42,453 nt of DNA from a virus. The stretch is from the IMG/VR virus record IMGVR_UViG_3300022937_003426, positions 1 through 42,453 of that record. One strand, 5' to 3'. This document shows, one piece after another, positions 1 through 42,453 of this stretch. The notes under the pieces were generated by a model. It had not been told where the DNA came from and made no database searches. It saw only the letters and a program-made list of their open reading frames with translations. Position 1 is the first letter of the stretch. Each line of letters opens with the position of its first letter. Made by a program: the position numbers and the translations under genes.

Positions 1-93
1 TTTAGTTAAAAGTCTGTGCTGATAAACAGCATAGCCAGAGTCTAGAAAACTAGCTTCTCCGCATATTAAAATTTTGAGTCGGTCTCGTTTCAT
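1..93 (-). CDS. Glycosyltransferase, N-terminal fragment cut by window edge
   Basis: An ATG at 91-93 on the minus strand opens a frame that runs off the left edge, giving 31 residues. They begin MKRDRLKILICGEASF and continue with LDSGYAVYQHRLL. A short beta strand followed by a small-residue loop and SGY(A/G)VY is how GT-B (GT4-type) glycosyltransferases begin, so I infer a glycosyltransferase. There is no Shine-Dalgarno sequence: the U-tract of the terminator behind ssb ends only a few bases before the ATG. Translation would therefore need readthrough or an unusual start. Too little is visible to name a substrate. Confidence 0.5.
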   Translation of the reverse strand, partial: MKRDRLKILICGEASFLDSGYAVYQHRLLTK

Positions 94-96
94 AAT

Positions 97-124
97 AAAA
101 AAGGCGGGGGATAGCCCCGCCTTT
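97..124 (-). terminator. Intrinsic terminator after ssb
   Basis: A perfect 10-bp stem pairs 100-109 (AAAGGCGGGG) with 115-124 (CCCCGCCTTT) around a 5-base loop. On the minus strand it is followed by a run of T (97-102). It lies about 20 bases past the ssb stop codon and closes the replication operon. It also abuts the start codon of the next gene. Confidence 0.9.
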
Positions 125-146
125 CCCTAGCTTACATCATAAGACT

Positions 147-527
147 CTAGAAGGCAGCAACGGTATCCTCTTCTGCTTCTTCTTTCTTGTCGTTGGACAG
201 CTTGGTTATCTTAGAAAAATTATTAACCCTGATCTTAAGAGTTGAATGCTTAACACCATCCTTCTCCCAGCTATCATTTCTAATTGACCCCTCGACCATA
301 ACTAAGTCACCCTTGCTAAAAGAATTTCCTATAATTTCGGCTCCAGTGTCCCAAGCCTCACACGGAATAAAAGACTTAATCTTATCCTTTTGTCCATTAT
401 TTTTAGTATACTCTCTGGATGTGGCAATAGTAAAATTGACCACTGAAGTATTTTTACCACTACTAGTTTGAACAGATCGAACAATTGGATCTCTAGCCAG
501 ATTACCTTTGATTAAAGCTATATTCAT
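147..527 (-). CDS. ssb: Single-stranded DNA-binding protein
   Basis: A 126-residue OB-fold protein that coats ssDNA during phage replication and recombination. The N-terminus (MNIALIKGNLARDP), the VNFTIATS strand and a central FIPCEAWD resembling the F-x-x-V/C-x-x-W/F pattern match bacterial SSB. The segment GDLVMVEGSIRNDSWEKDG is the usual L45/beta-4 region. The C-terminus is short and acidic and ends AAF, a reduced form of the partner-binding tip (DDDIPF in E. coli). The ATG has AGGAG about 12 bases upstream. A perfect sigma70-type promoter lies at 574-602 and a strong terminator follows, so ssb can be expressed alone at high level although it ends the replication operon. Confidence 0.93.
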   Translation of the reverse strand: MNIALIKGNLARDPIVRSVQTSSGKNTSVVNFTIATSREYTKNNGQKDKIKSFIPCEAWDTGAEIIGNSFSKGDLVMVEGSIRNDSWEKDGVKHSTLKIRVNNFSKITKLSNDKKEEAEEDTVAAF

Positions 528-573
528 TTTTTAATTAACTCCTGCTTTCTAAAATAAAAACCAAACGATACTT

Positions 574-602
574 ATTATATCACGGACGATGTACTATGTC
601 AA
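574..602 (-). promoter_or_regulatory. Perfect sigma70-type promoter for ssb
   Basis: Reading the minus strand, TTGACA (602-597), a 17-bp spacer (596-580) and TATAAT (579-574) match the consensus 12 of 12. Predicted transcription start is near 567, giving a leader of about 40 nt before the ssb ATG at 527. The -35 box overlaps the last codons of the polymerase C-half gene. Confidence 0.85.
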
Positions 603-2218
603 CCTCTGGGTTTGTATATCTTATCTAGCACTATACCACCGTTTTTGGCAGTTTTACCCTGTATGATAATAATATTTCCCTCAAACAGCTCATTTCTATA
701 CAAGGTAAGCTGCTCTGTGAACAAAATAACAGAATCGCATGATCCGGTGCTGTCTCTAACTGTCATGAAGCACATATCGCTACCTTTGTTTGGACCATTT
801 TTTATTTTCACAATATTGAAATTATCTACCTCAACACCCATTATAATTTTAGCACCGGGTTGGAGTCCTGTGATATCTTTACATTCAGCATTGGTATTAC
901 TCATATTATATGAATCTAAACGACAATGCGTGAGATTAATACCTAGTAGGTCTGTTTCTGTATCACATATCCATTCTATCTTATCTGCGAGAGAATAGGG
1001 AGGATTTTCTAGCGTATGAATTAAATTGTTAATCACACCTTTTCTGTTTGTGTTTAATCTGGGTTTTTTGAGAGATATGTTGAGTATATCAATTAAATTA
1101 AACTCAAAAAGATCTAGGCTGCATATATATTCTTTTTCTTTTTTTGTTAATTCTAATACAGCATCGTACTCAAACAACATTTCTGTTCTGGGTTTATTGT
1201 ACTTGTCCAAAGCTCCACAAGAAATTAAAGCTTTGGCTGCTGTAGATGTAATTTTATCTAATATAAAGAATAAACACTGAGACCACGATAAATTAGATAG
1301 GTCGTTTTCTTGAGTAATGTTCTGTAGTTTTTTAAATACAGAATCACCAACATTCTTAATATCTGTTAAACCAAAATGTATCCTGTTGTCTTTAATGCAA
1401 AAATGCTTATTCATAAAGGAAAGCACAGGAACGCTGATTTCTATACCCATTTCTGTTGCGTTTTGTACCAATTCCCTGACTTCTTGTTGAGGGTCTATTT
1501 TATCTTTAGCGTATTTAAGATAGGAAGCAAAAAATATTTTAGGAAAATGAGCTTTGCTATATGCGGATAGATAGCCATTATAGGCATAAGAGATGGCATG
1601 ACTCTTGTTGAAGCTGTATCTCTGACTTTTTTCAATCCAACCAAAAATTTCTTTAGCGTTTTCAATGGATGTTGCTTTAGTTTTTTTAGCACCATCCAGG
1701 AAAGATTTTTTAACCTTTGCCATAAGATCAACCTTTTTCTTTCCAATTGCTTTTCTTAGAACATCAGCCTCTTGCAAATCAAAACCAGCAACAATTCTGG
1801 CAATTTCCATGGCTTGTTCTTGGTATATCATTTCCCCATATGTGGGCAATAGAACAGACTCTAGACATGAATCAAAGTAGTCTATACTTTCTTTACCATT
1901 CTTTTTGTCGATAAAGTGATTACTAACACTCTTACCATCTCTCATAGCCTCTAAACAACCGGGTCTCATGATACTAATAAGAGCAGAAAGCTGTTCTATA
2001 TTAGATGGCTGTAATTTTTTGGCCATCGACCTGCCAAGTCTGGACTCTAACTGAAAACAACCTTTGGTATTGCCCGACGATATCAAATCCCAGGTTTTTT
2101 TGCATTCCAAATTTAGATTTTCTAAATTCAAAGAAAAATCTAATAAAGGAATTTCCCTGTCAGACTCTTCTTCTAACAACCTAAACTTGCAACCGCAATC
2201 AAAAGTATAATATTTCAT
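599..2218 (-). CDS. dnaE: DNA polymerase III alpha subunit, C-terminal half (split DnaE)
   Basis: A 539-residue protein matching the fingers and tail of bacterial DnaE. Visible landmarks are FQLESRLG (about 55-62), LISIMRPG (80-87), the LLPTYGEMIYQEQAM block (about 123-137), AGFDLQEADVLRKAIGKKK (144-162) and YSFNKSHA (201-208). The last 100 residues look like the OB-fold domain. All three catalytic aspartates are in the separate N-half gene (3085-4962), so this chain cannot polymerise alone and presumably assembles with it; the two sum to 1164 residues, the usual DnaE length. The first residues contain a Cys-Gly-Cys (8-10), unlike cellular DnaE. The ATG overlaps the exonuclease stop as ATGA, indicating coupling. 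The break is between genes, not a frameshift. Confidence 0.9.
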   Translation of the reverse strand: MKYYTFDCGCKFRLLEEESDREIPLLDFSLNLENLNLECKKTWDLISSGNTKGCFQLESRLGRSMAKKLQPSNIEQLSALISIMRPGCLEAMRDGKSVSNHFIDKKNGKESIDYFDSCLESVLLPTYGEMIYQEQAMEIARIVAGFDLQEADVLRKAIGKKKVDLMAKVKKSFLDGAKKTKATSIENAKEIFGWIEKSQRYSFNKSHAISYAYNGYLSAYSKAHFPKIFFASYLKYAKDKIDPQQEVRELVQNATEMGIEISVPVLSFMNKHFCIKDNRIHFGLTDIKNVGDSVFKKLQNITQENDLSNLSWSQCLFFILDKITSTAAKALISCGALDKYNKPRTEMLFEYDAVLELTKKEKEYICSLDLFEFNLIDILNISLKKPRLNTNRKGVINNLIHTLENPPYSLADKIEWICDTETDLLGINLTHCRLDSYNMSNTNAECKDITGLQPGAKIIMGVEVDNFNIVKIKNGPNKGSDMCFMTVRDSTGSCDSVILFTEQLTLYRNELFEGNIIIIQGKTAKNGGIVLDKIYKPRG

Positions 2219-2904
2219 ACAAAAGAATTTCTAAATTTAATTTTCTGCGAAAGGTTCCTGTGTAATTTTAAAAATCTGATTAGAATTTCTGCTGAATCTT
2301 TAACATCTTTAAGGGCGTCATGAGCACCTTCTTTGGAAATACCCACGTAATCACGAAAATGATCAAGTGTATATTTTTGCAACTCATCGTTTGATTCAAA
2401 CCAATAGAAGAGTAGGTTCATAATATCTATGACATCTCTAGGATAGAATAGGTCAGAATTCCCCTCCTTATTAACATTTTTATATTTTTTGCTGAGTCTC
2501 TGCAATATTCTAAGATCAAATTTGTTTATGTTATATCCAGCAGCAATAGGGGCTGAAAACTGATTTTTTCTAGCTGATCTTGTATGATACTTTTCCAGAT
2601 AACTAACAAACATTTTCCAGCTAGCAGATTGCTTGGGATAATTATGCCAAGTAGCTAATACTTTGTCTTTTGAAGAATTAGAAACTTTTGCATGAAAGTC
2701 TAACACATCGCTATCTTCATAAGCATAGTCTTTCTTTTTATCTAATATCAAGGGTTTACAGTTGATATTAAATTCAGAGTCTGGAATAATTTCTAACTTT
2801 ATAGGATCTACCATAATTGCAGCAATCTGTACGGGATCACAGCTTTCTGGATCGGATCCGTCTGTTTCCAAATCAAAAACACAAATTTTTTGTTTATTAG
2901 CCAT
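2215..2904 (-). CDS. DEDDh 3'-5' exonuclease (DnaQ/RNase T type), probable proofreader
   Basis: A 229-residue DnaQ-fold exonuclease. The four acidic residues and the histidine are visible: Asp11 and Glu13 in VFDLETDG, Asp130 in NINKFDLRIL, and His195 and Asp200 in GAHDALKD, which makes it the DEDDh subclass. The gene sits between the two halves of the replicative polymerase, overlapping the 62-residue ORF upstream by 8 nt and coupled by ATGA to the polymerase C-half. That placement argues for proofreading rather than RNA processing. In cellular PolC the exonuclease is inserted inside the polymerase chain; here it is inserted between genes. Confidence 0.88.
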   Translation of the reverse strand: MANKQKICVFDLETDGSDPESCDPVQIAAIMVDPIKLEIIPDSEFNINCKPLILDKKKDYAYEDSDVLDFHAKVSNSSKDKVLATWHNYPKQSASWKMFVSYLEKYHTRSARKNQFSAPIAAGYNINKFDLRILQRLSKKYKNVNKEGNSDLFYPRDVIDIMNLLFYWFESNDELQKYTLDHFRDYVGISKEGAHDALKDVKDSAEILIRFLKLHRNLSQKIKFRNSFV

Positions 2905-3085
2905 TCTGTGGTTCCACTATAGTTCCTGGTTGTAAAAATGTTTTCTGAGAGTTATCGTCTACCTGCCTAGCGTTTAAAGATTTGCAACAGCTCACTTTTT
3001 GCGCCTTTATTTTTTCAAACACAGTTGTTTTGCCAGGAATTGTAAATTTATCACCCTCTTTAAGTTCTGAAAATAATTTTGACAT
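2897..3085 (-). CDS. Small conserved-looking protein between polymerase halves
   Basis: A 62-residue ORF whose ATG overlaps the stop of the polymerase N-half (TAATG) and whose 3' end overlaps the exonuclease start by 8 nt. It has the pattern LKEGDKFTIPGK, a basic KIKAQK patch, SCCKSLNARQV and a C-terminal PGTIV strand. This suggests a small all-beta (SH3-barrel-like) domain. I recall similar short proteins in phage genomes but know of no function. Its place between the polymerase fragments makes a structural or regulatory role in the polymerase worth testing. Confidence 0.7.
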   Translation of the reverse strand: MSKLFSELKEGDKFTIPGKTTVFEKIKAQKVSCCKSLNARQVDDNSQKTFLQPGTIVEPQNG

Positions 3086-4962
3086 TATAATTCTCCATAC
3101 CTAAGTGTATTACTAATATTCATTACTTTGTCTAACATTGCAATGCCTAGAACATCAAACTTAATGATACCCAAATATTCTAAGTCGTTCATTTCCATAC
3201 CGGCAATTGGTTGTTTAGTTTTTGTATCAAAAATCATTGGACATATTTTTTCTAATTTTTGGTCTGTTATCACAACCCCAGCAGCGTGTTTTGATTGATT
3301 TACCTTGGTTCCTTCTAGCCTCATGGCTTGTTCGAACCTTTTTGCGAACGGCCCTGCGAGATTGCCCTCCTTATCAATATAACACCAATTCTCAAGGCTG
3401 TCAACCCTATTTTCCAGAGCCCACCTAATAATTGAAGCGTCTCCGTGCTCGTCTTTCATTTCTTCTAATTCGTCTGCTATCTTAGCTTCGTCTGGAATAT
3501 GCTTGGTAATCTGATTCATTTCATCAAAAGATACATCCCCATACACCCTTAATACATCCTTTAAGGCACCACGCCCTTTGAGAGTATTGAAAGTAATCAT
3601 TTGAGATACATTATCAGATCCGTATTTATTTTTAATATAATCAATCACTTGTTCTCTTTGATTAATAGGCACATCCATGTCAATATCAGGCATGGAAACA
3701 CGATTTGTGGTATTTCTTCCTGCATTATAAAAACGCTCAAATATTAAATCGTGCTTAATTGGATCGATAGACGTAATATCAATCAGATAAGAGACTAAAC
3801 AACCAGCAGCACTACCTCTGCCCGGTCCAGCTAACCACCCCTGAGACTTCACATATTTGACTATATCGGACACTATTAAAAAATAGCTAGACAAGCCAGC
3901 AGTTTGTAAAATAGATAGCTCATATTTGATTCTATCCGCGTACTTTTGGTGTAACGATTCATCTACTTTTTTTGCTATTTTATTCCTCCACCCTTCTCGA
4001 CATAATTGCCTTAAATATTCGTCTGGAGCCGATTCCGATTGAAATGGTGGAAGTCTAGGGGCATGATTGATGTCATATTCTTCACATAAACTATCTACAT
4101 AAATAGTATTGTCTATTTCTTCCTGCGGATGCAGTTCAGACATTTCGTCTCCTGAAAGAATGTAGTATTTGTCACTAATGAAAAATGTAGACATTGGCAC
4201 ATCTTCATTATTAGCAAGTTTACGATTAATCTCTGGCAAAGTTGTTTTGAGGTTGTTGCATAAAAGTATTCTTTGATCAATAGCGTCTTTTTGGTTAGCA
4301 TAGTGAGCATCTGGGGTGCAAATAACTTTGACTCCTGTTTTTTGGGCTATAATTCTGATGCATTCTGTTAGTTCCTTCTGTATCGGATTTAATTCATAAT
4401 CCATTAGTTGTGCTTCTAGAAAGAAATACTCACCAAATATATTTTTGAGCATTGATATTTCATCATAAGCAATATCTTCCCAATTAGGAACTATGGTGTC
4501 ATTATCTATAATTTTATTTGCAATGTAAGAGCCGAGATGTCCGCAAAAACCAATAAGATTATCATCTACTATCTCAGCCAGTTGCTGCATACTAATTCTA
4601 GGTTTTTTGTAAAAAAAATCTGGCTTATTAGATTCAGAAACAATATTGACTAATTTATTCCAACCTTGCAGATTTCTTGCTAAGACTAAGAAATGACTTA
4701 ATTTAGCATTGCTTTTATCTTTAATAGATGCGTGTTTATCGCAAATGTATAGTTCACAACCAAGAATGGGTTTAATTCCTTTAGACTTTAGTGCTGAGTG
4801 TATTTGTGCGGAACCTGCTATATTTCCATGATCCGTTATCGCACAGCTCTTAACTCCTATGTCAACACATCTTTGAGCAATTTGCTTCGGCCTACTTAGG
4901 CCGTCTAATAAAGAATAGTGACTATGAACGTGCAACGGAACATAACTATTGTTACTTGTCAT
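3085..4962 (-). CDS. dnaE: DNA polymerase III alpha subunit, N-terminal half (PHP plus palm)
   Basis: A 625-residue protein. Residues 1 to about 250 are a PHP domain with HVHSHYS (11-17), ITDHGN (42-47) and a CTPDAHY strand, so the metal-binding histidines look largely kept. The palm follows: GPGRGSAAG (379-387), the catalytic PDIDMD motif (Asp426, Asp428), SKHAAGVVI and the third catalytic Asp603 in IIKFDVLG. The chain stops 22 residues after that motif, exactly where cellular DnaE continues to the FQLES region found in the other gene (599-2218). All metal-binding catalytic residues are here; the fingers are in the partner. It starts by overlap with the P-loop gene stop at 4962. Confidence 0.92.
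   Translation of the reverse strand: MTSNNSYVPLHVHSHYSLLDGLSRPKQIAQRCVDIGVKSCAITDHGNIAGSAQIHSALKSKGIKPILGCELYICDKHASIKDKSNAKLSHFLVLARNLQGWNKLVNIVSESNKPDFFYKKPRISMQQLAEIVDDNLIGFCGHLGSYIANKIIDNDTIVPNWEDIAYDEISMLKNIFGEYFFLEAQLMDYELNPIQKELTECIRIIAQKTGVKVICTPDAHYANQKDAIDQRILLCNNLKTTLPEINRKLANNEDVPMSTFFISDKYYILSGDEMSELHPQEEIDNTIYVDSLCEEYDINHAPRLPPFQSESAPDEYLRQLCREGWRNKIAKKVDESLHQKYADRIKYELSILQTAGLSSYFLIVSDIVKYVKSQGWLAGPGRGSAAGCLVSYLIDITSIDPIKHDLIFERFYNAGRNTTNRVSMPDIDMDVPINQREQVIDYIKNKYGSDNVSQMITFNTLKGRGALKDVLRVYGDVSFDEMNQITKHIPDEAKIADELEEMKDEHGDASIIRWALENRVDSLENWCYIDKEGNLAGPFAKRFEQAMRLEGTKVNQSKHAAGVVITDQKLEKICPMIFDTKTKQPIAGMEMNDLEYLGIIKFDVLGIAMLDKVMNISNTLRYGEL
3376..3404 (-). promoter_or_regulatory. 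Possible internal promoter inside polymerase N-half
   Basis: Minus strand TTGACA (3404-3399), 17-bp spacer, TATATT (3381-3376), 11 of 12 consensus positions. It would start transcription near 3369, about 280 bp before the end of the N-half, and could supply extra mRNA for the 62-residue protein, exonuclease and C-half. It is inside coding AT-rich DNA, so chance is possible. Confidence 0.35.
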
Positions 4963-5570
4963 TACAGCCCCTGTTTTCTGTTTGCTTCTTGTGCCAATCT
5001 TTGTTTTTTGTTGTCTAAATCTTGATACAGAGAATAAGCATTAGGATATTTGTTGCTAAGTTCTGGATATTCTCGTCTGGGTTTTACGTCAAAAGATAAG
5101 ATGTTCTCATCACAACACAAGAAAGAAGACAGTTTTGCTGTATCAATATTATTAAAGTCAACAAAATAAATCGGGAAACTGGTATCTGCATTTATCCAAT
5201 TTTCAAATTGATGTTCTATGGAAAACAAATCGCAATTTCTTTCTTCGACCAGAGAAAAAAACCTATCGGCATTGGCCAGATTTGCAGGTTTCAGTTTTTG
5301 TGCGTTTCCAAGCTTTACCACTTGCAACCACGACCAGCTTGGATTTCTTCTGTAAAAAGAACATATACATTCAAAAGATTTATTATATAAGAAAATACAC
5401 TTGTTTACTTTGTAATTTGCTAATTTAGGATTATTGGGGCTGCTACTGTGCTTAAGCCCATCATTATCTCCAACAGAATTGGTTATAAAATTTTTACCTA
5501 ATTGCTTCATGAAATAGCTCTGACCACTACCTCCAGAGCCAACTATTAAAATATCTAATTCTTTTTTCAT
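4962..5570 (-). CDS. P-loop protein, sulfotransferase-like N-terminus
   Basis: 202 residues beginning with a strand and a Walker-A-like loop (LIVGSGGSGQSYFMKQL, about 8-24). The G-S-G-x-S form is closer to sulfotransferases and small kinases than to ATPases. The middle is rich in aromatic and basic residues (CSFYRRNPSWSWLQVV), and the C-terminus is charged and helical (DNKKQRLAQEANRK). No further motif is recognisable. It overlaps the polymerase N-half by one base and follows the RecB-like nuclease, so it is co-expressed with replication genes. The function is open: nucleotide or PAPS binding is inference only. Confidence 0.55.
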   Translation of the reverse strand: MKKELDILIVGSGGSGQSYFMKQLGKNFITNSVGDNDGLKHSSSPNNPKLANYKVNKCIFLYNKSFECICSFYRRNPSWSWLQVVKLGNAQKLKPANLANADRFFSLVEERNCDLFSIEHQFENWINADTSFPIYFVDFNNIDTAKLSSFLCCDENILSFDVKPRREYPELSNKYPNAYSLYQDLDNKKQRLAQEANRKQGL

Positions 5571-5581
5571 TTCAAAACTCC

Positions 5582-6628
5582 TTATTCTGCACTACCGGGA
5601 GGCTTGTAGTATCCAACATTATAGCCTGGAACTGTGTATTCGTCAACCACATTTTTCATACCTTTGGTCAGAATTTCGTGATGTATTTGTTCGCATTTCG
5701 TCATAAAGTCACCCTTTTGGCACACCTGACCGTCTCTATATTCTATGATCGGCAAAACATGATCGGTATCTTGAAAATTAGTTTTGCCATAATGGCATAG
5801 TTTTGTACATTTCCAACTTTTGCTTAATGTCGGAGTTTGACATTTTTGTATTTTCTTGAATTTTTTTCTGAGCAGATCTTCCATTTGGTTTAGATCAGAT
5901 TTTTTGAAGGAAACACTAAAAGGTCCGCCATCATTAATAAAAAATATAGTCACAATACAATTTTCTATTTCTGGATAGAGATGTTGCACAGCATAAAAGT
6001 ATAACATCAGCTGGGGATCTTTTTCTAACTTTTCTTGGGTTTTTTCCTCTCCAGTTGCCCAGTTCAATCTTCTTCCTGTTTTCCAGTCAATAATTTCAAC
6101 AGTATTATCATTTGGTCTGGTTAATAAATCTATTGTACCTTTAATTGACAAAGTTCCTTCTAATTTTTCACCATTGTAATCGTAAGTAAATTTTGCCCAT
6201 TTTTTATTGATTGGGATATCGAATCTTTGTTCTGGATACAATATATTTCTGTTTCTGGGATCAAACATTCCATCGCCATATTCTATGGCTTTATAAGTCC
6301 ATTTATGACAATCTTTATAATCTGTTGATGACCACTTATGGTGATTAAACATAGAGGTGTAGTATGCGTATACGTCATCTATGATTTTGTCTAATTCATA
6401 GTTGTTGATATCTATCTTACCTAAGATATCATCTTCAAAAGAATTTTCACCCTTTTGCTCTGTATATTTAACAAAAGCAAGAATTTCTAATACCTTATGA
6501 ACAATAGTTCCTTTATCAGCTTTTTTATTTGACGGTCCTTTATATCCTAGAACATAGTCAAAGAAATATTGTTGCTCACACATATCGTGAGTATTGTAGG
6601 ATGAGCTACGAAAATATGTAATTATAAT
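5582..6628 (-). CDS. RecB/Cas4-like PD-(D/E)XK nuclease, probable ATT start
   Basis: From the first in-frame ATG (6583) the protein is 333 residues. The nuclease core has GTIVHKVLE, KGTIDLL (metal-binding Asp), VEIIDWKTGRR (D-x-K) and QLMLYFYAVQHLYP (QxxxY), which is the RecB/AddB/Cas4 family. The C-terminus has SWKCTKLCHY, possible metal or Fe-S ligands. The frame stays open upstream and encodes TYFRSSSYNTHD directly before MCEQQYFFDY, restoring the S-x-S...C-x-x-x-(Y/F) helix that begins these nucleases. The only codons available there are ATT/ATA; an AAAAGGA Shine-Dalgarno (about 6636-6642) sits 8 bases before ATT at 6628, so I place the start there (348 residues). Likely role: end processing in recombination or replication. 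Confidence 0.8.
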   Translation of the reverse strand: MIITYFRSSSYNTHDMCEQQYFFDYVLGYKGPSNKKADKGTIVHKVLEILAFVKYTEQKGENSFEDDILGKIDINNYELDKIIDDVYAYYTSMFNHHKWSSTDYKDCHKWTYKAIEYGDGMFDPRNRNILYPEQRFDIPINKKWAKFTYDYNGEKLEGTLSIKGTIDLLTRPNDNTVEIIDWKTGRRLNWATGEEKTQEKLEKDPQLMLYFYAVQHLYPEIENCIVTIFFINDGGPFSVSFKKSDLNQMEDLLRKKFKKIQKCQTPTLSKSWKCTKLCHYGKTNFQDTDHVLPIIEYRDGQVCQKGDFMTKCEQIHHEILTKGMKNVVDEYTVPGYNVGYYKPPGSAE

Positions 6629-7227
6629 TGGACTATTCCTTTTGTTGTGAGAAAATCATATATAAGTTCGTTTTTACGTCCTATTTGCATGTCTGTATTA
6701 TTTATTACCAAATCAAAATTGGAGTAGTCGTAGTTATCCTCATCAAGAGCTGTTTCACTTTCGTGTTGAGAATCATATAAATTTCTATTCAATTTAAAAA
6801 CTAAACCACCAACACTTTTAACGGCTTCGACCTCATTCGGGAAACGACAATCTGCTATTAAAGCTAAAGGAAGATTTTCGTCTTGTATTTTTCGAATGGT
6901 AGCATCAGCCCAAACGTTGTTTTGCATTTTTCTGAACACATTAGTGCCGATATATTGCATTACCTCTCTAGCACTCATAGGTTTTTGATTATCTGGCCAA
7001 ACACAACTAACAAACTGATTTTTTTGTTCATCAGAACCGTAGCATTGTTCATAAGTTAAGCCTAATATATCTATGCACATTTGCTTTAAAGGATCAGCAA
7101 AATTATATATGGCAGAATTTTTTCTCATAGTTTGCGCATAGATATTGGCTATAAATTCACATGCGCTAGTTTTACCAGATTGTTTACGACCAGCAATCGC
7201 TATGATAGTTGTATTAGTATTGCTCAT
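6622..7227 (-). CDS. Deoxynucleoside monophosphate kinase
   Basis: 201 residues resembling T4 gene-1-type dNMP kinases, which phosphorylate dNMPs to dNDPs. The P-loop is AGRKQSGKT (about 12-20). FADPLKQM, MSAREVMQYIGT, the NNVWADATIR helix and a DCRFPNEVEAV segment are characteristic of the phage enzyme family. It makes metabolic sense with the dCMP deaminase and ribonucleotide reductase in the same direction. Its start overlaps the primase stop by 14 nt, and its 3' end overlaps the probable ATT start of the nuclease by 7 nt. Confidence 0.85.
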   Translation of the reverse strand: MSNTNTTIIAIAGRKQSGKTSACEFIANIYAQTMRKNSAIYNFADPLKQMCIDILGLTYEQCYGSDEQKNQFVSCVWPDNQKPMSAREVMQYIGTNVFRKMQNNVWADATIRKIQDENLPLALIADCRFPNEVEAVKSVGGLVFKLNRNLYDSQHESETALDEDNYDYSNFDLVINNTDMQIGRKNELIYDFLTTKGIVQL

Positions 7228-8377
7228 AAATTTTTTCTAATTGAGGTAAGATTATATTTTGTATATCTGTTATTTTCATTTCTCCAATATCAGGAGCATC
7301 AAACTCCGGTCTATATATGCGATATATGTCCTTACACTTTTCTTGAATTTGTTGATATGCCTTATGACCAGCTTCATCATTGTCCGTTAATACCACAATG
7401 TTCATAGCTCCAGAAGAATCTATCAAGAGTTTCTGATAGTTGCTCAAAGAAGAGCCAAATAAACCAACGCTGTTATGCAAGCCAGCTTCTTCAAGCCTCC
7501 ATACATTTCCTGGGCTTTCAACTAAAATTATTGTTTTTGTATCCTTGATATAAGGTTTGGCAAAAGAAAAGTTGTATAAATTGTTTTGTGATTGAAAATT
7601 CTGATTGTGCTTCCATTTTGAGTAAATCCATCTTTTGTTGGGTTCTGGGCATTGTTTGTTTGGATGGTGGTAAGATTTACAACTAGAACATTGTGAATGT
7701 ATGCTTCTACCTGTGCATCCGGTAACATACATTCCATCTGTTGAATATACTGGGACTACTACTCTATTATAAAATGGTTTCTTGGGGTTGTCACATAGGC
7801 CGACACTATATTTTTCTAATACTTCCCTAGAATAGCCTCTATCTAGGTAGTATTGAGCAGGTATATGCAATGACCGCTTAACTTGCTGCGGGTCTAATTT
7901 CATTTGTTCGGATTGCGTATTTTTGCTAAAATTCTTAGCTATATATACAAAGTTGTCCACACTACTTGACTTTGTTGTATTAATGCTATCGAGGTCTTTA
8001 TTTAAAAATTTAAGGATAAATTCTACGGCTTGTTTAAACGATACTGTTTTATCTCCAGATTCCGACCATTCATACTGTTGTCTAGATAACACACCTCTAA
8101 CAAAACCAATGATAGAAGATTTGAATACTTCTTCACAGTTGTGTGTTCTGCATTTCCAATTGCCCCTATACATATCTCCTGTATAATAAAGATTTAAGGC
8201 TGAGTGATTGTCTCCTTCGTGAATGGGGCATCTACAAAGCACCATCTTATCTGTCATTCTGTAATCTTCAACGCCCAGCACTTCCAATAATTTTTCAATA
8301 TCATCACAAGCTAGGTCGCACAAATTTTTAAGTTGCGTTTGACTATACGAAGTCGATTGTTTCATCAGACTGTTCAT
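7214..8377 (-). CDS. dnaG: DNA primase, DnaG type (CHC2 plus TOPRIM)
   Basis: 387 residues, shorter than bacterial DnaG (about 600) because there is no helicase-binding C-terminal domain. The zinc finger is visible as CPIH (50-53) and CRTHNC (76-81). The middle resembles the DnaG N-terminal core (YYLDRGYSREVLEKYSVGLCD). The TOPRIM domain has IILVESPGNVWRL and VVLTDNDEAGHKA, with the expected Glu and Asp-x-Asp. A cysteine-rich CSSCKSYHHPNKQCPEPNK insertion near the middle may bind another metal. The start overlaps the helicase 3' end by 35 nt; Met5 (8365) is an alternative. It makes the primers for the split polymerase. Confidence 0.9.
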   Translation of the reverse strand: MNSLMKQSTSYSQTQLKNLCDLACDDIEKLLEVLGVEDYRMTDKMVLCRCPIHEGDNHSALNLYYTGDMYRGNWKCRTHNCEEVFKSSIIGFVRGVLSRQQYEWSESGDKTVSFKQAVEFILKFLNKDLDSINTTKSSSVDNFVYIAKNFSKNTQSEQMKLDPQQVKRSLHIPAQYYLDRGYSREVLEKYSVGLCDNPKKPFYNRVVVPVYSTDGMYVTGCTGRSIHSQCSSCKSYHHPNKQCPEPNKRWIYSKWKHNQNFQSQNNLYNFSFAKPYIKDTKTIILVESPGNVWRLEEAGLHNSVGLFGSSLSNYQKLLIDSSGAMNIVVLTDNDEAGHKAYQQIQEKCKDIYRIYRPEFDAPDIGEMKITDIQNIILPQLEKIYEQY

Positions 8378-9797
8378 TGATTATAAACCCATCATTTTTA
8401 GAGGAAATATTGTTCTTAATTTCTAATTTAGTATTACCTTCAGTAATTTTTGCACACCAACCTTCCATATGACAATTGATATAGTCATTGTCATCCAATC
8501 CTCCACCATGTCTACTAATCACTGGAATTAGTTTTCTATTTCCAGCTTCTGGTCCATCTTCTGCAATTTCTTCATCAGATTTTCTTTTGAATATTGTAAA
8601 ATTACTACATAACCATATGATTCTATCCGAGCCGCTGGCTGTATCTGTTGATTCTTTCGTGATACCATCTCTGTTTAATTGTATAAAAGAAACAATCGGT
8701 ACTTTATATTTATTTGCTAAGTTATGCAAAGATGTCATCATGAAACCGAGCACTTGATATTCTTTCATGTCTTGAGAAATGCCCTGGCTATCCATAAGTT
8801 TCAAATAATCATAAAATATCACGCAGTCTTTAGCAGTTCCATCTGAATTGAGACCCACATCTTTTACAAGCCATCTTTTTATGACAGACAACTGCTCATC
8901 AAACGGTTTGCCAGAAATAGATTTATAATAAAGTTTAGATTCTTTGAGTTGTTTGGCTGCTTCTAGAATCTTAGTCTTTTGCATTTCGCTATTAGCAAAT
9001 TTTCCGGTCTCAATTTTATTAATTTCTATTGATGAAATCATGGCTAAAATTCTATGTATATGGTCTTCATGGGACATTTCTGTATCTAGATTCAAAACAG
9101 GGATTTGTAATTTCGAAGCTATATGAAAACCCATATTATCAGACAGCAAAGTTTTACCGGTTTTTGGTCTTGCTGCAATAACATTAACCGTACCTCTTCT
9201 CAAGCCTCCTCCTATAGATTGATCATAGATTGGAAAGCCGGTTGAGATACCGACATTGGTAACAGGATTGCTGATTAAATAATCGATGTGTTCATCAACA
9301 GTATCTCCGATATGTATTGGCTGATTTTCAGCATCAGAAACAGAGGATCCAAAATCAAACACCGTATCTTCTGCTATAGCTAAAATTTTACCAACACTTT
9401 CTGTACCTGTAAGATCTCCTATCTTCTTACCAGCAAGTTCTAGTTTTCTTTTAAGAGTTCTTGCTATTTCTAATTTTTTAAGAGTAGCAGCAAACTTTCT
9501 CAGATTTTCTGACTCTACAGGAAAATCTATAAGAGATTTTAAATGCTCGCTTTCGCTTTTGCCAGCAAGTACGGTATCGCAACCTAATTGCTTTGCGGCA
9601 GAATATATTGATGGAACATCTATGGTTTTTGTATCAGACTCTTCATAAATTTGCTTTATACACTTATATATAATACTATTGGTTGATATAGTAAAACTAT
9701 TTTCCGAAACAATATCAGAAACATCCAAATAAACATTTTCACCATAAGTAATAATACCAGCTAAAACAGCTCGTTCTGCGGCAGGATCTGATAACAT
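8343..9797 (-). CDS. dnaB: Replicative DNA helicase, DnaB type
   Basis: 484 residues with the two-domain DnaB layout. The N-terminal helical domain begins LSDPAAERAVLAGIITYGE. The RecA-like ATPase domain has GGGLRRGTVNVIAARPKTGKT (Walker A at 209-216), VLNLDTEMSHEDHIHRI, the Walker B CVIFYDYLKLMD and the VPIVSFIQLNRDG sensor region. It unwinds DNA ahead of the fork and should act with the overlapping primase gene. It ends with an acidic, poorly conserved tail. Confidence 0.93.
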   Translation of the reverse strand: MLSDPAAERAVLAGIITYGENVYLDVSDIVSENSFTISTNSIIYKCIKQIYEESDTKTIDVPSIYSAAKQLGCDTVLAGKSESEHLKSLIDFPVESENLRKFAATLKKLEIARTLKRKLELAGKKIGDLTGTESVGKILAIAEDTVFDFGSSVSDAENQPIHIGDTVDEHIDYLISNPVTNVGISTGFPIYDQSIGGGLRRGTVNVIAARPKTGKTLLSDNMGFHIASKLQIPVLNLDTEMSHEDHIHRILAMISSIEINKIETGKFANSEMQKTKILEAAKQLKESKLYYKSISGKPFDEQLSVIKRWLVKDVGLNSDGTAKDCVIFYDYLKLMDSQGISQDMKEYQVLGFMMTSLHNLANKYKVPIVSFIQLNRDGITKESTDTASGSDRIIWLCSNFTIFKRKSDEEIAEDGPEAGNRKLIPVISRHGGGLDDNDYINCHMEGWCAKITEGNTKLEIKNNISSKNDGFIINEQSDETIDFV

Positions 9798-9799
9798 AT

Positions 9800-10291
9800 T
9801 TATCCTAGATTGGGGTTTGACTTAGTTTTTTGTATAGAAACAAGAACGTCAGATAAATTTTTTAAACTATTTGCCATATAAGATAGTCTGTCATTTCTTT
9901 GTTTCGCATATTTTTTTATTTGATTCAGAGCGTATGCTTTTTCGTTATGTTTAATAGCTTGTAGGGATTTTTCTACGTAGCCATATCCTTTATAATTATT
10001 GATTTCGTCGGCTATAGTTATTTTAATTTCTTCTTCAGCCCAGTTGTATCGAGCTATTTCTCTATTAATAGTTCTTTGCAGATGGAAAACAAATTGAGAT
10101 AGTCTATATGCTATTTGTCCACAATCGGGAGGTGTTAATTTTTCTAGATCGTCCCTGTTCATTGTAAGATAAGTGTTGAGTTCCTGTTCAGGCAAAGCGT
10201 CTCTACTATACTTCGGTAATCCGACGCTTGACTCGTATTCATCAAGAATTTTATCCCAATATTCTACTTGTTCTTTGGAAGTTTTACTCAT
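9800..10291 (-). CDS. Helical protein, possible UvsY-like recombination mediator
   Basis: 163 residues, predicted almost all helical: an acidic N-terminus, LTPPDCGQIAYRLSQFVFHLQRTINREIARYNWAEE in the middle, and a long basic helix KAYALNQIKKYAKQRNDRL. The order (one helix pair, then a long helix ending in a basic A-x-x-R-x-x-R/L pattern) resembles T4-type UvsY proteins, which load the phage RecA/UvsX onto SSB-coated DNA. The gene lies between DnaB and RecA, which suits a loader of either. I cannot exclude a helicase loader. Similarity is by layout only. Confidence 0.5.
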   Translation of the reverse strand: MSKTSKEQVEYWDKILDEYESSVGLPKYSRDALPEQELNTYLTMNRDDLEKLTPPDCGQIAYRLSQFVFHLQRTINREIARYNWAEEEIKITIADEINNYKGYGYVEKSLQAIKHNEKAYALNQIKKYAKQRNDRLSYMANSLKNLSDVLVSIQKTKSNPNLG

Positions 10292-10694
10292 GTATGTTCA
10301 GCCTTTCACCCCATTGTACCACAGATTCGTCATAAGGCAAGTCAATAATTTTGATATCATTGATATCGCACCAATCCCTTTTTTCCCTATCCCTTCTTTT
10401 ATGTTTCATAAAATTTAACTGTGTGCCATGAAAAAATGGAATGAACTTATAGTGTTGCTCACCATTTACTTCAATACACAATTTTAGTAATGGTACATAA
10501 AAATCTAAAAATAAAGTAGTACCATATCTTAAAGGTATGCCGACTTCCTCCAGTATCTGCATGGTAGGAAAAGTATCTTTAATTAATTGACGAGCTTTGA
10601 GATGCAGATCAGATTTATTTTTCATCTGACCTTTTGCGATATGTCCAGTTAATGACCAATTTTGAGTATTGCCGTCTAAATCTACAATTTGCAT
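10284..10694 (-). CDS. PD-(D/E)XK-like endonuclease
   Basis: 136 residues with the restriction-endonuclease-fold signature seen in DUF559/Vsr-like nucleases: LRYGTTLFLDFYVP (metal-binding Asp), LKLCIEVNGEQHY (Glu-x-Asn-Gly-Glu-Gln-His) and RRDREKRDWCDINDIKIIDLPYDE (basic helix before the last strand). A nicking or resolving role is likely, but the target is unknown. It overlaps the upstream 163-residue gene by 8 nt and lies one base after recA, in a recombination cluster. Confidence 0.7.
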   Translation of the reverse strand: MQIVDLDGNTQNWSLTGHIAKGQMKNKSDLHLKARQLIKDTFPTMQILEEVGIPLRYGTTLFLDFYVPLLKLCIEVNGEQHYKFIPFFHGTQLNFMKHKRRDREKRDWCDINDIKIIDLPYDESVVQWGERLNIHE

Positions 10695-10695
10695 A

Positions 10696-11715
10696 CTAAA
10701 TGCCCATAGTTGTTTTTACTTCTTGCCAAAGAGAATCATAAAGCTCAGGATTTCCAGATAGATAATCTATTGCTTTTTCCATGCCTTGAAATTTTGGTTT
10801 ATCTTCAATAGAAGAGTATGTGTACCAAGCGCCCCCCTTAGAAATTAAACCCAAATCTACTGCTAACTTAAATAGTTCGGCATTTTTATCTATCCCCGTG
10901 CCATACCTAATAAAACTACTAATACTACCCCCAGGCGGACCAAGAGCCGAGCACAACACTTTCCAAACCACCTCTTGACCTATCTGGTTTTTATCGTCTT
11001 CTTTTCCAATCGACCAAGCCTTAAAATATTCTGCTCTAATTTTGATATCTGTTTGATAAGCAATAGCTTGTCCGCTTTTTTCTTTCCATTCTACATTACC
11101 ATATCCAGGATTACCCATTAAATGCGTAATACCGATCACTATATTTTGATTAACAGGAATAACATTCGCCACTTTTCTGCAAAACTTAGCTAATAATTTT
11201 GCACCATCAGCTCTTTGCATTTTATCCATACCGGAAGTAATCTCAGCTTCCGTACATAAAGCAGAATATGAGTCTATGATAACTATAGAGCCAGGTTCCT
11301 CATTGATAATTCTTTCTGCAATTTGAAGATATTCTTCTGCATGCAAAATTTTGCCAGTTTGAGAACCTATAATATTAAATCTGTCTAAGTCTAAATTAGG
11401 TATCCCTTGAATGTCTCTCTTCTTTAATCTACCTTCTATGTTCAGGTAATACACTTGTCTGCCCTTAGCAAAACTTCCGTGAGCGTATTCTGGCTTTTGC
11501 GCTGTGGCAGCAAAGTCTAGCGATGTGGTAGTCTTGCCGCATTTAGGTTGTCCCGTAAATACTATAAAACTTCCTTCCGGGATACCACCTCCTAAAACAA
11601 TATCTAGCGAAGGACTTACAGGAATCACAATCTGCTCTCTGTCTACTACAGAATTGCCCGATACAACAATGCCGTCGCCAAACTTTTTATTAACATCGTC
11701 TTTAATTTTCGTCAT
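10696..11715 (-). CDS. recA: RecA-family recombinase
   Basis: 339 residues, close to bacterial RecA in length. Visible: SPSLDIVLGGGIPEGSF, Walker A GQPKCGKTTT (55-64), an YYLNIEGR strand, Walker B SIVIIDSYSALC, and a loop region resembling L1 (THLMGNPGYGNVEW). The usual KIGVMFGNPETTTGG block is modified, and the catalytic glutamate sits in NIEGR as in phage RecA/UvsX forms. It drives strand exchange and recombination-dependent replication. The start overlaps the upstream gene by 14 nt. Confidence 0.9.
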   Translation of the reverse strand: MTKIKDDVNKKFGDGIVVSGNSVVDREQIVIPVSPSLDIVLGGGIPEGSFIVFTGQPKCGKTTTSLDFAATAQKPEYAHGSFAKGRQVYYLNIEGRLKKRDIQGIPNLDLDRFNIIGSQTGKILHAEEYLQIAERIINEEPGSIVIIDSYSALCTEAEITSGMDKMQRADGAKLLAKFCRKVANVIPVNQNIVIGITHLMGNPGYGNVEWKEKSGQAIAYQTDIKIRAEYFKAWSIGKEDDKNQIGQEVVWKVLCSALGPPGGSISSFIRYGTGIDKNAELFKLAVDLGLISKGGAWYTYSSIEDKPKFQGMEKAIDYLSGNPELYDSLWQEVKTTMGI

Positions 11716-12118
11716 TGTCTATATCCTCTAGTTTATCTAAAATACTACTTTTATTATTGTGTTTTCTATAAGTGTTGACCGCATTTCTTACCAATTTTTT
11801 AGTTAAAGTCTGATTTTCCTTCTCCACCTCAAGAACTTTCTCTTCTATAATCTGTATCAGATGAGGTGCTCTCAAGGAAAAAATCTTTTGTGCTCTGTAG
11901 TCATTCAAAGCTCGAATGACAGGCTTCTCTCCATACTTGCTAATCAGTTTGTTGGCTGTGGCTATTTGATTACGGAAAAATCTAGACCATTCCTTATTCA
12001 GCCAAAAACGATAATAAAGATCCTTTTTATCTTTAACCGCTTTGTGTTCACACACTATTTCTGTAACGTACTGAGCAGCAGTTACTTGAGATTGTGAATA
12101 TTTAGAATTGTATTTCAT
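11702..12118 (-). CDS. Unknown basic helical protein
   Basis: 138 residues, strongly basic and mostly helical. It has tryptophan-rich KDLYYRFWLNKEWSRFFRNQ, then VIRALNDYRAQKIFSLRAPHLIQIIEEKVLEVEKE, which suggests a coiled-coil end. The C-terminus is acidic (EDIDNDEN). It is directly upstream of recA with a 14-nt overlap, so a role in recombination or replication is plausible but unproven. No family recognised. Confidence 0.6.
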   Translation of the reverse strand: MKYNSKYSQSQVTAAQYVTEIVCEHKAVKDKKDLYYRFWLNKEWSRFFRNQIATANKLISKYGEKPVIRALNDYRAQKIFSLRAPHLIQIIEEKVLEVEKENQTLTKKLVRNAVNTYRKHNNKSSILDKLEDIDNDEN

Positions 12119-12522
12119 TGCTTTGGTAAATCAACGTCTTTAGCCGCTTCTGCTAAAGATTTATTCAAATGCTCTTTAAACTTGTCTATAAAAGGCTTAT
12201 AGTCTTCTGCTACAGCAACAGGGATGATGTATCTGTCGTCTATCGCTTCGACACAACCCAACTCTTTTTTCTTATGATCTGTTGCTATTACTTGATATTG
12301 TACAGTAATGATTATCTCGTGGAGACAATTTTCTTTATCTGGAACGCCTCTTTCCTGATTTCCTGAATCCTTATTAAAGAAATCGGCATATTGCCCTTGA
12401 TCAAAGTTGTAATTGCTTTTACGCAATTCTTCTAAGATATTAGCAATATGTTCTTCATCAGTAATATATTTTTGATTATCATCCTGATGATCCGGAGCAT
12501 CTGTTGCATTTGTATCTGTCAT
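12115..12522 (-). CDS. Unknown acidic protein
   Basis: 135 residues with a very acidic, probably disordered N-terminus (about 1-60) and a compact C-terminal half containing HEIIITVQYQVIATDHKK and DRYIIPVAVAEDYKPFIDKFKEHL. The gene overlaps the zinc-ribbon gene upstream by 44 nt in another frame and the next gene by 4 nt. The acidic composition could mean a protein-protein or DNA-mimic role. No family recognised. Confidence 0.55.
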   Translation of the reverse strand: MTDTNATDAPDHQDDNQKYITDEEHIANILEELRKSNYNFDQGQYADFFNKDSGNQERGVPDKENCLHEIIITVQYQVIATDHKKKELGCVEAIDDRYIIPVAVAEDYKPFIDKFKEHLNKSLAEAAKDVDLPKQ

Positions 12523-12823
12523 ATGAACTCACTAAACTTGGACTAACTTTTTCTTTTTTGCCACATATTCTACACGTTACTTGAACAGGTTCAAATTCTC
12601 TGCTTCTCTCTATTGGCGCTACATTTTCATGAAGTTTTTTATCAATGTCTGCATCTTCTTTATGCATCTTGAACTCTGACATTTGTAAAAATTTATTTGT
12701 TCTAGATGGTTTTGTGTTAGAACTATTGTTTGATCCATCTTCGGTTACATCAAGTAATGAAGACAGTAAAGATATTAGCTCTTTAACCTGTTCTGGATTT
12801 TTTTTGAGTTTTTCTATATCCAT
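12479..12823 (-). CDS. Small protein with C-terminal zinc ribbon
   Basis: 114 residues. The N-terminal half is a helical, leucine-rich segment (PEQVKELISLLSSLLDV) followed by a polar linker. The C-terminus has CRICGKKEKVSPSLV and YKCNRCSG, a C-x-x-C...C-x-x-C zinc ribbon. The ATG overlaps the preceding stop as TAATG. Zinc ribbons of this size often bind nucleic acid or contact RNA polymerase; I cannot say which. Confidence 0.6.
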   Translation of the reverse strand: MDIEKLKKNPEQVKELISLLSSLLDVTEDGSNNSSNTKPSRTNKFLQMSEFKMHKEDADIDKKLHENVAPIERSREFEPVQVTCRICGKKEKVSPSLVSSYDRYKCNRCSGSSG

Positions 12824-13128
12824 TATTTATTCTTTGGTCTAAAAATGTGAGAATGATTAACAGTGGTCGGTTGGTTTTTTTTTCTTAAATCATCAGCAAG
12901 CATAGAATCATTTTTGGTCATAATTCTAGCATTGTTAGAACTTTGTTTATTTTCATTAATTGTTTCTGTGTTTGCATTACTGATTTGTGTTGTAAGATTT
13001 TTATCTTGTATAATAGTTTCTATTTGTTTTTTAGATAAGTTTAAATCCTCACAAATAAAATCAATATTTTTTCCTGAAGTATACAGATATTCAACAGCAT
13101 ATGTCTGTGCTTTACTAATCTTAGGCAT
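12823..13128 (-). CDS. Small putative helix-turn-helix protein
   Basis: 101 residues. The first 45 read as an HTH: KAQTYAVEYLYTSGKNIDFI then CEDLNLSKKQIETIIQDKN, like the YlxM/sigma-4-type "never-ending scan, then turn" pattern. The remainder is polar and probably disordered (Asn/Ser/Lys-rich). Possibly a transcriptional regulator of the replication operon. Function is inference. Confidence 0.5.
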   Translation of the reverse strand: MPKISKAQTYAVEYLYTSGKNIDFICEDLNLSKKQIETIIQDKNLTTQISNANTETINENKQSSNNARIMTKNDSMLADDLRKKNQPTTVNHSHIFRPKNK

Positions 13129-13505
13129 TAAATCATCTCTCTTTCAGCTTGCAGAAGCCATTTGGTATTTTTAGTTTGTAGGTATTTTTTATACATATCA
13201 AAAACAATCATGTTGGTAGTTTTAAATTGATACGATTCTTTAATTAATCTTTTTTTTGCATGAGTAAACTCTTCTGAAACCGATAGTTGAGAGTACGGAT
13301 CGAGCAATTTACCATAATTCGACACTTTTACATAATATAAAACAGTGTTATGTAGGTGGGTTTGTTTTGCCACAGAGTTCGTGTCTGTTGAACATCTATA
13401 GTTGTTGTTCTCATCTATAAATTCACTATCTTGTTCAGCACAAAAATATAATGTACTGTTTTCCTTAATCGTGTCTTTGCTAATCTTTATTGTATGAAAT
13501 GTCAT
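13128..13505 (-). CDS. Unknown protein
   Basis: 125 residues in the run of small coupled ORFs, overlapping the FmdB-like gene by 4 nt and the HTH gene by 1 nt. The N-terminal part is mostly beta (MTFHTIKISKDTIKENSTLYFC) and the C-terminus helical (EFTHAKKRLIKESYQFKTTN). Two tryptophan/lysine-rich segments lie near the end. No family recognised. Confidence 0.5.
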   Translation of the reverse strand: MTFHTIKISKDTIKENSTLYFCAEQDSEFIDENNNYRCSTDTNSVAKQTHLHNTVLYYVKVSNYGKLLDPYSQLSVSEEFTHAKKRLIKESYQFKTTNMIVFDMYKKYLQTKNTKWLLQAEREMI

Positions 13506-13822
13506 TTTTGCCTCATTGAAGTCATACCGTTAGGTAGTTTAAATCCTGTGTAATCATCTTTATATGCATTATGTTTTTTGTGTAAGTGGGCTTTCTCATC
13601 GTTACTCATTCTGTCTCTATTTCTATTAGCTAAATCACCTATAGTATTTAATTCATCGTCAGTTTTAATGATTGAGTTGGTTAATCCTCCCAGATCATCC
13701 TGATATGATCTTCTCATCATAGAAGCACATGAGCACTCTATAGTATCCTTATAGTCTTTAAGGCTAAAAAATATTTCTGTTTTCAGTCCGCAATGATCAC
13801 AAATGTAAGTGTACTCTGGCAT
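13502..13822 (-). CDS. FmdB-type zinc-ribbon protein
   Basis: 106 residues. The first 45 (PEYTYICDHCGLKTEIFFSL, then ECSCASMMRRSYQ) match the FmdB-family zinc ribbon: Y-x-Y-x-C-x-x-C-G followed by C-x-C and an R-rich strand. The rest is a polar tail with GFKLPNG. These proteins are common in phages and bacteria and are usually called regulatory, with no firm function. Confidence 0.7.
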   Translation of the reverse strand: MPEYTYICDHCGLKTEIFFSLKDYKDTIECSCASMMRRSYQDDLGGLTNSIIKTDDELNTIGDLANRNRDRMSNDEKAHLHKKHNAYKDDYTGFKLPNGMTSMRQK

Positions 13823-14214
13823 TACTTTATTTCTCTATGTATAAAAGATAATATTCTTTCATTTTTTGTTCTGAGAAAATCGATATACTGTTTAAAAATA
13901 GAGTGTGGAACTTTGGTGAATATTGTTTCTGACTTACAAACAGAATCTATATATGTATTTGTTCTTTTGGATTTAATCGATAGTTTTTCTACTGGATTAA
14001 AAGGCTCTTTGTCTGTGTATGTTCTAATGTAATAATCGTATTGATCAACAAGCTTGGAATGATCAGGTAGCTTTTGCTTGACCTTCTTTGCCATAGCCTT
14101 GTCTTTTTGATCCCCATCTAATAGAGGATAGCCTGCTGGATCGTAATTATCATGTAAGCCATTTAAAGTATAGAATGTTGTATCTTCTGTGTGTTTTTTA
14201 ATGCTAAATTTCAT
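13822..14214 (-). CDS. Unknown basic protein
   Basis: 130 residues, lysine-rich. Contains GLHDNYDPAGYPLLDGDQKD, KKVKQKLPDHSKLVDQYDYYIRT and a basic helical C-terminus (FLRTKNERILSFIHREIK). Coupled by a 4-nt overlap to the HNH nuclease upstream and by one base to the FmdB-like gene. No family recognised; nucleic acid binding is plausible from charge alone. Confidence 0.5.
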   Translation of the reverse strand: MKFSIKKHTEDTTFYTLNGLHDNYDPAGYPLLDGDQKDKAMAKKVKQKLPDHSKLVDQYDYYIRTYTDKEPFNPVEKLSIKSKRTNTYIDSVCKSETIFTKVPHSIFKQYIDFLRTKNERILSFIHREIK

Positions 14215-14789
14215 AGATTATAGCCAGATATATACTGTTGCCATTTTTCATTAGTTGTGCCATTACCTATAGTAATCAAATGTTGATACCACGGCAAGTA
14301 TTTTATAGAGAAAGACGGCTTAAGAGGCTCGTTTATCAATGTCATATTAGCCTCTTTAGGGGTTTTATTTCCTTTTCTTCTGTTACATTTAGAGCAAGCC
14401 GTTACAATATTGGTCCAATTTGTTGCGGATCTTGTATCTACAAATCTTGATTTAGGCACTACATGATCATAAGTAAGATGATTATGAGAAAATACATTAC
14501 CGCAATATTGACAAGTATAGTTGTCTCTAGTGAATAAATTTTTGCGAGAAAAAACTATATTGTATCTTTTGTGCAACTTGAAATATCGGACGGTTTTGGC
14601 GACAGCTGGGATTGGAAATCTTCTATTAGCACCAATAATATATTCATTACTATAGTAATCAATAATTTCTATGCCTTGATTTTTTTTATACTTATATTTA
14701 AATGACCAAGTAATTGCTTTTTGCCAATTAATAATACCTATAGGAGAATAATCAGCATTAAGTATTAAACAATCTTTATGCCCACACAT
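14211..14789 (-). CDS. HNH endonuclease
   Basis: 192 residues. The HNH core has CQYCG (93-97), LTYDHVVPKSR (105-115, with the catalytic His after Asp) and TACSKCNRRKGNKTP (130-144), i.e. two zinc-binding Cys pairs around the metal-binding His. The N-terminal 80 residues (LILNADYSPIGIINWQKAI) are typical of stand-alone HNH nucleases of the McrA-like group found in phages. It may act in mobility, packaging or host-DNA attack. It is inside the operon and not obviously inserted in another gene, so homing is not shown. Confidence 0.88.
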   Translation of the reverse strand: MCGHKDCLILNADYSPIGIINWQKAITWSFKYKYKKNQGIEIIDYYSNEYIIGANRRFPIPAVAKTVRYFKLHKRYNIVFSRKNLFTRDNYTCQYCGNVFSHNHLTYDHVVPKSRFVDTRSATNWTNIVTACSKCNRRKGNKTPKEANMTLINEPLKPSFSIKYLPWYQHLITIGNGTTNEKWQQYISGYNL

Positions 14790-14792
14790 TAT

Positions 14793-15524
14793 TTATAACC
14801 TATCAACTATATCACCGATAATGGGATTTCTGACAATATCTGAAATTTCTAGCTCAGAAAAACCAATATTATTAACACCTTGTAATCTAGTTATTATATC
14901 GGAGAAACCTTGCCTCTGATTATAAGCCAAATCCGATTGCTCCAAATCACCCGTCAATACCATTTTACTATCAATACCAATTCTTGTCAAAAGCATTTTC
15001 AACTGATCATATGAAGCATTCTGACATTCATCAGCTACTATAAAAGCCTCATGAAAACTTCTGCCACGCATTAAACCTAAAGGCACCACTTCTATTTGTC
15101 TTGTGTGTTTAAGTTTCTGGAAATGTTGAGCTTTCAGAAAATAATCAACCTCATCAAATAAAGGCAATAAGTAAGGATGTAATTTCTCTTCTGCTGTACC
15201 TGGAAGGAAACCTAGTCTCTCTCCAGCTTCTACAACAGGTCTGGTAATGACAATCTTTTTTACTTTAAAATCAAGCAAATATTCTAAAGCCATTCCAATA
15301 GCTATATGGGTTTTGCCGCTACCAGGAACCCCCTGACAAAAAGTAACGGTATTTTCTGCAACGGTTCTTATATAATCTTTTTGATTAATAGATCTTGGCT
15401 TAAGTCTATTTTTAAAACCAATTACAATGTCTTCAGGTTTATCAAAAACATCTTGTTTGTTTGTGTTATTGTTCTGATTCAGGACACTAAATTTGGTATT
15501 GTTTTGTTTTTTTCTTTTTCTCAA
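14793..15524 (-). CDS. phoH: PhoH-like ATPase, TTG start
   Basis: 243 residues of the PhoH family. Walker A is FCQGVPGSGKTHIAIGMA (about 63-80), followed by KKIVITRPVVEAGERLGFLPG, Walker B FIVADECQNAS and MVLTGDLEQSD, all standard for PhoH. These ATPases/RNA helicase-like enzymes are widespread in phages; the role in infection is unclear. No ATG precedes Walker A; translation most likely starts at TTG (15524) with a GTGAGG Shine-Dalgarno 7 bases upstream. The N-terminal 45 residues are basic and low-complexity. Confidence 0.9.
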   Translation of the reverse strand: MRKRKKQNNTKFSVLNQNNNTNKQDVFDKPEDIVIGFKNRLKPRSINQKDYIRTVAENTVTFCQGVPGSGKTHIAIGMALEYLLDFKVKKIVITRPVVEAGERLGFLPGTAEEKLHPYLLPLFDEVDYFLKAQHFQKLKHTRQIEVVPLGLMRGRSFHEAFIVADECQNASYDQLKMLLTRIGIDSKMVLTGDLEQSDLAYNQRQGFSDIITRLQGVNNIGFSELEISDIVRNPIIGDIVDRL

Positions 15525-15548
15525 TGTTATACCTCACGGAATAAAGGA

Positions 15549-17747
15549 TTAGATCAAACATGCTCCACCAGCACAACTAATTTCCTCTATTCCCACGGTA
15601 TTGTCCTCTGTTTCTAATAGTTGTGTATAATCAACCTTAGCAAAACTATCATATAAATCTGTATATATTTTCCAATTATATACATCTTTCATACAATACG
15701 TCAATCGTCTTATATCATTTTCAAAATACTTTCTCGCAAACCTCCTCATTTTAAGAGAAAATAATTTTTTATCATCGGTGTCTTTATCTGTTTCTTGATT
15801 TAGAGTAATATAGTCACAAGCTGACCATAGATTGTTATCAAAAGCATTAAGGCCCAGCTCAATTAAACCAGAACACCATAATGCCGGATCTCCATACTCT
15901 TTAACTATTTCGCGGCTAGTTAGCACAGTTGTAAATGGCGCTTGAGGATAGTCTTTATCTCCACTTTGAGGAATAAGACTGATACCTGCAAAATATTTAC
16001 GATTTTGATAGATATATTTTGTTACGTCTTCCCACTCATCAGGTTGTACAGTCACGGTATTGCTAACATTATGACTAAGAAAATCTTGCGTACATAATGA
16101 TCTGTTTTTACCAGACTGAACCCAATTCTTTTGTGTGTCTTTGACAACAGACAACATTTCTACTGCTGGTAATTGATTTTTTAATTTAGAACCATCTGGC
16201 ACTTCAATGGGAAATTTAATAACCTCATCGGTGTTGTTGGCAGACCATGACGACTTTTCACAAGCCTGTGGATTGTAGCTCTTAAAGTATTGATATGGAG
16301 GCTCAAGAATATTGGCCTGAACATGTCTAATGTATCTTTTTGCATGATGAGGATGAATCCCAGAACTTGTACCAAGCATAGAACTACTTGTACCTTCTGG
16401 TTTTAAACAGGTGACTCTGGCTGCTTGATTAATACCAATTTTTTTAGACAACTCTTTGTTGGTATCAACAGCGATTTTTGCACCAGCTTTTAAAACTTTT
16501 TCTGTTAGTACTAGATCATGTTTTTCCATAATTCCAGTTAATGAAACACCTAATAGTGCTTCTCTATCAAAGATAGACTTGCTGACTTCACCTAAATAAT
16601 CTAGATCAGTAAATCCCGCTTGTAGTGTTCCAATAATAGCAGCTGCTTTGCATCTTTCATAAAAATCATCTTCATCTGTTACGGAGGAACAGTTGATAGT
16701 AGACAGATTACAACCTTGCCATCCTGACTTACCTGTTTTTTCATCAACAGGCCACATACCTACCTCAACGCAAGGATTAAAAGTCATTTCTGTAGAATCG
16801 CTCCAGATAAATCCTGGCTCACCAAATTCTTTAACAGACTCCATAAGATTTTTAAAATCTTCATAGGATGTGTCATCTTTTAATAGTAGTGCAGAGTTAT
16901 TGCTTCTTGCTCTTTGAGGATTTTCTACGTACCAATTGCCTGTCTTGGCTTTTGCCATCTCCTCATCATCGGCACTAAATAGCGCTAATGACGCACTTCT
17001 ACGCACCCCACCAGATAGTACAGCATCGCTGCTGTGCATAATAATATCATAAGCATCAATCGGTCTGAGCTTTTTTTGGCCATTTTCAATACACTTGTCT
17101 AAAAGTTCTCTAATTTTTTCTAAACCATTTTGCAGTGGTTCGAAACCGGGGGCTTTGCCAACACCAGAAGATAGCTGGGCTCCTTTTTTACGAATATTAC
17201 TATAGTCAAAAACTACATATTTATCCCTATATTCTGCAAAACGGGACTCGCTAGGTTTATTAAAATAGGAACTTAATAAAATTCCTAAAGAATCAGCCCA
17301 GCCCTCAATACTATCTTCTATAATATGTTTTACACCTTTACGCTTATCTTTTTTCTCTTGTGATAAATTTGGTAATTTAGCAACATGATGCTTTTGAACA
17401 CTAAAACCCGTACCGCTACCGCAAAGCAATAACCAAAAACATTCCTGAAAAAATCTTAAGCGGTCGCAATAAGAGCTTGTGCAATTATAAATTTTAGCAT
17501 GACGTTTTAATATAGGTTCTCCGCCAAATTGCAATGCTCTTTGACTTCCTAAAACCTTCTTTTTAAACATTAGATCGTAAGCCCAGTTTATATCTTCTTT
17601 TATTTGCTTGTCTTCATACATGATATTCATCATGTTTCTAACACGATCAACGGCCTCTTTCCAAGTTTCTCTTCTGTTTTCTATTTCAATCCACCTAGCA
17701 TATTTACTGACAAATGTGTAATTTTGTAGCTCTTGAAGACTTGACAT
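15549..17747 (-). CDS. nrdJ: Adenosylcobalamin-dependent ribonucleotide reductase (class II, monomeric)
   Basis: 732 residues, matching the monomeric class II ribonucleoside-triphosphate reductase (about 740 in Lactobacillus). It makes dNTPs from NTPs using a B12 radical. Redox cysteines are visible: Cys89 in IYNCTSS, Cys326 and Glu328 in FNPCVEVG (thiyl radical site) and Cys346 in GWQGCNLST; the C-terminal shuttle pair is Cys725/Cys730 in CAGGACLI. Other motifs are LLLCGSGTGFSVQ, GGVRRSASL and CLKPEGTSSSMLG. No class I small subunit or class III activase is needed or seen, so the enzyme works with or without oxygen, but needs host B12. A 169-bp gene-free leader precedes it. Confidence 0.93.
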   Translation of the reverse strand: MSSLQELQNYTFVSKYARWIEIENRRETWKEAVDRVRNMMNIMYEDKQIKEDINWAYDLMFKKKVLGSQRALQFGGEPILKRHAKIYNCTSSYCDRLRFFQECFWLLLCGSGTGFSVQKHHVAKLPNLSQEKKDKRKGVKHIIEDSIEGWADSLGILLSSYFNKPSESRFAEYRDKYVVFDYSNIRKKGAQLSSGVGKAPGFEPLQNGLEKIRELLDKCIENGQKKLRPIDAYDIIMHSSDAVLSGGVRRSASLALFSADDEEMAKAKTGNWYVENPQRARSNNSALLLKDDTSYEDFKNLMESVKEFGEPGFIWSDSTEMTFNPCVEVGMWPVDEKTGKSGWQGCNLSTINCSSVTDEDDFYERCKAAAIIGTLQAGFTDLDYLGEVSKSIFDREALLGVSLTGIMEKHDLVLTEKVLKAGAKIAVDTNKELSKKIGINQAARVTCLKPEGTSSSMLGTSSGIHPHHAKRYIRHVQANILEPPYQYFKSYNPQACEKSSWSANNTDEVIKFPIEVPDGSKLKNQLPAVEMLSVVKDTQKNWVQSGKNRSLCTQDFLSHNVSNTVTVQPDEWEDVTKYIYQNRKYFAGISLIPQSGDKDYPQAPFTTVLTSREIVKEYGDPALWCSGLIELGLNAFDNNLWSACDYITLNQETDKDTDDKKLFSLKMRRFARKYFENDIRRLTYCMKDVYNWKIYTDLYDSFAKVDYTQLLETEDNTVGIEEISCAGGACLI

Positions 17748-17910
17748 ATTAAAGCTTCCTATTAACCAGATAAAGTAACGATATCATAATAATTGAACAG
17801 TACAGACCATCTGTAGAGTTTATACGACCTTGCGACGAGAACACATAATATAGAGATAGAATATTTATTATGTATGGCATAAGATCGGCATTAAATAGGT
17901 AATTAATTAT

Positions 17911-17927
17911 ATTCAATTATACACCAG
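17911..17927 (-). promoter_or_regulatory. GTGTATA-type motif before the reductase leader
   Basis: Minus strand reads CTGGTGTATAATTGAAT over the stop codon of dCMP deaminase. It matches the motif seen before late genes (24421, 25225, 28821, 32541, 42169). It would produce a 160-nt leader ahead of the reductase, so it is a weaker case. I checked the rest of 17748-17916 and saw no ORF over ten codons and no hairpin. Confidence 0.3.
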
Positions 17928-18393
17928 CGGCCTTGTCTATTAAATCTTTCATCCACATCAAATCCATTTTTGTTTTTTCTATTTTAATACCAGTTTGGTG
18001 TACAAATAAATCAAATTTTTCTTTAGCTTTTTGATCAAAAAGTTTAGTGCCATGTTCATCAGACATTACTACTTTGATCACACCCTCTTGCCACAGAGCC
18101 ATGATGCAATCATTACAACATTGTCCAGTGACATATGCAATGCCATTATCGGGCCTTATGACACAATTAGATAAAGCATTCCTTTCAGCATGAATCATCC
18201 AATCGTATTTTTCTGGACGAGAAGTAGGTAGAGATGAATCATCCATTCCTTTGGGAAAACCATTATAGCCAACACCAAGTATTCTATGCTGCTTGTCGGT
18301 AATAACACAACCGTGTTGGGTGTGTATGTCATGACTACGTTGAGAAACAACTTTAGCCAGTCCCAAAAAATAATTTGTCCAGTTAGGTCTCAT
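17917..18393 (-). CDS. dCMP deaminase (ComEB-like)
   Basis: 158 residues. Zinc site: HAERNAL (His68, Glu70) and CCNDC (Cys93, Cys96), the cytidine/dCMP deaminase signature; the N-terminus (NWTNYFLGLAKVVSQRSHD) and the GVGYNGFPKG loop match dCMP deaminase. The reaction converts dCMP to dUMP, feeding dTMP synthesis. It belongs with the reductase and dNMP kinase. No thymidylate synthase is in this window. The ATG has no Shine-Dalgarno; the promoter at 18400-18427 would start the mRNA on the A of the ATG. Confidence 0.9.
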   Translation of the reverse strand: MRPNWTNYFLGLAKVVSQRSHDIHTQHGCVITDKQHRILGVGYNGFPKGMDDSSLPTSRPEKYDWMIHAERNALSNCVIRPDNGIAYVTGQCCNDCIMALWQEGVIKVVMSDEHGTKLFDQKAKEKFDLFVHQTGIKIEKTKMDLMWMKDLIDKAAGV

Positions 18394-18399
18394 ACCATT

Positions 18400-18427
18400 A
18401 TTGTATCAGAAGTAACGGGCGTGTCAA
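18400..18427 (-). promoter_or_regulatory. Sigma70-type promoter, leaderless start for dCMP deaminase
   Basis: Minus strand TTGACA (18427-18422), 16-bp spacer, TACAAT (18405-18400). Six bases follow before the ATG at 18393, so the usual start 7 bases beyond the -10 box falls on the A of the ATG. Confidence 0.7.
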
Positions 18428-18446
18428 TGGTGTTATTTTGTATTTT

Positions 18447-19349
18447 TTAGTTTGTGAATTTGCGATACTCATGAGGTTTTTTATGGACAATGTATGGATT
18501 ATATTTTGCATAAATATCATCAATAGATATTTTAGAATCTTTTGTAGTACTAAAATTTGCTATTATAGAATTGTCTTGATAATATTTTCTAATGTATTTA
18601 GTAAACATATGACAGTTTTCATCGTAATTTAATTTTTCATATGTGTGCAACAAAAGAGGGACCATATAATCATAGGGATAACCATGGGCTGTTTGAACAA
18701 CAATTTTCAAAAAATTCTCAAGAAGATACATAAAAGACTGCAAATTACTGTCACCAGTATTGTATAAACACACTCCGCCATTAATATGATTAACAATTAA
18801 AGATAGTTCATCTGGGGGGTTGTAGACACAGCCCATATATTTGCTCCCCGATACCCAGAAGCCATTGGCATGTAAACAATATTCATTTATTTTATTTAGC
18901 CAATTTTTTCTCAAAAAACAATCACTTTCTAAAAATAAACATGTATTATAAAATTGACACAATTCGAATACTCTAAAAAAAGAATAATTAGGACCAGATT
19001 TATCTCCGTGTGTAAAATCATAGTCAGGATTTTTTCTGTTACTGTGAGATCCAGAGAAGTAAAAATCTTTATTTTTAGGTATTAGAATTGACTTAATAGC
19101 AACTTTTTTAAAAAACTGTTTAAGACAGTCATAATCAAAAGTATTTGGATGATTTTTATTGACAAAAAAGATTAGATCTATGGTTTTTGCTATATTTTTA
19201 TCTAAAGAAGATAAGTTTTGTAATTGATCTATGATGTGTTGTCTTAATTCTTTGGATTCTACACCAGTACTTAGCAACACTATGGCTTCTAGTCGGTTTT
19301 GGGGTGGGCGCAGTGCTGATGGGTCTATGTAAGAATTATAATCAAGCAT
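18447..19349 (-). CDS. Putative glycosyltransferase (GT-A like)
   Basis: 300 residues from ATG at 19349, which overlaps the fucose-synthase stop; a TTG at 19361 would add four residues but has no support. The centre reads FFRVFELCQFYNTCLFLESDCFL, a GT-A strand ending in an acidic ESD that resembles the DxD metal site. It is followed by GFWVSGSKYMG and HINGGVCLYNTGD, typical of acceptor loops. It ends in a Tyr/His/Lys-rich tail. The next upstream gene makes a deoxysugar nucleotide, so it may transfer that sugar. Family assignment uncertain. Confidence 0.6.
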   Translation of the reverse strand: MLDYNSYIDPSALRPPQNRLEAIVLLSTGVESKELRQHIIDQLQNLSSLDKNIAKTIDLIFFVNKNHPNTFDYDCLKQFFKKVAIKSILIPKNKDFYFSGSHSNRKNPDYDFTHGDKSGPNYSFFRVFELCQFYNTCLFLESDCFLRKNWLNKINEYCLHANGFWVSGSKYMGCVYNPPDELSLIVNHINGGVCLYNTGDSNLQSFMYLLENFLKIVVQTAHGYPYDYMVPLLLHTYEKLNYDENCHMFTKYIRKYYQDNSIIANFSTTKDSKISIDDIYAKYNPYIVHKKPHEYRKFTN

Positions 19350-20259
19350 TATACCATTCAATAGTTTTGCTTAAACCATCCATTAAAGTTGTTTGATTTT
19401 GCCATTTTAATTCTTGCCTTGCCCTAGATATATCAAGCATTCTTTTGGGTTGTCCATTAGGCTTGCTGGTATCCCACTCTATCATGGACGTATCAAATTT
19501 CATAATATTGCATATTGTATAGACAAGATCTAAAATAGATATTTCTTCTCCACTACCTAAATTAATAATATTTGAACTATCAACGTCAATCCCTTGCACA
19601 ATAGCCCTAGCAGCATCTTCAACGTAAAGAAATTCCCTAGTTGCGCTACCATCTCCCCACACAGTTAGTTTTTCATTATTTAGTTTACATTTATGAATTT
19701 TTTTGATTAGAGCTGGGATTACGTGGCTCGAATTATCGTCAAAATTATCGTTTGGACCATATAAATTAGTGGGTATGAGCACTAAACTATTTAAACCATA
19801 TTGTTGTCGATAGGCATCTAGCATCACATATAAAGATTTTTTGGCTATGCCATATGGGGCGTTTGTTTCTTCAGGATACCCTAGCCATATATCATCCTCT
19901 TTAAATGGTGTTTGACAATATTTAGGATAAGAACAAACTGTTCCAACTAAAATAATTTTATTCGTATTGTATTTTCTGCAATTTTCTATAACATTAATAC
20001 CCATACTCATATTGTTATAAAAATACACACCTGGATTTTGTCTATTGGCTCCTATACCCCCACAAGTTGCAGCCAGATGTATTACTGTACTTGGATTATG
20101 TTTAGAGAAAAGTTTTTCGCATTGAGATTGTTTAGTCAAGTCATACTCTTTGCTTCTGGGAACGACGACATGATTCATATCATATCCGCACATTTCTAAT
20201 CTTTTACACACAGCCTTTCCCAGAAAACCATGGCCTCCTGTAACTATAATTTTATTCAT
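19342..20259 (-). CDS. fcl: GDP-L-fucose synthase-like epimerase/reductase
   Basis: 305 residues of the extended short-chain dehydrogenase family. The NAD(P) site is TGGHGFLG (7-14), the active site has the SYPKYC and YGIAKKSLY (Tyr-x-x-x-Lys) pattern, and HLAATCGGIGANRQNP with GTVCSYP closely match GDP-4-keto-6-deoxymannose epimerase/reductase (Fcl/WcaG). The reaction gives GDP-L-fucose from GDP-4-keto-6-deoxy-mannose. No GDP-mannose dehydratase is in the window, so the substrate would come from the host or another part of the genome. Overlaps its neighbours by 8 nt on each side. Confidence 0.85.
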   Translation of the reverse strand: MNKIIVTGGHGFLGKAVCKRLEMCGYDMNHVVVPRSKEYDLTKQSQCEKLFSKHNPSTVIHLAATCGGIGANRQNPGVYFYNNMSMGINVIENCRKYNTNKIILVGTVCSYPKYCQTPFKEDDIWLGYPEETNAPYGIAKKSLYVMLDAYRQQYGLNSLVLIPTNLYGPNDNFDDNSSHVIPALIKKIHKCKLNNEKLTVWGDGSATREFLYVEDAARAIVQGIDVDSSNIINLGSGEEISILDLVYTICNIMKFDTSMIEWDTSKPNGQPKRMLDISRARQELKWQNQTTLMDGLSKTIEWYNA

Positions 20260-20551
20260 TAAAATACCTTTCTGAATTTATGCTTTTATCATCAATATAT
20301 AAGTCATATTGTGGTTTATTCATTTTTAATTCGTGATATTTAGCAGACCATGTCCTTAATTGATTTTCGGTAATTTTTCTCCAATCAATTGCTGTCATAG
20401 TACCTCTTGCTGTCCAATAAACTATAGTATGACCATCATCATAAAGCTGATTAATTTTATCTATCCTGTTTGGAAGTGGCTGCGCCAATTCATAGTTTCT
20501 GTCAGTAGGAGTAACACATATAGTTTCATCAATATCTACGTATATAATCAT
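20252..20551 (-). CDS. HAD-family phosphatase, capsule-biosynthesis type
   Basis: 99 residues. HAD motif I is IYVDIDETIC (Asp-x-Asp-x-Thr), motif II is the YWTARG strand (Thr), and the C-terminal DLYIDDKS (Asp-Asp) is motif IV. Short proteins of this type occur in capsule and sugar-nucleotide clusters. Here it overlaps the fucose synthase by 8 nt, so a sugar-phosphate substrate is the natural guess. Confidence 0.75.
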   Translation of the reverse strand: MIIYVDIDETICVTPTDRNYELAQPLPNRIDKINQLYDDGHTIVYWTARGTMTAIDWRKITENQLRTWSAKYHELKMNKPQYDLYIDDKSINSERYFNE

Positions 20552-20566
20552 ATTTCATAGTATCAT

Positions 20567-20593
20567 AAAAAAACCCACCTGCAAGGGTGGGTT
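20567..20593 (-). terminator. Intrinsic terminator after the membrane cassette
   Basis: An 8-bp stem pairs 20572-20579 (AACCCACC) with 20586-20593 (GGTGGGTT) around a 6-base loop. On the minus strand it is followed by seven T (20573-20567). It separates the membrane/lysis-like cassette from the sugar block. Confidence 0.88.
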
Positions 20594-20615
20594 CTGTTTT
20601 GTGATGTATAATATG

Positions 20616-20867
20616 TTATTTGTTATTGTTCAGCTTGTTATAGACCATAAGGGCCACAACACCACCCCCTATACCAAACAATATACCAGAAGGAGCTAAT
20701 CCATTAGCCATACCCAAAAGATAAGCAACTGCACCGCCCATATATGAGCCTACAACACCAAGAAAAACAGTTTGAAAGAATCCCATTCTCTCTTCACCTG
20801 GCACAATAGCCTTAGCAACTGTACCAACAACAATACCATAAACACACCATATCAATAAGCTAATCAT
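20616..20867 (-). CDS. GlsB/YeaQ/YmgE-type small membrane protein
   Basis: 83 residues with three predicted membrane segments. The pattern IWCVYGIVVGTVAKAIVPGE, TVFLGVVGSYMGG and FGIGGGVVALMVYNKL matches the transglycosylase-associated/GlsB family of bacterial stress membrane proteins. The function of the family is unknown. It ends the cassette that starts at 24402 and is followed by a strong terminator. In a phage it may support the envelope during infection or tune lysis; that is inference. Confidence 0.85.
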   Translation of the reverse strand: MISLLIWCVYGIVVGTVAKAIVPGEERMGFFQTVFLGVVGSYMGGAVAYLLGMANGLAPSGILFGIGGGVVALMVYNKLNNNK

Positions 20868-21237
20868 TTAATTGCTCCATTAAGAGTTGTAAATCTTGTT
20901 TATTCAATGATTTTCCTATATCTAATAAATTATTGGATATAAGATCTTTATATTCTTTATACACTTCTTTGCCTAAATGTTGTCTTAGAACTTTTCTAAT
21001 TCTAAGTTTAGTATACCACCCTCGACGTTCCGATAATTCTTTTAATCGTTTTTGCAAAGCGTCTACTTTATCGGCCTCGCTGAGATTTTTATTTTTATCA
21101 CACTCTTGCAATATTCTAATAAAAGTCAATGTAATACCAATAATCATAATAATAGTAATAATTCCATACTTTTCAGTATCTACATCTTTAACTACATCGC
21201 TAGCAATTTCATTAATTCTATCTGGATATTCTTTCAT
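20860..21237 (-). CDS. Unknown single-pass membrane protein
   Basis: 125 residues. One hydrophobic segment (IITIIMIIGITLTFIRIL, about 26-43) follows an acidic N-terminus. The rest is a charged helical domain (ADKVDALQKRLKELSERRGW, then RKVLRQHLGKEVYKEYKDL). Overlaps the GlsB-like gene by 8 nt. No family recognised. Confidence 0.6.
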   Translation of the reverse strand: MKEYPDRINEIASDVVKDVDTEKYGIITIIMIIGITLTFIRILQECDKNKNLSEADKVDALQKRLKELSERRGWYTKLRIRKVLRQHLGKEVYKEYKDLISNNLLDIGKSLNKQDLQLLMEQLND

Positions 21238-21242
21238 AGTTA

Positions 21243-21515
21243 TTAATCCATTATAATTTCTGTTAAACCCGACCCATCTGATTCTGGCTCACAATAACCA
21301 CAATCAACTTTTTCTATTCCGTCACCACTTATGTACCATCCTTTACCCTTACACACGGGACAATCTTTACGTTTGTATTTTTCAATAACCGGTGTTGAAT
21401 TTGCTCTTATAATACCACCAGCAATTGTAACAGCTGCTGTGGGTGAAATTTCAGTTGTGGTTAAAGATATTGTACTCGATATTAATATAATTGATCCTAA
21501 TAATATTTTATTCAT
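21243..21515 (-). CDS. Exported small protein with DnaJ-type zinc finger
   Basis: 90 residues. An N-terminal hydrophobic segment (ILLGSIILISSTISL) looks like a signal or anchor. The C-terminal third has CPVCKGKGWYISGDG then DCGYC, the C-x-x-C-x-G-x-G...C-x-x-C zinc-finger layout of DnaJ. Found outside the cytoplasm, it would more likely act in assembly or peptidoglycan/envelope contacts than as a co-chaperone. Start overlaps the stop of the 56-residue gene (ATGA). Confidence 0.7.
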   Translation of the reverse strand: MNKILLGSIILISSTISLTTTEISPTAAVTIAGGIIRANSTPVIEKYKRKDCPVCKGKGWYISGDGIEKVDCGYCEPESDGSGLTEIIMD

Positions 21516-21682
21516 TTTTTAGTCCATTTATCTAACAGGTCTAGTAAAGGTCTTCTTCTTTTACCACGATCAAGCGGGGGTACATTCCCCTCTGACGGTT
21601 TAAAAATTTTGATAATTGCTAAAATAAAATTTGTAATAATAGCAATTAATCTGTTTAATGCAAGTTTATCTAAAAACCTCAT
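21512..21682 (-). CDS. 56-residue membrane protein
   Basis: A 56-codon ORF begins at ATG 21682 with AAAGGG 7 bases upstream and ends in TGA overlapping the next ATG. It starts MRFLDKLALNRL, has one hydrophobic helix (about 11-27, LIAIITNFILAIIKIF) and then a basic tail with GKRRRPLL. It fits exactly between two coupled genes. Small membrane proteins next to a holin-like gene could be lysis modulators, but this is inference. Confidence 0.7.
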   Translation of the reverse strand: MRFLDKLALNRLIAIITNFILAIIKIFKPSEGNVPPLDRGKRRRPLLDLLDKWTKK

Positions 21683-21696
21683 TGAACAACCCTTTC

Positions 21697-22623
21697 TTAT
21701 AGGTAACTATCAAACCCATAGTCTGGTAGTTTTTGTGGAGGAAATCCGTTAAAGTCACTAAAGGCATAAGCTCCGTTTTGCCTCAACATACCTTCGGCCA
21801 CATCGGCGTGTATTAAAAATGACCCATCAGGAATAGGTCCCCATTCTGGATGGCCTCCATCGTTCCATTTACCCCAGCTATTTTGGACCAGAAAGGCTGG
21901 TTCTCCATTAGTATCATCACAGGCTGTCCATGCCATCGCGTGGGCCCAGCTGCCAGATTTACGGGCAAATCCCTTAGAGTCTCTACGATTAGAAAATCCA
22001 TAACCAGAACATACACTTAAGCCATACCCATTGGCTAATGCATCTCTAGCCTCTTCTACCGTTTTTATTAGCGATACTGTTCTTATTTGATGGTCATCTG
22101 CTTTATCTATTACTTTATCTGGCAAGCCTCTAGAGCCCCACTTCGCCCCCATACTGCCATTATACTTACTGAAATCAGCAATACCAGGATAATTTTTTCT
22201 AACTAATATACCACCAGTTTTACTAACGAATTGTGCGGCACGACTACAACTCATTCCTTGGCCACCATGACCTCTACAGCCATAAATAGCTTCTGTAGCA
22301 CCTCTTGCTACCCAACTTTCTTTTTGTCCTTTTACATCTATTTCTACTGCTCGTGTTAAATCACACCCGTTGCGGGTTGCGTGTGAAACACAGTCACCTG
22401 TAGTTTGCCTTTCTATGTAAGCGTTTTTATCAAATTTCAACACTGATTTGAAAGGCGTTGATAATTTACCCTTACCGCTATTTTTAATTTTTTTAGAACC
22501 GTCTTTAAAATAAGCGTATTTGCTGGTTTCCATGAGTTCGTCATAGATGTGCTGCTCCCACAGACAGCCACTATAGCCTTTTTTATATTCTCTATATAAT
22601 TGATCAGGAGTCATTCTTGGCAT
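21697..22623 (-). CDS. Papain-like cysteine protease (C1 fold)
   Basis: 308 residues. Cys78 in ERQTTGDCVSHATRNG with Gln73 for the oxyanion hole, His228 in SGSWAHAMAW and Asn248 in FLVQNSWGKWNDGG reproduce the papain Q-C-H-N order and spacing. The C-terminal GPIPDGSFLI corresponds to the closing strand of C1 peptidases. No signal peptide is seen. Flanking genes encode membrane proteins and an exported zinc-finger protein, so it may act on envelope or virion proteins, or as an unusual endolysin-like factor. The first 60 residues are basic and may be a prodomain. Confidence 0.88.
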   Translation of the reverse strand: MPRMTPDQLYREYKKGYSGCLWEQHIYDELMETSKYAYFKDGSKKIKNSGKGKLSTPFKSVLKFDKNAYIERQTTGDCVSHATRNGCDLTRAVEIDVKGQKESWVARGATEAIYGCRGHGGQGMSCSRAAQFVSKTGGILVRKNYPGIADFSKYNGSMGAKWGSRGLPDKVIDKADDHQIRTVSLIKTVEEARDALANGYGLSVCSGYGFSNRRDSKGFARKSGSWAHAMAWTACDDTNGEPAFLVQNSWGKWNDGGHPEWGPIPDGSFLIHADVAEGMLRQNGAYAFSDFNGFPPQKLPDYGFDSYL

Positions 22624-23123
22624 TATTTACTACCTTCTAAAAAAGACCACGATAGCGCAAGGAAAGCCTCCGAGCTTTTTAGCCTTAAATCATCACTTAA
22701 AGTAACGTTTTCAGAACCAATCATAAATTTAATTAATTCATCAGCAGCAGCAGATAATCCTTCATACTTATTTTTTAATTTAAGTCCAAGCATAGGTCCA
22801 GCAATTTGATTTGCTTGTCTAATATCTTCGGTTCTGCTAATGGTCTTGATTTCCCCATCTAAAGATACAAGAGTAGCCATATCATAATATAGTCTAGACA
22901 ACCTCATAATATCTTTTTTATCTGATGTTGGGCCTTGTCTTAGAATATCTACAATATTATTGCATAGCTCTAAAACTTTTTCATCTGTTGGTTTATCTAC
23001 AACAAAACTATCAGCAATGACACTTGGTTTTATAACTGTGATAAAATTATCTAAGTTTGGTTTAAATAAGCCAAGCAGTATTAAAATACTAGCTATAACT
23101 AATAGGATTTTCTCTTTTGACAT
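22623..23123 (-). CDS. Unknown membrane-anchored protein
   Basis: 166 residues. One N-terminal hydrophobic segment (ILLVIASILILLGLF, 6-20) is followed by a soluble, mainly helical domain (PTDEKVLELCNNIVDILRQG; SAAADELIKFMIGSE). Its ATG overlaps the 3' end of the next gene upstream by 35 nt. Topology suggests anchoring with the domain outside the cytoplasm. No family recognised. Confidence 0.6.
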   Translation of the reverse strand: MSKEKILLVIASILILLGLFKPNLDNFITVIKPSVIADSFVVDKPTDEKVLELCNNIVDILRQGPTSDKKDIMRLSRLYYDMATLVSLDGEIKTISRTEDIRQANQIAGPMLGLKLKNKYEGLSAAADELIKFMIGSENVTLSDDLRLKSSEAFLALSWSFLEGSK

Positions 23124-23457
23124 TATTTTCTTCCTTAGGTATTAAATGAGGGAACATTTGATCAGCGATATCAACAGCCTTGTCTGCGCCATATTGTTCG
23201 GCTAGATCTTTTGTTTCTTTCCAGCTTTTTATGAGCTTAAAAAACAGTTCACTGTCGTTATAAATTTCGTCTGCTGGCTTATTGTCATCAACAGAAATAA
23301 TATCGTTTAGTTTAGGTGTCGATCTAATTATTTTACCAAATAACTCTTGAACTGAACCTAATCTATCTTTAAATAACACGTATAAAACAATAGCTACGCC
23401 ACCATATAAACACCAATCAAGTGCGCTGGGCATAGCTCCGAAATTATCTATATTCAT
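23089..23457 (-). CDS. Unknown single-pass membrane protein
   Basis: 122 residues. A hydrophobic segment (LDWCLYGGVAIVLYVLF, about 13-29) precedes a polar helical region ending in an Asn/Lys-rich tail. Sits between two other membrane genes, 2 bases after the 149-residue gene. No family recognised. Confidence 0.6.
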   Translation of the reverse strand: MNIDNFGAMPSALDWCLYGGVAIVLYVLFKDRLGSVQELFGKIIRSTPKLNDIISVDDNKPADEIYNDSELFFKLIKSWKETKDLAEQYGADKAVDIADQMFPHLIPKEENNVKRENPISYS

Positions 23458-23459
23458 AA

Positions 23460-23909
23460 TTATTTATTCCTTATGATACTGTGAAAGTTGCTTATAAAAT
23501 TATCTACTACTATTGATTCATTTTGAGTTGTAGCCACATTGTCAGCAAATACGCCTATGTTTCTAAAAGTTGTTACCATAGCATCTATAGCCGAGCTTAC
23601 AAAAAGCATTAGAAGTTGCTTGATATAGCTTTTAAACCATGCTTGAACTATTGTAGGAATCCAAGGCAGTAGAACAGTGTTAAACACTTCATCATAAAAT
23701 TTATTAATCAGCTCTAACGCCAAAGCCTTTTTGTCTGGACTACTTAGGTCTTTTCCGATATTTTCAATAATCTGGATAACAGAAGCAGTTAATAACTGCA
23801 AAACCTTCCATGCTTCTGAAACAGCAATTTTTTTAATCTCTCCTGCTGATTTCTTGCTTTCATCAATTATTTTTTGAAATTCTTGACGAATTAGATCTTT
23901 AGTGTTCAT
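23460..23909 (-). CDS. Unknown amphipathic membrane-associated protein
   Basis: 149 residues. N-terminal helices are charged (MNTKDLIRQEFQKIIDESKK). The second half is amphipathic to hydrophobic: LLPWIPTIVQAWFKSYIKQLLMLFVSSAID, typical of small phage proteins that line up along the membrane. It belongs to the holin-like cassette. No catalytic motif. Confidence 0.6.
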   Translation of the reverse strand: MNTKDLIRQEFQKIIDESKKSAGEIKKIAVSEAWKVLQLLTASVIQIIENIGKDLSSPDKKALALELINKFYDEVFNTVLLPWIPTIVQAWFKSYIKQLLMLFVSSAIDAMVTTFRNIGVFADNVATTQNESIVVDNFISNFHSIIRNK

Positions 23910-23916
23910 TTTAGCC

Positions 23917-24402
23917 TCATATTAATATGTGTAGTTTGATATCTTCAAAATTTACCTCGCCAATTCCGTCAATATTGATTAATTCTTCTAGCGACTGAAA
24001 CTCTCCATGAGATTCTCTATACAAAATAATTTTTTTAGCAGTTATTGGGCCTATATGGGGGAGCTGTATTAATTCTCCTACGCTTGCTGTGTTTATATTA
24101 ATTTTTACATGTACTTTGTCTATGCCAACATAATCTTTAATATCTTCTTCAGCTTCTTCTATTTCTTTTCTTCTTGTTTTCTCATACTCTATTTTTTCTT
24201 GCTTACGGCTTTTTATGTATCTGTAAAAAATAGTCAGCTGACCGCCTATCAGGATGATACTTTCAACACCATGTGTAACAATTTCTATTAGCTCATCTTT
24301 GGTGTCATTTTCTTGAATTATTCCAAATAAAAATAATCCACTAAATATAAAACTTACCATAGTGAACCAGAATTCACTTGTTTTATAGCCAGGTTTTCTC
24401 AT
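23917..24402 (-). CDS. Holin-like two-TM segment fused to ComEA-type helix-hairpin-helix
   Basis: 161 residues. Residues 1-65 look like a phage holin: KPGYKTSEFWFTMVSFIFSG (first TM about 10-30) and VESIILIGGQLTIFYRYI (second TM about 46-64), then a basic stretch. A charged linker (about 68-100) leads to ININTASVGELIQLPHIG and PITAKKIILYRESHGEF, a typical ComEA/Hbp double helix-hairpin-helix that binds DNA non-specifically. I do not recall this combination. If the topology is inward, it could tether phage DNA to the membrane. A late-type motif (24421-24440) lies directly upstream, so it may head the cassette. Confidence 0.75.
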   Translation of the reverse strand: MRKPGYKTSEFWFTMVSFIFSGLFLFGIIQENDTKDELIEIVTHGVESIILIGGQLTIFYRYIKSRKQEKIEYEKTRRKEIEEAEEDIKDYVGIDKVHVKININTASVGELIQLPHIGPITAKKIILYRESHGEFQSLEELINIDGIGEVNFEDIKLHILI

Positions 24403-24420
24403 GATATAGCTCCAGATAGC

Positions 24421-24440
24421 AACAATATATATTACACCAA
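24421..24440 (-). promoter_or_regulatory. Late-type promoter candidate before the membrane cassette
   Basis: Minus strand TTGGTGTAATATATATTGTT lies in the short gap between the GT29 gene and the holin-like gene, about 20 bases before the start codon, with GGAGC close to the ATG. It shares GTGTA(A)TATA with five other intergenic sites. Confidence 0.45.
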
Positions 24441-24441
24441 A

Positions 24442-25014
24442 TTAAGGAGCTATATATTCTTCAAAAAATCGTTGCTCTTTATTGCCGTGATGGCCACAAC
24501 CTTTATAATCATCGTGATAATGATGGCTATATCGATTACTAAAAAAGGTAAATCCGAAAATGTCAAACGGTATGTTTTCTTTTTTTAGCCAAAATAAAGT
24601 AGCTATTCCTGTACTAGGATTAGGAATCTTTGTTGTTAACTCTAGAAAATACGTTTCAGGAATATAGATAGCTTTATCTTTGTACGCAGCAAACATTTCT
24701 TTGCTTGTCGCGCCATATTGTTTAAAAACTCTATTGATATTTAATGGGATAGGGCATATCATTTGTTCGTACTCCTTATCTTCTCTAAAAGGAACACGGA
24801 AATGCATAGCGTTAGACCACAAGGTAGTTTTTTTTCCTGTGTGTTTGGCGAACTTGTCACTGATATCAAACGTATTCATACGAATAACAACATCGTAGGA
24901 ATCAATGAGTGCGCCTTCTTCTGCGTCTAAAATATTACCACCATTACCGACTACAGCAACCTTATGGGCTGCCACCATCGACGGTATCTCCCGTAACATA
25001 ATATCCTGTTTCAT
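24442..25014 (-). CDS. GT29 sialyltransferase-like glycosyltransferase
   Basis: 190 residues from the first ATG; Met13 (24978) is the best start because it has GGGAGA upstream (Met6 at 24999 is also possible). Sialylmotif L is VAVVGNGGNILDAEEG plus DSYDVVIRMN; motif S is NPSTGIATLFWL with FDIFGFTFF; motif III/VS is HHYHDDYKG and HHGNKEQ (H-x-x-x-E). These are the hallmarks of GT29, best known in animal sialyltransferases and rare in bacteria and phages. Donor may be CMP-sialic acid or another CMP-sugar. It overlaps the small upstream gene by 53 nt if the first ATG is used. Confidence 0.8.
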   Translation of the reverse strand: MKQDIMLREIPSMVAAHKVAVVGNGGNILDAEEGALIDSYDVVIRMNTFDISDKFAKHTGKKTTLWSNAMHFRVPFREDKEYEQMICPIPLNINRVFKQYGATSKEMFAAYKDKAIYIPETYFLELTTKIPNPSTGIATLFWLKKENIPFDIFGFTFFSNRYSHHYHDDYKGCGHHGNKEQRFFEEYIAP

Positions 25015-25192
25015 CGAATTTTCCTGTTAAAGTAGATTCTACGGTTGTGTAAGCTGGAGTATTGCTTACATAATCATCTACTGTGTATGTTGTTCCCGAT
25101 TTAGAAACATATACCACAGCAGTTCCATGTTTTGGAATTTCTCTAGTCGAATCAATATTTTGGCAAACATCGGTGGTACTTACAATAGCCAT
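24962..25192 (-). CDS. Small unknown, possible virion protein
   Basis: 76 residues, mostly beta-prone (GTAVVYVSKSGTTYTVDDYV; TGKFDETGYYVTGD), threonine/glycine rich with no TM segment. This composition resembles tail- or fibre-associated small proteins. GTG TAT ATA-type promoter candidate (25225-25238) and AAGGAG Shine-Dalgarno precede it. No family recognised. Confidence 0.6.
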   Translation of the reverse strand: MAIVSTTDVCQNIDSTREIPKHGTAVVYVSKSGTTYTVDDYVSNTPAYTTVESTLTGKFDETGYYVTGDTVDGGSP

Positions 25193-25224
25193 AATTACTC
25201 CTTATTAAATATAATAGTTTCAAA

Positions 25225-25238
25225 AATTATATACACCA
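25225..25238 (-). promoter_or_regulatory. Promoter candidate, GTGTATATAAT type
   Basis: Minus strand TGGTGTATATAATT, about 33 bases before the start at 25192. A TTGATA lies 16 bp before the TATAAT, so this copy could also be read by host sigma70. Confidence 0.55.
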
Positions 25239-25257
25239 GTTTTGTTATATCAAAAAA

Positions 25258-26274
25258 TTATCCAGAAGGTGACACGTAGTCTGTATCCAAAATATCCTGT
25301 AATACTGAGGTTACTGCTGAATCGATATTACTAGAAAATGTATCTGTTGACGAGTCAATTTCTATGCTCTCTTCTTCCAATAGATTCTTCACAAATGTTG
25401 AGCTTTGTGTTTTATTTCCATCTTCATAAGCTTCTATATCTTTATCCATAATGTTTTTTGTGTTGGTGGAGATCGTAGTAATACGGGCTGCTGTTGAGGA
25501 GTCTAAATCAGTGGAAGGATCTATGGAGGAGACATCTTTCTGAACAGACACTAGAATGTTCTCGGTTTGGTTATTAAAGAATGTCTCTGCACTTTGTAAA
25601 TTACTAGTTTCAGCAATAATTTGTTTGGCTACGGCAGATAGTATTGTTTCTGTCGTTGAGCCACTAATCGCAACTTTACTAGCTTCTGTAAGAGCTTGTA
25701 TTCTTTTTTCTAATTTTTTAACATCATTAATAGTGTCAGGATTGTCAATTACAGTATCATTGCCACTGCTATCTAATAAAGAATTTATATTTATATTAAA
25801 AATACCAGATATTTTACTTGTAATTTCACTGTCACTACTGCCTTCAGATTTCATGAAGTATTGTATACTAGAAATAGGAGAAGCTACTATTTTTTTACCA
25901 ATACTGAATTTACTATTATTGAAAGGGTAATAGTTTTTAAAGTTTGTAGATTTACCGTCTTTATCAAGAGTACCTGATGAGCTTTCTACAATAATAGCGT
26001 CTGGACTATTTTTTCTGAGATTAAATAAATCTGCGTTTGATAATGTTCCGCTTGTGCTAGACGTTGTTTTAAAAGATGTTTCCGTACCATCTTTGATGTA
26101 TTTAATAGAAAAATTAGAAGATAGCCCATCTTGATTTAGAATTGCTGCGGGTGTAGGGGGCGATATGTTTTGTGAAGTAGAGTTGATATCTATACTAACA
26201 CACTGCTTAGCATTGCCATCTGATCCTATTATTACCAGATCATTGACTATAGAGTTTCCTAATTTAATTGGCAT
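25258..26274 (-). CDS. Putative structural (fibre or tail) protein
   Basis: 338 residues, serine/threonine/asparagine-rich without TM segments. N-terminal half is beta-rich, beginning PIKLGNSIVNDLVIIGSD, where the object and index-like phrases resemble fibre proteins; the C-terminal half is helical (VKKLEKRIQALTEASK; IIAETSNLQSAETFFNNQ). The setting between two tail-fibre-like genes supports a virion role. No enzyme motif. Confidence 0.6.
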   Translation of the reverse strand: MPIKLGNSIVNDLVIIGSDGNAKQCVSIDINSTSQNISPPTPAAILNQDGLSSNFSIKYIKDGTETSFKTTSSTSGTLSNADLFNLRKNSPDAIIVESSSGTLDKDGKSTNFKNYYPFNNSKFSIGKKIVASPISSIQYFMKSEGSSDSEITSKISGIFNININSLLDSSGNDTVIDNPDTINDVKKLEKRIQALTEASKVAISGSTTETILSAVAKQIIAETSNLQSAETFFNNQTENILVSVQKDVSSIDPSTDLDSSTAARITTISTNTKNIMDKDIEAYEDGNKTQSSTFVKNLLEEESIEIDSSTDTFSSNIDSAVTSVLQDILDTDYVSPSG

Positions 26275-26282
26275 AGTTTAAA

Positions 26283-27089
26283 TTAACTTATAAAGTAAAT
26301 TGTATTACTGTCTACAGAAGACAAACCGTCAAAATCTTCTTGACTAATCTGCACAATATTATTCACCGATGCTCCTCCACCAGCTATGCCGGTACTACTA
26401 ATTACAACGTCATCACCGCCAACTTGTAATGCTGCATAAGTTCCGCTGTTAGGAACATCATTCGTTCTTCCTGGACCTAAAACAATGATTTTACCTTGAG
26501 AAGAATCCTTCCTTAACACCCTACCCATATTTTGTACTAATTCATTTAATCCTGTTGGTCTAATATCTGTCAATCCTCCGGTCGGATCTACGTAAACAGT
26601 ATCTCCAACATCAAAGCTATTAGTGTTTAATTGACTAGCAACACCAAAAATATCAACAGTTCCTTCATCTCCACTATCGAGGGAAGATGTTAATAATCCA
26701 ATTGCTGGCATTTTGGAAGGGTCGTTTGCTATAGCAGGTGCGATTGAAGCTTTTCCGTTAGCACTAAAATATCCAGAAACATACACGGGGGTTCCTATAT
26801 TGATCGTAGAACCGGTTTCGTTTTTACAATCAATCGCTATAGCATGGGTGTCTAGATTAAGATCTCCTCCGAGAATTGGAGCACCATCTTGAGAAATACT
26901 AGATATCCCACCTCCCGCACCACCTACCAAACCGCTTAAACTAGCCCATGTAGTTGAGCCATCTCCAATTTTTAATGTTGATGTGTCTATTGCAAATGCA
27001 GGTTCGCCACTAGCTAAAACCTTGCCAGAAAATTCTGCATTGTTGCCTCTACGAAATTGAATAGTTGTATATCTTTTATCTGCTGACAT
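26283..27089 (-). CDS. Tail-fibre-like protein with Mtd-type N-terminus
   Basis: 268 residues. The start TTIQFRRGNNAEFSGKVLAS, then GEPAFAIDTSTLKIGDGSTT, matches the short beta-prism/Mtd N-terminal repeat widespread in phage fibres (R-R-G-x-x-x-E...L-x-x-G-E-P-x-F-x-x-D...KIGDG). Residues 60-200 are glycine- and aspartate-rich beta repeats (GGDLNLDTHAIAI; GDEGTVDIFGVAS), and the end is INNIVQ... like a trimerising tip. Likely a receptor-binding or fibre component. Confidence 0.85.
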   Translation of the reverse strand: MSADKRYTTIQFRRGNNAEFSGKVLASGEPAFAIDTSTLKIGDGSTTWASLSGLVGGAGGGISSISQDGAPILGGDLNLDTHAIAIDCKNETGSTINIGTPVYVSGYFSANGKASIAPAIANDPSKMPAIGLLTSSLDSGDEGTVDIFGVASQLNTNSFDVGDTVYVDPTGGLTDIRPTGLNELVQNMGRVLRKDSSQGKIIVLGPGRTNDVPNSGTYAALQVGGDDVVISSTGIAGGGASVNNIVQISQEDFDGLSSVDSNTIYFIS

Positions 27090-27093
27090 AATT

Positions 27094-27426
27094 TTATCTT
27101 TCTATTCTTTTTTCTAATGTTTCTAGAGTTTTGCTTAGTGTTGCTATTTGAACTTTTAGTTCAGTCATTACTTCAGTATTTTTTTCTAAAGCTTTAAATA
27201 AAATTCCAGTATCTTCTTTGTGGCTATCAAGCCTCTCCATAATAAACTGCCTATCTTGAGCATATTGACTGGATTGAGCACATCTGTTTATCATATCTTC
27301 TACATCTTTCCTATTAACTAAATTTTTCACAAATGTGGTCCAAAAGCCGATCAGTGCAATAATAATACTAAGCATGGAAGTTGTTAAATTTTCCAGAAAA
27401 CTTCCTAATGTATTTGGATCTGACAT
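27094..27426 (-). CDS. Small membrane protein with coiled coil
   Basis: 110 residues starting at ATG 27426, which has GGAGG 5 bases upstream; a TTG at 27438 in the same frame is not needed. One hydrophobic segment (MLSIIIALIGFWTTFV, about 19-34) is followed by RKDVEDMINRCAQ and a long coiled coil (about 70-110, LKVQIATLSKTLETLEKR). The layout suits a holin-associated, XhlA-like or membrane-anchored tail factor. It is adjacent to the fibre gene. Confidence 0.65.
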   Translation of the reverse strand: MSDPNTLGSFLENLTTSMLSIIIALIGFWTTFVKNLVNRKDVEDMINRCAQSSQYAQDRQFIMERLDSHKEDTGILFKALEKNTEVMTELKVQIATLSKTLETLEKRIER

Positions 27427-27447
27427 ATAAGCCTCCAATAAGATAAT

Positions 27448-27480
27448 AAAAAACGCTAATAGTTTTTACACCATTAGCGT
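27448..27480 (-). terminator. Terminator after abundant structural protein gene
   Basis: An 8-bp perfect stem pairs 27453-27460 (ACGCTAAT) with 27473-27480 (ATTAGCGT) around a 12-base loop. On the minus strand a T-run (27453-27448) follows. It lies 35 bases past the stop of the 27515-28069 gene. Confidence 0.75.
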
Positions 27481-27514
27481 CTTTGTTATAATTAGTTATA
27501 TAACTTAAAAAACA

Positions 27515-28069
27515 TTAGCCGTTTTTAGCTTCATAGTCATCAAGAACAGGAACTTTTGCTCCAGTCTTGTAAACTAATTGACCTGGGTTAGATCTACTAA
27601 CATTAACTGCCTCATCAATAACAGCGTTACCGGCTTCAGCATTGTGGAAGTCCCCACTAGTTGCTACTAGAGCAGGATCGAACGCTCCACTATAGACATT
27701 CCAATTACCAGCTCTGATACCAGAACCAATATTAGAATATTTTTGACTTTCGATACTATGAAATTTACTTCTGTTGATATCAGAAGCAGCAGATTGTAGT
27801 GCTGCTGGTGCGGACACGCCGCCAGCAACCTCTGTCGTAACTCTACGAATTACACCTCTTTGATTGTCAAACGCGAAAGTACCACCAGAAACAGCTTTGT
27901 CTGCAGTGTCTCCGTCGATTACCGTCGAAGCAAATACACTTTCTGTTCTGCCGTGTGCTACATTTTTTGCGTTGTTTTCATCAACACCTAAGCCAAATAC
28001 AGCAGAGCCGTTGTTGTCTGTGCTAGTAGCTGTTGATAAAGTATTACTAGTAACTTGATTATTAGCCAT
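27515..28069 (-). CDS. Probable abundant virion protein
   Basis: 184 residues with no TM segment or Cys; rich in Ala, Ser, Asn, Gly (MANNQVTSNTLSTATSTDNN; GGVSAPAALQSAASDINRS). A repeated small-residue pattern suggests an extended structural or decoration protein. It is the only virion gene with its own upstream promoter candidate (28111-28130) and its own terminator, as expected for a highly expressed protein. GGAGA precedes the ATG. Confidence 0.65.
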   Translation of the reverse strand: MANNQVTSNTLSTATSTDNNGSAVFGLGVDENNAKNVAHGRTESVFASTVIDGDTADKAVSGGTFAFDNQRGVIRRVTTEVAGGVSAPAALQSAASDINRSKFHSIESQKYSNIGSGIRAGNWNVYSGAFDPALVATSGDFHNAEAGNAVIDEAVNVSRSNPGQLVYKTGAKVPVLDDYEAKNG

Positions 28070-28087
28070 ATTAAATTCTCCATTGTA

Positions 28088-28100
28088 TTGTACAGTACAA
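28088..28100. promoter_or_regulatory. Perfect inverted repeat in a leader
   Basis: TTGTACAGTACAA (6+1+6, perfect) lies between the promoter candidate and the start of the abundant virion-protein gene. Such a symmetric site could be an operator, or just the base of an RNA hairpin; no copy elsewhere was found, so the evidence is weak. Confidence 0.25.
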
Positions 28101-28110
28101 ATTGGTTAAC

Positions 28111-28130
28111 CTTATTTTTATACCCCAAAA
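28111..28130 (-). promoter_or_regulatory. Variant late-type promoter candidate
   Basis: Minus strand TTTTGGGGTATAAAAATAAG, about 45 bases before the start at 28069. It has GGTATA where the other sites have GTGTATA. T4 late promoters read TATAAATA, so a similar element is plausible. Confidence 0.35.
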
Positions 28131-28132
28131 AA

Positions 28133-28789
28133 TTATAAATTGGATATAAATTTAGTGGCTGTCTCCAGACTTGGTATAGAATTTAAACTTAGAGCTGTAA
28201 TATCTGCTGCATTAAGGATATCTAGGTGTTTTTCGGTGAAAATATTGGCATTACAGGTAATATTAATGTCTGGAACATTTTTTTTAATCATTGCTATAGC
28301 AATTAAATGATCATATAGGTTGTCTACTTTATATCCAGTAGATATATAAATATTATTAATCTTTTGCCTACATAAGAGTTTACAGGCTCTATACAAAACA
28401 GAGTAGTTAAAAACCCTATATTCTAATATATATGATAAATCTACTTTATTTTTTTCACAAATTTCAAATGTTTGTTCTATATCTTTTTTGAGACTTGTAT
28501 ACATCGCATTAGACAGTAAGTGAAAAGGTAAAACAATTTCTACTGAATTTGCTCCATTTTTAATCGCATTTTGAATCATTTGCGATCTCATGGTGTTGTC
28601 AGATGCGCCGTAAGGAAAATCAATAATAGATGAAAGTTTTTGATCAGATTTAATTTTTTTTGAAAAAATTTTTGTATACTGATATAGGGTTGATATTTTA
28701 GATAAATTATATCTAGATAATTCATTAACTAAATGTTCTATTTCTTTGTTGTGCGCAGATTCGTCTTGAAATCTATATTCTAATTTCAT
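28133..28789 (-). CDS. DeoC-like aldolase fold, catalytic residues replaced
   Basis: 218 residues aligning with deoxyribose-phosphate aldolase: IIDFPYG vs TNFPHG, NGANSVEIVLPFHLL vs YGADEVDVVFPYRAL, NNIYISTGYKV vs DFIKTSTGKV, INITCNANIFT vs VGFKPAGGVRT. At the E. coli catalytic positions Asp102 is Glu, the Schiff-base Lys167 is Tyr, and Lys201 is Thr. The fold looks kept but the chemistry lost. It lies between an abundant virion gene and the ClpP-like gene, and may have a binding or structural role. Confidence 0.75.
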   Translation of the reverse strand: MKLEYRFQDESAHNKEIEHLVNELSRYNLSKISTLYQYTKIFSKKIKSDQKLSSIIDFPYGASDNTMRSQMIQNAIKNGANSVEIVLPFHLLSNAMYTSLKKDIEQTFEICEKNKVDLSYILEYRVFNYSVLYRACKLLCRQKINNIYISTGYKVDNLYDHLIAIAMIKKNVPDINITCNANIFTEKHLDILNAADITALSLNSIPSLETATKFISNL

Positions 28790-28820
28790 AGTTGAAACCC
28801 CATGTTGCGGTATTATATCA

Positions 28821-28835
28821 ACTATATATACACTA
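28821..28835 (-). promoter_or_regulatory. Late-type promoter candidate before the aldolase-like gene
   Basis: Minus strand TAGTGTATATATAGT, directly after the ClpP-like stop and about 32 bases before the start at 28789. The core GTGTATATATA matches the other sites. Confidence 0.5.
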
Positions 28836-29471
28836 TTAGTAGTATTTCTTTATTATCCGATCAGCAAAACCATAGCTGATAGTTTCTTGCGCATTAAGAT
28901 ACCAATCTCCTGATTTTAGTTTTCTATAAAGATATGTTTTAATTTTTTCTTTATCTGGTTTTGTGCCGTATTTATCTTTAAAATATTTTCCTTTAACACA
29001 TTTATTTACATAAATATTTAACATCACATCACAAATATGCTTTTCGTATTTAGTCCAATTTTGACAACTAAGATAGTCGCCGCTAACACCAGAAGAACCA
29101 AAGTGACACATAAAATAAGAATTTTCAGTCACATATCTATAATCGGCAGATTGAAGAATAATACTGCTCATACTTTCGGCCTGACCATAAGATATGATAG
29201 TTATATGACAATTAGACATAGAAATACCATCATATATAGCCATACCATCTGCCCAACTGCCACCGATACTGTTCATGTGAATAGTTATTGGATCGCTACT
29301 TTTACTTTCCAAGCATCTGAGATTTTTTAAGAAAGTATTTGTCATCTGATACTCAACGCCCGGATTACCATCATCTGAATAATGATTGTGTAAAAAAATT
29401 TCTCTTGATTTTAAGTTTGCTCCATAGGTATGGTAATCATGAAGCATATCTAAGTTTAAATAGCTATTCAT
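28836..29471 (-). CDS. ClpP-like serine protease (S14)
   Basis: 211 residues with the ClpP catalytic triad in order: Ser100 in YGQAESMSSI, His123 in YFMCHFGSSG and Asp189 in GDWYLNAQETISYGFAD. ITIHMNSIGGSWADGMAIYD is the usual oxyanion region. ClpP-like proteins in phage structural clusters often act as prohead maturation proteases; the neighbouring late genes fit that. A role in degrading host proteins is the alternative, but no Clp ATPase is here. Confidence 0.88.
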   Translation of the reverse strand: MNSYLNLDMLHDYHTYGANLKSREIFLHNHYSDDGNPGVEYQMTNTFLKNLRCLESKSSDPITIHMNSIGGSWADGMAIYDGISMSNCHITIISYGQAESMSSIILQSADYRYVTENSYFMCHFGSSGVSGDYLSCQNWTKYEKHICDVMLNIYVNKCVKGKYFKDKYGTKPDKEKIKTYLYRKLKSGDWYLNAQETISYGFADRIIKKYY

Positions 29472-29910
29472 TTATTTGATGCGAATATTGATTGATTCTT
29501 CTGTTTATTAATGACATAATATGCCTATCAGAAAATGATTCTCCGATAGCTACTCTGAAACGATATCTCGTATATATATTAAGCACTTCTACGCCCTCTG
29601 TTTTTTCTATAATATCAACAATTTTGGAAGATAAGTCAAAATTAGTGTGTCCTATCCAGAATTTGAATTGTTGTCCTATAGAGATTTTTTCGGGAGAAAA
29701 TATTCCAAAAGGAGTTACTATAAATTTGTGTTGGGCTGCGCTGGCTTTTTGCTGAAGGTGCTCCGCCCCTTCTTCTACGAGTTGATTATATTCCTCCAAC
29801 TCTTCTTCAGTTAAATTTTCTTCAGGATAATATTCTATAAAATCTTCGCTGACAGCAAATGGATCTTCCCATTTCTCCCATACAATAGTGTGTTTTTTTC
29901 TAATCATCAT
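29464..29910 (-). CDS. Unknown late protein
   Basis: 148 residues. The N-terminus has an acidic helix (EENLTEEELEEYNQLVEEG) and the C-terminal half is beta-rich with FIVTPFGIFSPEKISIGQQF, then KFWIGHTNFDLSSKIVDII. The ATG overlaps the stop of the 144-residue gene upstream by 4 nt. Its location next to the ClpP-like protease suggests a head or tail protein; no family recognised. Confidence 0.55.
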   Translation of the reverse strand: MMIRKKHTIVWEKWEDPFAVSEDFIEYYPEENLTEEELEEYNQLVEEGAEHLQQKASAAQHKFIVTPFGIFSPEKISIGQQFKFWIGHTNFDLSSKIVDIIEKTEGVEVLNIYTRYRFRVAIGESFSDRHIMSLINRRINQYSHQINE

Positions 29911-30341
29911 ATGATCTCTGACGTAACGATGTTTTTAATAGCATATATTGGTCTAACCAGAGGAGATTCGTATTTAGATTGTGCAGGCTGCTCTATTTCT
30001 TTATTTGACAAATATTCTTTACTGAGTTCCGATAATATATGTCTAACAAATTTTTTATATTCATCAGATTCTTGTTCAACATTCTCAGAAAAAGTGAGCA
30101 TTACATCATTCAGAACCGTTTCTCCTGCCACATATTTTAATAGGCCCAAGAAATTATTTGCTGTTTCTACAACATTGGTTTTTTCGATATTAGGAATTAT
30201 GCAATCCAGATTTATTTTTTTATTGTTCTTATCTAATGCAAATTTAATAACGTATTCATTATCAGATGATTGATAGCTTTTTGAATAGTTTAAAGTAAAT
30301 ATTCGCGTTAGATAATCTGTTAATGTTTTGAAAATTGCCAT
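29907..30341 (-). CDS. Unknown late protein
   Basis: 144 residues, rather basic at the N-terminus (FKTLTDYLTRIFTLNYSKS), with LKYVAGETVLNDVMLTFSEN and a charged C-terminal half. It overlaps the upstream 119-residue ORF by 80 nt in another frame, much more than its neighbours do. The ATG at 30341 has no strong Shine-Dalgarno, so translation may be coupled. No family recognised. Confidence 0.5.
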   Translation of the reverse strand: MAIFKTLTDYLTRIFTLNYSKSYQSSDNEYVIKFALDKNNKKINLDCIIPNIEKTNVVETANNFLGLLKYVAGETVLNDVMLTFSENVEQESDEYKKFVRHILSELSKEYLSNKEIEQPAQSKYESPLVRPIYAIKNIVTSEII

Positions 30342-30621
30342 ATTGTAATTCTGTTCTGTAGTCTAAGAAAGTATAGTAATAAAGATTTAAGATATTATCA
30401 TTGAATATCGCATCGTGTATAACAAAATCTGGAACATATTCCGTATTAAATCCTATATACTTTTTTAACAATGCTTCTAGTATTAAAGGAATATCTGGAA
30501 AATTTTCGTGCAGCTCAAAACTAGGAATAGTCATTATATCCTGAGTAGAAGAGAGCACTAAAAAATCGTTATCAGGAGGAGTCGGTGCTTTTATGGCTAT
30601 CAAGAAAAGATTCACATTCAT
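30262..30621 (-). CDS. Unknown late protein
   Basis: 119 residues directly after the sigma factor (4-nt overlap). N-terminal strand MNVNLFLIAIKAPTPPDNDF and SFELHENFPDIPLILEALLKKYIGF suggest an alpha/beta fold. The start of a Nudix-like hydrolase is a loose resemblance only; the Nudix box is absent. The last 26 codons overlap the next gene in another frame. Confidence 0.5.
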   Translation of the reverse strand: MNVNLFLIAIKAPTPPDNDFLVLSSTQDIMTIPSFELHENFPDIPLILEALLKKYIGFNTEYVPDFVIHDAIFNDNILNLYYYTFLDYRTELQYGNFQNINRLSNANIYFKLFKKLSII

Positions 30622-31196
30622 GAAACCACCTCTCTGATAAACTCGATACCCTTTTTAATATTTTGTCTAATCGCTTCCCTGGTAACATTATATTTATCTC
30701 CAATAGCGGAAAGAGTTAATCCTTCTATGTAATATAAATGTATTTGATCTTTTTGTTTTTCTGTCAATAAATCACTATTGAAGATTTCATCAATCAACAT
30801 TCGTATATCAGAATGATATTCGTTAGTTTCAGCATTGAGGGAGGGTTCTTGATGTCTGTTATCTTCGATGTATGAGCTAACAAACTCTTTTTCGTTTTCT
30901 AAATCTATATCTAGAATATTTAATTTATTTTTCTTGTGCTTATTAGTTAAATAAGTTTTTATAGCCCATATAGCACACTGATTGCGGAAAGAATATTTAG
31001 TTTTTTTCTTTCCGGTAATTTTACCAACTCTTTCACTATCCCATTTCCAATCAGCATACATAATAGCCGATGAAACATCGCTTATGATATCTTCATTATT
31101 TAATAGATAATTTTTGCTATTTGATCTAGAGTTATATTTAGATATAATTTTTTTAGCTGTGTCTCTGTACTGTTCCAAAGTATCAAAAGTATTCAT
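30618..31196 (-). CDS. RNA polymerase sigma factor (phage, sigma70 family)
   Basis: 192 residues from ATG 31196, which has AAAGGG 6 bases upstream; a TTG at 31202 is not needed. Region 2 is SFRNQCAIWAIKTYL with the surrounding tryptophans (YADWKWDSERV), and region 4 is a clear HTH: LTEKQKDQIHLYYIEGLTL, then SAIGDKYNVTREAIRQNIKK. It lacks regions 1 and 3. It would redirect host RNA polymerase to phage promoters, probably late ones; the GTGTATA motif before late genes is the obvious candidate target. Confidence 0.85.
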   Translation of the reverse strand: MNTFDTLEQYRDTAKKIISKYNSRSNSKNYLLNNEDIISDVSSAIMYADWKWDSERVGKITGKKKTKYSFRNQCAIWAIKTYLTNKHKKNKLNILDIDLENEKEFVSSYIEDNRHQEPSLNAETNEYHSDIRMLIDEIFNSDLLTEKQKDQIHLYYIEGLTLSAIGDKYNVTREAIRQNIKKGIEFIREVVS

Positions 31197-31198
31197 TA

Positions 31199-31984
31199 TC
31201 AACCCTTTCCTTTTCCTTGTAAATGAGGATTTTTCTTGTTTTTGTAATTAGTGTTCTTAAAGTCTCGAAAATGATCTATGTGCAGGGGGCAGAAATCTCT
31301 TTGAGATCTGAGAGCTATTCTTTGCTTAAACCTCAAGCCCCATAATCTATTCAGGGCATCTCCATCTTCACCTCCCCATGCTGTGTATTCATTATTGAAT
31401 CCTCCTATAGAATCAATTAGTTTAGTGTGCAACATAAATGTTCCACCAAGACCGCCACCGCAACCAGCTAGCGGACCCTTATCTGGAAATGGTGTGTAGA
31501 AATATTTTTTATTTTTAACCATACTTCTGCACACATGCCCATCTTTGATATATTCTTTAAGGTTCTCGAATTTTACATTCAAGGCATCAAAAGTAATTAT
31601 ATCACCGTGCCTCACAGAAGTCAATAGGGGATGAATGAAATGGTAGTCTTCTGGAGAAAAGAAAAGATCTCCGTCCATCACCATTATAACATCTGTTTTT
31701 GTCTTGATATTATGTTGGATAATATGGTTTGTTTTTTCTGCTAACTTATAATCTTTCGGTGGAAATGCTATGTGTATTGCGTCGTCTATTTGTTTTTCTT
31801 CTGAAAAATCAAACAAGTTAATACTTATGTTCATTTTGTGAGATTTCTGCAAATAATCTTTAAGATTTTTTAATTGCTCCCAGCAATACTTTGCATTTCT
31901 CACTCTATCAGATTGTTCTCTTCCGTCTGTCCAAAATCTAATGTTGACAGAAACAGAGGCTTCCTGTTGTTCTCTATAATCCAT
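31199..31984 (-). CDS. Glycosyltransferase (GT-A)
   Basis: 261 residues with GT-A fold motifs: a DxD in VIMVMDGDLFFSPED, acceptor/donor loops in CGGGLGGTFMLHTKLIDSI, then GGFNNEYTAWGGEDGDALNR (the W-G-x-E-D motif of galactosyl- and GT7/GT2-type transferases). The C-terminus is basic. Its stop (TGA) is followed two bases later by the sigma factor ATG. Substrate unknown; the phage carries many such enzymes. Confidence 0.8.
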   Translation of the reverse strand: MDYREQQEASVSVNIRFWTDGREQSDRVRNAKYCWEQLKNLKDYLQKSHKMNISINLFDFSEEKQIDDAIHIAFPPKDYKLAEKTNHIIQHNIKTKTDVIMVMDGDLFFSPEDYHFIHPLLTSVRHGDIITFDALNVKFENLKEYIKDGHVCRSMVKNKKYFYTPFPDKGPLAGCGGGLGGTFMLHTKLIDSIGGFNNEYTAWGGEDGDALNRLWGLRFKQRIALRSQRDFCPLHIDHFRDFKNTNYKNKKNPHLQGKGKG

Positions 31985-32007
31985 AATTTCCTTTTATTGT
32001 TTTAATT

Positions 32008-32505
32008 TTACCAGAATTTACAAGACCAGTATCTGGCTTTCCATTTTGGTCCTGGATTTGAACAGTTGTGTCTTGCTCTGAAACTTTTCCTTCTTGCCGG
32101 ATCGGACTTTTTAATTTTCATGTTTGGATCACCAAAATTAACTTTCACAACATTGCCCTTATCGTTTTTAACATAAACACTTCTTTTTTTAGGTCCGTCT
32201 GGAGTCAGGAAAGGTTTGTTTAATTGAACTTTTCTGCCCTTGTATTCTGAGCCCAAAGATTTACCATCTTCGTCGAAAATTTCTGATGCTTCAACTTCCC
32301 ATGTTAACTCGTCCCATTCATTATCCCATACGCAGTTTTTAGCTGCAATATTTTGTTTAACTTGATCTAATAAGGAAGCCTGACTCATACAAACCGCAGT
32401 TCTTTGTTTTGGGTCTGGAAATTCCTTTTTTGTTGTATCGTCATTCATGCATCGAGAAATGAAATTTTTTCTGTCTTCGTCTGGTCTTTTGGATGGTAAT
32501 GGCAT
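32008..32505 (-). CDS. Phage conserved protein, virion-associated type
   Basis: 165 residues built of two modules I recognise from phage head/virion proteins. The N-terminus PLPSKRPDEDRKNFISRCMN continues to PKQRTAVCMSQA. The C-terminus DPARRKSFRARHNC ends PKWKARYWSCKFW. Several Cys and the R/W pattern suggest a metal or nucleic acid site. I have no function; a role in capsid assembly or DNA packaging is inference. A GTGTATA motif at 32541-32554 precedes it. Confidence 0.65.
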   Translation of the reverse strand: MPLPSKRPDEDRKNFISRCMNDDTTKKEFPDPKQRTAVCMSQASLLDQVKQNIAAKNCVWDNEWDELTWEVEASEIFDEDGKSLGSEYKGRKVQLNKPFLTPDGPKKRSVYVKNDKGNVVKVNFGDPNMKIKKSDPARRKSFRARHNCSNPGPKWKARYWSCKFW

Positions 32506-32537
32506 TTCATAATCCTGGGGTGAGAGGGACGATATCT

Positions 32538-33620
32538 TTATGAATATACACTTTCTATAATTTTATCAACCGTATTTGACCAAGAAAACTTTTGGCCAGT
32601 TAATACGCCGTTTTTATTTGTTTTTATGTTGTTTTTGTAAACATATCTCATATAATCAACCATCGTGTCTATTTCTTCCACTCCTATATTAGCCCAGTTC
32701 CCCTGATTTCGGAAAAATTTGCCGTCGTAAGCTGGGAGTGTAGATTTAATATCTACTAAATAACTATTGTCAGGGTTGCAGAATTCAGTATGTGCAGAAT
32801 AATTGGTGGTAATTACAGGTTTGTTCATTGCCATAGTTTCAAGCAGTTCCAAATTCCAACCTTCCGCTCGACTTGGGTAAATTCCACAATCTATTTGAGA
32901 CATGAGAAAAGCAACATCGTGCTGTGATTCTTGTTCGTTAAAGATTTTTATTTTACTAGATAGAGGATGTGTCTTGTAAACGGTTTCCCATTTCTTAACT
33001 TCTTCTGGAGGATTGTATACATTTCTTGCTGAAGCCAGCACCCATAATTCTACGTCATCTTCTTTGGTAAATGCTTTTTCGAAAATATTTAATAAGATAT
33101 CATGACCTTTTCTAATTTCCCATTTACCTATATTGCAAAATATATACTTATTTTTATTTTCTGATTGATATTTTGTATAGTCAAAAATTTCGAGATCCAC
33201 TCCAAGGGGGGCGATAGATATATTCTTATTATCAGTTTTAGATTCTAGAATTTGTTTTGCCCAGAGAGATGTAGCAAATAAACCATCGCAATTTGTAAGG
33301 TTGGTTGTTTCGAATTTAGTAAAAAAATCTATTTCGAAAAATGGGAAGCTATAATAGGGACCTTTACCTATTCTCTGATGAAGCGTGGCTGGGTGAAATA
33401 TTTTTAAAAATGGGCATAATGGATCATATGTTTCTTGTGATCTAAGCAACACTTCTTGTTCTGTTTCATTTAATAGACTATGATCAGAATACTGAACAGC
33501 AGGGAAGCAGCTAACACCTATTTGTTTTTTTAATAAATGTCTATATATATGGGTCGCAGCTATACCATAACCCGTACTATTAATGGGTCCTTCAAGAGTT
33601 AAGGTTTTATTATTACTCAT
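32538..33620 (-). CDS. GT4-type glycosyltransferase
   Basis: 360 residues with a GT-B fold. C-terminal half: APLGVDLEIFDYTKY, FCNIGKWEIRKGHDILLNIF, ELWVLASARNV, then DCGIYPSRAEGWNLELLETMAMNKPVITT (E-x-x-x-x-E donor-sugar motif). N-terminal: GPINSTGYGIAATHIYRHL. This is the standard GT4 layout. The first residues resemble the partial gene at 1-93. Overlaps the deoxyribosyltransferase-like gene by 8 nt. Confidence 0.85.
   Translation of the reverse strand: MSNNKTLTLEGPINSTGYGIAATHIYRHLLKKQIGVSCFPAVQYSDHSLLNETEQEVLLRSQETYDPLCPFLKIFHPATLHQRIGKGPYYSFPFFEIDFFTKFETTNLTNCDGLFATSLWAKQILESKTDNKNISIAPLGVDLEIFDYTKYQSENKNKYIFCNIGKWEIRKGHDILLNIFEKAFTKEDDVELWVLASARNVYNPPEEVKKWETVYKTHPLSSKIKIFNEQESQHDVAFLMSQIDCGIYPSRAEGWNLELLETMAMNKPVITTNYSAHTEFCNPDNSYLVDIKSTLPAYDGKFFRNQGNWANIGVEEIDTMVDYMRYVYKNNIKTNKNGVLTGQKFSWSNTVDKIIESVYS
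32541..32554 (-). promoter_or_regulatory. Late-type promoter candidate
   Basis: Minus strand AAAGTGTATATTCA overlaps the end of the GT4 gene, about 36 bases before the start at 32505. Confidence 0.4.
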
Positions 33621-34167
33621 GAAAAAAATACCACCTTCTATGTGTTTCTATATTTTCTGAAGAATGAATGTGTTGAAGATAATTTTTAAGTTCTTGCCAA
33701 TTCGAGAAAATCATCTGATGAGGAATAGTGCCGAACAGCCAATCTGGGGCTTGTTCTTTTCCTTGTACCATATGAATTACAATGGGTTTTTTTTGCCTGT
33801 TGGCCCAAAAAATTTCTTCTAAAGTGCCGCACGGATGAACATCTAGATCCAAATTAACAACTAAAAAATCACTAATATCCACCAGTCGTAAATCAACAGA
33901 TCTTATTGTTTTCATCATAGATGATAATTCATCATATCTTTGTTGTGACTTAAGCTTTGTTTTGACTACATGAGTATCTTCATCCTCTAGTCCAATATTA
34001 GTGGGTTTGGTTATAGGATTGAAAACTATAGAGCCTAGAGACTCCAAGAATGGAGTAATAGAATCTCTCCAAGTTGTTCCTCTGTCTGGAACTCTATCCA
34101 TAGCACCAGCCAAATAAGTTCTCTGATTAGTAAGTCTGGTGAAACGCATCCAATTCATCTCCATCAT
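33613..34167 (-). CDS. Nucleoside 2-deoxyribosyltransferase-like protein
   Basis: 184 residues from the first ATG; Met7 (34149) with GGAG 9 bases upstream is the likelier start (178 residues). RTYLAGAMDRV, GTTWRDSITPFLESLGSIV, FNPITKP, RLVDISDFLVVNLDLDVHPC then GTLEEIFWANRQKKPIVIHM follow the Nuc_deoxyri_tr2 pattern (catalytic Glu in GT-x-E-E-I). The family cleaves or transfers nucleosides and also includes non-catalytic effector domains. Function in phage (nucleotide salvage or anti-defence) is inference. Confidence 0.7.
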   Translation of the reverse strand: MMEMNWMRFTRLTNQRTYLAGAMDRVPDRGTTWRDSITPFLESLGSIVFNPITKPTNIGLEDEDTHVVKTKLKSQQRYDELSSMMKTIRSVDLRLVDISDFLVVNLDLDVHPCGTLEEIFWANRQKKPIVIHMVQGKEQAPDWLFGTIPHQMIFSNWQELKNYLQHIHSSENIETHRRWYFFHE

Positions 34168-34228
34168 CTTCAGGTTTATGTGTTAATAGTAGCAAAATTG
34201 TCATAATAATAATAAATGTAAAACTCAT
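34127..34228 (-). CDS. 33-residue membrane peptide
   Basis: An ORF of 33 codons begins at ATG 34228 with GGAG 5 bases upstream (GGAGATAAAATG) and ends TAA at 34127, overlapping the next gene by 41 nt. MSFTFIIIMTILLLLTHK is one hydrophobic helix followed by an acidic tail. The strong Shine-Dalgarno argues that it is translated. Function unknown. Confidence 0.5.
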   Translation of the reverse strand: MSFTFIIIMTILLLLTHKPEDDGDELDAFHQTY

Positions 34229-34229
34229 T

Positions 34230-34856
34230 TTATCTCCAATCTATATCAAAAATTGTCTTAGATACCGCATAATAATAAGCATTAATAATGCTTCTTTCCA
34301 TATCTGATTTAACAGTAACAGAACCTTTGTGTAGATGCTCTACATTTGCTTCGACAGACAAAACGCTCCATTTATTTTTGACTACTTTATTGTATAAGTC
34401 TAAATCCAAGAAATAAAATGGAAATTTCAAGGCGTTCCATCCTTCTACTTCGTCTAGCATACCACAACGATAGCAACAAAGCAAGTCCTTCGGGATATCT
34501 TTTTTATTATCGGCATGAACCCACCCAGTTCTTGAATCTTTTTCGAGTAAAGCAAGGGCTTGCTGTATAAATTGATTGAGCGTTTCTTTGTTTTCAACAA
34601 TACAGTCTGAGTGCATGAAGAAAAAACAGTCTAGTTTTGATTGGTTAGATAAATTCTTGATATAATTATATGTTTGAGCAGTATGCAACTGAACAGGGGT
34701 TTCTATGACCTCAAAATTATCTCTAAAGACCTGACAATCTTTCTCAATAGAATTATCTATTACAATAATATCTTTAGTATTATTTGTTAGATTGTCTAAG
34801 CACAATTTTGTTACTTTTATATTATTGGTATGTGGGATATATACTTTGTATTTCAT
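34230..34856 (-). CDS. GT2-like glycosyltransferase
   Basis: 208 residues. N-terminal KVYIPHTNNIKVTKLCLDNL and DIIVIDNSIEKD are the usual GT-A nucleotide strand region; FFFMHSDCIVENKETLNQF carries the metal-binding D-x-(C)-equivalent HSD. The C-terminal VEANVEHLHKGSVTV holds the second metal-binding His. It is shorter than most GT2 enzymes. Substrate unknown. Confidence 0.65.
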   Translation of the reverse strand: MKYKVYIPHTNNIKVTKLCLDNLTNNTKDIIVIDNSIEKDCQVFRDNFEVIETPVQLHTAQTYNYIKNLSNQSKLDCFFFMHSDCIVENKETLNQFIQQALALLEKDSRTGWVHADNKKDIPKDLLCCYRCGMLDEVEGWNALKFPFYFLDLDLYNKVVKNKWSVLSVEANVEHLHKGSVTVKSDMERSIINAYYYAVSKTIFDIDWR

Positions 34857-34865
34857 TGATAAATA

Positions 34866-35426
34866 TTATTTTAGGTTTTGGTATACATGGACATTTCTAT
34901 ATTTCCACACATCTTCCATCAAATCTTTAATTAATTCCCACTTACCTCCTGGAAATCCTGTGCCAAATTTTGGGCTATGTATTTCAAACAAAACATCTCC
35001 TTCTGTCTCTTTGATATTTTTGTCTATAAATACTCCAATATTATACATTGCTTTCATTAAGTAAAAATAGTTCAATGTTCTTTTGGGGTCTAATGGCCTA
35101 TAAGTGTCTTGCGCTATCATGTTTGCTACGAATATTTTATTGTTTTTTTTCTTATCGTATTTACATTCTACTATTTGACAGTAACCACTATTGTCGGACA
35201 AAAACTTTTTCGTTAGTAATTGATAGTTTAAATGAGAAGCTGGAAAATTTTCTTTTAGAATTGCATTAATAGGTCCGGAGAATGTGCCGGAATTATTGCA
35301 TAGATTGGGTATGATTATGTATGCATTTTTTGCATTGCTATAAGTGTCAAAAACGTTCTGTAAGAATGTTTTATTTCTTATTAATGTCAGCCTATAATTT
35401 TCTGGATTTCGTTTCTGTATGGTCAT
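34866..35426 (-). CDS. Macro-domain ADP-ribose phosphatase-like protein
   Basis: 186 residues from ATG 35426, supported by AGGAG 6 bases upstream and an ATGA overlap with the upstream stop; an earlier ATG (35453) has no Shine-Dalgarno. Macro-domain features: YIIIPNLCNNSGTFSGPINA (A-x-x-x-x-x-CN...G), IFVANMIAQDTYRPLD (V-A-N-M-I-(G/A)-Q), FEIHSPKFGTGFPGGKWELI (the P-x-(I/F)-G-x-G-x-x-G-G-x-W loop) and VHVYQNL. This matches the Poa1p/Appr-1''-pase branch, which removes the phosphate from ADP-ribose-1''-phosphate or reverses ADP-ribosylation. In a phage this may reverse host defence chemistry or recycle RNA-repair by-products; inference. Confidence 0.75.
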   Translation of the reverse strand: MTIQKRNPENYRLTLIRNKTFLQNVFDTYSNAKNAYIIIPNLCNNSGTFSGPINAILKENFPASHLNYQLLTKKFLSDNSGYCQIVECKYDKKKNNKIFVANMIAQDTYRPLDPKRTLNYFYLMKAMYNIGVFIDKNIKETEGDVLFEIHSPKFGTGFPGGKWELIKDLMEDVWKYRNVHVYQNLK

Positions 35427-35686
35427 TTCTGGCTCCTGTATATTTTGCTCCATTTTTTATCTGGACATTCTTGATCAGCCCATGCTAACTTATTAAGAAA
35501 CTGTTTCTTATGCGTAATATTACATCCGCACATGTTGCAAACGCTTTCTTTGTCGTCAAAATGCTCGCACCTTGTACATATAGAGTACCTGTGCCATATC
35601 TCATTTTGATTAGCTTTAGGGAATCCTGCCCACACATGGAATAGTAAGGATTTTATAAATGTTTTAATTCTTAGGAGTGTATCCAT
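35423..35686 (-). CDS. Small zinc-binding protein
   Basis: 87 residues with four to six metal-ligand Cys: ICTRCEHFDDKESVCNMCGC, then ECPDKKW. The first 35 residues are hydrophobic and aromatic and may lie at a membrane (LLRIKTFIKSLLFHVWAGF). It overlaps the 56-residue gene by 23 nt and is ATGA-coupled to the macro-domain gene. Small phage proteins of this type are common; function unknown. Confidence 0.65.
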   Translation of the reverse strand: MDTLLRIKTFIKSLLFHVWAGFPKANQNEIWHRYSICTRCEHFDDKESVCNMCGCNITHKKQFLNKLAWADQECPDKKWSKIYRSQK

Positions 35687-35834
35687 ATTTTTGATAATCC
35701 TCCCATTCGTCCTCTACGTCTTTTTCGTATTTGTCTTGCTTATCTTTTTTAAAGCTTATTTTTTTCTTCCTTTCTAGATTTGTGTCTTCGTAATCATTAG
35801 AGTATTTTTTTCTTTTTGGTTGCTTTTTTGTCAT
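35664..35834 (-). CDS. 56-residue charged protein
   Basis: A 56-codon ORF starts at ATG 35834 with GAGGAAGGAA directly upstream and runs to TAA at 35664. It is strongly basic, then acidic (begins MTKKQPKRKKYSND; later KDVEDEWEDYQKYG). No TM segment. It is the first gene after the divergent promoter pair on the minus strand, so it is probably the first gene of the operon. Confidence 0.65.
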   Translation of the reverse strand: MTKKQPKRKKYSNDYEDTNLERKKKISFKKDKQDKYEKDVEDEWEDYQKYGYTPKN

Positions 35835-35878
35835 TTCCTTCCTCTTTTAAGCTGTTTTTCTTGCCAACCAACTAACTT

Positions 35879-35906
35879 ATTGTATCTCTTTATCTATCAA
35901 AGTCAA
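35879..35906 (-). promoter_or_regulatory. Sigma70-type promoter of the minus-strand operon
   Basis: Minus strand TTGACT (35906-35901), 16-bp spacer, TACAAT (35884-35879). Predicted start near 35872, about 38 nt before the ATG at 35834. The same spacing and -10 box as the dCMP deaminase promoter. Confidence 0.7.
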
Positions 35907-35917
35907 GATTTTTTTTC

Positions 35918-35946
35918 TTGACACCGATGCGTAGAAATATTATATA
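35918..35946 (+). promoter_or_regulatory. Sigma70-type promoter of the plus-strand operon
   Basis: TTGACA (35918-35923), 17-bp spacer, TATATA (35941-35946). Predicted start near 35953, which lies downstream of an ATG at 35949 and about 41 nt before the ATG at 35994. The two divergent promoters are 11 bp apart. Confidence 0.75.
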
Positions 35947-35993
35947 TTATGCAGAGGGTGATACTTAAGATACTCTTGATAAAAAAGAAAGAT

Positions 35994-37655
35994 ATGAAAA
36001 ATACAACACTAGTAACCGGAATATGGGATTTAGGAAGATCAGAATTAGGAGAAGGATGGAGTAGAAGCTTTGAGCATTATGTGGAAGCTTTTAAGAAACT
36101 CCTCTCTGCAACAAATGATCATTATCTGGCTATATTTATTGACAAAAAACATGAAGATATAGTATGGGAGGTTAGAGATAAGAGTAAAAAAAATACAGTA
36201 ATATATAATCATCCTAAGGAAAATTTTAATAGTAATTTCTTTCCGTTTTATGACAAGGTTCAAGAGGTAAGGACTAGCCCTGACTGGTACAATCAGGTTG
36301 GATGGTTAAAGGAAAGTACTCAAGCTAAAATGGAATGGTACAATCCTATGGTTATGAGTAAGATGTTTATGCTACATAATGCTAAATGTTTCAATCCTTT
36401 TGATACCGATTATTATTTCTGGATAGATGGTGGGATAGCCAATACTGTTCACCCAGGCTACTTTAGCCATGACAAAGTTATAGAGAAGATTGAAAAATTT
36501 GTTAGGAAATTCTTTTTTGTATGCTTCCCATATGAAACAGAAAGTGAGATTCATGGCTTTGATATTAAGGCTATGAGAAAATTTGCTAACAATGAAAAGG
36601 TAAATAGGGTTGCTAGAGGTGGTTTTTTTGGTGGGCATAAGGATGAGCTACCAGGGGCTAATGATTTATATTATGGGCTGTTAAGAGACAGTTTAAACGA
36701 GGGTTATATGGGTACTGAAGAAAGTATCTTTACTCTGATGACTTATTTACAGCCAGAAGTATATCAATACGAGTCTATTCTTGATAATGGTCTACTAGGT
36801 CATTTTTTTGAAAATGTTAAAGACGATAAAGTAAAATTAAATTCAGATTATGTCAAACGTAAAATACATGAAACAGAAGATGTGAATTTGTATATGGTTG
36901 GGTTTAACTCGCCAGAACAGATGGAAATGGTTTGTAAATCTTACGAAGAGCATGAGCCCAAATTCTTAAGCAAAACTAAGAAATTTCTTATCAATAACAC
37001 GACTAAAGAAGAACTTTTGCCCAAGTACGATGAAATTTGTGAAAAATACGGTTTTGAACAAATTAAACAGGGGAATATAGGCATCAATAGAGCAAGACAG
37101 TTAGCCGCAGAACATTTCAAAGAGTCTAAAGCTAAATACATGTTTTTCTTTGAGGATGATATGTTAATCGATTTATCCAAAAATAGATATTGCAAGGTAG
37201 GCTTTAAGAAATATGTGCCAAATTTATACGACACTTTGATTAGGATTATGGATAAAGAAGATTATGATTTTTTGAAGTTCAGTTTTGCTGAATTTTTTGG
37301 AGACAATTCCGAACAATGGTCTTGGCATAATGTGCCAGGAGATAGGAAAATAGAATACTTTGGAGAAAGGAACAATAGACCTTTAACGAATTTTACTAAC
37401 ATAAAAACAGTAAACAAGACTCCTTATGTAGAAGGAGAGATTTACTATTCTAATTGGCCTCATATTATATCACAAGAGGGAAATCAGAAATGTTTTCTTG
37501 ACACAGAGTGGGCTCATCCTTATGAACAGACTTGGATGAGTCATATTTACACTTTGACAAAAGAACAAAAGGTTAGACCAGCTATTTTACTCGCAAGTCC
37601 AATAACACATAACAGGGTGCATCATTATGAAGCGTCAGAGCGCAAAGAGAACTAG
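35994..37655 (+). CDS. HtrL/YibB-like protein fused to a GT-A domain
   Basis: 553 residues from ATG 35994 (an upstream ATG at 35949 precedes the predicted transcript start). N-terminal half: TTLVTGIWDLGRSELGEGWS and FEHYVEAFKKLLSAT, then DTDYYFWIDGGIANTVHPGY and RVARGGFFGGHKDELPGAND, matching the HtrL/YibB family of putative lipopolysaccharide-sugar transferases. C-terminal half is a second GT-A-like domain: LYMVGFNSPEQMEMVCKSYE, GFEQIKQGNIGINRARQLAA and MFFFEDDMLID (E-D-D metal motif). A two-domain transferase is inferred. First gene of the plus-strand operon. Confidence 0.8.
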   Translation: MKNTTLVTGIWDLGRSELGEGWSRSFEHYVEAFKKLLSATNDHYLAIFIDKKHEDIVWEVRDKSKKNTVIYNHPKENFNSNFFPFYDKVQEVRTSPDWYNQVGWLKESTQAKMEWYNPMVMSKMFMLHNAKCFNPFDTDYYFWIDGGIANTVHPGYFSHDKVIEKIEKFVRKFFFVCFPYETESEIHGFDIKAMRKFANNEKVNRVARGGFFGGHKDELPGANDLYYGLLRDSLNEGYMGTEESIFTLMTYLQPEVYQYESILDNGLLGHFFENVKDDKVKLNSDYVKRKIHETEDVNLYMVGFNSPEQMEMVCKSYEEHEPKFLSKTKKFLINNTTKEELLPKYDEICEKYGFEQIKQGNIGINRARQLAAEHFKESKAKYMFFFEDDMLIDLSKNRYCKVGFKKYVPNLYDTLIRIMDKEDYDFLKFSFAEFFGDNSEQWSWHNVPGDRKIEYFGERNNRPLTNFTNIKTVNKTPYVEGEIYYSNWPHIISQEGNQKCFLDTEWAHPYEQTWMSHIYTLTKEQKVRPAILLASPITHNRVHHYEASERKEN

Positions 37656-38952
37656 AAAAACAACTTCCCCAAAAAAAACTAAAGCTTCGACAAAAAAGAA
37701 CGATTTGATTTTCGTACAGATTGCTTCTTACAGAGACCCGCAATTACTACCAACACTAAAAAGCATGATAGAAAATGCTAAACACCCAGAAAACTTGAGG
37801 ATAGGCATTGCTTGGCAGCACCATCCAGAAGACGCTTGGGATAATCTCGATGAGTATAAGGATGATAGTAGATTTAGAATCTTAGACATTAATTATAAAG
37901 ACAGTAAAGGTGTTTGTTGGGCCAGACACGCCGTACAACAATTATATAAAGACGAAGATTATACGCTACAAATAGATAGTCATCATAGATTTGTTCCTGA
38001 CTGGGATCAAGTATCTATAGATATGTTAAAGGGCTTGCAGAAGGAGGGGCATGAAAAACCTCTAATAACTGCTTATATACCTAGCTTCGATCCTGACAAT
38101 GAACCAGCAGCGAGAGTACAAGAACCTTGGAAGATGAATTTTGACAGGTTCATTCCAGAAGGGGCGATATTCTTTTTGCCTGCTAGTTTCGACTCTTTTA
38201 ACGATAAGGATAGACCTGTTAGGGCTAGATTTTATAGCGCACATTTTGCTTTTACTGTTGGTCAGTTTTGTACTGAAGTAAAGCACGATCCAGAATACTA
38301 TTTCCATGGAGAAGAAATTAGTATAGCGGTTAGAGCATTCACCCACGGTTATGATCTGTTCCATCCTCATAAGTTAATAGCATGGCACGAATATACTAGA
38401 AAAGGAAGATCGAAACAGTGGGATGATGATCCTATATGGCCCCAAAGAAATAATAATTGCCACCTAAGAAACCGAAAACTATTTGGTATGGATGGAGAAG
38501 TTCAAGATATTGATTTTGGAGAATATGGATTTGGTACTGTTAGAACTCTAAAAGATTACGAAAAATATAGCGGGGTGTGTTTTGGTAAAAGAGCTATACA
38601 GCAATACACATTAGAGCATAAAGAACCACCAAATCCGTATCCTTTCAAGACTGACGAAGAATATGAAAATTCATTCTTGAAAATATTCAAACATTGTATA
38701 GATATTGGGTATGATCAGGTTCCAGAAAAAGATTATGATTTCTGGTGCGTGGTGTTTAAGGACGATCAAAACCAAGATCTGTATCGTAAAGACGCAACCC
38801 CTGATGAAATAGAAAGAATGAAAAACGATCCAGATGGCTATTGCAAAGTTTGGAGAGAATTTCCAACTGATATCAAGCCAAGAAGTTGGGTGGTTTGGCC
38901 TCATAGTACATCTAAGGGCTGGTGCGATCAAATCTCTGGGGTTCTTCCATAA
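37627..38952 (+). CDS. GT60-type polypeptide GlcNAc-transferase-like glycosyltransferase
   Basis: 441 residues. DLIFVQIASYRDPQLLPTLK, ENLRIGIAWQHHPEDAW, CWARHAVQQLYKDEDYTLQI, then DSHHRFVPDWDQ (D-S-H-x-R-F), ARFYSAHFAFTVGQFC and YYFHGEEISIAVRAFTHGYD follow the GlcNAc domain family (PF11397), whose best-known members modify hydroxyproline on eukaryotic Skp1 (GT60). Basic, low-complexity N-terminus (20 residues). The start overlaps the previous gene by 29 nt. Target may be virion or host-surface protein; inference. Confidence 0.8.
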   Translation: MKRQSAKRTRKTTSPKKTKASTKKNDLIFVQIASYRDPQLLPTLKSMIENAKHPENLRIGIAWQHHPEDAWDNLDEYKDDSRFRILDINYKDSKGVCWARHAVQQLYKDEDYTLQIDSHHRFVPDWDQVSIDMLKGLQKEGHEKPLITAYIPSFDPDNEPAARVQEPWKMNFDRFIPEGAIFFLPASFDSFNDKDRPVRARFYSAHFAFTVGQFCTEVKHDPEYYFHGEEISIAVRAFTHGYDLFHPHKLIAWHEYTRKGRSKQWDDDPIWPQRNNNCHLRNRKLFGMDGEVQDIDFGEYGFGTVRTLKDYEKYSGVCFGKRAIQQYTLEHKEPPNPYPFKTDEEYENSFLKIFKHCIDIGYDQVPEKDYDFWCVVFKDDQNQDLYRKDATPDEIERMKNDPDGYCKVWREFPTDIKPRSWVVWPHSTSKGWCDQISGVLP

Positions 38953-39815
38953 TGGATACAGTTTTTTCTATGGTTTGTTACACAAACCTATATAAAACAG
39001 AATTTGGTGGACGTCAAAATCCTCTGCATAGATATTTGCATGGTTTTGAGTCATTACTAAAAATTGATGCTGAATTAGTTGTTTATTCTCATGGAAAAGA
39101 TATAGATAGGCTATGGAATATAGCTAAAAAATATTTTAGAGACAACCCTAAAGAATTAGATAGAATTCATATAGAAGACTTTGATCTAAAAACTAGTCCA
39201 CTGTATGAAAAAATATACAATATACGAAAAGATTCTTGCATCTCTAGCGGCACTTTTAGATCTTATGATGTTCAATATGCTAAATTCATTACACTGAATA
39301 AAACAATAGAAACCTTTAAACACCCTTATACATACTATATTGATATAGGCTTATCTAGTAGTGCTTTATTTCCCAATAGATACATTACTGAAAAAACTGG
39401 TATGAGACAATATTCTGAAGTAAGCTTATTCAATAACAAATGGCTTAGCAATGTCAATAAGTTATCTTCTAATGGAAAAGTAACTGTTTTTAAGATGAAT
39501 AATAGTCCAGAATTTCATGTAGAAAGCAGGATTGTGCGTTCGAAGTATTTGATTATTGGAGGTATGTTTGGAGGTCAAACAAAACAGTGTAAAGACTTTT
39601 CTAATCAGGTGTTGACTTCTTTTCATGATTATGTAGATAAAAATAAAACACTACCTCTTGAGGAATCTGTTATGACTCAAGTTCATCATAAAAATCCAGA
39701 AAATTTTAACGATATTACTTTTCAAGTATGGAATCATGAAGATAGCGGAGATGTTTTTAAGAAAATGATCAGAAATAAAAAAATGTTTTATAACACATTC
39801 GAGGAATTACAATGA
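38952..39815 (+). CDS. HtrL/YibB-like glycosyltransferase
   Basis: 287 residues from ATG 38952, which overlaps the previous stop as TAATG; an in-frame GTG at 38922 is less likely. VFSMVCYTNLYKTEFGGRQN and HRYLHGFESLLKIDAELVVY resemble the first domain of the first operon gene; so do TYYIDIGLSSSALFPNRY and YLIIGGMFGGQTKQC. I infer a paralogue of that YibB-like domain. No substrate is known. Confidence 0.65.
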   Translation: MDTVFSMVCYTNLYKTEFGGRQNPLHRYLHGFESLLKIDAELVVYSHGKDIDRLWNIAKKYFRDNPKELDRIHIEDFDLKTSPLYEKIYNIRKDSCISSGTFRSYDVQYAKFITLNKTIETFKHPYTYYIDIGLSSSALFPNRYITEKTGMRQYSEVSLFNNKWLSNVNKLSSNGKVTVFKMNNSPEFHVESRIVRSKYLIIGGMFGGQTKQCKDFSNQVLTSFHDYVDKNKTLPLEESVMTQVHHKNPENFNDITFQVWNHEDSGDVFKKMIRNKKMFYNTFEELQ

Positions 39816-40486
39816 GTGAAAGAAAAACAGATGAAATGGGTCGGTATTTGGCGGAAGGTGGTGGTTATCTAGACGAGGATGGTAATCATCTTACCGGTTG
39901 CTGTATCTACAAAGACACGCTGGCCATGCAGCACAAAGACGCCTTTAATGTTTTTAAGAAGTTATTATCAGAGGTTAAACCGGCAAGAATCGTTGAAATA
40001 GGCACGTCTCACGGCGGCCTAACATTATATCTCAGAGATGCTCTTAATGAAATAGGTTTGCAAGATTCGCAAATTAAAACATTTGATGTAATAAAATTCG
40101 ATAGCCATGTAACACTAGAAAAAACAGAAGGTATAGATTTAAGTTATGATAATATTTTTTCTGGTAGCTATCTTCAAATAGCTAATCCAGATATAGTAAT
40201 TCCATTTATACAATCTGAAGGACCGACTATAGTTTTGTGTGATGGTGGAGCTAAAAGATATGAATTTCAGTTACTAGCCCCTTATCTTAAGCAGCACGAT
40301 ATAATCATGGCTCACGATTACTCTCCTAATCTAGAATATTTCAAAGCCAACATCATGAATAAAACGTGGGATTGGTTGGAAATAGATGATAGCCATATAG
40401 ATGAAGTATGTCAAAAACAAAATCTAAGACCTTACATGCAAGAAGATTTTCTTCCTGTTGTATGGGTATGTCGCCAAAAGGCTTAG
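39812..40486 (+). CDS. Class I SAM-methyltransferase-like protein
   Basis: 224 residues. ARIVEIGTSHGGLTLYLRDA is motif I of Rossmann methyltransferases, followed by QIKTFDVIKFD (acidic end of strand 2) and TIVLCDGGAKRYEFQLLAP (motif IV, D-G). This resembles the CmcI/"cephalosporin hydroxylase" sugar-methyltransferase branch. A GAGGA Shine-Dalgarno precedes the ATG. Likely caps or modifies glycans made by the preceding transferases. Ends overlapping the stop of the convergent protease gene. Confidence 0.75.
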   Translation: MSERKTDEMGRYLAEGGGYLDEDGNHLTGCCIYKDTLAMQHKDAFNVFKKLLSEVKPARIVEIGTSHGGLTLYLRDALNEIGLQDSQIKTFDVIKFDSHVTLEKTEGIDLSYDNIFSGSYLQIANPDIVIPFIQSEGPTIVLCDGGAKRYEFQLLAPYLKQHDIIMAHDYSPNLEYFKANIMNKTWDWLEIDDSHIDEVCQKQNLRPYMQEDFLPVVWVCRQKA

Positions 40487-41400
40487 AGTTTAGGTACTAC
40501 TATTCCATAGCCCTCGTAACGTTTTTGATTGGCATAGTCTGGATTTTTTAGATGTAAAACACTTTTTTTGAAGTGTTTAATATAATCTGTAGTTTTTAGC
40601 TTAATATTTTTATTGTATTTTCTTTTGTGTGAAAGATAAAGAGCAGCATAACCAGCGACAAAGGGATTGCTCATACTAGTGCCGCTCATCATAGCGTATC
40701 CTCCCGGTACGCAACTGAATATATCTTGACCAGGGGCTAAGAAATCTAAGCTATTTCCACTGCAGCTAAAGCTAGTACGATTTAGATTTCTATCAATTGC
40801 TCCAATACTAATTGTTTGAGCATATTTTGCTGGATACATAATATCCACACTAGGTCCAGAGTTTCCAGCGGCACAGAAAACACAACACCCTTTAGAGTCA
40901 GCATACCTAACAGCCTGTAATAATCTTGCGCTAGAAAATTGACTTCCTAAGGACATTGTAATAATATCTGCACCATTATCTACAGACCATAAAATACCAT
41001 CTATAACATTATTTATATCTCCTGACCCATTATCTCCTAAAGATTTAACAGGAATTATTTTCGCATCAGGAGCTATACCGACCATTCCATACCCATTATT
41101 ATCGGCCGCTATAGTACCAGCAACATGGCTACCATGACCATTTCTATCCATAGGATCTTGATTTTTTTCTACAAAATTTTTGCCTTTTATCAGACTGCCT
41201 TTTAAATCTGGGTGATCTAAATCGCATCCAGTATCTATAACAGCCACTTTTACTCCAGAACCACTAGATTTAGGCCATAGATTTTTAATATTAAACTTGA
41301 TAATTTCCCAGCCCATGACTTGGCCAGCACCATAATTCATACCACTCACATCTTCTCTAATATGGGGCAATAAACCGCAGCTTCTTCTACTATTTAACAT
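40483..41400 (-). CDS. Subtilisin-like serine protease (S8)
   Basis: 305 residues with the full triad: Asp56 in KVAVIDTGCDLDHP, His89 in NGHGSHVAGTIA, Ser242 in SGTSMSNPFVAG; Asn180 (CAAGN) is the oxyanion residue. No signal peptide and no long prodomain; about 45 residues precede the core. It overlaps the trypsin-like gene by 11 nt and the plus-strand methyltransferase stop by 4 nt. Without export it should act in the cytoplasm, or leave after lysis. Role may be virion-protein maturation or host-protein attack. Confidence 0.9.
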   Translation of the reverse strand: MLNSRRSCGLLPHIREDVSGMNYGAGQVMGWEIIKFNIKNLWPKSSGSGVKVAVIDTGCDLDHPDLKGSLIKGKNFVEKNQDPMDRNGHGSHVAGTIAADNNGYGMVGIAPDAKIIPVKSLGDNGSGDINNVIDGILWSVDNGADIITMSLGSQFSSARLLQAVRYADSKGCCVFCAAGNSGPSVDIMYPAKYAQTISIGAIDRNLNRTSFSCSGNSLDFLAPGQDIFSCVPGGYAMMSGTSMSNPFVAGYAALYLSHKRKYNKNIKLKTTDYIKHFKKSVLHLKNPDYANQKRYEGYGIVVPKL

Positions 41401-42151
41401 GTTTTTCTATCCATTCTAAATGTGATGATATTCTTGTAAAACCTGCTGAATCTCCATATACACCTTTCGCCCTTCTTGGCAGAGTAAAAATAACAGAAGC
41501 AATTCCTGCTAATTTACCATTTATAAATAACCCACCTCCACTGTCACCCTCTGCTATTAAAAATTCTAATCTAGTACCGTTTCTACTGGCATTACAAGAA
41601 AGCATACCATATTCAATTCGATCAACAGTATTAGTCCCGCCTCTTTTTTTGAAGTCATGTTTTGTGTCTATTCCTTTAATAAAATTACCTGTATACCCAA
41701 ATCCGGCCACGGTACAGATTTTAGATCTTTCATTAGTTTGTGAGTACAGTTCAGGACAATAGACTTCTCCAAAAGATTTTTTGGAGTATAATAGCGCTAT
41801 ATCGCTATCGCTTGGAATCTTAGCTTCCATTTTGAAATTTTTGTTGATAATTGCTTTATCGATGATGAATTTCTTACCATTTACAAAAACAGTAATCCTA
41901 AAAGCTGGCTGAACAACATGAGCAGCTGTTATGCACCAGTGTTCATTAATGACCACACATGAACCCATACCAACCAGATTTTCGTTATCTTTGTCGATAT
42001 TAGCCACTACTGGCATAACACATTTAAATCTAGATCCGTATTTTAAGAACTCAGAATCTTTTATGTCTGGTCTGTGAGTACCTGCCAATAGAAACTGAGA
42101 GAAAAAAAAGACAGACAGGCATATTAAACACGATAAAATATTAGCTTTCAT
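41390..42151 (-). CDS. Exported trypsin-like serine protease (S1)
   Basis: 253 residues. A classical Sec signal peptide (MKANILSCLICLSVFFFSQF, cut after LLAG) precedes the catalytic domain: His78 in ITAAHVV, Asp117 in DSDIALLYS, Ser204 in AEGDSGGGLFI. The Cys count suggests disulfides (GMGSCVVINEHWC; ICTVAG; LSC). It should work in the periplasm or outside the cell. A late-type motif at 42169-42188 precedes it. Secreted phage proteases are uncommon; it may clear surface proteins or modify lysis. Confidence 0.88.
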   Translation of the reverse strand: MKANILSCLICLSVFFFSQFLLAGTHRPDIKDSEFLKYGSRFKCVMPVVANIDKDNENLVGMGSCVVINEHWCITAAHVVQPAFRITVFVNGKKFIIDKAIINKNFKMEAKIPSDSDIALLYSKKSFGEVYCPELYSQTNERSKICTVAGFGYTGNFIKGIDTKHDFKKRGGTNTVDRIEYGMLSCNASRNGTRLEFLIAEGDSGGGLFINGKLAGIASVIFTLPRRAKGVYGDSAGFTRISSHLEWIEKHVK

Positions 42152-42168
42152 AGAACACCTCTTTAATA

Positions 42169-42188
42169 GCTAATATTATTATACACTA
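42169..42188 (-). promoter_or_regulatory. Late-type promoter candidate before the protease pair
   Basis: Minus strand TAGTGTATAATAATATTAGC, about 20-30 bases before the start at 42151. The core GTGTATAAT is one of the clearest copies; no -35 box is seen. Confidence 0.5.
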
Positions 42189-42212
42189 TTTAAACTATAT
42201 TGGTTAAAATTA

Positions 42213-42453
42213 TTAACTTAAGTTAATTGTACTACATTCTTCGTAGTACTTAAACCATTCTTCAGAATAATCGCAATTGGCATATGCCTCAAAATAAGGC
42301 CCACCTTCTGTATAATGAATATTATATACATCGTTCTTGTGTTCATACTCATCAGCAAGCCAGTTCCATTCTAAAGGAATATCTCCTATTAGACCTTCAG
42401 ATTCCAGCCATTTAAACTGATGCAGTTCCAACCCGCTGGCTTTATTAACGTAG
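42213..42453 (-). CDS. Probable glycosyltransferase, C-terminal fragment cut by window edge
   Basis: The frame is open to the right edge, giving the last 79 residues before a TAA. The text LELHQFKWLESEGLIGDIPL, EWNWLADEYEH, then IHYTEGGPYFEAY is a pattern I recall from the C-termini of phage and bacterial glycosyltransferase-like proteins (the L-H-Q-F-K-W-L and H-(Y/F)-T-x-G-G-P-(Y/W)-F motifs). A TTG at 42431 could be mistaken for a start, but the upstream codons are also open and in keeping with the pattern. Confidence 0.6.
   Translation of the reverse strand, partial: YVNKASGLELHQFKWLESEGLIGDIPLEWNWLADEYEHKNDVYNIHYTEGGPYFEAYANCDYSEEWFKYYEECSTINLS

Follow-up and report, generated by a model that had tools for sequence, protein, structure and literature searches.

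The window that we analysed is the whole of a 42,453-base virus record (IMGVR_UViG_3300022937_003426, positions 1 to 42,453). On its minus strand a DNA polymerase of the C family, which is usually, though not universally, a single polypeptide, is encoded as two separate halves with two further genes lying between them. The first gene (3085–4962) specifies an N-terminal half (N-half) of 625 aa that contains the PHP domain and the palm (Pfam PF02811, PHP, 1e-32; PF07733, DNA_pol3_alpha, 3.2e-76; PHROG 405, 8.8e-162) and that matched DnaE structures as far as the end of the palm in a profile search of the PDB. The N-half carries the catalytic aspartates D426, D428 and D603 and ends 22 residues past D603, exactly where an earlier note on this DNA had placed the split relative to the third catalytic motif. 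The last gene (599–2218) specifies a C-terminal half (C-half) of 539 aa comprising a Cys-Gly-Cys hairpin, the fingers (PF17657, 2e-45), a helix-hairpin-helix (HhH) region (PF14579, HHH_6, 1.3e-6) and an OB fold, whose Pfam match is weak (0.0022, below the family cut-off). Alignment of the C-half to E. coli PolIII alpha starts only at residue 585 (profile position 30), so an extra segment precedes the fingers. Between the halves lie an ORF of 62 aa (2897–3085), in which no Pfam domain was found and whose product is predicted to be an SH3/KOW-like beta barrel bearing the pair Cys33-Cys34, and a gene (2215–2904) for a DEDDh (DnaQ/epsilon-like) 3′-5′ exonuclease of 229 aa (PF00929, RNase_T, 3.9e-9; PHROG 192, DNA polymerase exonuclease subunit, 2.7e-18). 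The overlaps between adjacent genes are 1 base (N-half and small protein), 9 bases (small protein and exonuclease) and 4 bases (exonuclease and C-half). The earlier note had described a split polymerase with an exonuclease and a 62-residue ORF in the gap, all coupled, and the ORFs, coordinates, Pfam domains and overlaps agree with this description.

The four genes belong to a replication module whose order is helicase, primase, dNMP kinase, PD-(D/E)XK nuclease, a 202-aa ORF, N-half, small protein, exonuclease, C-half and single-strand DNA-binding protein (SSB). The upstream members, among them a DnaB-like helicase, were identified by domain searches (5582–9797, minus strand), and their order is kept in relatives; the 202-aa ORF was detected only in near-identical copies of the window and in one other locus (L007). 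The SSB gene (147–527, minus strand; PF00436, 4.3e-23) lies directly downstream of the C-half here and is next after it in nearly all relatives, as part of the conserved module.

Conservation of the four-gene order

Searches with the C-half recovered 254 related viral contig stretches and the exonuclease profile 410, and the N-half profile gave at least 557, among the first 600 pattern matches listed, a figure that includes other DnaE proteins. All four genes were present in 227 fetched viral loci, always in the order N-half, small protein, exonuclease, C-half; some contigs were fetched repeatedly via different queries, and the set reduces to 105 loci that are distinct at 95% C-half identity. 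The placing of a proofreading-type exonuclease and a small beta protein exactly in the gap, noted earlier for the window, recurs in 105 of the 105 distinct loci, and among the 227 loci (105 distinct) no fused polymerase with both halves in one chain was found. The N-half stops and the C-half starts at about the same position in every member inspected, and the overlap of small-protein and exonuclease genes is present in 91, that of exonuclease and C-half genes in 68, of the 105. Order was likewise kept in all of 80 additional loci retrieved with the exonuclease as seed, in a few of which the N-half or C-half gene is itself interrupted. This fixed order is far beyond chance, and a sequencing or assembly error as the cause of the split is ruled out by its presence in 105 distinct loci.

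A few members hold 0.7–2.6 kb of extra genes in the gap (L039, L065 and L084). The ORF added in L039 has no Pfam match and resembles, on our reading, an HNH-type endonuclease; a protein of ~140 aa is common to L065 and L084, the latter of which also holds a DUF1559 protein and a further ORF that we take to be ThyX-like. An apparent three-piece N-half in L327 and L328 was discarded, since each has one intact N-half ORF and the extended match was spurious. When cellular genomes were scanned, only dnaE-like genes at 36% identity or less appeared among the matches listed, and neither a host nor a prophage emerged.

One N-half and one C-half are encoded in each of 22 related records, which are 64–223 kb long; G004 and G005 gave two N-half matches each, as the N-half is itself interrupted there. 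In these 22 records, the completeness of which is uncertain, we found no second C-family polymerase, no PolB and no PolA. The earlier note's proposal depended on there being no full-length polymerase elsewhere, and these long relatives contain none. The split enzyme thus appears, on strong but not absolute grounds, to be the sole recognisable replicative polymerase of the lineage. Nor did we find a beta clamp gene in the same 22 records, and the internal clamp-binding motif, which lies between HhH and OB fold, was found as a loose pattern in 2 of 69 members, a count in which a divergent motif could be missed. Both results weigh against the polymerase reading proposed below.

Conserved residues and predicted structures

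The earlier note had assigned all three catalytic aspartates to the N-half and the fingers and OB fold to the C-half; D426, D428 and D603 prove invariant in 37 relatives, and the assignment stands, with the OB fold weak in Pfam. In the exonuclease, D11, E13, D130, H195 and D200 are invariant in 45 members. This invariance of polymerase and exonuclease catalytic residues spans 55–100% identity. Of the nine residues presumed to bind metal in the PHP domain, seven never vary and the first two are kept in 31 of 35 aligned members, the exceptions being rows with a differently reading N-terminus, perhaps due to an insertion there. The PHP ligand that is usually cysteine in other PHP domains is, on what we take to be the correct assignment, histidine here (position 142). 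Judged from their residues, the PHP and the DEDDh nuclease could each be functional. The distances for the N-half and for the C-half are correlated (r = 0.81; 0.68 once the exonuclease signal is removed), which is expected for neighbouring genes and is therefore weak evidence of contact. The C-terminal tail of the exonuclease is conserved, and this, together with the position of the gene, suggests that the exonuclease may bind to the polymerase as a subunit.

In a structural model of the C-half (pLDDT 83), PolIII alpha chains are matched from residue 21 on and OB folds at residues 428–539; the Cys-Gly-Cys hairpin lies outside nearly all aligned ranges of these matches. The claim of the earlier note that the C-half starts with a Cys-Gly-Cys segment absent from cellular DnaE holds for most of the lineage: of the 105 distinct members, 101 have the segment, and it is missing from all 76 outgroup DnaE linkers from phages and bacteria, where the one CxC hit came from out-of-frame sequence. 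It does not hold throughout. One of the four members scored as lacking the segment (L283) is merely cut short, but L132, L160 and L161 are truly without it, and since the L132/L160 sublineage keeps the split, the hairpin cannot be essential everywhere. A zinc site joining the hairpin to the Cys-Cys pair of the small protein was considered and rejected as not universal, as the L132/L160 types lose the hairpin and keep the Cys-Cys.

The small ORF appears as a single copy in 25 records. Codon differences among its close relatives number 181, 162 and 412 at positions 1, 2 and 3, and because of this third-position excess we regard it as a real gene under purifying selection. Cys33-Cys34 is invariant. 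An AlphaFold2 model (pLDDT 93.4, four main strands) confidently predicts a small beta barrel. This model weakly resembles KOW/SH3-like domains (L2, EF-P, FeoA; best PDB Z 5.6, Foldseek E 0.1), its better fold matches being several unnamed small phage proteins in BFVD (E 2.4e-4), and a PDB sequence search with the small-protein profile gave no match.

Comparison with other split and unsplit polymerases

By sequence and fold, the two halves together reproduce the order of PHP, palm, fingers, HhH and OB fold and the Asp triad of bacterial DnaE (PolIII alpha; structures from E. coli, Thermus and M. tuberculosis). The phage enzyme differs from bacterial DnaE in being two chains, in having the Cys-Gly-Cys hairpin, in having no additional C-terminal domain beyond the OB fold, and in the lack of a recognisable internal clamp motif in most members. 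Split phage DnaE is an already known kind of enzyme. A minimal PolIII alpha in pieces is known from group 2.2 jumbo phages (Iyer et al. 2021, PMC7824862); it too is a C-family polymerase made as two phage proteins. Its parts are devoid of the remaining PolIII domains, the cut falls between the NTP-binding and the Mg-binding portion, the genes lie far from each other, and a family B polymerase is present as well (PMC7824862). The present lineage, in contrast, has PHP and HhH regions, adjoining genes, no PolB in 22 records and its main cut after the palm. The same palm/fingers cut is found in Mycobacterium phage Fowlmouth (genes 85/86) and Rossellomorea phage phiT1 (gp20/gp18). In Fowlmouth the halves overlap directly, whereas the phiT1 gap holds a different ORF of 49 aa that is unmatched by the small-protein profile; neither phage has an exonuclease in the gap or the Cys-Gly-Cys segment. 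In a tree of N-halves the members of our lineage cluster together, separate from bacterial DnaE (support 78/86, not starred), and the Fowlmouth and phiT1 polymerases group with other phages, on long branches. Given their placement elsewhere, it is probable that this palm/fingers cut had several origins.

In some other phage DnaE genes (those of Jayan, 8014-B2, LC76P1 and PMBT8) the cut lies immediately ahead of the catalytic DxD. Three of these cuts hold genes with homing-endonuclease motifs, and the genes at fracture sites in phage DnaE are of HNH, LAGLIDADG or NUMOD type; PMBT8 apparently has both cuts, and its palm/fingers one contains a NUMOD4/HNH gene. Within the present lineage, the N-half of L019–L025 and L038 is also cut before DxD, beside a LAGLIDADG ORF; the second N-half piece has a new extension of ~80–95 residues, and no intron family was found. 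A recognisable split intein, accompanied by a nuclease-like ORF, interrupts the N-half of L044. Cuts in phage DnaE genes thus recur at two positions, one in the palm/fingers linker and the other just ahead of the catalytic DxD motif. Two candidates for further examples were dropped: Bacteroides phage DAC19, in which the genes beside a distant exonuclease relative include a terminase and a DNA ligase and no polymerase half, and the human-gut "phage" record MT836517, probably a piece of bacterial chromosome, in which neighbouring genes resemble, on our reading, RapZ and WhiA.

Essential phage genes in pieces with inserted homing endonuclease genes have been described (Dassa et al. 2009, as cited in PMC10448857), an endonuclease-split nucleotide reductase works as two peptides (as cited in PMC10448857), and in Jug phages polymerase genes are split by endonucleases (PMC12363816). 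Where those genes have a homing endonuclease, the gap studied here contains genes for a small barrel protein and a proofreader, both fixed throughout the lineage. Cyanobacterial DnaE is encoded in two genes with a split intein (Caspi et al. 2003, as cited in PMC3919608); our phages differ from it in having no intein halves and two conserved genes in the gap. A literature search, with most subscription journals outside its range, found no description of the present arrangement. What appears to be new is the fixed insert of small protein and exonuclease, the lineage-specific Cys-Gly-Cys hairpin and the fixation of the layout across the lineage.

A polymerase probably reassembled from two chains

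We think it likely that these genes specify a C-family polymerase, cut in the palm/fingers linker by gene fracture and reassembled from two chains, with the exonuclease as proofreader and the small protein as accessory subunit. The halves would fold together without covalent joining and so re-form the DnaE active site, one chain giving the palm Asp triad and the other the fingers and OB fold. The DEDDh exonuclease encoded between them would dock as the proofreading subunit, the small barrel would steady the junction or the exonuclease or aid processivity, and the gene overlaps would keep the products close together at near equal dose. The cut would stem from fracture of an ancestral gene, for example by a homing endonuclease gene. 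Fracture is the most likely origin; it rests on analogy, because no homing endonuclease remnant is seen at this cut except for the gene added in L039. The four-part enzyme proposed in the earlier note is plausible: we infer that the small protein may form a stable fourth subunit of it, and a correspondence between gene order and assembly is conjecture. Rather doubtful, in our judgement, is a stronger version, in which the barrel would be obligatory in a four-product replicase, with the proofreader beside the palm/fingers joint and the barrel replacing the role of the clamp motif, for example in processivity, to give a modular, clamp-independent C-family replicase.

The halves might also associate while the small protein, and perhaps the exonuclease, is an operon neighbour only, acting as a regulator or a translation-coupling ORF. 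Such barrels are common among small phage proteins of unknown function, matches to PDB folds reach a weak Z of 5.6 at most, and neither gene accompanies this cut in Fowlmouth or phiT1; both genes are nevertheless kept in the gap in every one of the 105 distinct loci, the small protein is single-copy in 25 records with its Cys-Cys invariant, and the exonuclease belongs to the proofreader family, so that we regard this alternative as unlikely, if a serious one.

Far less probable is that the split polymerase is decayed or secondary and that the phage relies on the host polymerase: the lack of a clamp gene and of a recognisable clamp-binding motif could be read this way, but catalytic residues of polymerase and exonuclease that are all invariant at 55–100% identity, in genes placed within a helicase-primase-SSB module, speak against decay. 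We give even less weight to a mature single chain, formed when a split intein, intron splicing or translational bypass joins the halves. In relatives, the N-half is indeed interrupted by inteins and homing endonuclease genes, and L044 has intein halves at a GRG/SAAG site around an endonuclease ORF; by inspection, however, 45 loci show no intein sequence either where the N-half ends or where the C-half begins, no Rfam intron family was found in the window at 100–5600, the overlapping genes of most loci leave no room for an intron core, and the C-half begins with a region of its own that includes an additional hairpin. An Rfam match to mir-320 (E 0.047), far under the gathering score, was taken as chance.

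Reassembly from two chains would mean that a bacterial-type replicase is kept as separately made parts in a large, widespread lineage of uncultured phages, with the proofreader encoded in the cut. In these phages one could study, with two naturally separate chains, the contacts that build the DnaE active site, the positioning of the exonuclease, and whether such an enzyme can do without the usual clamp motif. The layout suggests that a polymerase which bacteria produce as a single chain is, in these phages, put together from parts.

Genes and motif variants beside the polymerase halves

Upstream of the gene for the polymerase N-half (PHP and palm) lies a 202-aa ORF with a P-loop-like start (window 4962-5570) which, among relatives, was detected only in near-identical copies of the window and in the fetched locus L007. 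In another such locus, a DUF1559 pilin-like protein is encoded between the exonuclease and the C-half (L084:5797-6882). DUF1559 pilin-like proteins are frequent in planctomycetes, and that of L084 is a possible clue to the host. At the start of the N-half in L034, L037, L039 and L041, FLxES replaces HxH, the first PHP metal-binding motif, and an insertion or intron may lie close to this start.

Intein and intein-like inserts

The N-half of L044 carries a split intein at a GRG/SAAG site (L044:5001-6598), with an endonuclease-like ORF placed between the two intein halves, and is a classic fractured gene. An intein-like insert of ~1 kb also occurs, in frame, inside the PD-(D/E)XK nuclease gene of L027 (L027:3257-5251); comparably long spans of this gene are found in L019, L021-L025, L028-L033, L038, L061 and L063.

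Cuts ahead of the catalytic DxD motif

The DnaE of the cultured phages PMBT8, LC76P1, 8014-B2 and Jayan (L094, L095, L092 and L091, respectively) is cut immediately ahead of the DxD motif, and HNH, LAGLIDADG or NUMOD genes lie within or near the cut in three of these four. A second cut, inside the N-half and immediately ahead of DxD, is present in L019 (L019:4036-7110), and the N-half is interrupted likewise, right before DxD, in L020-L025 and L038 (L038:4125-7127). A search for an intron family at this cut in L019-L025 and L038 found none. In these loci a LAGLIDADG-type ORF separates the two N-half pieces, the second of which has a conserved extra N-terminal stretch. With the N-half itself cut, the polymerase of these loci would be in three pieces.
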